Shown here one piece after another: positions 1 through 41,080 of a DNA stretch of 41,080 nucleotides. The translations under genes and the position numbers were made by a program. The stretch covers positions 1-41,080 of the forward strand of contig JAAXWS010000020.1 in the NCBI GenBank assembly GCA_013334865.1, in the 5' to 3' direction. Source of the stretch: Chlorobiaceae bacterium. Its GTDB lineage: Bacteria; Bacteroidota; Chlorobiia; Chlorobiales; Chlorobiaceae. The first letter of the stretch is position 1. The number at the start of each line of letters is the position of its first letter. The notes below the pieces were generated by a model that saw only the letters and a program-made list of their open reading frames with translations, was not told the DNA's origin and did not search any database.

Positions 1-354
1 ATGAGAGCGCGAGCGTGCTGACGAGCCCCACTGCAAGCGGAGCCACGGGGACCAACGTCGGGAGCTACACGAACACGGCGAGTGGCAACGCGGCCGACGG
101 GAACTACAACCTGACCTTCGTCAACGGAGCGCTGACGATCGGGAGGGCGAGCGCGACGGTGACGGGCAACAGCGCCAGCGGGACCTACAGCGGGGTTGCG
201 CAGGGCGTGAGCGGGTTCACGGTGACGGGCCTGGTGAACAATGAGAGCGCGAGCGTGCTGACGAGCCCCACTGCAAGCGGAGCCACGGGGACCAACGTCG
301 GGAGCTACACGAACACGGCGAGTGGCAACGCGGCCGACGGGAACTACAACCTGA
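1..354 (+). repeat. 240-bp in-frame tandem repeat in the adhesin gene
   Basis: Bases 1-114 and 241-354 are identical by eye, giving a period of 240 bp (80 codons). The copies differ just after this block (ctgaccttcg versus ctgacgtacg). The first unit is cut by the window edge, so the array probably continues upstream. Confidence 0.9.
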
Positions 355-1064
355 CGTACGTCGACGGCGGGCTGAGGATCGGCAAGGCACACCTGACGGT
401 GACGCCGGACAACGTGGCAAAACGTTTCGGCAAGTCCATCGAACTGACCGCCTATGGTGTTGCCGGACTGCAAAATGGAGAGACGGTCGGAAGCGTAACC
501 CTGAGTAGTGAAGGGGCAAAAGCTTTTGCCCCGTTGTCCGGTAGCCCATATGATATCATCGCTTCGAATGCTGGCGGGGGGACGTTTGATGCTGCAAATT
601 ATCAGATTGCCTATAACAGAGGCTTGCTGACAGTGCTTCCCGGTTTTAACACCCCGGTCGACAGCTCCATCCTGGCTGCTCTAGACAGGCTCCTTATCCC
701 TGTAAAGCTGGAGGATGATCAGTATGCTGGCGGCCTGACTTCTGTCAGGCTTGTTTTGCGCTTTACTCCTGAAAGATCAGGGGTGATAGTGGTCATGCTT
801 CCCGCTGCTCAGCTTATGCGTGATTTCAGCTTCTGGTTCCCGCTTCCTCATGAAGTTGCAGCTGAGATGCCTCCTTCAACGGAAACGCTGTCCATGGCTG
901 ATGGTCGCTCATTGCCAGGATGGCTGGCCTATCGAAGATCGGACCGGACGTTTGTGGCGCATCATGTTCCTCAAGGAGACTTGCCGGTGTCGCTCATCAT
1001 GACGTCGGGCAAGAAAAGATGGCAGGTGATCATCACGAACGAAAACCAGAAAGGCCCCATGTGA
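1..1064 (+). CDS. Large MBG-repeat adhesin, C-terminal part (5' end outside window)
   Basis: The frame is already open at base 3 and ends at TGA 1062-1064, so only the last ~353 residues are seen. The first ~125 residues are beta-rich tandem modules of 80 residues, with motifs such as GTYSGVAQG, NVGSYTNTASG and NYNLTFVNGALTIGRA. These are typical of MBG (MBG_2-like) modules in giant bacterial surface proteins. After the repeats comes another MBG-like module, a linker, and a C-terminal segment (about 860-1060) with the pattern DGRSLPGWLAY...FVAHHVPQGDLPV. That pattern resembles the Ig/cadherin-like ends of very large secreted adhesins. It is probably an exported surface or filament protein, but the secretion signal lies outside the window. 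It converges on the minus-strand methyltransferase with a 34-bp gap and no clear terminator. Confidence 0.75.
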   Translation, partial: ESASVLTSPTASGATGTNVGSYTNTASGNAADGNYNLTFVNGALTIGRASATVTGNSASGTYSGVAQGVSGFTVTGLVNNESASVLTSPTASGATGTNVGSYTNTASGNAADGNYNLTYVDGGLRIGKAHLTVTPDNVAKRFGKSIELTAYGVAGLQNGETVGSVTLSSEGAKAFAPLSGSPYDIIASNAGGGTFDAANYQIAYNRGLLTVLPGFNTPVDSSILAALDRLLIPVKLEDDQYAGGLTSVRLVLRFTPERSGVIVVMLPAAQLMRDFSFWFPLPHEVAAEMPPSTETLSMADGRSLPGWLAYRRSDRTFVAHHVPQGDLPVSLIMTSGKKRWQVIITNENQKGPM

Positions 1065-1098
1065 GGGATACCTGTGTTTGCTTCCGACTGCGATCAGA

Positions 1099-2028
1099 TC
1101 AGGATGTTATCGCCCGGCAGACGAATCCCGAAGCCCTTTCAGGGTTGACCCCTTCCATGAGAGCCTTTCCGGTATTGGCAACAGCATGCATGACGTTATT
1201 GATGCCGAACCTCATGCCGGTACGGTCACAGCGAAGCTTTTCACTATACCAGACATTGTACAGCGCATCCGGGATATATGGCTTCACGTCGGTCAGCGTG
1301 AACCCGTGGCCTGCCAGAAGCGCCCCGAGAGTGTATGGCGTGAAGTGGTAGAGGTGGCGCGGTGCGTCGAGGGCCACCCAGTCGGCACCATAGATTGCTG
1401 CATCCCGACTGTCGATGTTCGGCAGGGCGACGATGAGCACTCCATCCGGTTTGAGGCGGCGACGGGCCGCATCGAGGGTATCGCTGATCCGGTGGATATG
1501 CTCGAGCGCGTGCCAGAAAACGATTCGATCGAATCGGCAGTCGGGGGGCGCCTCTTCGAATCCGACGTACATCTGCGTCAACCCGGCAGCTCGTGCAGCA
1601 GCCCGGGTCCCGGAATCCGGCTCGATGCCATGGAGGTTTTCCACGGGAACTCCCCAGTGGCGGTGAAGGTGCAGGAGCAGTCGGCCAGCCGAACAACCGA
1701 CATCGAGGATGCGAAGGCTCCCATCATGTTTGCCGAGTCCGGACATCACCATAGAAGCTTTGATCCGGAGCAGTAACCTGCTTGTGGCGAGATAGGCCCG
1801 GTCCCTTGCGGATCGATGTTTTCCTTCGTGCATGAAGGGGTCGTAGGATTCGTCAGGATAGTGCCGGCCGGCTTCCGATTCATCCGGTCGCGGGTTGAGC
1901 ATGACCAGGCCGGATGAGTTGGAGCGGACGATCGTCCATGTCGGTCCTTTCAGGTCGAACCTGTCGGGGGCATCGATCCAGTGCGCGAAATCACGGTCGC
2001 CAGCAATGGGGCAGGGGACCAGTTCCAT
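1099..2028 (-). CDS. Class I SAM-dependent methyltransferase
   Basis: The protein is 309 residues. Motif I is ILDVGCSAGRLLLHL (residues ~107-121), followed by an acidic residue in GIEPDSG (E136), then HALEHIHRISDTL and LKPDGVLIVALPN. This is the usual order of a Rossmann-fold Methyltransf_23/UbiG-like SAM methyltransferase. The frame is open further upstream, but the upstream codons overlap the HIT gene. ATG at 2028 (start MELVPCPIAGDRDF) leaves an 11-bp gap after the HIT stop and is preferred. The substrate cannot be read from sequence; relatives of this kind often modify lipids, glycans or small molecules. It is probably cotranscribed with the HIT gene. Confidence 0.8.
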   Translation of the reverse strand: MELVPCPIAGDRDFAHWIDAPDRFDLKGPTWTIVRSNSSGLVMLNPRPDESEAGRHYPDESYDPFMHEGKHRSARDRAYLATSRLLLRIKASMVMSGLGKHDGSLRILDVGCSAGRLLLHLHRHWGVPVENLHGIEPDSGTRAAARAAGLTQMYVGFEEAPPDCRFDRIVFWHALEHIHRISDTLDAARRRLKPDGVLIVALPNIDSRDAAIYGADWVALDAPRHLYHFTPYTLGALLAGHGFTLTDVKPYIPDALYNVWYSEKLRCDRTGMRFGINNVMHAVANTGKALMEGVNPERASGFVCRAITS

Positions 2029-2039
2029 GAGGCGGGTTG

Positions 2040-2558
2040 TTATGTACCTTTTCCGGCCTGCAACGTGGCGATCGCCTCGCGGAGCTGGATGTAGGTCTTG
2101 CGGAGATCGTTGCTCAGCACCTTGGTGTCGCCGAGCACCGGCATGAAGTTGGTGTCGCCCTCCCATCGGGGGACGATGTGGAAGTGGATGTGCGTGTCGA
2201 CGCTTCCGCCAGCGACCTTGCCCAGGTTTGCGCCGAGGTTGAACCCCTGCGGCTTGAGGGTCATCTTGAGGGCCTGTATGCAGAGGCCCGACATCTGCAT
2301 GATCTCCAGCCTGGTCTGGTCGTCGAGGTCGTTGAACTCCGGGGTCTGGACGTAAGGGATGACCATGAGGTGCCCGGCGTTGTACGGGTAGAGGTTCAGG
2401 ATCGCGAAGCAGCGCTCCCCCCTGCAGAGCACGTAGCGCTCCTCGTCCTGTTCGGGCGGGATGTCCGCGAAGACCGATTTGCCTTCCGATGACGCGGGCT
2501 TCTCATCCTTGAAGGACTGCATGTAGACCTCGCGCCAGGGTGAATACATCCGTTCCAT
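2040..2558 (-). CDS. HIT-family nucleotide hydrolase/transferase
   Basis: The protein is 172 residues with the histidine triad HIHFHIVPRW near residues 123-132; the family places the catalytic nucleophile at the middle His (H125). N-terminal to it are the family motifs CFAILNLYPYNAGHLMVIPY and FNLGANLGKVAGGSVDTH. Length and motifs fit the Ap4A phosphorylase/Fhit-like branch of cytoplasmic HIT proteins, which cleave dinucleoside polyphosphates or nucleoside phosphoramidates; the exact substrate is not known. It lies downstream of two tRNA-Leu genes on the same strand and directly upstream of the methyltransferase. ATG 2558 is the first start; an internal ATG lies at 2549. Confidence 0.85.
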   Translation of the reverse strand: MERMYSPWREVYMQSFKDEKPASSEGKSVFADIPPEQDEERYVLCRGERCFAILNLYPYNAGHLMVIPYVQTPEFNDLDDQTRLEIMQMSGLCIQALKMTLKPQGFNLGANLGKVAGGSVDTHIHFHIVPRWEGDTNFMPVLGDTKVLSNDLRKTYIQLREAIATLQAGKGT

Positions 2559-2610
2559 AAGGGTCCGTTAAAGGCGATGAAGCGGGGAGAGTGTAATGAA
2601 TCAGCCGGTG

Positions 2611-2694
2611 TACCAAAGGTGGGACTCGAACCCACACGAGCTTGCACCCACTGGATTTTGAGTCCAGCGCGTCTACCAGTTCCGCCACTTTGGC
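2611..2694 (-). tRNA. tRNA-Leu (anticodon CAA)
   Basis: On the minus strand the acceptor GCCAAAG (from 2694) pairs with CTTTGGT (G1-U72 wobble), followed by discriminator A at 2611. The anticodon stem is CTGGA/TCCAG with loop CTCAAAA, giving anticodon CAA, which reads UUG. A long variable arm (GGGTGCAAGCTCGT region) and the T loop GGTTCGAGTCC are present, as expected for a class II leucine tRNA. No CCA is encoded. Confidence 0.93.
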
Positions 2695-2705
2695 ATGTTG
2701 ACATG

Positions 2706-2787
2706 TGCGAGAGAAGGGACTCGAACCCTTACGCCTCACGGCACCAGTTCCTAAGACTGGCGTGTATACCAATTTCACCACTCTCGC
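2706..2787 (-). tRNA. tRNA-Leu (anticodon UAG)
   Basis: On the minus strand the acceptor GCGAGAG (from 2787) pairs with CTCTCGC, with discriminator A at 2706. The anticodon stem is CCAGT/ACTGG around loop CTTAGGA, giving anticodon UAG (CUN leucine codons). The variable arm (TGCCGTGAGGCGT) and T arm AGGGTTCGAGTCCCT are intact. It lies 11 bp upstream of the tRNA-Leu(CAA) gene and is probably cotranscribed with it. Confidence 0.93.
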
Positions 2788-2800
2788 GTCATGAGTTGCT

Positions 2801-2806
2801 AATATA
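2801..2806 (-). promoter_or_regulatory. Possible -10 element of the tRNA-Leu pair
   Basis: Read on the minus strand, 2806-2801 is TATATT, 14 bases before the 5' end of tRNA-Leu(UAG), a fitting place for a tRNA promoter -10. No convincing -35 hexamer was found at normal spacing; an AT-rich TTTTAT is present. The call rests on position and one hexamer only. Confidence 0.3.
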
Positions 2807-2895
2807 CGCGGATTTTAATCATAATAAAACTATCTTCTGAGTGGTTTTCGGCATACCCCGAACGACACAATATCAGATCATCCTCCTGCTTTTCA

Positions 2896-3489
2896 ATGCA
2901 CGTTGATTCACGCCGGTTCGCATCTCTCGTCTCCTGGGTCATAAGTCCTGTCGTCGTGGCGCCGGCGGCCTATCTGCTCATTGTTCTGCTGGAATACGCG
3001 TCTCAGCCCAGGCACCTCTCCTGGTTCCTCGTGCTCTTCATGTCGGCGGCCATCGCCCCGATGATGCTCATCTACGGACTGAAGAAGATCGGCAAGGTTT
3101 CGGACTACAACATCACTTTCCGGGAACAGCGGTTCCTGCCCCTTCTCGTGCTGGTAGGCATCAACCTGCTCGGCTACGAGCTGATGAAGCAGCTCGATGC
3201 CCCGCGTTTCCTGTCGGGCATACTTTTTTTCAACGCGGTCAACACGGTCCTCATCCTCCTGGTCACCCTGCAGTGGAAGATCAGCATCCACCTGTTCAGC
3301 TACACCTCTTCGGCCGCCCTCGTCTTCCTCCATACCGGCACATCGTCCCTCTGGCTGCTTTCGGCCGTTCCGCTCCTGATGTGGTCCCGCATCCACCTGA
3401 AGGCCCATAACTTCATGCAGACCCTCGTGGGTGGCGCGATCGGATTCGGACTGATGTACTCTGAATTCAAATGGTGGCTCTCGCTGTGA
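2896..3489 (+). CDS. PAP2-like integral membrane protein
   Basis: The protein is 197 residues with five or six hydrophobic segments. The segments around WKISIH (residues ~126-131) and SRIHLKAHNFMQTLVGGAIG (~164-183) recall the later catalytic motifs of membrane PAP2-type phosphatases, in which a conserved K, H, R and H lie near the membrane face. The first motif is less clear, so activity on a lipid pyrophosphate or phosphate is an inference. The start ATG 2896 has no strong ribosome-binding site. Its 3' end overlaps or abuts the start of the ferrochelatase-like gene, so the two are probably translated together. It may act on an isoprenoid or other lipid phosphate. Confidence 0.55.
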   Translation: MHVDSRRFASLVSWVISPVVVAPAAYLLIVLLEYASQPRHLSWFLVLFMSAAIAPMMLIYGLKKIGKVSDYNITFREQRFLPLLVLVGINLLGYELMKQLDAPRFLSGILFFNAVNTVLILLVTLQWKISIHLFSYTSSAALVFLHTGTSSLWLLSAVPLLMWSRIHLKAHNFMQTLVGGAIGFGLMYSEFKWWLSL

Positions 3490-4556
3490 AAGGCAAGCGC
3501 TACGGCGTCGTCCTGGTGACGTACGGGGAGGTCGAACGGCTCTCCGTCATGACGCTCATCCCGAGCTCCAGGAAGATCGTAAGGACCGTCACCCGGCAGA
3601 TCGTGACGCTGCCAGGCTGGTTCATACGTGCTCTCGGGGACTACCGTGCGGTCAAGCACTACCTGGACTGGAAGGTCAACCGGTACCGTTCCCGGCTGGT
3701 GGCGATCAACCACGGCCAGAAGGAGGGGGTGGCCTCCGAGCTTGCACGCAGCGCGAAGCTCGAGGCTGCAGGGATCTCGGTAATGGTCGAGGAGGCCTAC
3801 TATTTCGTGCCGCCCTACCTCGAGTCGGTGCTCGAAAAGCACCGGTTGTCGGCGAACGGCGTGGTCGTGGTGCCCATGATCCCGGTCGAGTCGGCGTTTT
3901 CCTGCGGCGTCGCCTGCCAGATGTCCATAGATGCCTTTGGCGAAGCCCTGTTCGGGAAGGTACAGGTCATGCACGGCCTCTGGAAGCACGAGGAGCTGTA
4001 CCGGATCTACCTCGATCACCTGTTCCGCTCGCTCGAGCCTGGCATGAGCCCTGCCGGGGCTGCGAAACCAGCGCTCGTCCTGGTCATCCACGGCACGATC
4101 GTCAGGGACAGGAAAGGCAATGCCCCCTCGGTCTTCACTGGCCTCGAAGAGACCTACGCGTTCTTCCGGATCATGCGGGAGCGCATCCTGGCCGACCCCC
4201 GCAACGTGTTCGGCGAAGTGAAGCTCGGCTGCCTCAACCATTCGGCAGGAGGGGAGTGGACCCCCGATACGGTCGAAAAGGCGCTTGAAGAGCTACGAGG
4301 ACAGGGGATCGGTTCGGTGGCCATGTTCCCGTTCGGCTATTTCGCCGACAACAGCGAGACCGACTACGAGGCCAAACGGCTGCTCGATGATTCGGGAATC
4401 GACCGGACGCAGTATATTCCCTGCATCAACGAGTCGCCCGATTTCTTCCGGTGGCTGGCGCGATTGATCGAGAAGGAGATCGTGAAACTCGACCGGCAGC
4501 GCGCATGCTGCTCCGGCGAATCCTACGAAGAACGCAGCAACCGAACGGTATCATGA
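3486..4556 (+). CDS. Ferrochelatase-like (HemH superfamily) protein
   Basis: The protein is 356 residues from GTG 3486. The N-terminal strand YGVVLVTYGEVE matches the opening of HemH-type chelatases. LVLVIHGTIV supplies the expected active-site His (H202), and GYFADNSETDYEAKRLL supplies Glu (E291) where ferrochelatases have their E in ETLYE. Between them, NHSAGGEWTPDTVEKALEEL matches the family segment SxxGxxxWLxPxT. It may insert metal into a tetrapyrrole, or be a diverged paralogue; the sequence does not settle the metal or porphyrin. ATG 3471 in the same frame would overlap the upstream gene by 19 bp. GTG 3486 overlaps that gene's TGA and has GGTGG about 8 bases upstream, so it is preferred. 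The C-terminus ends in a Cys-Cys pair followed by a polar tail. Confidence 0.6.
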   Translation: MKGKRYGVVLVTYGEVERLSVMTLIPSSRKIVRTVTRQIVTLPGWFIRALGDYRAVKHYLDWKVNRYRSRLVAINHGQKEGVASELARSAKLEAAGISVMVEEAYYFVPPYLESVLEKHRLSANGVVVVPMIPVESAFSCGVACQMSIDAFGEALFGKVQVMHGLWKHEELYRIYLDHLFRSLEPGMSPAGAAKPALVLVIHGTIVRDRKGNAPSVFTGLEETYAFFRIMRERILADPRNVFGEVKLGCLNHSAGGEWTPDTVEKALEELRGQGIGSVAMFPFGYFADNSETDYEAKRLLDDSGIDRTQYIPCINESPDFFRWLARLIEKEIVKLDRQRACCSGESYEERSNRTVS

Positions 4557-5128
4557 ACGACATCCACCCGCATGAATACGGGGTTTCGGCCGGGCCCGAC
4601 TACCGTCAGGCGCTCGACTTCATCGATGCGGGGGAGATCCGGAAGGCTCTGGGGATCCTCGACACGCTGGCCGGATCCGCTTCGAGGGATGCCCGCATCC
4701 GCTACGCCAGGGGGGTAGCCCTCCTGGCGAACGGCGAATACCGCAAGGCCGGTACGGACCTCGCGTTCGCTGTCGCCCTCGACAGTTCTTTCCTGCCGGC
4801 ATACCGGCATCTCGGCTTCGTCCTCCTGACGATGGGCAAGGAGCTTGCTGCCATCAGGGTGCTGAAGGCTGCCATTGCGCTCGACCGGGGCTTCATCGAT
4901 GCCTGGTGTGTGCTCGGTGACGTCTACCTTGATCTCGGCGAGGCCGACAAGGCACTCGAAGCCTTCGAGACGGCCCTTGAACTCGAGCCCGGTAATCCCG
5001 AACCGCACTGCAAGCTGGCGATGTACCACCTTTCGAGGGGCGATATGCGCGGCTTGCGGCGGGAATACGAGGTGCTCCGGGAACTCGACCCCTGCATGGC
5101 CGGCCAGATCGCCGAGCTGCTTCCCTGA
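4553..5128 (+). CDS. Tetratricopeptide-repeat protein
   Basis: The protein is 191 residues with at least three consecutive TPR helices pairs: ARGVALLANGEYRKAGTDL (~residue 50), HLGFVLLTMGKELAAIRVL (~84) and VLGDVYLDLGEADKALEAF (~118), each followed by an A-L-D/E-like second helix. There is no signal peptide or membrane segment, so it is probably cytoplasmic. TPR arrays bind protein partners, and no enzyme domain is visible. The start ATG 4553 overlaps the stop of the ferrochelatase-like gene as ATGA, which implies translational coupling. An upstream in-frame extension to 4451 lies inside the previous gene and is not favoured. Confidence 0.8.
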   Translation: MNDIHPHEYGVSAGPDYRQALDFIDAGEIRKALGILDTLAGSASRDARIRYARGVALLANGEYRKAGTDLAFAVALDSSFLPAYRHLGFVLLTMGKELAAIRVLKAAIALDRGFIDAWCVLGDVYLDLGEADKALEAFETALELEPGNPEPHCKLAMYHLSRGDMRGLRREYEVLRELDPCMAGQIAELLP

Positions 5129-5160
5129 AGATCATTACCTCTAACACAGACGGAACGACG

Positions 5161-5418
5161 ATGCGACTGCTGCCGGAACGGGAAAAGCTTAAAGCATTCA
5201 TGAAGAAGGGCTTGCCGCTGATTTTCGCGGTCGCCTGGACGCCGGTGATCTGGATGGCGCTCGCGCTCCTTTTCGGATCGGTGATGGAACGCATGTTCAG
5301 ATCGTGGCAGGCCGCCATCGGCGTCCTGGGCGTTTTGGCCCTGCTGCTCATGGCGGCACTGGTCCACCTTTTCAGGCGATACGGCTTGAGGATGTTCGAA
5401 GTGGCGAGTGAAAAGTGA
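5161..5418 (+). CDS. Small membrane protein, unknown function
   Basis: The protein is 85 residues: a charged N-terminus (residues 1-16), then two hydrophobic segments (about 18-38 and 48-68), then a basic tail FRRYGLRMFEVASEK. It was not recognised as any named family. It follows the TPR gene by 32 bp on the same strand and may be the last gene of that operon. Its last codons run into a short 14-bp direct repeat, so the C-terminus may have been altered by repeat insertion. Confidence 0.55.
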   Translation: MRLLPEREKLKAFMKKGLPLIFAVAWTPVIWMALALLFGSVMERMFRSWQAAIGVLGVLALLLMAALVHLFRRYGLRMFEVASEK

Positions 5419-5437
5419 CGAGTGAAAAGTGGCGAGT
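5401..5437. repeat. Short 14-bp direct repeats
   Basis: Two full units (gtggcgagtgaaaa, gtgacgagtgaaaa) and a third partial unit (gtggcgagt) lie end to end. They cover the stop codon of the small membrane protein and the start of the 263-bp spacer before nuoA. Apart from them and a possible promoter at about 5595, nothing else was recognised in that spacer. Confidence 0.85.
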
Positions 5438-5594
5438 CGGAAACACCCCTTGATACGAGTTGTCCGTCTTCGCCCATACCATTTGCCAGGCCCCTTATGT
5501 CCGGCCCTGTGTGCCTGATCACCCGCTTCCACGGCATGTACGCCGAACCCCTGAAAAAATCAGCTTTTTCTCTGCGGTTGAAACGATTTTTTTG

Positions 5595-5602
5595 TATATT
5601 TG
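5595..5602 (+). promoter_or_regulatory. Possible promoter element upstream of nuoA
   Basis: TATATTTG lies 80 bp upstream of the nuoA start, in an AT-rich patch between GC-rich genes. It fits a sigma70-like -10 (TATATT) and also the Bacteroidetes-type TAnnTTTG. No -35 element at proper spacing is convincing (TTGAAA at 5578 is only 11 bases away). Confidence 0.3.
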
Positions 5603-5681
5603 CCGCACTTGATTTAAAGCTATTTTAAGGTTCGCCGGCGGATTCAGCCGAATCCACGGACATAACGCCAAACTACAGCAC

Positions 5682-6113
5682 ATGGATCAGACGCTGACCG
5701 GTTTCGGTACCGTTTTCGTGTTCCTCCTCCTCGGCATCTTCTTTGTCGTCGCGGGATTCATCACCGCAAGGCTGCTTCGCCCCAGCCGCCCCAACCCCGA
5801 AAAGAACTCGACCTACGAGTGCGGCGAACCGGCCGTCGGCAGTGCCTGGGTCAAGTTCAACATCCGCTTTTATGTCATCGCCCTTATCTTCATCATCTTC
5901 GACGTCGAAGTCGTCTTCCTTTTCCCTTGGGCTACCGTCTTCAAGCCCCTGGGGACCTTCGCACTCGTGGAAGTCCTGATCTTCGCCTTCATCCTGATAC
6001 TTGGCCTCGTGTACGCCTGGGTGAAGGGTGACCTCGACTGGGTGCGCCCGACGCCGAACATCCCGAAAATGCCTGAACTGCCGAATCGCGATTCCGCCAG
6101 GGCCAACGGATAA
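5682..6113 (+). CDS. nuoA: NADH-quinone oxidoreductase subunit A
   Basis: The protein is 143 residues with three transmembrane helices (about 8-30, 66-86, 94-115). The family motifs [10 protein letters not shown]-like (here [16 protein letters not shown]) and [12 protein letters not shown] are clear. NuoA is a small membrane subunit of the complex I membrane arm, near the quinone site and the junction with the peripheral arm. It starts the nuo cluster. The same subunit in chloroplast-type complexes is NdhC. No strong Shine-Dalgarno is visible before ATG 5682, in keeping with several other genes of this cluster. Confidence 0.95.
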
Positions 6114-6140
6114 TCTTACAATCATCATCGATTACACGCT

Positions 6141-6707
6141 ATGGGTTTGCTTGATGCCAGGATATCGAACCGCAACGTCCTTGTGACTTCGGTCGACAAC
6201 GTGATGAACTGGGCCCGCCTCTCTTCCCTCTGGCCCATGGGATTCGGTCTCGCATGCTGCGCTATCGAGATGATGGCCACCAACGCATCCAACTACGACC
6301 TCGAACGCTTCGGGATCTTCCCTCGTTCATCGCCCCGCCAGTCTGACCTCATGATCGTTGCCGGCACGGTGACCATGAAAATGGCAGAGAAGGTCGTTAC
6401 CCTCTATGAACAGATGCCCGAACCGCGCTACGTGCTCTCCATGGGCAGCTGCTCCAATTGCGGCGGCCCCTACTGGAACCACGGCTACCATGTCCTCAAG
6501 GGTGTCGATCGCGTGATTCCTGTCGACGTCTACGTGCCCGGCTGCCCGCCGCGCCCCGAGGCGCTCATCGGCGGCCTCATGAAGATCCAGGAGCTGGTCC
6601 GCATGGAAGGCCTCGGCATCTCCCGCCAGGAGGCCCTGAAGAAACTCGCAGAGAAGAGTGTCGATCCCCAGCAGGTCATCGACCAGGCCCGCAAGGCGAC
6701 GGCATAA
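6141..6707 (+). CDS. nuoB: NADH-quinone oxidoreductase subunit B
   Basis: The protein is 188 residues. The four N2 [4Fe-4S] cluster ligands are visible: the adjacent pair in [11 protein letters not shown] (C39, C40), [11 protein letters not shown] (C104, with C107 also present) and [10 protein letters not shown] (C135). N2 is the last iron-sulphur cluster before quinone in the peripheral arm. The gene lies 27 bp after nuoA and 13 bp before the earliest possible nuoC start. The equivalent in chloroplast-type complexes is NdhK. The C-terminal ~30 residues are helical and charged. Confidence 0.96.
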
Positions 6708-6753
6708 CCAATTATCATCAATGGACAACGGGATGGAAGAAGCAGGAAACATC

Positions 6754-7254
6754 ATGTCGGCAGCGGTTCAGCAAAGCAAGGCTGCATACGATATCATCAG
6801 GGAGCGTTTCGGTGATGCGGTGTCGGAGTTCGACGCCAACCCGACCATGCCGTTTTTCGAGGTGGCGGACGCATCGAAATGGGTCGATATCGCCCTCTTC
6901 ATGCGCGACGACGCCCGCCTGAAGTTCAACTACATGGCCTGCCTTTCGGGTGTTGACTATATGGAGCAGGAGCAGCTCGGCATCGTCTGCAACCTTGAAT
7001 CCATCGGCGGCCCTGCCCACAGGATCGCCGTCAAGGTGAAGTGCTCACGGGAAGGCGGCTCGATCCCGTCGGTTTCCTGCGTATGGCATACGGCCAACTG
7101 GCACGAAAGGGAGGCCTACGACATGTACGGCATGACCTTCGAAGGCCACCCGGATCATCGCAGGATCCTCTGTCCGGAAGACTGGACAGGGTTTCCGCTC
7201 CGCAAGGATTACCAGGTGCAGGAGACGTATCACGGCATCAAGGTCCCGTACTGA
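6754..7254 (+). CDS. nuoC: NADH-quinone oxidoreductase subunit C (30 kDa)
   Basis: The protein is 166 residues from ATG 6754. The 30-kDa signature is plain: HEREAYDMYGMTFEGHPDHR followed by RILCPEDWTGFPLRKDYQ. NuoC packs against NuoD in the peripheral arm and carries no cofactor. ATG codons in the same frame also occur at 6721 and 6733. The 6754 start is preferred because AGCAGGA lies about 6 bases upstream, whereas 6721 has no Shine-Dalgarno. Starting at 6721 would give 177 residues. NuoC and NuoD are separate genes here, not fused as in E. coli. Confidence 0.92.
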   Translation: MSAAVQQSKAAYDIIRERFGDAVSEFDANPTMPFFEVADASKWVDIALFMRDDARLKFNYMACLSGVDYMEQEQLGIVCNLESIGGPAHRIAVKVKCSREGGSIPSVSCVWHTANWHEREAYDMYGMTFEGHPDHRRILCPEDWTGFPLRKDYQVQETYHGIKVPY

Positions 7255-7284
7255 CGAATTAACACGTAACCAAGCATTCCGAGC

Positions 7285-8487
7285 ATGCAGGAATTAGGCA
7301 AAGCTGAACTGAACTCCACCCGGATCATCCGTCAGGACGACAACCGCGTCGTCATCGAAAAGGATCTCGATACCGAATACATGGTCCTCAGCATGGGACC
7401 GCAGCACCCCTCCACGCACGGCGTGCTCCGGCTCGAGTGCATCACCGACGGTGAAGTCGTCGTCGAAGCCGAGCCCTACCTCGGTTACCTGCACCGCTGC
7501 TTCGAGAAGTACTGCGAGAAGGTGGACTACCCCGGCATCGTGCCCTACACCGACCGCATGGACTACCTGGCCGGCATGAACACGGAAATGGCCTACTGCA
7601 TCGCCGTCGAGAAGCTGCTGGACATCGAGATTCCCCGCAGGGTCGAGTTCATCAGGGTCATTGTGGCCGAGCTCAACAGGATCGCCTCGCACCTCGTGGC
7701 CATCGGCACCTACGGCATCGACCTCGGCGCATTCACCCCGTTCCTGTTCTGCTTCCGCGACCGCGAGCACATCCTCAACCTCCTCGAGTGGATCTCCGGC
7801 GCGCGCATGCTGTACAACTATATCTGGATCGGCGGCCTCTCCTACGATGTGCCGGCCGACTTCAAGAAGCGTGTCGCCGAGTTCGTCACCTATTTCAAGC
7901 CGAAGACGGTCGAGCTCCAGAAACTGCTCACCGAAAACGAGATCTTCGTCAAGCGCACCAGGGGCATCGGCCTCATGCCGGCCGACGTCGCCATCAACTA
8001 CGGCTGGTCAGGCCCGATGCTCCGTGGTTCCGGCGTCGACTGGGACCTTCGCAGGAACGATCCTTATTCTGTATATCCCGAACTCGATTTCAAGGTGGCG
8101 CTGCCCGACCCGAAGTTCTGCGAGATCGGCGACTGCCTGGCTCGTCACGTCGTCCGCGCCATCGAGATGGAGGAGAGCCTGAAGATCATCGAGCAGTGCC
8201 TTGACAGGATGCCCGAGGTAGACGGGTTCAACTCCCGTGCCTCCATCCCGAAGAAGATCCGTCCGAAAGCCGGAGAGGTCTACGCACGCGCCGAGAACCC
8301 GAGGGGCGAGGTAGGATTCTACATCGTCAGCGACGGCAAGTCGACCAAACCGCTCCGCTGCAAGGCCCGCTCTTCCTGTTTCGTGAACCTTTCGGCGATG
8401 AAGGACCTGTCGAAAGGCCAGCTGATCCCGGACCTGGTGGCCATCATCGGCAGCATCGATATCGTGCTGGGTGAAGTCGACCGTTGA
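7285..8487 (+). CDS. nuoD: NADH-quinone oxidoreductase subunit D (49 kDa)
   Basis: The protein is 400 residues, the usual length for a stand-alone NuoD. Motifs include [14 protein letters not shown] (residues ~33-46), [27 protein letters not shown] and the C-terminal [12 protein letters not shown]. It forms much of the quinone-binding pocket with NuoB and is related to the large subunit of [NiFe] hydrogenases but lacks the metal-binding cysteines. It is followed after 49 bp directly by nuoH. NuoE, F and G, which lie between D and H in many bacteria, are absent and no remnant is seen. Confidence 0.96.
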
Positions 8488-8536
8488 ACGATTTTACAAG
8501 ACAACCATTATCCATAGACAAGGTTAGCCGTTTTCT

Positions 8537-9616
8537 ATGAGTCACGCACCATCTCTCAATACCTGGTCTGATGCCCTCGCAGGGTTCAACCTCGGCTGGT
8601 TCCCGCTCGGACTTGTGATCGTCGCGGCCATTCCGCTCGTGTTCATCGCCCTGTACGCCCTGACCTACGGCGTGTACGGCGAGCGCAAGATCTCGGCCTT
8701 CATGCAGGACCGCCTCGGGCCTATGGAAGTCGGGCCGTGGGGCCTGCTCCAGACCCTGGCCGACATCCTGAAGCTCCTCCAGAAGGAGGACATCGTGCCG
8801 ACCGCCGCCGACAAGTTCCTGTTCGTCATCGGCCCGCTCGTCATGTTCGTCGGCTCGTTCCTGGCCTTCGTTGTCCTTCCGTTCGGCCCTGCCTTCATCG
8901 GCGCCGACCTGAACGTCGGCCTCTTCTACGCAATCGGCATCGTCGCCCTCGAGGTCGTCGGCATCCTGGCCTCCGGCTGGGGCTCCAACAACAAATGGGC
9001 GCTCTACGGCGCCGTCAGGAGCGTTGCCCAGATCGTGAGCTACGAGATTCCGGCTTCGATCGCCTTGCTCTGCGGCGCGATGATGGCCGGCACCCTCAGC
9101 ATGCAGCAGTTCTGCGTCGCGCAGAGCGGCCCCTTCGGCCTGCTGCACTGGTACCTGTTCAGCAACCCGGTCGCCTGGCTGCCATTCCTCATCTATTTCA
9201 TCTCCTCGCTCGCCGAGACCAACCGCGCTCCCTTCGACATCCCCGAAGCCGAGTCCGAGCTGGTCGCCGGCTTCTTCACCGAGTACACCGGCATGAAGTT
9301 CGCCATGTTCTTCCTTGCCGAATACGGCAGCATGTTCATGGTCTCCGGCATCATCTCGATCGTCTTCCTCGGAGGCTGGGCATCACCGCTTCCGAACATC
9401 GGTTCCTTCGCCCTGAACACCATGACCAGCGGCCCGGTATGGGGCACCTTCTGGATCATCATGAAAAGCTTCTTCTTCATCTTCGTGCAGATGTGGCTGC
9501 GCTGGACCCTGCCCAGGCTCAGGGTCGACCAGCTGATGTACCTCTGCTGGAAGGTGCTGACTCCGTTCGCCTTCGTCGCATTCGTGCTGACGGCCGTCTG
9601 GGAGATCTACAAGTAA
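8537..9616 (+). CDS. nuoH: NADH-quinone oxidoreductase subunit H
   Basis: The protein is 359 residues with about eight transmembrane helices. Conserved loops are [16 protein letters not shown] (residues ~49-64) and [20 protein letters not shown] (~230-249), the latter lining the quinone tunnel and the start of the proton path. NuoH anchors the peripheral arm to the membrane arm. It is followed by nuoI after 49 bp. Length and motifs are normal for the family. Confidence 0.96.
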
Positions 9617-9665
9617 GCGGCGGACATTATCTGAGATTACAGGCAAGCAAGACGAAACACCAACT

Positions 9666-10337
9666 ATGAGTGAGTACTTCAGCAATATAAAGATCGGTGC
9701 CTCGACCATCGCCACGGGCATGGCCATCACCCTCAAGCACTTCTTCAACGCGGTGAAGCGCAAGGGAGATGCCGGCATCGACGACGCCGACTACTTCAAG
9801 CAGGTCGACGGCCTGTGCACCCTGCAGTATCCGAGGGAAGTCGTGCCGACGCCGACCATCGGGCGCTACCGCCTGTTCAACAACATCGAGGACTGCATCG
9901 GCTGCAACCAGTGCGACCGCGCCTGCCCGGTCGAGTGCATCACCATCGAGACCATCAAGGTCACCAGCGACGACCTCGCCGCCTGCGGCAAGACCTCCGG
10001 CGGCCAGCAGAAGCGCTTCTGGCTCCCGGTGTTCGACATCGACGTCGCCAAGTGCATGACCTGCGGCATCTGCGTCAGCGTCTGCCCGACCGACTGCCTC
10101 GTGCACTCGCCGGTTGCCGACTTCTCGGAGTTCGATGTGAGGAACATGGTCTACCATTACGGCAACCTCTCGAAGATCGAGGCCGACGCGAAGCGCAAGA
10201 AGCTCGAAGAGGAGAAGGCCGCCAAGGAGAAGGCTGCTGCCGAAGCCGCCGCGAGGGGCGAAGCACCGCCGAGGCCGGCACCGAAGCCGAAACCGGCACC
10301 GGGACCGGCGCCGGAGGGCGCAGAGGCAGGGGAGTAA
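9666..10337 (+). CDS. nuoI: NADH-quinone oxidoreductase subunit I (2x[4Fe-4S] ferredoxin-type)
   Basis: The protein is 223 residues. Two [4Fe-4S] motifs are present: CIGCNQCDRACP (C77, C80, C83, C87) and CMTCGICVSVCP (C130, C133, C136, C140). They carry electrons towards N2. With NuoEFG missing, this subunit is the most likely docking point for an external donor such as ferredoxin, as argued for cyanobacterial and plastid complexes. The C-terminal ~50 residues (from about 172) are an unusual Lys/Glu/Ala tail that turns into a Pro/Ala/Lys stretch; this is not part of the core fold. Confidence 0.95.
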   Translation: MSEYFSNIKIGASTIATGMAITLKHFFNAVKRKGDAGIDDADYFKQVDGLCTLQYPREVVPTPTIGRYRLFNNIEDCIGCNQCDRACPVECITIETIKVTSDDLAACGKTSGGQQKRFWLPVFDIDVAKCMTCGICVSVCPTDCLVHSPVADFSEFDVRNMVYHYGNLSKIEADAKRKKLEEEKAAKEKAAAEAAARGEAPPRPAPKPKPAPGPAPEGAEAGE

Positions 10338-10372
10338 CAGGGTACCGATTACCAACAAGTGCAGAGACAAAA

Positions 10373-10894
10373 ATGAATCAACTGACCATAGCCATCATCT
10401 TTTACGTGTTCGCGGCCGTGACCGTCCTGTCGGCGGCGTTCGTCGTGTTCTCGAAGAACATCATCTACTCGGCCTTCGCGCTCCTGTTCACCTTCTTCGG
10501 CGTCGCGGCACTCTATGTGTTCCTGAGCGCTGACTTCATCGCGGTGACCCAGGTGGTCGTCTACGTCGGCGGCATCCTCGTGCTGCTGCTCTTCGGCGTC
10601 ATGTTCACCAACACCATCATGCAGACAGAGCTCAAGACCGACGTGATGCACGTCGTGCCCGGCACGCTCCTTCTGCTGCTCATGATCGCCGGCATGCTCT
10701 ATACCTTCTACACCACGGGCGACTGGATGCCTGGCGAGACACAGCTGCAGGGCAGCATCGTTCAGCGAGTCGGTTTCGAGACCATGTCCCGCTTCATGCT
10801 GCCGTTCGAAATGGCATCGATCGTCCTGCTCGTCGCCCTGCTTGGAGCGGCGTTCCTGGCACGCTACGACAAGGCTCACAAAAACGAACACTAA
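10373..10894 (+). CDS. nuoJ: NADH-quinone oxidoreductase subunit J
   Basis: The protein is 173 residues with five transmembrane helices. The NuoJ motif YVGGILVLLLFGVMFTN is seen at residues ~63-79, preceded by DFIAVTQVVV; this part holds the pi-bulge helix of the family. The reading frame is open much further upstream, but that part overlaps nuoI; ATG 10373 (MNQLTIAIIF) is the correct start. It belongs to the membrane arm between NuoA/H and NuoK. A 12-bp gap follows before nuoK. Confidence 0.93.
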   Translation: MNQLTIAIIFYVFAAVTVLSAAFVVFSKNIIYSAFALLFTFFGVAALYVFLSADFIAVTQVVVYVGGILVLLLFGVMFTNTIMQTELKTDVMHVVPGTLLLLLMIAGMLYTFYTTGDWMPGETQLQGSIVQRVGFETMSRFMLPFEMASIVLLVALLGAAFLARYDKAHKNEH

Positions 10895-10906
10895 GGGGTA
10901 ACGTAC

Positions 10907-11224
10907 ATGGAAATGTTCACATCGATAGGGCTGAACCACTTTCTGACCATCTCAGCCATACTTTTCTCGTTTGGCATGTTCGCCGTCATGACCCGCAAGA
11001 ACGCCATCGTCATCCTGATGGGCGTCGAGCTGATCCTGAACGCGGCAAACATCAACTTCCTCACCTTCTCCAAATACAACGGGGGAATGACCGGGGTGAT
11101 GTTCAGCCTTTTCGTGATCGTGCTCGCAGCGGCCGAGGCCGCCGTCGCGCTGGCCATCGTGATCAATATCTTCAAGACCTTCAAGACGGTCGACGTCTCG
11201 CGTGTCGATACGATGAAGGAGTGA
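10907..11224 (+). CDS. nuoK: NADH-quinone oxidoreductase subunit K
   Basis: The protein is 105 residues with three transmembrane helices, a standard length. The two membrane glutamates needed for proton transfer in the family are present: E41 in MGVELILNAANINF and E77 in LAAAEAAVALAIV. It is a small MrpC-related subunit of the membrane arm. The upstream sequence AAGGGGTAACGTACATG gives a plausible ribosome-binding site. Confidence 0.95.
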   Translation: MEMFTSIGLNHFLTISAILFSFGMFAVMTRKNAIVILMGVELILNAANINFLTFSKYNGGMTGVMFSLFVIVLAAAEAAVALAIVINIFKTFKTVDVSRVDTMKE

Positions 11225-11276
11225 CCCTGACCGAAACCGAAACCATTTCAGCTGCAAATACTCTGTAAAACGAAAC

Positions 11277-13559
11277 ATGATGCACAGTTTAATCCAGTTA
11301 TCGATTGTAGTCCTGCTCTTGCCGCTGCTGTCGTTTGTGGTGCTGATATTCTTCAACCGCAGGCTTCCGCGCATGGGTGATTTCGTCGGAGTCGGCCTGC
11401 TCGGTACGGCGTTCTCCATCGCGCTCTATATCTTCTGGACAGTTGTCGTCCAGCACTACGACCCGGCATACCGCATCGCCTGGGACTTCACCTGGCTCGA
11501 CTTCGGCAACGTTCCCGGGGTAGGTCCGCTGGTGGTGAAAATGGGAATCGTGATCGACAACCTGACGGCCATCATGCTGGCCATGGTGACCCTGATCAGC
11601 CTCCTGGTCCACCTCTACTCGACAGGCTACATGCATGGCGACCCGAGGTACGGCCGCTTCTTCGCGTTCCTGGGCATCTTCACCTTCTCGATGCTCGGCA
11701 TCGTGCTTTCGGACAACCTCTTCTCGATCTACATGTTCTGGGAGCTTGTCGGCCTCTCCTCGTACCTCCTTATCGGCTTTTACTTCGAGAAGGACAGCGC
11801 CGCCGATGCCCAGAAGAAAGCCTTCCTCACCAACAGGGTGGGTGACATCGGCATGTGGCTTGGTATCCTTATCCTCTATTCGCAGTTCCACACCTTTGGT
11901 TACAGGGAGATCTTCGAGAACATCGCCGCCGGCAAGTTCACCCTTTCGAACGGCTGGCTGACCGCCGCCGGCATCCTGCTCTTCTTCGGCTGCGTCGGCA
12001 AATCGGCCCAGTTCCCGCTGCACGTCTGGCTGCCTGACGCCATGGAGGGCCCGACCCCGGTATCTGCCCTTATCCATGCCGCCACGATGGTCGCCGCAGG
12101 CGTCTATTTCGTCGGCCGCATCTTCGTGATCCTGACCCCTGACGCGCTGCACTACATCGCATTCATCGGCGCCGTGACGGCATTCATGTCGGCCACCATC
12201 GCCATCACCCAGCACGATATCAAGAGGGTGCTTGCCTACTCGACCGTCTCCCAGCTCGGCTACATGGTCATGGGCCTCGGCGTCGGCGCATACTCGGCCG
12301 CGCTGTTCCACCTCCTGACGCACGCATTCTTCAAGGCCTGCCTGTTCCTCGGTTCGGGCGCCATCATCCACGCCATGCACCATGAGCAGGACATGCGCTG
12401 GATGGGCGGACTGCGCAAGCAGATGCCCTGGACCTTCGCGACCTTCAGCATCGCGACCCTCGCCCTTGCCGGGCTCCCGCTTACGAGCGGCTTCATGTCG
12501 AAGGATGCCATCCTGGCCGGCGCACTCGGTTTCGCGAGCGTCGAGGGCGGCGGTATCTACTATATCATACCCGTGCTCGGCTTCGCTTCGGCCATGATGA
12601 CCGCTTTCTATATGGGCCGTCAGGTATGGCTGGTATTCTTTGGCGAAAGCCGCACGCACCTGAAGCCTGCCGAGGAGCATCACGGCGACCATGGCCATGA
12701 TGCCCACGGACATGACGATCACGGCCACGACGACCATGGCGGCTCGCACCACGGCGTGCATGAGGTAGGCTGGATCATGAGGGCCCCGCTGGTTGTCCTG
12801 GCGACCCTTTCGGTATTCTTCGTCTTCTCGCCCGATCCGCTCGATGGTGCCAAGGGCTGGTTCATGCACCTGGTTCCGACCCCGGCAACGGTGGTCAAGT
12901 CCGCCGGGGCACAGCACGAAGCCGCACTCGGCGTGACGGGAGGCAAGCTTCTCGCCGAAGCCGCGACCGACACGGTCAAGCCTGAGGCAGGGGAGCATGC
13001 GCAGGCTGCTGAAGGCCATGGCGCAGCGTCAGAAGGGCACGGACCGGTCTTCACCGATCCCCGCCAGGCCGAGCTCGCCCATGCCATGCACGCGAACCAT
13101 TACACGGCGATCTACCTCTCGTCCGGCATGCTGGTGCTCGGCATCGGTTTCGCACTGGTCGTCTACGCATTCGGCGTGATCGACCCAGGGAAGACCGCCC
13201 AGGCGATCCGCCCCCTCTACCTCTACTCGTTCAACAAGTGGTACTGGGACGAAATCTACGATGCTACCCTGATCAAGGGATCCATGCTGATCTCGAAAAT
13301 GCTTGCCTGGTTCGACAGCAACATTGTCGACGGCATCGTCAACGGCATCGCGACCATATTCAGGAAGTTTGCGTTCCTCAACGGCAACATCGACAAGTAC
13401 GTGGTCGACGGCACGGTGAACTTCACGGCATTCTTTGTCCAGACCTCTGGCGCAGTCATGAGAAAGATCCAGACCGGCAAGGTGCAGACCTATCTGGTGA
13501 TGGTGACGGCGGCGGTACTCGGGTACTTCGCCTTCTACCTTGTCCAGCTCATGAAATAA
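11277..13559 (+). CDS. nuoL: NADH-quinone oxidoreductase subunit L (antiporter-like)
   Basis: The protein is 760 residues, somewhat longer than the common 610-680. The antiporter core includes FWELVGLSSYLLIGF (the TM5 glutamate), KSAQFPLHVWLPDAMEGPTP and the long C-terminal lateral helix region. NuoL is the distal proton-pumping subunit of the membrane arm. The extra length comes from a loop at about residues 462-497 very rich in His, Asp and Gly (HGDHGHDAHGHDDHGHDDHG), and an Ala/Glu/His-rich stretch at about 545-600. Both lie between late transmembrane helices and look like soluble loops. The gene sits 52 bp after nuoK and 43 bp before nuoM. Confidence 0.96.
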   Translation: MMHSLIQLSIVVLLLPLLSFVVLIFFNRRLPRMGDFVGVGLLGTAFSIALYIFWTVVVQHYDPAYRIAWDFTWLDFGNVPGVGPLVVKMGIVIDNLTAIMLAMVTLISLLVHLYSTGYMHGDPRYGRFFAFLGIFTFSMLGIVLSDNLFSIYMFWELVGLSSYLLIGFYFEKDSAADAQKKAFLTNRVGDIGMWLGILILYSQFHTFGYREIFENIAAGKFTLSNGWLTAAGILLFFGCVGKSAQFPLHVWLPDAMEGPTPVSALIHAATMVAAGVYFVGRIFVILTPDALHYIAFIGAVTAFMSATIAITQHDIKRVLAYSTVSQLGYMVMGLGVGAYSAALFHLLTHAFFKACLFLGSGAIIHAMHHEQDMRWMGGLRKQMPWTFATFSIATLALAGLPLTSGFMSKDAILAGALGFASVEGGGIYYIIPVLGFASAMMTAFYMGRQVWLVFFGESRTHLKPAEEHHGDHGHDAHGHDDHGHDDHGGSHHGVHEVGWIMRAPLVVLATLSVFFVFSPDPLDGAKGWFMHLVPTPATVVKSAGAQHEAALGVTGGKLLAEAATDTVKPEAGEHAQAAEGHGAASEGHGPVFTDPRQAELAHAMHANHYTAIYLSSGMLVLGIGFALVVYAFGVIDPGKTAQAIRPLYLYSFNKWYWDEIYDATLIKGSMLISKMLAWFDSNIVDGIVNGIATIFRKFAFLNGNIDKYVVDGTVNFTAFFVQTSGAVMRKIQTGKVQTYLVMVTAAVLGYFAFYLVQLMK

Positions 13560-13602
13560 CGAACGATTTAATTTTTATCTCCGAACATAACAGGTACTGA
13601 AC

Positions 13603-15240
13603 ATGCTGAGCTTAATTGTATTTCTGCCGATCATTGCCGGACTCATCATTTTGGCTGTGCCTGCGTCGCAGAAGCAGATCATCAGGATCGTCTCCCTGCT
13701 CGCAGCCGTGGCCCAGGGCGTGCTCGCCGTGCTTATCTGGCGTCAATATGACCCGACCATGGCCGGCATCGTCGCCGCACCGGGCGGTTCGCCGGTAGGC
13801 TCGTTCCAGCTGATCGAACGTATTCCCTGGATCTCGCTGAACCTCGGCTCGTTCGGTCCGATGACCATCGAGTACTTCATCGGCGTCGATGGCCTGTCGA
13901 TCACCATGGTGATCCTGACCGCACTGATCTCTATCATCGGCGTGCTCTCAAGCTGGCCGATCCAGAAGCAGGTCAAGGGGTACTTCATCCTGTTCAACCT
14001 GCTCAGCACGGCCATGATGGGCTGCTTCGTGGCACTCGACTTCTTCCTCTTCTACGTCTTCTGGGAGGTCATGCTGCTTCCGATGTACTTCCTCATCGGC
14101 ATCTGGGGCGGCCCGAACAGGGAGTACGCCGCCATCAAGTTCTTCCTGTACACCCTTTTCGGTTCGGTCTTCATGCTGCTGGTCATGATCGGCCTCTACT
14201 TCAGCGTCATCGACCCTGTTACCGGCAACCACACCTTCAGCCTCGTCGCGATGGCAGACCAGCACAACTATGTTGCCGGCTCAATCCTCGGCCCTGGCAG
14301 CGTGATGTGGCGTTATGCCGCCTTCATCGTGCTCTTCGTCGGTTTCGCCATCAAGGTCCCGATGTTCCCGTTCCACACCTGGCTGCCTGACGCTCACGTC
14401 GAGGCGCCGACCCCGATCTCCGTCATCCTTGCCGGCGTTCTCCTGAAGCTCGGCACTTACGGCATGATGAGGATCAACTTCCCGCTCTTCCCCGAGGTCT
14501 ACCAGGCCGGCCTGTATGTGATCGGCATCTTCGGTGCGATCAACATCATCTACGGCGCCTTCTGCGCGCTTGCACAGCAGGACCTCAAGAAGATGGTCGC
14601 CTACTCCTCCATCAGCCACATGGGTTACGTCCTGCTCGGCATGGCTGCCGGCAACAGCGAAGGCATGCTTGGCGCGCTCTACCAGATGTTCAACCACGGC
14701 ACCATCACCGCCATGCTCTTCCTCCTGGTCGGCGTCATCTATGACCGTGCCCACTCCCGCCAGATCGACAAGTTCGGCGGCCTTGCCTCCTACATGCCGG
14801 TCTACGCGGGTCTCGTCACCGTCGCGTGGTTCGCCTCGCTCGGCCTGCCCGGTCTCTCCGGCTTCATTTCCGAAGCTTTCGTTTTCGTTGGCGCCTTCAC
14901 CGCTCCGGTCACCAGGCCGATCGCCATGGTCTCCGTGCTGGGTATCGTCTTCGGTGCCGCCTACCTGCTCTGGTCGCTGCAGAGGATGTTCCTCGGCAAG
15001 CGCAAGCCGGATGCCCTGTACGAAGTCGAGACGGACGGCCACGGCCACGAGCACATCCACTTCCATGACTGGAACGGCAAGCTCGATCTCGATGCAAGGG
15101 AGCTTACCATGCTCATCCCGCTGGCCATCATCGTCATTGTCCTCGGTATCTACCCGATGCCGATCATGGGCATGCTGACCGCCAGCATCAACAAGCTTGT
15201 TACCGTGCTCGCACCTGTCGCAGCGGCGGCCGTGCATTGA
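13603..15240 (+). CDS. nuoM: NADH-quinone oxidoreductase subunit M (antiporter-like)
   Basis: The protein is 545 residues with about 14 transmembrane helices. Key segments are FYVFWEVMLLPMYFLIGIWG (TM5 glutamate), KVPMFPFHTWLPDAHVEAPT and KKMVAYSSISHMGYVLLG. It is a proton-pumping antiporter-like subunit of the membrane arm. A short loop near residues 475-490 (TDGHGHEHIHFHDW) is His-rich, at a place similar to the larger His-rich loop of NuoL. Confidence 0.96.
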   Translation: MLSLIVFLPIIAGLIILAVPASQKQIIRIVSLLAAVAQGVLAVLIWRQYDPTMAGIVAAPGGSPVGSFQLIERIPWISLNLGSFGPMTIEYFIGVDGLSITMVILTALISIIGVLSSWPIQKQVKGYFILFNLLSTAMMGCFVALDFFLFYVFWEVMLLPMYFLIGIWGGPNREYAAIKFFLYTLFGSVFMLLVMIGLYFSVIDPVTGNHTFSLVAMADQHNYVAGSILGPGSVMWRYAAFIVLFVGFAIKVPMFPFHTWLPDAHVEAPTPISVILAGVLLKLGTYGMMRINFPLFPEVYQAGLYVIGIFGAINIIYGAFCALAQQDLKKMVAYSSISHMGYVLLGMAAGNSEGMLGALYQMFNHGTITAMLFLLVGVIYDRAHSRQIDKFGGLASYMPVYAGLVTVAWFASLGLPGLSGFISEAFVFVGAFTAPVTRPIAMVSVLGIVFGAAYLLWSLQRMFLGKRKPDALYEVETDGHGHEHIHFHDWNGKLDLDARELTMLIPLAIIVIVLGIYPMPIMGMLTASINKLVTVLAPVAAAAVH

Positions 15241-15278
15241 TCTGTATTTCCGTGTAAAAGAATAAACGTTGGAGAAAT

Positions 15279-16814
15279 ATGTTCGCAATGCCATCAGGCG
15301 CTGAAATACAGAGCATCATATCGACCCTCAGGTTCGGTGCCGGGTATTTTATCCCTGAACTCTACCTTTCGGCGCTTTTCATGGTGCTGATCATCCTGGA
15401 CCTCGTGCTCGGGGGCAGGAAAAACCAGATACTCGCCTCGGCGACGATCATCGGCCTCCTCGGCAGCCTGTTCTTCATCTTCCAGCAGCACTCGCTGCCG
15501 GATGCGGAGATCTTCTTCGGCATGTATGCGCTCGACCGGTTCGGCATCTTCTTCAAGTACTTCTTCGTGCTCTGCGGCATCCTCGCCGTGGTCATCTCGA
15601 TGGAGGACGAGAAGCTGAACAGCCAGGACTCGGGAGTCGGTGAGTACTATGCCCTTGTTGTGGCGATGGTCATCGGCATGATGATGATGGCCTCCTCGAC
15701 CGACCTGCTGATGATGTTCCTCGCCATGGAGCTCGTCGGCCTCTCCGCTTACGTCCTGACCGGCTACCTGAAGAGCGACGCACGTTCCTCGGAAGCAGCC
15801 CTGAAGTACCTCGTCTACGGCGCGGTCTCTTCCGGCATGCTGCTCTACGGTTTCTCTCTGATCTACGGCCTCACCGCCCAGACAAACATCTCCAGGATCA
15901 GCATGGAGCTGACCCAGCATGGCTACGACCCGCTGGTCATGATCCTTGCAACCCTGCTTGTGATGGCCGGCCTCGGCTACAAGATGGGCGCTGTCCCGTT
16001 CCACTTCTGGAGTCCTGACGTGTACGAGGGTGCCCCAACCCCGGTCACGGCCTACCTTTCGACCGGTTCCAAGGCCGCAGGTTTCGCCCTGCTCATGCGC
16101 ATCTTCTTCGTGGCCGTTCCCCATGCCTCCGAAGGCGTCGAAGACATGCTCGGCATCGACTGGCTCACGATCATGATGATCATCGCCGCCGCATCCATGA
16201 TCTACGGTAACGTGGTGGCCATCTGGCAGAAGAACGTCAAGCGCCTGCTTGCCTATTCATCCATCGCCCATGCAGGCTACCTGCTGCTGGGCATCATCAC
16301 CATGGACAAGATCGGCACCCAGGCGGTCCTGGTCTACCTCGCCGGCTACCTCCTGATGAACATCGGCGCCTTCTACGTCGTCGTGGTCATCTCCAACAAG
16401 ACAGGAAGCGAGAACCTCGATGACTACAGGGGTCTCGGCAGGAAGATGCCGCTCGCCGGTGCCGCGCTGACCGTGTTCCTCATCTCCCTCGTTGGCCTTC
16501 CCCCGACCTTCGGTTTCATCGGCAAGCTGATGATCTTCTCCGCGCTGATCGGCAAGGGTGACCTCTTCATGTGGCTCGCGCTGATCGGTATCCTGACCAG
16601 CGTCATCTCGCTCTACTACTATATGTTCATCCCGCTGAACATGTTCCTTCGCGAGTCGGAGCAGAACAGCCGGGGGGAGGTCAAGACAGGCATGGTTTCC
16701 AACGTGATCACCGCCGTACTGATGATCCTTACCCTCTATTTCGGCCTCTTCTTCCAGCCGATCGCGCAATTCGCCGGTTACTCGGCCTCGATACTTGGAG
16801 CGGTGCTGAACTAG
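15279..16814 (+). CDS. nuoN: NADH-quinone oxidoreductase subunit N (antiporter-like)
   Basis: The protein is 511 residues with about 14 transmembrane helices. Motifs include LMMFLAMELVGLSAYVLTGY (TM5 glutamate), KMGAVPFHFWSPDVYEGAPT and KRLLAYSSIAHAGYLLLG. It is the third antiporter-like proton-pumping subunit, next to NuoK in the complex. It is the last gene of the nuo operon and is followed within 35 bp by a strong terminator. TTGGAGAAAT just before ATG 15279 is a fair ribosome-binding site. Confidence 0.96.
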   Translation: MFAMPSGAEIQSIISTLRFGAGYFIPELYLSALFMVLIILDLVLGGRKNQILASATIIGLLGSLFFIFQQHSLPDAEIFFGMYALDRFGIFFKYFFVLCGILAVVISMEDEKLNSQDSGVGEYYALVVAMVIGMMMMASSTDLLMMFLAMELVGLSAYVLTGYLKSDARSSEAALKYLVYGAVSSGMLLYGFSLIYGLTAQTNISRISMELTQHGYDPLVMILATLLVMAGLGYKMGAVPFHFWSPDVYEGAPTPVTAYLSTGSKAAGFALLMRIFFVAVPHASEGVEDMLGIDWLTIMMIIAAASMIYGNVVAIWQKNVKRLLAYSSIAHAGYLLLGIITMDKIGTQAVLVYLAGYLLMNIGAFYVVVVISNKTGSENLDDYRGLGRKMPLAGAALTVFLISLVGLPPTFGFIGKLMIFSALIGKGDLFMWLALIGILTSVISLYYYMFIPLNMFLRESEQNSRGEVKTGMVSNVITAVLMILTLYFGLFFQPIAQFAGYSASILGAVLN

Positions 16815-16845
16815 ATATAGAAGGCATACCAGGGGAAGACCCTAT

Positions 16846-16887
16846 AAAACCCGATCATGCATCACGTAATGGTCGGGTTTTTTTATT
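16846..16887 (+). terminator. Rho-independent terminator of the nuo operon
   Basis: The nine-base arms AAAACCCGA (16846-16854) and TCGGGTTTT (16873-16881) can pair, and an inner CAT/ATG may extend the stem. A run of T follows. It lies 32 bp after the nuoN stop and separates the nuo and hydrogenase operons. Confidence 0.85.
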
Positions 16888-16936
16888 TTCATAATCCCGG
16901 TAACGGCAATCAACAGATACTACTTTCTTTCAGGTA

Positions 16937-16948
16937 TAACGATCGTTA
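16937..16948. promoter_or_regulatory. Palindrome and possible promoter upstream of the hydrogenase genes
   Basis: TAACGATCGTTA is a perfect 12-bp palindrome, 105 bp upstream of the small-subunit start. TATATT at 16951-16956 lies just downstream and could be a -10. If so, the palindrome would cover the promoter spacer and could be an operator. The regulator is unknown. The rest of the 239-bp spacer holds only the nuo terminator and the ribosome-binding site. Confidence 0.35.
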
Positions 16949-17042
16949 CGTATATTAATTTCCATAAAACCATTGCGGAGAGCCCCAGATACCGGATTAC
17001 TGGCGGGCTGCAAGTTTCAGAAGACACTGCATACAAACCCTA

Positions 17043-17050
17043 CGGAGGTG
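17043..17050 (+). promoter_or_regulatory. Strong ribosome-binding site of the hydrogenase small subunit
   Basis: CGGAGGTG, close to the anti-16S consensus, ends 3 bases before ATG 17054 and decides this start over the longer open frame from 16973. It is stronger than most sites in the nuo cluster. Confidence 0.7.
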
Positions 17051-17053
17051 TTA

Positions 17054-18133
17054 ATGCCAAGCAAGCAAACGTTCGCAGAAGTTTTCGAGTCCCGCGGCGT
17101 CTCCCGCCGGGATTTTCTCAAGTTCTGCAGTCTCACGTCAGTCGCCCTCGGCCTCTCTCCCGAGCTTCTTCCCAAAGTCGTCCATGCCATGGAAACCAAG
17201 CCACGCACGCCGGTCATCTGGCTGCACGGCCTGGAGTGCACCTGCTGTACCGAGTCCTTCATCCGCTCGTCCCATCCGATCATGGCCGACATTGTGTTCA
17301 ACATGATCTCCCTCGATTACGACGAGACGCTGAGCGCCGCTGCCGGTGACCAGCTTGAAGATGTCCGTAAGAAGATCATGAAGGAGTACAACGGCAAGTA
17401 CATCCTCGCCATCGAAGGCAACATCCCCATGAAGGATGACGGCGTCTACTGCACGGTCAACGGCGACTCGTTCCTCAACATCGTCAAGGAGACTGCAGCC
17501 GGAGCTGCCGCTGTGATCGCCTGGGGTGCGTGCGCTTCGTTCGGCTGCGTCCAGAATGCTGATCCGAATCCTACCGGCGCCGTGCCTGTCGACAAGGTCA
17601 TCAAGGACAAGCCGATCATCAAGGTTCCCGGATGTCCTCCGATCGCCGAGGTCATGACCGGCGTCATCACCCACGTCCATACCTTCGGCACCCTGCCTGA
17701 GCTCGACCGCATGGGCCGTCCGAAAGCATTCTACGCCACCAGGATCCACGACAAATGCTACCGCCGCGCCTTTTACGACGCAGGCATGTTCGTGCGCGGC
17801 TTCGACGAGGAGTCGACCAGGAAAGGGTGGTGTCTCTACAAGATGGGCTGCAAGGGGCCGACGACCTACAACGCCTGCTCGAAGATCCAGTGGAACGCCG
17901 GAACCAGCTTCCCGATCGGATCGGGCCACCCGTGCATCGGCTGCTCCGAACCCGGTTTCTGGGACAAGGGCCCATTCTACTCCAGGCTTGCCGAGGTTTC
18001 GTTCCTCGGAACCGACACGACGGCCGACCAGATCGGTGTCGTCGCGGTCGGCGCAGCCGCTGCCGGTGCAGCCGCACACGCAGCCGTCACCGCCGCAAAG
18101 AAGAGAACGCACGACAAAGAGTCTGAAAAGTAA
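17054..18133 (+). CDS. hupS: Group 1 [NiFe] uptake hydrogenase, small subunit
   Basis: The protein is 359 residues. A Tat signal is seen at the N-terminus: SRRDFLKFC (residues ~17-25), a hydrophobic stretch, then a likely cut near VHA-METK (44-48). The proximal cluster region has C62, C64 and C65 in [11 protein letters not shown]160 and C165 in WGACASFGC, and C194 in VPGCPP. Six cysteines here, not four, is the pattern of the oxygen-tolerant Hyd-1/MBH type with a [4Fe-3S] cluster. Distal and medial ligands follow in [19 protein letters not shown] and HPCIGCSE. An Ala-rich C-terminal helix (~316-347) anchors it to the membrane. It transfers electrons from the large subunit to the cytochrome b encoded two genes downstream. 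Confidence 0.96.
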
Positions 18134-18151
18134 ACCAAGGGAGCTCAAGGC

Positions 18152-19870
18152 ATGTCCAAAAAAATAGTTGTCGATCCGATCCCGCGTATCGAGGGACATC
18201 TCAGGATTGAGGCGAAAGTCAGCGACGCCAATGTCATCGAGGAGGCCTACAGCACCGGCACCATGTGGCGCGGCATCGAAGTCATCCTCAAGGGTCGCGA
18301 TCCCCGCGACGCGTGGGCGTTCGCCGAGCGTATCTGCGGCGTCTGCACCACCGTGCACGCGCTGGCTTCGGTCCGTTGCGTCGAAGACGCGCTCGGCATA
18401 GAGGTGCCGGCGAACGCCAGGATCATCCGGAACCTCATGGAGGCAACCCAGCATACGCAGGACCACCTCGTGCACTTCTACCACCTGCATGCCCTTGACT
18501 GGGTCGACGTGGTCAGCGCCCTCAAGGCCGATCCGAAGCAGGCGTCAGCGATCGCCCAGAGCATCTCCTCCTGGCCGAAATCCTCAGTCGGGTACTTCAA
18601 GGACCTCCAGAAGCGGCTCGTCTCCTTCGTCGAGAGCGGACAGCTCGGCATCTTCTCCAACGGCTACTGGGGACATCCGGCCTACAAGCTGCCGCCGGAA
18701 GTCAACCTGATCGCCGTCGCGCACTACCTCGAAGCCCTCGATTTCCAGAAGGAGATCGTCAAGATCCAGACCATATTCGGCGGCAAGAACCCGCACCCGA
18801 ACTACCTTGTCGGCGGCATGGCCTGCGCGATTGACCCGAACAGCGATACGGCGATCAACATCGAGCGCCTCGCCATGGTCAAGAAGATCATCGACGACAC
18901 GCAGGCGTTCATCGACCAGGTCTACATCCCCGACCTGCTTGCCATCGCCAGCTACTACAAGGGGTGGCTGCATGGCGGCGGGCTTGGCAACTTCATGAGC
19001 TATGGTGATTTCCCGCAGAAGGGCATCAACGACGTGAAGTCGCTGCTCTGGCATCGTGGCGTCATCCTGAACAAGGACCTCTCCAACGTCATCGACGTCG
19101 ATCCGCGTGACACCGCCCAGATCAAGGAGGAGATTTGCCACAGCTGGTACACCTACAGCAAAGGCGGGGACAAGGGCCTCCATCCGTGGGAAGGCGAAAC
19201 CAAGCCGAACTACACCGGTCCGAAGCCGCCATACAAAAACCTCGACACTGACAAGCAGTACAGCTGGCTCAAGACTCCGCGCTGGAAGGACCATCCGGTT
19301 GAAGTCGGGCCGCTGGCCCGCGTGCTGGTCGGTTACGCCAAGGGCGACCCGATGCTCAAGGAGACGGTGGGTGCCGTTCTTGCAAAGCTGCAGGTCGGGC
19401 CGGAAGCCCTCTTTTCGACGCTCGGACGCACGGCCGCCCGAGGCATCGAGTGCAAGCAGACCGCCGGGTTCATGGGCAGGTTCTACGATGAGCTCGTTGC
19501 CAACGTCAAGTCCGGCGATTACAGGACCTTCAACAGCGACCGCTGGGAGCCCTCCACCTGGCCGAAGGAGTGCAAGGGTTTCGGTTACACCGAGGCGCCC
19601 CGAGGTGCCCTGGGTCACTGGATCCGCATCAAGGACCAGAAGATAGACGAGTACCAGATCGTGGTCCCTTCCACGTGGAACGCATCGCCGAAGGATAACC
19701 GCGGCAACTCCGGAGCCTACGAAGCCGCGCTGAAGGGTACGCCTATGGCTGATCCCTCGAAGCCCCTTGAGCTCCTGCGGACCATTCATTCGTTCGATCC
19801 CTGCCTTGCGTGCGCCTCGCATGTCTACGACATGAACGGCAACGAGATCACCAAGGTAACCATCGTTTAA
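18152..19870 (+). CDS. hupL: Group 1 [NiFe] uptake hydrogenase, large subunit
   Basis: The protein is 572 residues and oxidises H2 at a Ni-Fe(CN)2CO site. The N-terminal ligands are in RICGVCTTVH (C62, C65) and the C-terminal ones in DPCLACASH (C551, C554). The family matures by cleavage after the His of this last motif, here H557, which would release the 15-residue tail VYDMNGNEITKVTIV. PRIEGHLRIE near the N-terminus is also typical. It lies 18 bp after hupS with a good AAGGGAG site. It has no signal of its own and would be exported with HupS. The maturation protease and hyp genes are not in the window. Confidence 0.97.
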   Translation: MSKKIVVDPIPRIEGHLRIEAKVSDANVIEEAYSTGTMWRGIEVILKGRDPRDAWAFAERICGVCTTVHALASVRCVEDALGIEVPANARIIRNLMEATQHTQDHLVHFYHLHALDWVDVVSALKADPKQASAIAQSISSWPKSSVGYFKDLQKRLVSFVESGQLGIFSNGYWGHPAYKLPPEVNLIAVAHYLEALDFQKEIVKIQTIFGGKNPHPNYLVGGMACAIDPNSDTAINIERLAMVKKIIDDTQAFIDQVYIPDLLAIASYYKGWLHGGGLGNFMSYGDFPQKGINDVKSLLWHRGVILNKDLSNVIDVDPRDTAQIKEEICHSWYTYSKGGDKGLHPWEGETKPNYTGPKPPYKNLDTDKQYSWLKTPRWKDHPVEVGPLARVLVGYAKGDPMLKETVGAVLAKLQVGPEALFSTLGRTAARGIECKQTAGFMGRFYDELVANVKSGDYRTFNSDRWEPSTWPKECKGFGYTEAPRGALGHWIRIKDQKIDEYQIVVPSTWNASPKDNRGNSGAYEAALKGTPMADPSKPLELLRTIHSFDPCLACASHVYDMNGNEITKVTIV

Positions 19871-19882
19871 ACGGAGCACGCC

Positions 19883-20569
19883 ATGGGTAGGTTAATCGAG
19901 GAAATCTATGTCTGGCGCCTGCCGGTCAGGGCCTATCACTGGATCAACGCCCTGTGCATTGTCGCGCTGGCCACGACCGGAATGTATATCGCATCGCCGG
20001 TGATCAACCCGCCTCTCGGGGAGGCTGTCTGGCAGCACAACTTCGTGATGTGGCGCTACGTCCATTACTGCATTGCCTTCGTGTTCATCGGCAACTTCCT
20101 TTACCGCATGTACTATGCGCTGCTTTCGGACGACCAGTATGCGAAGTTCGGCGGATTCAGGCCATGGTCTCCCGCATGGTGGGGTGAACCGTTCAAGGAG
20201 CAGGTGGCATCGTACCTCTTCCTGAGGAAGGACGAGCCGAACTATGTGGGGCACAACCCCGTCGCCGCGCTCGCGCATTTCATCTTCATCTTCTGCGGTT
20301 CGACGTTCATGATCCTGACGGGGTTGGCCATGTACGGTGAAAACCGGCCGGGCAGCCTGATCGAGAGCGCGTTCGGCTGGATCCTGCCGCTGTTCGGAAG
20401 CAGCTACAACCTGCATTACGCGCACCATCTGGTCTCCTGGATCTTTCCGTTCTACGTGATCGTGCACCTGTATGCCGTCTTCCGCCACGACGTCGTGGAC
20501 CGTACCAGCGTGACCTCTTCCATCATCACCGGCTACAAGCACAAGGTGGAGGACGAACAGGCGCTGTAA
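19883..20569 (+). CDS. hupC: Hydrogenase b-type cytochrome subunit
   Basis: The protein is 228 residues with four transmembrane helices. Haem-ligand candidates are His in VRAYHWINALC, in WRYVHYCIAF and in YAHHLVSWIFPFYVIVHLYA, as in HyaC/HupC. It takes electrons from the small subunit and passes them to the quinone pool. It lies 12 bp after hupL with an ACGGAGCACGCC leader and is followed by a terminator, so the operon is hupSLC only. Confidence 0.95.
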   Translation: MGRLIEEIYVWRLPVRAYHWINALCIVALATTGMYIASPVINPPLGEAVWQHNFVMWRYVHYCIAFVFIGNFLYRMYYALLSDDQYAKFGGFRPWSPAWWGEPFKEQVASYLFLRKDEPNYVGHNPVAALAHFIFIFCGSTFMILTGLAMYGENRPGSLIESAFGWILPLFGSSYNLHYAHHLVSWIFPFYVIVHLYAVFRHDVVDRTSVTSSIITGYKHKVEDEQAL

Positions 20570-20598
20570 ACCTTTCGTAGTGTGTCGTGCATTGAGTG

Positions 20599-20639
20599 GA
20601 AAGCCCGTCAGAGCGAATGGATGACGGGCTTTCTTTTTT
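20599..20639 (+). terminator. Rho-independent terminator of the hydrogenase operon
   Basis: GAAAGCCCGTCA (20599-20610) and TGACGGGCTTTC (20622-20633) form a perfect 12-bp stem with an 11-base loop, followed by TTTTTT. It begins 30 bp after the hupC stop. The rest of the 242-bp spacer up to the kinase gene shows no clear feature. Confidence 0.93.
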
Positions 20640-20811
20640 CTTCCCTGTGGCATCCGTTCACTTCGACAAAGTCTGCGACAAATCTTGCAGCCACTTGTAC
20701 GCGTGTGCTGTGCTCCCCGTTGTGATTTGTTCGCTGAAGGAGTAATTTGCCGCTGTGCCTGGTTAAGTCGATCGGTAACGAGATATTGCTTGTGTATGGC
20801 ATTGTAATCGC

Positions 20812-22803
20812 ATGAAACCCGCCCTCCACATCCATCAGGTAAGCTTCTTCAAGCTTCATTATTCCGTTGCGTTGCTCCTGCTGTCCGCCATGTTCATCAC
20901 CGGCAGTTTAAAGAGTGCCGCTGCTGCACCTATTCCCCTCGGTTCATCACCCTCATACGAGCTTGCCGGGCACATGGAGCGTTTCGACGACCCTTCGGGA
21001 AAGATGACTCTCAAGGAGATCCTCGATCCGGAAAACCGGGCGGTATTCAACCGCCTCGATGGATACCTGAATGAAGGTTATAGCCACAAGGCGGTATGGC
21101 TTCGGTTCACCCTCCTCCGCACTTCCCGATTCCCCCCAGAGTCATGGCTGAGGCTTGACTCTCCATATCTGGACCATATCGCGGTATTTATCCAGACAGG
21201 AAGCGATCCCGGAAAAGCCTCGTCCTATCGCCGGGTCCTTCTTGGCGACCATGTTCCCGTCGCATCTCGTCCGGTACTTAATCCGGATTTCATGGTACCG
21301 CTGTCCCTGACGCCAGCCATGCCTGTCACTGTTTATGTCCGGATCAGTTCCATCAGCTCCCTCACCTTCACGGCGACAGTGCACACTCCGCCCGATATGG
21401 CGAGCTATACCTATGCCAACATCATGTTACAGGGGGGATATCTTACCATCACCCTGGTGATCGTCCTCCTGAACCTTATTTTCTTCCTGCGCATCTGGGA
21501 CCGCCTTTTCCTCTATTTTTCGCTTTATGCGCTGGCCGTCTTCACCAACTATCTGTCCATAAGCGGCATCCTCAGCCTCATCCTGCCAGGCTCGGCCCAC
21601 CTGCTCTCCGATTACCTCGCTGATATAGGAAAGGGCGGGGGAATCCTCCTGTTCTCTATTTTCCTTCTGCGCCTTTTCGCCGCTGATGTGACTCTTTTCA
21701 GCAGGGCATTCCTGATAACCCTTGCCGTCGTCGGCGCTCTTACCACGCTGGCCGATCCGGCAGGCTTCTATATCGAGATGGCTCCGATCACCTCTATCTG
21801 GGTCCTTCTCAGCTTTTTCGTGGTCAGCTGGCTCAGCGTCAAGGCGATCCGGAACCACCGGCCTGCAGGTTCCATCTTCTTTGTTGCTTTCAGCATCAGC
21901 AACCTCGGGTATTTCCTGCATTTCCTGAAACTGCTCGGCTGGGTTCCCATCGACTGGTGGAACATCAACAACATCCAGATCGCATCGCTGATCAACATGG
22001 TCCTGATGACCATCGCCCTGGCGGAACGGCTTCGCCAGACCGAAATCCGTGCCAGGGAGGCCCTCCTGGAATCTGAGCGCAGCGTCGTGGAGGTCCAGTC
22101 TGAAAAGCTCGCGACGGAACGGCAGAAGCGCTTCCTTGCCATGGTGTCGCATGAGTACCGCACGCCGCTGGCCATTATCCGCAGCACACTCGACCTCATG
22201 CAACTCGACAATGCCGGCCGGTCATCATCTGACGCTGCCGATCTGGATAAAATGCAGCGGGCCGTCTCACGGCTGGTCGATGTGATGGAGGTATCACTCG
22301 AAAAGAGCCGTCTTTCCGATTCACAGGAGATCGATGGGGCCCGGACGATTCCGTTGGCTCAGCTGATCGATGCGGAGTTCGATGAGATCCGTATCTTCTG
22401 GCCGGGACGCCCCTTTGTCACTACGGCATCGATCGGTTCCGAAGTCGTGCGGGCCGAAGTTCATTACCTCAAGACCGCGATATTCAATATTCTCGACAAC
22501 GCACAGAAATACTCTCCCCCCGGCACGCCCATCGACGTTGACTGCCGTATAGACGGCGGGGAGGCTATCGTCACGGTGAGGAATCAGGGCATCGCTCCAT
22601 TCGGGGAGGATGCGGAACGACTGTTCGATAAGTACCGGCGCGGAGGCAACAGCAGCAATACCAGCGGCTCCGGCCTCGGACTGTGGCTCGCACGCCAGAT
22701 CGTCGAACGCCATCATGGGCGTATATTCCTCGAAGCACTGGACGATCATGTCGTGGTGACACTCCGGCTTCCGCTCGCTGAAATCAACGCTGAGGTGTCA
22801 TGA
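20812..22803 (+). CDS. Membrane sensor histidine kinase with 7TMR-DISM sensor region
   Basis: The protein is 663 residues. A hydrophobic signal segment (about 17-40) is followed by an extracytoplasmic beta-rich domain (about 45-200, DISMED2-like, with AVWLRFTL and WLRLDSPYLDHIAVFIQ). Then come about seven transmembrane helices (about 200-395), a coiled coil (about 405-440), and a HisKA/HATPase core. The phosphoacceptor is H447 in SHEYRTPLAIIR, the N box is NILDNAQKYSPP (N563), and the G2 box is SGSGLGLWLARQI. The G1 box is unusual: VRNQGIAP (N591) replaces the normal DxGxG. 7TMR-DISM receptors are thought to sense carbohydrates or other small ligands. The stop overlaps the ATG of the regulator gene, so the pair is coupled. 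Confidence 0.9.
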   Translation: MKPALHIHQVSFFKLHYSVALLLLSAMFITGSLKSAAAAPIPLGSSPSYELAGHMERFDDPSGKMTLKEILDPENRAVFNRLDGYLNEGYSHKAVWLRFTLLRTSRFPPESWLRLDSPYLDHIAVFIQTGSDPGKASSYRRVLLGDHVPVASRPVLNPDFMVPLSLTPAMPVTVYVRISSISSLTFTATVHTPPDMASYTYANIMLQGGYLTITLVIVLLNLIFFLRIWDRLFLYFSLYALAVFTNYLSISGILSLILPGSAHLLSDYLADIGKGGGILLFSIFLLRLFAADVTLFSRAFLITLAVVGALTTLADPAGFYIEMAPITSIWVLLSFFVVSWLSVKAIRNHRPAGSIFFVAFSISNLGYFLHFLKLLGWVPIDWWNINNIQIASLINMVLMTIALAERLRQTEIRAREALLESERSVVEVQSEKLATERQKRFLAMVSHEYRTPLAIIRSTLDLMQLDNAGRSSSDAADLDKMQRAVSRLVDVMEVSLEKSRLSDSQEIDGARTIPLAQLIDAEFDEIRIFWPGRPFVTTASIGSEVVRAEVHYLKTAIFNILDNAQKYSPPGTPIDVDCRIDGGEAIVTVRNQGIAPFGEDAERLFDKYRRGGNSSNTSGSGLGLWLARQIVERHHGRIFLEALDDHVVVTLRLPLAEINAEVS

Positions 22804-23534
22804 TGCTCTTGTCGAAACGGATCATTATTGTCGAAGACGACCGTGACCTGCTCGAAAACATGGTCAAATACCTGCGGCTTGCCGGTTATGAGGTTACCGG
22901 GACAGCATCTGCCGGCGAGTTCTATCGGCATATCGCAACCGAGGCCTTCTCGCTGGCCGTAATCGATATCGGCCTTCCCGACCAGAGCGGACTGGTGCTG
23001 TCAGAATATGTCCGGAACAACACCGACATGAGAATCATCCTCCTCACGGCACGCTCGACCCTGGACGACAAACTGAACGGGCTGAAATCAGGAGCGGACT
23101 TCTACATGGTCAAGCCGGTAGACTGCAGCGAACTTTCCGCCACGATCGAGAACATGTTCATGCGGCTCGGAGCGGAACATCCGGCAATGCTCGAGGATGT
23201 TCACGGCATACCTCCCGCACCGGCCCGACAGGTTGCTCCATGGCGTCTTGATGGTAAAGGATGGGTGCTGTACACCCCTGAAGGCCGCGAGATCAGGCTT
23301 ACCGCCAAAGAGTACAAGTTCATGGATACCCTCGTTCGGGAGCCGGCCGCTATCGTCTCCCGCAGGGAAATCCTGAAGATCCTCGAATATCCGCCTACCG
23401 GTCAGGCGAGCCATGCACTTGAGTCCATGATATCCCGCCTGCGCAGGAAGATCGAAGGGATGCATGGCGAATTTCCCGTCAAAACATCCCACGGCGAGGG
23501 CTATTGCCTGACAGTCGCCATCCTCCGAAGCTGA
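22800..23534 (+). CDS. OmpR-type response regulator 1
   Basis: The protein is 244 residues. The receiver domain has the acidic pair in IVEDDRD, phosphoacceptor D56 in AVIDIGLPDQSG, T83 in LLTARS and K105 in MVKPVD. A linker is followed by a winged-helix DNA-binding domain (about 145-240; LTAKEYKFMDTL, SMISRLRRKIEG, GEGYCLTV). ATG 22800 overlaps the kinase stop; ATG 22803 is also possible. It is very probably the partner of the upstream kinase. Confidence 0.93.
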   Translation: MMLLSKRIIIVEDDRDLLENMVKYLRLAGYEVTGTASAGEFYRHIATEAFSLAVIDIGLPDQSGLVLSEYVRNNTDMRIILLTARSTLDDKLNGLKSGADFYMVKPVDCSELSATIENMFMRLGAEHPAMLEDVHGIPPAPARQVAPWRLDGKGWVLYTPEGREIRLTAKEYKFMDTLVREPAAIVSRREILKILEYPPTGQASHALESMISRLRRKIEGMHGEFPVKTSHGEGYCLTVAILRS

Positions 23535-23585
23535 ACCTCAGGTTCTGCCCCTTATCGCTAGTAGCCCTTGCGGCATGCGCCTGAG

Positions 23586-23607
23586 GCCTCATCCTGCGGC
23601 GTGAGGC
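23586..23607 (+). other. Possible weak hairpin between regulator 1 and the next gene
   Basis: GCCTCA (23586-23591) and TGAGGC (23602-23607) can pair around a 10-base loop, but no T run follows. It might be a weak terminator or attenuator. The remaining 186-bp spacer has a few GTGAGGC repeats and no recognised promoter. Confidence 0.25.
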
Positions 23608-23720
23608 GCTGTGAGGCTTTATGACATTTTGCGACTCACCGTTTCACCCCTCTTCTTCCTAACATATCCCTGTACTTTTCCGCCGGGCCATTTGCCATTC
23701 CAAATCCTAACCATCCTGCG

Positions 23721-24593
23721 ATGGGTGTCAATTTCTATCTTCCCGACTTTTTTTACCTCTTCAAACTCAACAGGGCCATCATAGAGCTCCAAAAGGTACA
23801 GCCGGAATCGTTCCATGAGGGAATCGTCATCAAAAGCGTCTACGGCTGTTTTCCTCCCTCGGTCTGGAACGGGGGACGGGTGGTCGGCGGGTTCTGCGAC
23901 CGCGACAACCTCATCATTACGGCAAAGTATTTCAACGACAATGGCATCGGCTGCAGGTTCACCTTCACCAATTCGCTCATCGAGGAGAAGCATCTGCAGG
24001 ATACCTTCTGCAACCTCTGCATGACTCTTTGCGAGAACCCCCTGAACGATGTCGTCGTGAACTCTCCGTTGCTCGAGCAGTACATCAGGGAGCGCTACCC
24101 GTCATATCGTATCATCTCTTCGGTCACGCGATGGTTTTCTGATCCGGTCAGGCTCGACGAGCTCCTGTGCCGCTATGACACCGTCATCCTGAACTATCTG
24201 ATGAACAATACCCGGGAACTTATGGAGCTGGACCACAAGGAGAGGTATGAGATCCTGGTCAACTCATACTGTGACGACTCCTGCGCAAAGGTCGCTGCGC
24301 ATTATGAATCGGTGTCGCGGGCTCAACTGGAATACGCTTCAAGGGATACGTTCGACAATGGCGGCTGCGGCCATTTCAATCGGACATTTCCTGAAATTAT
24401 GGAGAACCGGAGCTTTGTCCCGGCGGAGGATGTCCTCGGGAAGTACCGCGAAGCCGGGTTCCGCCATTTCAAGATCTCGGGAAGGATGAGCCGTATGCCC
24501 GACGTGCTTGAAAGCTATCTCTACTATCTGGTGAAGCCTCAATTCAGGGATCGCCTGAGGCTCAGGATGCTGAAGGAGCTCTGGCCGGCATGA
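23721..24593 (+). CDS. Cys-rich protein of unknown function, possibly U32/TIM-barrel-like
   Basis: The protein is 290 residues and was not confidently recognised. There is no signal peptide or membrane helix, so it is probably cytoplasmic. It has about a dozen cysteines, several in tight groups: VYGCFPPSVWNGGR, TFCNLCMTLCENP, NSYCDDSC and NGGCGHF. The order of strand-like segments (DVVVNSPLL, RIISSVTR, TVILNYLMNN, HFKISGRM) and late Cys-x3-Cys groups faintly recalls U32-type TIM-barrel proteins, some of which bind an iron-sulphur cluster; this is an inference. It sits between two paralogous regulators and its stop overlaps the start of the second (ATGA), so it belongs to the signalling operon. 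Confidence 0.6.
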   Translation: MGVNFYLPDFFYLFKLNRAIIELQKVQPESFHEGIVIKSVYGCFPPSVWNGGRVVGGFCDRDNLIITAKYFNDNGIGCRFTFTNSLIEEKHLQDTFCNLCMTLCENPLNDVVVNSPLLEQYIRERYPSYRIISSVTRWFSDPVRLDELLCRYDTVILNYLMNNTRELMELDHKERYEILVNSYCDDSCAKVAAHYESVSRAQLEYASRDTFDNGGCGHFNRTFPEIMENRSFVPAEDVLGKYREAGFRHFKISGRMSRMPDVLESYLYYLVKPQFRDRLRLRMLKELWPA

Positions 24594-25321
24594 AAACCCC
24601 CAAACGGATCATCATCGTCGAAGACGACCCGGACCTGCTCGAAAACATGGTCAAATACCTGCGGCTTGCCGGCCATGACGTGACCGGCACACGATCCGCC
24701 GGCGAGTTCTATCTCCATATTTCTGGTGAGACGTTTTCGCTGGCCATAATCGATATCGGCCTTCCCGACCAGAGCGGCCTGGTGCTTTCCGAATATGTCA
24801 GGAACAACACCGGCATGAGGATCATCATCCTGAGCGCTCGCTCGACCCTGGCCGACCGGCTGAACGGCTTGAAAGCTGGAGCTGACTTCTACATGGTCAA
24901 GCCGGTCGACTCCAAAGAACTTTCCGCAACGATCGACAATCTGTTCATGAGGCTTGAAGCAGAACGTCCGATGGTACCGGAGGAGTTTCCAGACACACCT
25001 GCCGAATCCGAAAGACAGACGGCGCCCTGGCGGCTTGATGGTAAAGGATGGGTGCTGTTCACTCCCGAGGGGGAGGCGATAATGCTGACCTCGAAAGAGT
25101 TCTTGTTCATCAACACCCTCGCCATGAAGGATCATGAGCTCCTGCCGCGCAAGGAGCTCATGAGGATCCTGGAATATCCCCAGACCGGCCAGGCTATCCA
25201 CGCGCTGGAATCGATGATCTCGCGCCTGCGAAGAAAGATCGAATCACGGCAGTGCCCGTTTCCCGTCAAGACCTTTCATGGAATAGGCTACTCCTTATCC
25301 GATGATATCGACCAGATCTGA
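24590..25321 (+). CDS. OmpR-type response regulator 2 (paralogue of regulator 1)
   Basis: The protein is 243 residues and nearly matches regulator 1 over the receiver domain (IIIVEDD, ENMVKYLRLAG, DIGLPDQSGLVLSEYVRNN). Phosphoacceptor is D55, K104 is kept, and the switch Thr is Ser (S82 in ILSARS). The winged-helix domain is complete (LTSKEFLFINTLAM, SMISRLRRKIES, GIGYSLSDD). Long stretches of DNA also match, which suggests a fairly recent duplication. No second kinase lies nearby, so it may share the 20812 kinase or use a distant one. Start ATG 24590 overlaps the stop of the preceding gene. Confidence 0.92.
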   Translation: MKTPKRIIIVEDDPDLLENMVKYLRLAGHDVTGTRSAGEFYLHISGETFSLAIIDIGLPDQSGLVLSEYVRNNTGMRIIILSARSTLADRLNGLKAGADFYMVKPVDSKELSATIDNLFMRLEAERPMVPEEFPDTPAESERQTAPWRLDGKGWVLFTPEGEAIMLTSKEFLFINTLAMKDHELLPRKELMRILEYPQTGQAIHALESMISRLRRKIESRQCPFPVKTFHGIGYSLSDDIDQI

Positions 25322-25331
25322 GCGCTGTGCA

Positions 25332-25357
25332 GCGAACACACCCTGCTTGATGTTCGC
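25332..25357. promoter_or_regulatory. Inverted repeat after regulator 2
   Basis: GCGAACA (25332-25338) and TGTTCGC (25351-25357) form a 7-bp inverted repeat with a 12-base centre. No T run follows, so it may be an operator or a weak terminator. Confidence 0.3.
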
Positions 25358-25491
25358 ACCGTGTGTCGGCATTCCTGTTTCTCCAACCCAAAGCCTCAGG
25401 GGAGCTCAACTGCTCGTAACTACGTCGACCAATACTCGCAATGTGAGTATAAACGAGGATTTGTGATGTCTTATGAGTAGCCTTAAGGGCT

Positions 25492-25497
25492 TATAAT
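25492..25497 (+). promoter_or_regulatory. Possible -10 element of the secretion operon
   Basis: TATAAT lies 128 bp upstream of the transporter start in an AT-rich patch of the 298-bp spacer. No good -35 is seen at 17 bp (TCTTAT), which would fit an activator-dependent promoter, but this is only a suggestion. Apart from this and the inverted repeat at 25332, nothing else was recognised in the spacer. Confidence 0.35.
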
Positions 25498-25619
25498 ATA
25501 TAACATTGGGGGAAAGTTAAAAACCTGCGTCGCTGAAGATGATAGCGTAATGTTTTTCGATCTTCGAACTGATCGATTCGCATTTCAGTCTGGCGGCGAT
25601 GCGAAAAGAGGTGGGTCAG

Positions 25620-27341
25620 ATGAGTACCAGATTTTCCTCCCCGATAGCCGTGACCGGCATATTCCTCCTGCTGTCGTCCGCGAACCTTCGCGCGGAGCCC
25701 GTGCCCGATGCAGGCAGCATCCTCAGGCAGCAGGTGCCGCAACGCCGGGAGCTTCCCGACATCCTCCCCGAGCATCCTGACGATAACGGGCAGGATGTTC
25801 AGGAGGATCCCGGCATGAAGCTCATGGTCAAAGGGTTCTCGTTTTCGGGGTTCGAGGGCGTCGTCGAGGAGTCGCAGCTCCAGGAGGTGGTAGCCCGGGC
25901 CATCGGGGAAAACCTCGGTTACCGGGATCTCCGGGAGCTGGCGGACAAGGTTTCGGCATACCTCAGGGAGAATGGCTGGTTCCTCTCCAAAGCATACCTG
26001 CCCCGGCAGGATGTGACCTCGGGTACGGTAGAGATCAGGATCGTCACCAGCAGGAGCGATGGCGGCGCAAGGATAAATCGTGAACAATCGGTACGTGTCC
26101 GCGATTGCGTCCTGCGCTCCATGACCGGAAAAGCCGTTGGCCCGGATAAGCCGATCAACGAACAGCTGCTCGAACGCTCCCTGCTGCATGTCAACGACCT
26201 TCCAGGCATCACGGCCAGGGCGGCCCTCGCCCCCGGCACGAAGCCCGGCAGCAGCCGCATCGACATCAACGTCGCCGAAGGCCCCCTGGTATCGGCAAGC
26301 GTATGGGGCGACAACTATGGCAACCGCTACACCGGAGCGTGGCGGGCCAACGGGATTGCCTCCGTCAACGACCCCTTCGGATACGCCGACCAGCTGACGC
26401 TCCTGGTCACCGGCTCCGAAAGGCTTGCACAGGGGAGGGTCGCGTACAGCTTCCCGATCTGCTACGGAGGGGTACGGGGAAACATCTCCTATACCGGCAT
26501 GCGTTACAAGCTCGGCGAGGAACTCGCCTCGAACAACTTCGAGGGCAGCAGCAACGGCGTCGACGCCGGTGTGAGCTTCGCGGCTTCGCGCGGACCGTCA
26601 TCGAACGTGAACCTCTCGGCCACCTACGGATACCGGGAGCTCAAGGACTCTGCCAGCGGCGCGCCGAACAACGACAAGCGGCTGGGAAGCCTCTCCCTCG
26701 CCGCCAACGGGGAGCGCTACGACCGCTTCTCCGGTGGCGGGCTCACCACCTGGAACATCGGGCTCACCATGGGGAACTTCCACGGGTCCGGAGAGGTCTC
26801 GTCGGCCACGGCAGCCGCGAACTGCACGGAAGGGGAGTTCAGCCGACTCAACCTCGGCCTCGCCCGCCTGCAGCGCATAACTGGCCCGGTATCGGCAAGC
26901 CTTTCGTGGACGGCGCAGTTCACGCAGCAGAACCTCGATTCAAGCGAGAAATTCTCCCTCGGCGGCCATTCCGGCGTCAGGGCATATCCGGTCGGCGAGG
27001 CGATGGGGGACCATGGCCACCTGCTCAACGCCTCGCTCCGTTACGCGCTCCCGTTACCCGCCGGATGGGGTGCCTGCCAGCTCGAAGGGTTCTACGACGC
27101 GGGCCGGATCACACTGCAGGACAACCCGACCGCCAACCCGGGAACGGCCACCGGCCTCAACACCTACTGGCTGCAGGGCGCAGGCATCGGACTGAACCAT
27201 TCGCTCTCCGGGAGGCTGAGCATCAAGGCCTCCTGGGCGCACACCATCGGGGACAACCCCGGGCGGAGCGCCTTGGGCAACAACTCCGACGGCAGGGCGG
27301 ACACGAGCCGCTACTGGCTCCAGGCCCTCTTCACGTTCTGA
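25620..27341 (+). CDS. Two-partner secretion outer-membrane transporter (TpsB/FhaC/ShlB family)
   Basis: The protein is 573 residues from ATG 25620. A signal peptide ends near LRA-EPVP (residue 25), followed by a plug-helix-like segment (DAGSILRQQVPQ). Two POTRA-like domains follow (about 66-140 and 140-215; first with FSGFEGVV and YLRENGWFLSKAYLP). The rest is a 16-strand-type beta barrel with the conserved loop-6 segment SLGGHSGVRAYPVGEAMGD (normally VRGY) and a terminal Phe (ALFTF). It would export the adhesin encoded next. AGAGGTGG lies about 5 bases before ATG 25620, so this start is preferred over ATG 25599, which would add 7 residues before the signal peptide. Confidence 0.94.
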   Translation: MSTRFSSPIAVTGIFLLLSSANLRAEPVPDAGSILRQQVPQRRELPDILPEHPDDNGQDVQEDPGMKLMVKGFSFSGFEGVVEESQLQEVVARAIGENLGYRDLRELADKVSAYLRENGWFLSKAYLPRQDVTSGTVEIRIVTSRSDGGARINREQSVRVRDCVLRSMTGKAVGPDKPINEQLLERSLLHVNDLPGITARAALAPGTKPGSSRIDINVAEGPLVSASVWGDNYGNRYTGAWRANGIASVNDPFGYADQLTLLVTGSERLAQGRVAYSFPICYGGVRGNISYTGMRYKLGEELASNNFEGSSNGVDAGVSFAASRGPSSNVNLSATYGYRELKDSASGAPNNDKRLGSLSLAANGERYDRFSGGGLTTWNIGLTMGNFHGSGEVSSATAAANCTEGEFSRLNLGLARLQRITGPVSASLSWTAQFTQQNLDSSEKFSLGGHSGVRAYPVGEAMGDHGHLLNASLRYALPLPAGWGACQLEGFYDAGRITLQDNPTANPGTATGLNTYWLQGAGIGLNHSLSGRLSIKASWAHTIGDNPGRSALGNNSDGRADTSRYWLQALFTF

Positions 27342-27368
27342 TTCCACTCCTCTCCATCATCACTTCCT

Positions 27369-30300
27369 ATGAACAGGATCCACAAGATCATCTGGTCCGA
27401 AATAAAGCAGAAATGGATCGTCGTTTCTGAAAAAGCGGGTGCGAAAGGGTGTCCCATCCTCAGCTTCGGCATCCTCAGCCTGGCGGCCATGATGGCCATG
27501 TCTCAGCCGGCTCAGGCCCTCGCGCCCGACGCCCTGCCGCAGGGCGGGCAGGTAACTGCCGGCAACGCAGCCATAACGGTGGACGGCAACCGGATGACGG
27601 TCGACCAGTCGAGCACGCAGATGATCGCCAACTGGCAGAGCTTCAACATCGGCGAACAGGCCGCAGTGAGGTTCAACCAGCCCGACGCGGCCTCCTCGGC
27701 CCTGAACCGCATCAACGGCCAGAACCCGACCGAGATCCTGGGTTCGCTCTCATCGAACGGTAGGGTCTTCCTGCTCAACCAGAACGGCATCGTCTTCGGA
27801 AAAACGGCCCGCGTCGACGTCGGCGGCCTCGTGGCGTCGAGCCTCTCGATGCTCGACAGCGACTTCCTCGCCGACAAATACCGATTGACCAACCCGGGCA
27901 ATGCCGGCAGTGTCGCCAACCTCGGGCAGATCACCGGAGCCCCCGGCAGCGTGGTCGCCCTGATCGCCCCTAAGGTCTCCAACGAAGGGAGCCTGAAGAC
28001 AAGCGGCGGCAGCGTCCTGCTCGCCGCAGGAGATACGGTTTCGCTCGACTTCACGGGCACGGGCCTCATCAGCTACATCGTCGAAAAAGGGGCCGTCGAC
28101 GCCCTGGTCTCGAACAGCGGACTCATCGTTGCCGACGGGGGAATGGCGGTCATGACCGCCAGGGCCGCCGACGAGCTGAAATCGGCGGTTGCCAACAACA
28201 GCGGGGTGGTCGAGGCAAGCAGCCTTGTCGGGAAAGGAGGCCGGATCATCCTCGAGGCGGACCATGTCACGCTGGCCACGGGCAGCAAACTCGACGCCAG
28301 CGGCGCGACCGGTGGCGGCGAGGTCCTCGTTGGCGGCGACTGGCAGGGAAGTGGCACGATGCGCCAGGCCATCACGGTAGACATGGAAAACGGGGCGAAG
28401 ATCGACGCTTCCGCAACCAGACAGGGCGATGGGGGAAAGGTTGTGCTGTGGGCTGACGTGCATAACCCGGATTCGGCTGTCACGGTCGATGGCGAACTCC
28501 TGGCAAAGGGAGGCTACGAAGGTGGCGACGGCGGCAATATCGAGACGTCGGGCGCCTCGGTCGATATCGGCCAGAATGCCATATTCGACACCCTGGCCAT
28601 CAATGGCAGCACCGGCCAGTGGCTGATTGATCCGTACGATTATGTCATCGGTACGACCCAGGCGGCAACCATAGCCACGGGTCTGAAGACGACCAACGTC
28701 TCGATCTCGACCTCCTCCAGCGATACGGCCTACGGCTCCAGCGGGAATAGCTCCAACACCGGCAACATTACGCTCAGTGCACCGATCTGGCTTGGCAGTA
28801 TTGCCGTAGGAAACGCTGGCAGCGGCTACAGCTCAACTCCCACGGTAACTTTCACCGGTGGCGGCGGCAGCGGCGCGACGGCAACCGCGATGGTATCCGG
28901 CGGGTTGGTGACGGACATCGTCGTCACCTCTGCAGGTTCGGGATACACCAGCGCGCCCACCATCAGCATCTCCGGAGGTTCAGGGACCGGAGCGACTGCG
29001 ACAGCCTCGGCACTCTCCCTTGGCAGTATTGCGGTAGGAACCGGCGGCAGCGGGTACAGCTACGCCCCGACCGTCACCATCAGCGGGGGCGGAGGCAGCG
29101 GCGCCACAGCAACCGCGACGGTTTCCGGAGGTGTGGTGACGGGCCTGACAATCACCTCCGCCGGTTCCGGATATACCTCCATGCCGACAATTTCCCTCTC
29201 CGGTGGCAACGGCTCCGGAGCTACGGCGACGGGTACGCTGAAGCTGTCAACCTTTCCGACGACGCTCTCCATGACGGCGGCAGGGAAGATCGCCATCAAC
29301 AAGAACATAACGGTCAACGCACTGAGCCTCAGCGGATCAGGCGCCGGCAACAGCCTCGGCACCGGAATTGAACTCGCTTCAGTGATCACGACGACGGGTG
29401 CTCAGAGCTACACCGGGAACGTGGCTATCGCAGGCAACACCGTTCTCAACAGCACAAGCGGGGGAGTCACGTTCAACAACACCCTGAACTCCCTGGCTGG
29501 CGCACAGCTGCTGACCGGCAGCAGTACATGGCTTATTCCGACCAATGTCACCACCGTCCAGGCCTGGGCGATCGGCGCCGGCGGCGGTGGCGGCGGCGCC
29601 AGTGGTGCGGCTGGTGGCGGCGGTGGCGGCGGTGTCGCCTACTACCAGTATTCGACTACGCCGGGACAGACGATTTCGTATTCGACTGGCACTGCCGGCG
29701 CTGGCGGAGCCGGCGGTTATAATGGTTCTACGGGTGGCACCACAACCGTGAGCTACAACGGGGTGACCCTTTACGCATACGGTGGGCAGGGCGGCGTCGC
29801 CGGCGGTTCAGGAGGCAGTGGCGGCACGGCGACCGGCGGCACGACCAACGTTACCGGCGGTTCCGGAGGTGCGGGAAGCAGCGGCGATACCGGAAGCGGC
29901 GGCGGCGGTGCCATCGGAGGGGGAAGCGGTTCAAGCTATAATAGTTCCAGTGGCGGTGCGGGAGGTACCAGTGCCGATGTCGCCGGGTTGAGCAGCGCAT
30001 TGACCGTCCTGGGGTACAGTCTGGGGGCTGGCGGTGCGGCGACTGGTCCAGGAACCAACCTGTATACCAATGCCGGTACACCGAACAACGCGGCAAATTT
30101 TGGTTCGGGCGGCAGCGGCATCGGCTACTGGGGCGGAACCGGCGGTACCGGGCTCTATGGCGGCGGCGGCGGCGGCGCTGCCAACGAGGGCGGTAGTGTT
30201 GCCGGCGGCGCAGGCGGCGCAGGCGTAGCCGTCGTGATGTACGGCGTCGGTTCAAGTTCCCTCACCATCAACGCCGGTTCCGGTAATGTGGGTTTCTCCG

Positions 30301-33300
30301 GCAAGGTGGGCAACATTGCCAACCTGTCCAGCCTGAATGTCAACACTACCGGCAACATCAGCTTCAGCGATACCGTCAAGGCGACGGCGGTGACGGCAAG
30401 CGCCGGCGGCAGCACGACTTTCGGCAGCACGGTTGATACCTCAGGCGCCATAAACCTCACCAGCGGCTCCCTTACGGTCAACAACGTCATTAACGCAACG
30501 AGCGGCAACATCAGCGTCAAGACCGATACCCTGAACTTCGGAAGCAGCGGACGCCTGAAATCCACCGGCGCGCTCGCGGTTGCTCCCAAAACTATTGCCA
30601 ACACCATCAGCGTTGCAGGGGCAAGCGGCACCTTCGCCCTGCCGGCCAGCTATTTTTCGACAAACTTTGTCGATGGCTTCTCGGGCATAACGATTGGCCG
30701 TGCCGATGGCAGCGGCAAGATCACCGTCGGGGCCCTTACGGTATATGACAACCTCACCTTGCTCAACACAACGGACGGGATTGAAATTACCGGTGCGCTC
30801 AATGCACAGTCGAACAGCCTCACCCTTAACAGTAGCGGAGTCAAGACCATCGGCAGCACGGTCAGCGCCAGCAGCCTCAACTCGAACGCCGGGGGCGGCA
30901 CCACCGTCGGTGCAGCGGTAACCACCTCCGGTGCCCAGGCCTACGGCGATAACGTGACACTTGGCGCGAACGTCACCTTCACCAGTTCATCTTCTGCGGT
31001 CAATTTCGGGAGCACGCTGACCGGCGGGACTCATGCATTGACCGTCAGCGGCGCCGCCGGTTTCGGCGGAGCGGTGACCGGCCTGACGACACTGAGCGTG
31101 AGCGGTGCGACCACGCTCAATGGCAGCGGCATCAGCAGCAGTGGGGCGCAGACCTATTCCGGTGCCGTAACGCTCGGAGCCGACACCACCCTCGACGGAA
31201 GTTCTATTGCACCCGGGAGCTCTTTGGGACTTGGCAGTTACGGGTTGACGCTGGTGAGCAGCGGCAACAATACGATTTCCGGCATCATCTCCGGCAGCGG
31301 ATCACTGACCAAGACGGGCACGGGCACGCTCACGCTTTCGGGTGTGAACACCTATACCGGAGCCACCACGGTAAGCGCCGGTACGCTGGCTGTGGGCAAC
31401 GCGGCTGGCCTTGGCGGCACGCAGGGAGGCACCACCGTCGCCAGCGGAGCGACACTTGACCTGCAGAGCGCGGCGGTAGGCGCCGAAGCGATCACGCTGA
31501 ACGGCGGCACCCTCAAGACCAGCACCGGCAACAGCAGCCTTTCCGGCGCGTTGACTCTTGGCGCGGCAAGCACCTTCGACAGTTCTGGTACGGCGCTGAC
31601 CCTGACGGGCGGCATCACCAATGCGGGATACCTGGCGACCTTCACCGGATCCGGCAGCACCACGGTGAGCACGACGGCCATAACCGGCACCGGAGGCCTG
31701 ACCAAGAGCGGCACCGGCACGCTCACACTTTCCGCATCCAACACCTACACAGGAGCCACCACGGTGAACGCCGGTACGTTGGCCGTGGGCAACGCGGCTG
31801 GCCTTGGCAGCACGGCAAGCGGCACCACCGTCGCCAGCGGAGCGACGCTCGACCTGCAGAACGCGGGGGTAGGCGCCGAGGCGATCACGCTCAACGGCGG
31901 CACGCTCAAGACCAGCAGCGGCAGCAGCAGCCTTTCCGGCGCGTTGACTCTTGGCGCGGCAAGCACCTTCGACAGTTCTGGTACGGCGCTGACCCTGACG
32001 GGCGGCATCACCAATGCGGGATACCTGGCGACCTTCACCGGATCCGGCAGCACCACGGTGAGCACGACGGCGATAGCCGGCACCGGAGGCCTCACCAAGA
32101 GCGGCACCGGCACGCTCACGCTCTCAGCTGCAAATACCTACTCCGGTGCGACGACGATCAGCGCCGGCACGGTAAAGGCAGGCGACGCAGCTGCATTCGG
32201 TACCGGATCGGCGACGGTTGCTATCGGCGGGGCACTCGACCTCAACGGCCAGTCCATTGCCACCAACCTGACGATCAGCGGTACGGGTGTCAGCAGTGCC
32301 GGAGCCTTGACCAACAGCAGCGCGACGGCAGCATCGGAAAGCGGCAGCGTGGCGCTGGCCGCAGCCACGTCGATCGGTGGCAGCGGAAGCGTCACCCTGA
32401 GCGGTGTGGTCAGCGGCGCAAATGCGCTGACCAAGGCAGGTACGGGCACACTGACCCTGTCAGGGACCAATACGTTCACTGGCGGCAGCACGGTCAGTGC
32501 CGGTACGCTCACGGCAGGCAGCGCCGCGGCGCTGGGCACCGGTGCGGCGACCGTCAGCGCAGGCGGAGCGCTGGACCTCAACGGCCAGTCGATTTCCAAC
32601 AACCTGACGATCAGCGGAAGCGGTGTCGGCAACGGTGGCGCGCTGGTCAACAGCAACACCTCGACAGGGGCAACATCGGGCGGCACCTTGGGCCTTGCCG
32701 CAGCAGCATCTATCGGAGGTGCCGGCAACCTCACGATTGCGGGACAGGTAACTACCGGCAGCAGCAACGGTAATGGTCTGGTTTTTGTCGGCGCCGGCGC
32801 CAAGTCGCTGTCGAACAGCACCAATGCCATCGGCATCGTCGCCTCCGGCAGCAGCATCGGCGCGTTGAGCCTGACCGACGCTTCCGCACTGACGGTAAGC
32901 GCGTTCACGCTCAATTCCGTCACCTACAGCGGAATTTCCAGCAACAATGCTGCCGTAGGGCTGACCTGCACCGTCGCCAGCGGCACGAACCTGCTGACCC
33001 TCAACAACGCCATCAGTACCGGAAGCGGGGACCTGACCCTGACGGCGAACACCTTCAATGCGACAGCCAGTTCTTCCGGTACCGGCGTGCTGACGATCCA
33101 GCCCTACACGTCGGGGACCACCATCGGCATCAACAGCGGATCAGGCATCCTGAGCCTGACCAGTACAAGGCTCGGATATTTCACTGGTTCCAGCTGGTCG
33201 CGCATTGCAATCGGCAACAGTGCAGCCGGCGCGATCGAAGTCGGTGGTACCTCTGCTTTCAACAATTCGCCCCTGGAGCTCATCAGCGGCGGTTACATCA

Positions 33301-36300
33301 AGATAAACGCATCATCGTCGCTCACGACCAGCAAAACCAATGGCTACCTTGCACTGGAGGCTGGAGGCAACTTCATCAACAGCTCGGGGTCGACTGCGCT
33401 GCAAGCCACCGGCTCGGGTGGCAGCTGGATGGTGTACAGCACTACGCCGGCCTCAAACACCTTCGGCAGCCTCAGCAGCGGCCAGCAGGCGATCTGGGGC
33501 AAAACAGCCGCCAGCCTTTCTTCAAGTGCGCTGAAGTCGGGCTACGCGGGCAACCGCTATGTGTTCAGCGCGCCGGCCACGGTAGTGGTCACCGCCAGCG
33601 ACAAGAGCAAAACCTATGGCGATACCACTACGTTCGGCTCCGGCGACATTGCCTATGGCGGCCTGCCGATGAGCAGCGCAGTCACCTACGGGAACCTCTA
33701 TAGCGACTACAGCACGTCGGATGTGCTGGACACGCTGCCAACGGCAGGTTCGAGCGGAGCAACAGCCAGCGCCGGCGTCGTGCCCGGCGGGTACGCCATC
33801 ATTCCCAGCGGCGCTGTCGCGAAAACCGGATTCAGCGTGAGCTACGTCAACGGGACGCTCACGGTCAACCCCAAGCCGGTGGCGCTCAGCGGCACCCGTG
33901 TCTATGACGGAACCACGAGCTTGTCAGGTTCAATCTACTCGTCCACCAACCTGGTCACCGGCGATGCGCTGACCGTCACGGGCAGCGCCACGGCAAGCAG
34001 CGCCAACGTTGGCACCTACACGTCGACCAGCGGACTGGTGCTCTCCAACAGCAACTACACGCTCTCGGGCGGCAGCGTTTCAGCCACGATCACCAAGAAA
34101 ACGCTCAATCTCAGCGGCCTGAACCTGGCCGACCGCACCTATGACGGAAACACCACCGCAACCACGGTGCAGAGCTACGGCACGCTATCCGGCAAGGTCG
34201 GCAGCGATACAGTCAGCATCGCCACGAGCGGTTATACCGTTTCCACATTCACCAGCCAGAACGTAGGAACATACAGCGTAGCCGTGACCGGACTGTCGCT
34301 TACCGGTGCCCAGGCTGGCAACTACCAACTCTCCAGCACCAGCGCGACCGACAGTTCGGTCAGCATCACCCCGGCGACCCTGACGGTGAGCGGCCTGAAC
34401 CTGGCCGACCGCACCTATAACGGAAACACCACCGCAACCACGGTGCAGAGCTACGGCACGCTATCCGGCAAGGTCGGCAGCGATGACGTCAGCATTGCCA
34501 CGAGTGGTTACAGTGTTTCTGCATTCTCCAGCAAGAATGTCGGAACCTACAGCATAAGCGCGAGCGGGTTTTCACTCACCGGTGACCAAGCAGGCAACTA
34601 CCGGCTTTCCAGCACCACGCTGACCGACAGCAGCGTCTCCATCACGCCCAAGGCGCTGACCATCAGCGACATCACGGCAAGTGACAAGACCTACGACGGC
34701 ACGGCATTGGCGACGGTGAGCACCGCAGGCGTCACTTCCTCAGTGCTGCAGAACGGCGGACTGGTCGCTGGGGATGCTGTGACGGTTTCGGCTACGGGTA
34801 CCTTTCGCAATTCCGGGAACACCGCGGATGACAAAAACGCAGGTACGGGTAAGACGGTGGCACTGACGAGCACCTACGGCGGCGCGGACGTCGGCAACTA
34901 CACCATCACCGGGCAGGGGACCACGACGGCGACCATCTCGCCTAAGGCATTGAGTATCAGCGGCATCACGGCTGCCAGCAAGACCTACGACGGCACGACA
35001 GCTTCCACGTTGAACACCGCGGGCGCCTTGTACGGAGGACTGGTCGCTGGAGATGCGGTGAGCATCTCGTCGGTGACGGGCACGTTCAGCAGCAAGCTCG
35101 CCGGCACAGGTAAGACCGTAACGCTCAGCGATAGCAGTTACAGTGGTGCAGACGTCAACAACTACACCATCACGGATCAGGCAAGCACGACGGCGAGCAT
35201 CACGCCTGCGGCACTGACTGTTACCGCAAGTGCCGTCACCAAGACCTACGATGGCACGACCGGAACCGGCGGCGCGACGCCAACGGTTGGCACTCTGGTC
35301 GGGTCCGATAGTGTCAATGCGGCCGGCTCAGAGGACTTCATTGACAAGAATGCCGGTACCGGCAAGACGGTGAACGCCAGCGGCGTGACGATCAAGGACT
35401 CAGGAGGTACTGATGTTTCAGGGAGCTACACCATCAGCTATGTGCCCGACACAACCAGTACGATCAATCCTAAGTCGTTAACCATCAGCGGCATCACGGC
35501 AAGTGACAAGACCTACGACGGCACGGCATCGGCGACGGTGAGCACCGCAGGCGTCACTTCCTCAGTGCTGCAGAACGGCGGACTGGTCGCTGGGGATGCG
35601 GTGACGGTTTCTGCTACGGGTACCTTCCGCAATTCCGATAACACTGCAGATGACAATAACGCGGGTACGGATAAGACGGTGGCACTGATCAGCACCTACG
35701 GCGGCGCAGACGTCGGCAACTACACCATCACCGGGCAGGGAACCACGACGGCAAAGATCAACAAGGCGCCATTGACCGTCACGGCCAACGACGACGCCAA
35801 GTTCTATGGTCAGTCTGATGCTTCAGGTTATGCAGGTGTGAGATACAGCGGGTTCGTCAATGGAGAATCGGCCACGACAACAGGTGTGTTGACGTCCAAT
35901 CCAACTATTTCGGCTGACAGAACCAGTACGCTTAACATTAGTGGTGGTCAATCTGGTCGTTTGGGCAACAACGGTTATGAAACTGCCGGTTCATATGCCC
36001 AGGCGCTTGTTCCGTCCGGTGCTGTAGCCGGCAACTACACATTCACTTACGTCAAAGGCACCTTTACCATCGTTCCCGCGGGAAAACTGCTTGTACGAGT
36101 TAACAATCTGGAAACTATCTATGGAAGTCCGGCTACCTACACTGTGGCAAGCGCCGAGTATCTGAGCGGGTCGACAGTGACGAATGCCACCTATACTCCA
36201 ACTGGCAATAGTATCAGTGTCGGAGATGCAACCTTCACCCTGGCACCAACTTATTCGAACACAGATATCAGCACGAGCGGTTATCTCAAGGTAGGAAGTT

Positions 36301-39300
36301 ATCAGCTAGGTTCGACAGGTCTCAGCAAACCAACTAATAATTTCAGTGACCTGGTGATCATTGGCGCGCAGCAGATTACCCCCAAGGCGCTGAGCATCAG
36401 CGGCATCACGGCTGACAGCAAGACCTATGACGGCACGGCATTGGCGACGGTGAATACCACAAACGTGACCAAGGCCGGGTTGGTAACGGTGAATGGAACG
36501 GCTGATGTCGTTACTGTTTCGGCTACGGGCACGTTCGGCAACAAGAATGTGGCTTTCAGCAACAACGCTGTAACAACCAAGACCGTAACGCTGACGAGCA
36601 CCTACGGCGGCGCGGACGTCGGCAACTACACCATCACCGGGCAGGGAACCACGACGGCGACCATCTCGCCTAAGGCATTGAGTATCAGCGGCATCACGGC
36701 TGCCAGCAAGACCTACGACGGCACGACAGCTTCCACGTTGAACACCGCGGGCGCCTTGTACGGAGGACTGGTCGCTGGAGATGCGGTGAGCATCTCGTCG
36801 GTGACGGGCACGTTCAGCAGCAAGCTCGCCGGCACAGGTAAGACCGTAACGCTCAGCGATAGCAGTTACAGTGGTGCAGACGTCAACAACTACACCATCA
36901 CGGATCAGGCAAGCACGACGGCGAGCATCACGCCTGCGGCACTGACTGTTACCGCAAGTGCCGTCACCAAGACCTACGATGGCACGACCGGAACCGGCGG
37001 CGCGACGCCAACGGTTGGCACTCTGGTCGGGTCCGATAGTGTCAATGCGGCCGGCTCAGAGGACTTCATTGACAAGAATGCCGGTACCGGCAAGACGGTG
37101 AACGCCAGCGGCGTGACGATCAAGGACTCAGGAGGTACTGATGTTTCAGGGAGCTACAGCATCAGCTATGTGCCCGACACAACCAGTACGATCAATCCTA
37201 AGTCGTTAACCATCAGCGGCATCACGGCTTCAGACAAGACCTATGACGGCACGACTGCCGCCACGGTCATCACGACTGGCGTGACAAAGACCGGGTTGGT
37301 GACGAACGACAATGTGACGGTTTCGGCTACGGGCACGTTCGGCAACAAGAATGTGGCTTTTAGCAACAACGCGGCGGTAACAGCCAAGACCGTGACGCTG
37401 ACGAGCACCTACGGCGGCGCGGACGTCGGCAACTACACCATCACCGGGCAGAACAGTACGACGGCAACGATTTCGGCCAAAGCTCTCACGATCAGCGGCA
37501 TCAGTACTTCAGATAAGGTCTATGACGGTTCCACAAGTGCCACTGTTGGAGTAAGCGAAAGCGGTGTGATTGCTGGTGACACGGTGACCGTCAGCGCCAA
37601 CGGCACGTTCCGCAACGCGGCAAACAATGCCGACGACAAGAACGTTGCTTACGACATCAGTAGCCAGGTCACCAGCAAGCCTGTGAGTGTGACGGGCATT
37701 GCGCTCAGTGGCACAGATGCCGCGAACTACAGCATTGCCAGTACATACAGCGGCGCCACGGCGACAATCACGCCACGCCCCCTGTCGGTGACCTACAGCG
37801 GCGTGAACAAGGTCTATGACGGCACTACAGTGGCAAGCGTGACGACGGCCGACGACCGCATCAGTGGCAATACCTTCACCATCAACCGGACCGCCGCTTT
37901 CGATGACACCGGAAGCACGGGCAGGAACGTCGGCGTCGGCAAGACGGTGAACGTGACCGGTGTCTCCCTGAGCAATGGCAGCGGTCAGACGGATGCAGGC
38001 AACTACAGCGTACCGGCCTCCGGCACTACGGTTGCCGACATCACCCGGGCACCATTGACCATCACGGCGTCAACCGACAACACCAAGACCTACGACGGTA
38101 CGGTCAGTTCCTCTGGCACGCCGACGATCACCAGCGGATCTATCATGACCGGCGATTCGATCGGTGCCTTGACCCAAGCCTTCGATTCGAAGAATGCCAG
38201 CACATCCGGCGGCCGCATCCTGAGCGTTGGGCCTTATACCATCTCCGACGGCAACAGCGGCAACAACTATGATGTGACGCTCGCAACGGCAAGCGGCACG
38301 ATCAGCAAGGCGACGCTGAAGGTTACGGCAAATAACGTCAGCAGGACCTACGATGGTACCGAATACAGCGGAGGTAACGGGGTGACCTATGGCATTTACT
38401 CTAATGGATCGACAACCCAGACATTTGTCGGTGGTGAAGACTCTGGTAGCCTGGCTGGCACGCTCTCCTATTCCGGCACAAGCCAGGGGGCGGTCAACGC
38501 AGGCACCTACGTCATCACGCCACAGGGGCTTACCAGCAACAACTACACCCTGAGTTTCGTTAACGGTCAGCTGTCGATCGGAGGCGCTATCCTGATCTCC
38601 GGCAGCCTCACCGGCACCACGAGCAAGGTCTATGACGGTACCGACGTAGCGACACTGAGCGCCAGCAATTACCTGCTCACGGGTTGGGTCGGCAGTGACG
38701 GCGCGACGATCACCAGGACCACAGGCATCTTTGCAAGCAGTGCGGCAGGTGATAACAAGACGGTTACGGTTAACCTCTCCAGCAGCGATTTCAGCGCCAC
38801 CGGCAGCACCATCCTGCTCAACTATACGCTGCCTACCTCGGTTACCGGGAATATCGGCAGCATCACCCCCAAGGCGCTCACCATGAGCGGCCTGACGGTG
38901 CCGTCCAGCAAGACGTACGACGGCACGACGGCAGCGGTCGTGTCCGGTTCCGGAGCACTCCAGAACGCCGTTGCGGTCGGCAGCGGGACGGCTATCGACG
39001 GACAGCCCTACAGCGGCGACACGGTTGCCATTACCGGTACGGCCTCAGGTACCTATAACAGCAAGGATGTCGCAAATGCGAACACCGTGACCTTCAGCGG
39101 CCTCGGCCTGAACAACAGCAACTACAGCCTGGTCATCGAGAGCCCGGTTTCTGCCACGATCACCCAGAAGCCCCTAGACGTCAGCGGAAGCAGCGCTTCA
39201 GGACGCTCCTATGACGGCACCGCAGCCGCAGACATCACCGTAGGTGCCCTGTCAGGACTGGTCGGCAGTGAAACGGTGACGGCGACGGCGACCGGCACCT

Positions 39301-41080
39301 TCGACAGCAAGAATGCCGGCAGCCGCACCGCGACGGCGGTTTATGCGCTGGCCGATGGCGTCGGTGGCGGACTGGCGGCCAATTACAGCCTCGCGAATAC
39401 GACCGGCCTTGCGGCCACAATAAGCCAGAAAGCATTGAGCATCACCGGAAGCAGTGCCAGCGGAAAGGAGTATGACGGCAATACATCGGCAGTGATAACT
39501 CCCGGCAGCCTGGCCGGGTTCATCGGCAGCGAAACGGTGACGGCGACGGCGGCCGGTACATTCGACAGCAAGGCTGCCGGCAACCGCACCGCGACGGCGG
39601 TCTATGCGCTGGCCAATGGCAGTGGAGGCGGGCTGGCGGCGAACTACAGCCTCGCGAATACGACCGGCCTTTCCGCCACGATAAGCAAAAAGGATCTGGC
39701 CATTTCGGGGATTACTGCCGGCGACAAGGAGTACGACGGCACGGCACAGGCCTCGGTGAACACCACAGGTGCATTGTTCGACGGGCTGGTCAATGGGGAT
39801 GCGGTGACGGTTTCGGCAACGGGAGCCTTCCGCAATGCGGGCAACACGGCGGATGACAAGAGCGTGGTCCTGGACAACAACAACGCCGTGGTCAGCAAGA
39901 CGGTGCAGCTGGCGAGCAGCTACAGCGGCGCAGATGTCGATAACTACACCATCACCGGGCAGGCCACCACGACGGCGAAGATCACGAAAAAGTCGCTAAC
40001 GGTATCGGGAATCACCGTCGCAAACAGGACCTACAACGGCAATACAGTCGCCACACCCGATACCGCCGGAGCGAAGTATGTGGGAATCATCAACAGTGAC
40101 GACCTGACGGTGTCGGCTACGGGACTTTTCGCTGACAAGAATGTCGGCGAGGGCAAGACGGTGACGCTGGCCAGCACCTACAGCGGAACCGATGTCGGAA
40201 ACTACACCATCACCGGCCAATCGACCACCACAGCCGATATCACCCGCCTCTCTTCGGTCGCCTGGACGGGTGGGTCAACAGGTGACTGGTTCAATCCTGC
40301 AAACTGGGCGGGGGGCGCCGTGCCTGATCTCGCCAACGTTGCCAATGTCTCGATTCCGTCCAACGTGACGGTGTCGTTCGACAATGCCCGATTTTCGGGT
40401 CAGGCTTCGGGAGGTACGGTCCAGATCGACGGCCTGGGAACGGCGGACGGCGGCTTGAGTATCCAGGCGGGCTCGCTGCAGGTCGGTTCGGGTGGCGTGA
40501 CATTGGGGACGCTGTCGCAAACCGGAGGCACGCTGGCCAGCAGCGGCTCGGTGGTGGTGGGCGCCTTCACCCAGAGTGGCGGCACTGCCCGGACATCGGG
40601 CGGGTTCACCACCGGTTCAGGCTTTGCCCAAACCGGTTCGGGCACGTTGTCGGTGGGGGGCGCGACGACCATTGGCTCGACGGCTGGCAACGTCACCCTG
40701 GGCAACCTGACTACGGGTACGCTGGCGATCGAGAGCGAGGGCGGCAGCGTGGGCCAGGCGTCAGGCACGAGCATCAGCAGCGGCAGCACCATAGTGACGG
40801 CGCGTAACGGCAATGCCGCAGCTGACATCACCCTGGGCAACGCCGGCAACGACCTCGGCGGGACGGTGAGCACGGATGGTGCCAGCGTGTTGCTGCGAGA
40901 CGACACCGGCGGCGTGACGCTGGGCACGACGACGGCTACCGGCGATCTCTCGGTGGAGAGCAACGGTGGCGGCGTGGGCCAGGCGTCAGGCACGAGCATC
41001 AGCAGCGGCAGCACCACGGTGACGGCCCGTAACGGAAACAGCGCCGCAGACATCACGCTGGGCAACGAAGGCAACGACCT
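27369..41080 (+). CDS. Giant two-partner secretion adhesin (TpsA/FhaB-like), 3' end outside window
   Basis: The frame is open from ATG 27369 to the window edge, about 4,570 codons with no stop or frameshift found on a codon-by-codon reading. Residues 1-24 are an extended signal peptide (MNRIHKIIWSEIKQKW, then VVSEKAG), followed by a hydrophobic core and AQA cut near residue 50. The TPS domain has NRI (N113) and NQNGI (N137; usual NPNGI), then WLIDP (W418). Further on are two GSGY-type repeats (475-624), a Gly-rich tail-fibre-like domain (about 719-958), FSGITIGRADGSG (~1105), autotransporter-type PATR repeats (~1310-1720), about 21 YDG modules with MBG modules (~2065-4295), and WTGG...NWAGG with short repeats to the end. 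It begins 27 bp after the transporter gene, with no clear Shine-Dalgarno. It is probably a surface filament for adhesion. Confidence 0.95.
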   Translation, partial: MNRIHKIIWSEIKQKWIVVSEKAGAKGCPILSFGILSLAAMMAMSQPAQALAPDALPQGGQVTAGNAAITVDGNRMTVDQSSTQMIANWQSFNIGEQAAVRFNQPDAASSALNRINGQNPTEILGSLSSNGRVFLLNQNGIVFGKTARVDVGGLVASSLSMLDSDFLADKYRLTNPGNAGSVANLGQITGAPGSVVALIAPKVSNEGSLKTSGGSVLLAAGDTVSLDFTGTGLISYIVEKGAVDALVSNSGLIVADGGMAVMTARAADELKSAVANNSGVVEASSLVGKGGRIILEADHVTLATGSKLDASGATGGGEVLVGGDWQGSGTMRQAITVDMENGAKIDASATRQGDGGKVVLWADVHNPDSAVTVDGELLAKGGYEGGDGGNIETSGASVDIGQNAIFDTLAINGSTGQWLIDPYDYVIGTTQAATIATGLKTTNVSISTSSSDTAYGSSGNSSNTGNITLSAPIWLGSIAVGNAGSGYSSTPTVTFTGGGGSGATATAMVSGGLVTDIVVTSAGSGYTSAPTISISGGSGTGATATASALSLGSIAVGTGGSGYSYAPTVTISGGGGSGATATATVSGGVVTGLTITSAGSGYTSMPTISLSGGNGSGATATGTLKLSTFPTTLSMTAAGKIAINKNITVNALSLSGSGAGNSLGTGIELASVITTTGAQSYTGNVAIAGNTVLNSTSGGVTFNNTLNSLAGAQLLTGSSTWLIPTNVTTVQAWAIGAGGGGGGASGAAGGGGGGGVAYYQYSTTPGQTISYSTGTAGAGGAGGYNGSTGGTTTVSYNGVTLYAYGGQGGVAGGSGGSGGTATGGTTNVTGGSGGAGSSGDTGSGGGGAIGGGSGSSYNSSSGGAGGTSADVAGLSSALTVLGYSLGAGGAATGPGTNLYTNAGTPNNAANFGSGGSGIGYWGGTGGTGLYGGGGGGAANEGGSVAGGAGGAGVAVVMYGVGSSSLTINAGSGNVGFSGKVGNIANLSSLNVNTTGNISFSDTVKATAVTASAGGSTTFGSTVDTSGAINLTSGSLTVNNVINATSGNISVKTDTLNFGSSGRLKSTGALAVAPKTIANTISVAGASGTFALPASYFSTNFVDGFSGITIGRADGSGKITVGALTVYDNLTLLNTTDGIEITGALNAQSNSLTLNSSGVKTIGSTVSASSLNSNAGGGTTVGAAVTTSGAQAYGDNVTLGANVTFTSSSSAVNFGSTLTGGTHALTVSGAAGFGGAVTGLTTLSVSGATTLNGSGISSSGAQTYSGAVTLGADTTLDGSSIAPGSSLGLGSYGLTLVSSGNNTISGIISGSGSLTKTGTGTLTLSGVNTYTGATTVSAGTLAVGNAAGLGGTQGGTTVASGATLDLQSAAVGAEAITLNGGTLKTSTGNSSLSGALTLGAASTFDSSGTALTLTGGITNAGYLATFTGSGSTTVSTTAITGTGGLTKSGTGTLTLSASNTYTGATTVNAGTLAVGNAAGLGSTASGTTVASGATLDLQNAGVGAEAITLNGGTLKTSSGSSSLSGALTLGAASTFDSSGTALTLTGGITNAGYLATFTGSGSTTVSTTAIAGTGGLTKSGTGTLTLSAANTYSGATTISAGTVKAGDAAAFGTGSATVAIGGALDLNGQSIATNLTISGTGVSSAGALTNSSATAASESGSVALAAATSIGGSGSVTLSGVVSGANALTKAGTGTLTLSGTNTFTGGSTVSAGTLTAGSAAALGTGAATVSAGGALDLNGQSISNNLTISGSGVGNGGALVNSNTSTGATSGGTLGLAAAASIGGAGNLTIAGQVTTGSSNGNGLVFVGAGAKSLSNSTNAIGIVASGSSIGALSLTDASALTVSAFTLNSVTYSGISSNNAAVGLTCTVASGTNLLTLNNAISTGSGDLTLTANTFNATASSSGTGVLTIQPYTSGTTIGINSGSGILSLTSTRLGYFTGSSWSRIAIGNSAAGAIEVGGTSAFNNSPLELISGGYIKINASSSLTTSKTNGYLALEAGGNFINSSGSTALQATGSGGSWMVYSTTPASNTFGSLSSGQQAIWGKTAASLSSSALKSGYAGNRYVFSAPATVVVTASDKSKTYGDTTTFGSGDIAYGGLPMSSAVTYGNLYSDYSTSDVLDTLPTAGSSGATASAGVVPGGYAIIPSGAVAKTGFSVSYVNGTLTVNPKPVALSGTRVYDGTTSLSGSIYSSTNLVTGDALTVTGSATASSANVGTYTSTSGLVLSNSNYTLSGGSVSATITKKTLNLSGLNLADRTYDGNTTATTVQSYGTLSGKVGSDTVSIATSGYTVSTFTSQNVGTYSVAVTGLSLTGAQAGNYQLSSTSATDSSVSITPATLTVSGLNLADRTYNGNTTATTVQSYGTLSGKVGSDDVSIATSGYSVSAFSSKNVGTYSISASGFSLTGDQAGNYRLSSTTLTDSSVSITPKALTISDITASDKTYDGTALATVSTAGVTSSVLQNGGLVAGDAVTVSATGTFRNSGNTADDKNAGTGKTVALTSTYGGADVGNYTITGQGTTTATISPKALSISGITAASKTYDGTTASTLNTAGALYGGLVAGDAVSISSVTGTFSSKLAGTGKTVTLSDSSYSGADVNNYTITDQASTTASITPAALTVTASAVTKTYDGTTGTGGATPTVGTLVGSDSVNAAGSEDFIDKNAGTGKTVNASGVTIKDSGGTDVSGSYTISYVPDTTSTINPKSLTISGITASDKTYDGTASATVSTAGVTSSVLQNGGLVAGDAVTVSATGTFRNSDNTADDNNAGTDKTVALISTYGGADVGNYTITGQGTTTAKINKAPLTVTANDDAKFYGQSDASGYAGVRYSGFVNGESATTTGVLTSNPTISADRTSTLNISGGQSGRLGNNGYETAGSYAQALVPSGAVAGNYTFTYVKGTFTIVPAGKLLVRVNNLETIYGSPATYTVASAEYLSGSTVTNATYTPTGNSISVGDATFTLAPTYSNTDISTSGYLKVGSYQLGSTGLSKPTNNFSDLVIIGAQQITPKALSISGITADSKTYDGTALATVNTTNVTKAGLVTVNGTADVVTVSATGTFGNKNVAFSNNAVTTKTVTLTSTYGGADVGNYTITGQGTTTATISPKALSISGITAASKTYDGTTASTLNTAGALYGGLVAGDAVSISSVTGTFSSKLAGTGKTVTLSDSSYSGADVNNYTITDQASTTASITPAALTVTASAVTKTYDGTTGTGGATPTVGTLVGSDSVNAAGSEDFIDKNAGTGKTVNASGVTIKDSGGTDVSGSYSISYVPDTTSTINPKSLTISGITASDKTYDGTTAATVITTGVTKTGLVTNDNVTVSATGTFGNKNVAFSNNAAVTAKTVTLTSTYGGADVGNYTITGQNSTTATISAKALTISGISTSDKVYDGSTSATVGVSESGVIAGDTVTVSANGTFRNAANNADDKNVAYDISSQVTSKPVSVTGIALSGTDAANYSIASTYSGATATITPRPLSVTYSGVNKVYDGTTVASVTTADDRISGNTFTINRTAAFDDTGSTGRNVGVGKTVNVTGVSLSNGSGQTDAGNYSVPASGTTVADITRAPLTITASTDNTKTYDGTVSSSGTPTITSGSIMTGDSIGALTQAFDSKNASTSGGRILSVGPYTISDGNSGNNYDVTLATASGTISKATLKVTANNVSRTYDGTEYSGGNGVTYGIYSNGSTTQTFVGGEDSGSLAGTLSYSGTSQGAVNAGTYVITPQGLTSNNYTLSFVNGQLSIGGAILISGSLTGTTSKVYDGTDVATLSASNYLLTGWVGSDGATITRTTGIFASSAAGDNKTVTVNLSSSDFSATGSTILLNYTLPTSVTGNIGSITPKALTMSGLTVPSSKTYDGTTAAVVSGSGALQNAVAVGSGTAIDGQPYSGDTVAITGTASGTYNSKDVANANTVTFSGLGLNNSNYSLVIESPVSATITQKPLDVSGSSASGRSYDGTAAADITVGALSGLVGSETVTATATGTFDSKNAGSRTATAVYALADGVGGGLAANYSLANTTGLAATISQKALSITGSSASGKEYDGNTSAVITPGSLAGFIGSETVTATAAGTFDSKAAGNRTATAVYALANGSGGGLAANYSLANTTGLSATISKKDLAISGITAGDKEYDGTAQASVNTTGALFDGLVNGDAVTVSATGAFRNAGNTADDKSVVLDNNNAVVSKTVQLASSYSGADVDNYTITGQATTTAKITKKSLTVSGITVANRTYNGNTVATPDTAGAKYVGIINSDDLTVSATGLFADKNVGEGKTVTLASTYSGTDVGNYTITGQSTTTADITRLSSVAWTGGSTGDWFNPANWAGGAVPDLANVANVSIPSNVTVSFDNARFSGQASGGTVQIDGLGTADGGLSIQAGSLQVGSGGVTLGTLSQTGGTLASSGSVVVGAFTQSGGTARTSGGFTTGSGFAQTGSGTLSVGGATTIGSTAGNVTLGNLTTGTLAIESEGGSVGQASGTSISSGSTIVTARNGNAAADITLGNAGNDLGGTVSTDGASVLLRDDTGGVTLGTTTATGDLSVESNGGGVGQASGTSISSGSTTVTARNGNSAADITLGNEGND
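28794..29240 (+). repeat. 228-bp GSGY-type repeats in the adhesin
   Basis: Two in-frame units start at 28794 and 29022 (both beginning GSIAVG). Each holds two half-units of the form GSGY-x4-PTV/I-x3-GGxGxGATATA. The diverged DNA shows this is an older duplication than those in the YDG array. Confidence 0.85.
29523..30242 (+). other. Glycine-rich tail-fibre-like domain in the adhesin
   Basis: About 240 residues begin STWLIPTNVTTVQAWAIGAG and continue through poly-Gly segments, TTPGQTISYSTGTAGAGGAG, then GTTTVSYNGVTLYAYGGQGG and many GGxGG turns, ending in GGAGVAVVMYG. Start, PGQT segment and end follow the order of the glycine-rich domain common in phage tail fibres and some bacterial surface proteins, which forms a polyglycine-II-like sandwich in known fibre tips. 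It interrupts the usual adhesin beta-helix pattern. Confidence 0.7.
31352..32137 (+). repeat. 393-bp tandem PATR repeats in the adhesin
   Basis: Two copies are offset by exactly 393 bp (131 codons). The segment from about 31533 to 31679 reappears without visible change from about 31926 to 32072. Each begins with the passenger-associated repeat pattern GTGTLTLSGxNTYTGATTVxAGTLAVGNA. More diverged copies continue to about 32,530. Confidence 0.9.
34863..35500 (+). repeat. Copy 1 of a 638-bp near-identical duplication
   Basis: This segment reappears at 36591-37228, offset 1,728 bp (576 codons, in frame). By eye only two base changes were found, one near 34920 and one near 35439 (Thr to Ser). It spans about two and a half YDG modules. 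Confidence 0.9.
35501..35742 (+). repeat. Partial repeat of 34679-34920 (offset 822 bp)
   Basis: The segment from AAGTGACAAG onward matches 34679-34920 with a handful of changes. It is in frame (274 codons) and encodes one YDG module. Confidence 0.8.
36591..37228 (+). repeat. Copy 2 of a 638-bp near-identical duplication
   Basis: Partner of the segment at 34863-35500. Sequence on both sides of the copies differs, so the borders are sharp. A third partial copy of its first ~54 bp occurs at 37398. Confidence 0.9.
40740..41080 (+). repeat. 225-bp repeats near the end of the window
   Basis: GTGGGCCAGGCGTCAGG occurs at 40749 and 40974, a period of 225 bp (75 codons), with nearly the same sequence after it. 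Each unit encodes a segment like GQASGTSISSGST followed by ARNGN and DITLGN. The array continues past the window edge. Confidence 0.85.

Follow-up and report, generated by a model that had tools for sequence, protein, structure and literature searches.

We find by computation that the large adhesin of a two-partner-secretion (TPS) pair in a green sulfur bacterium carries, inserted in its beta-helical rod, a glycine-rich domain that is homologous to the Gly_rich_2 family and has the corresponding predicted fold. Both the domain family and the adhesin type are known already; what appears to be new, within the host phylum as surveyed here and the open-licence literature, is the insertion of the former in a TPS rod.

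The two-partner-secretion locus

The window, i.e. the whole stretch of 41,080 nucleotides analysed here, is a contig. The genome to which it belongs, 2.4 Mb in size, encodes the Fenna-Matthews-Olson (FMO) protein (PF02327, 2.4e-223), and the host is therefore a green sulfur bacterium. At the right end of the window lies the pair tpsB and tpsA, with tpsB upstream and a gap of 27 bases between the two genes (Table 1). The sequence-only reading had described a phage-fibre-like glycine-rich region within a TPS adhesin, and this setting is borne out: TpsB combines POTRA_2 with ShlB, while TpsA opens with ESPR and a TPS domain. The TPS domain and the adjacent POTRA/barrel protein confirm a two-partner secretion (type Vb) pair; the matches for the pair are PF05860 at 3e-34, PF13018, PF08479 and PF03865, along with adhes_NPXG, TIGR01901. 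For this pathway, it is established that TpsB exports the rod of TpsA, which then folds extracellularly. Beyond its N-terminus, TpsA consists of beta-helix repeats, PATR repeats, approximately 20 YDG and approximately 4 MBG_2 domains, and the gene breaks off within repeats at the contig end. The ESPR extended signal peptide (27369-27449) is found here in a host outside Pseudomonadota. In the same genome, tpsA has two paralogues at other loci (C21:48450 and C16:207001), and related TPS N-termini, including these two, occur in 56 of the 98 genomes of the order.

Table 1. Features of the TPS locus, in coordinates of the window
Feature	Coordinates	Strand	Basis or remark
TpsB outer-membrane transporter, POTRA_2 and ShlB/FhaC barrel	25599..27341	+	Pfam
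TpsA adhesin gene	27369..41078	+	at least 4570 aa, leaves contig end at 41078
GSGY-repeat module, residues 474-628	28788..29252	+	similar to phage virion structural/baseplate proteins
Left flank, beta-helix repeat TTTGAQSYTGNVAIAGNTVLNSTSGGVTFNNTLNSLA	29388..29498	+	joined-flank match
Gly_rich_2-type glycine-rich domain, TpsA residues 711-959	29499..30245	+	profile, fold model
Asn/Tyr-rich loop part, residues 855-920, NLYTNAGTPNNAANF...GIGY	29931..30128	+	alignment gap in relatives, low pLDDT
Right flank, same repeat continued, SSLTINAGSGNVGFSGKVGN...	30246..30479	+	joined-flank match

TpsA shares the TPS domain, ESPR, beta-helical rod and adjacent TpsB with adhesins of the FhaB/CdiA type, but differs from them in that its putative receptor region has the Gly_rich_2 fold. 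CdiA toxin-delivery proteins, in addition, possess a C-terminal toxin region and an immunity gene, whereas the present TpsA is readable only as far as position 41078. That TPS proteins can hold modular receptor-binding regions is established for CdiA (PMC5371414).

The glycine-rich domain and its homology

The glycine-rich region claimed at 29523-30242 is indeed present, with boundaries that we refine to 29499-30245 (249 residues), and the phage-fibre-like motifs attributed to it are there in frame, namely IPTNVTTVQAWAIGAGGGGGG, TTPGQT, YSTGTAGAGGAGG, poly-Gly turns and tyrosines. The domain is 36.5% glycine and has only three charged residues, and the glycine maximum of the entire TpsA falls within it. 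A profile search against glycine-rich domain families, as proposed in the sequence-only reading, returned Pfam Gly_rich_2 (PF21722), with a match spanning profile positions 3-225 of 226. In particular, the domain has the VP..VT.v..w..GAGGGGGG opening, the TPG(Q)T turn and the GGxGxxGxv closing strand of the family; what sets this copy apart is its location within a TPS beta-helix repeat and its extra long loop. The trimmed domain scores 29.2 bits against a cut-off of 24.3, and a 310-aa query scores 24.3 bits, exactly the cut-off. When the complete 4570-aa TpsA was scanned, Gly_rich_2 was not among the matches listed, so routine annotation could miss the domain.

With a segment so rich in glycine, and with the longer query only equalling the Pfam cut-off, one could argue that the stretch is low-complexity sequence and that the match reflects composition only. 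Composition was therefore controlled by shuffling. Namely, a profile that was built from five relatives and excludes the window sequence scores the domain at 42.0 bits, while the maxima reached by 1000 residue shuffles and 1000 block shuffles were -27.3 and -22.5, respectively, and none of the 2000 came within 60 bits of the real score. The match thus depends on residue order, beyond composition. Together with the end-to-end profile coverage, the confidently modelled sandwich strands and the fold matches described below, this makes an artefact of composition hardly credible, and we take shuffle control and fold search to have refuted it.

Other sequence searches were less productive. Our A4 profile recovers the domain in its own genome at 2.1e-19, a value that is not independent, as A4 contains the window's own row, and the first PDB match by sequence alone is the Pam3 fibre at a marginal E of 0.018. 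A tblastn search of the domain against phages gave no match, probably because low-complexity filtering masks it, and HMM searches were therefore used. No confirmed match came from a viral-contig scan with the single protein or from a genome-contig scan with alignment A2 (alignment A1 was without a conserved stretch), and a plasmid search gave none.

Predicted fold and structural relatives

The domain was modelled with AlphaFold2 (m997820559ac7) from an input that included 19 domains from uncultivated viral contigs, yielding a pLDDT of 79.6 and a pTM of 0.80. Confidence is high in the sandwich strands and the first glycine loops and low at residues ~840-925, with the pLDDT dropping under 50 over model residues 146-153 and the greater part of 185-211. 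In a second model, with ~55 flanking residues on each side, the same domain is kept between low-confidence beta-strand flanks. The predicted fold, in other words, is neither disordered nor a beta-helix, and it matches the glycine-rich domains of phage fibres, as had been anticipated; its sandwich and glycine-rich loops agree with those of solved Gly_rich_2 members. Polyglycine-II packing would follow from the fold match, with the central loops modelled at low confidence.

In a Foldseek search against the PDB, the best match was the cyanophage Pam3 fibre (1.7e-7, TM 0.59-0.60). Pam3 gp24 (PDB 7yfw, 7ypx) likewise has a TNF-like beta-sandwich continuing into glycine-rich loops, but gp24 is trimeric, makes up the tip of a fibre and comes with a helical shaft at its N-terminus and with a chaperone (PMC9608196), whereas the TpsA domain lies as a module inside a secreted adhesin. 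The glycine-rich tail-tip chains of mycobacteriophage Bxb1 (PDB 9d93) match at 3.3e-7 and differ as a component of a phage tail. The glycine-rich (TG) domain of the ALK/LTK ectodomains is a weaker match (from 1.0e-3) that shares the general sandwich and glycine-rich loops; it belongs to an animal receptor kinase, and its TM of only ~0.3 indicates an architectural analogy, not an established kinship. Viral models matched the fold in 254 cases at E<=0.001, and among the top matches many are named glycine-rich domain proteins of phages.

Insertion into the rod and the GSGY module

If the left and right flanks of the domain are joined, the resulting sequence matches uninterrupted TPS adhesin repeats in relatives, with 40-43% identity over ~100 residues to three copies in one of them (G070) and 36% identity in another (G014), so that the domain interrupts one coil-forming repeat. 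Approximately 80 residues upstream of it, a second module made of four GSGY-type repeats is inserted, and the TpsA homologue of a further relative (G068) aligns straight over this site without the module. The GSGY module matches families of phage baseplate, head-closure and virion-structural proteins, at best with 1.3e-30, as well as hundreds of viral contigs (496 of 600 candidate stretches). Among the phage proteins fetched, none had both the GSGY and the Gly_rich modules, and a genome-contig scan with the GSGY region yielded no more than one planctomycete protein and one short GSGY-repeat contig, neither of which resembles an adhesin in the parts read.

Distribution and ancestry

Across the 98 genomes of the order, this TpsA is the only adhesin with a Gly_rich_2 domain recognisable by the A4 profile. 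The other clear matches are proteins of 772 and 412 aa from two relatives, both short and resembling tail fibres or phage proteins, the 412-aa one being tail-fibre-like in its N-terminal sequence, and a 344-aa protein is a marginal match. Three loci in other genomes of the family encode probable tail or tail-fibre-like proteins with Gly_rich domains, namely L163 (G005:C7), L164 (G067:C105) and L165 (G053:C10), the domain being weak in the last; these proteins are a possible local donor pool. In the wider phylum, Gly_rich_2 occurs in 29 of 394 genomes and, unlike in TpsA, the loci read usually have it directly behind the signal peptide of large secreted proteins or in tail-fibre-like proteins, at their end; no TPS protein was recognised in the N-termini scanned among these loci.

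In a tree, the window's domain groups among phage and tail-fibre-like sequences with a support of 0.66-0.85, the domain being glycine-dominated, so that a recent phage origin is no more than a possibility. Since secreted proteins of Bacteroidota also have the domain and the tree is poorly resolved, the sequences lend an origin from phages weak support.

The TpsA homologue of G068 (L157, G068:C15) contains, close to the corresponding site, a different glycine-rich stretch (~250 residues), which may be a divergent second case. That said, it did not qualify as a second member, as 19 of 1000 block shuffles score equally high, nor as a Gly_rich_2 domain, with an hhalign E of 0.097 and no Pfam match.

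Proposed function

We infer that the glycine-rich domain probably projects laterally from the TPS filament as a head that binds a receptor or a glycan. TpsA would be exported intact via the adjacent TpsB and displayed on the surface, and the independently folding domain of phage-fibre type, spliced into one coil of the rod, would fold alongside it, its sandwich base holding the bundled poly-Gly loops with their tips outward. The lateral head would then contact a partner surface, be it a glycan, an outer-membrane protein, a neighbouring cell or matrix. The anatomy of the insertion is consistent with such a binding head. The glycine-rich domain of the Pam3 fibre has a conserved glycine-rich stem and a hypervariable tip, for which a role in receptor binding and host specificity has been proposed (PMC9608196). 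The TpsA domain possesses the stem motifs as well, plus an extended Asn/Tyr-containing loop region at residues 855-920, which is longer than in the phage relatives and mostly missing from viral relatives in the alignment. Judging from this comparison, the loop is a candidate for a variable binding tip and would provide the contact site.

Several points run contrary to this reading. Namely, the phage domains are parts of virions and work at trimeric fibre tips, whereas the TpsA domain sits in an adhesin next to TpsB, within a presumably single-chain rod, and any claim is thus that the two work alike. What is more, the middle of the domain (residues ~840-925) is modelled at low confidence, and glycine-rich segments could function as spacers or as part of a matrix. 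Passive modules do occur in large adhesins. In such a case, the Gly_rich_2-like fold would be a structural or elastic filament spacer with no specific ligand, and binding would reside in the YDG/MBG region or in the missing C-terminus; the many other modules of TpsA and the scarcity of charged residues in the domain speak for this. We nevertheless consider a spacer unlikely: unlike a repeated spacer, the domain is present once, is inserted sporadically and has a long divergent loop, and the relatives with solved structures either recognise receptors or are receptor ectodomains that bind ligands (PMC9608196). One can also imagine self-association, in which domains of adjacent filaments pack against each other and bring about filament bundling or cohesion of same-kind cells. 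Subunits do touch one another in the Pam3 fibre trimer (PMC9608196), and a link between large adhesins and cell-cell consortia has been drawn for green sulfur bacteria (PMC7762298, PMC4053972). However, the Pam3 glycine-rich domains are in loose contact, and trimerisation is driven by the helical domain (PMC9608196), which leaves self-association with a distinctly smaller chance than the spacer.

Taking the binding head one step further, green sulfur bacteria might splice phage virion modules, the Gly_rich_2 tip and the GSGY module separately, into coils of TPS rods, possibly from prophage tail genes of the same family, and so obtain partner-recognition filaments with switchable cell-cell specificity. 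We regard this broader scheme as rather doubtful, if somewhat less so than the spacer.

Significance

The variable recognition modules of phages include glycine-rich fibre domains, and the occurrence of one in a TPS rod suggests a recognition chemistry common to phages and bacterial adhesins. From the insertion it would also follow that a TPS rod can accommodate additional folded domains between its coils. Large adhesins have been proposed as a support for green sulfur bacterial consortia (PMC4053972, PMC7762298), although the adhesins named belong, at least in part, to other secretion types. Finally, the domain provides a defined fragment of 249 residues for testing what it is that a green sulfur bacterium attaches to.
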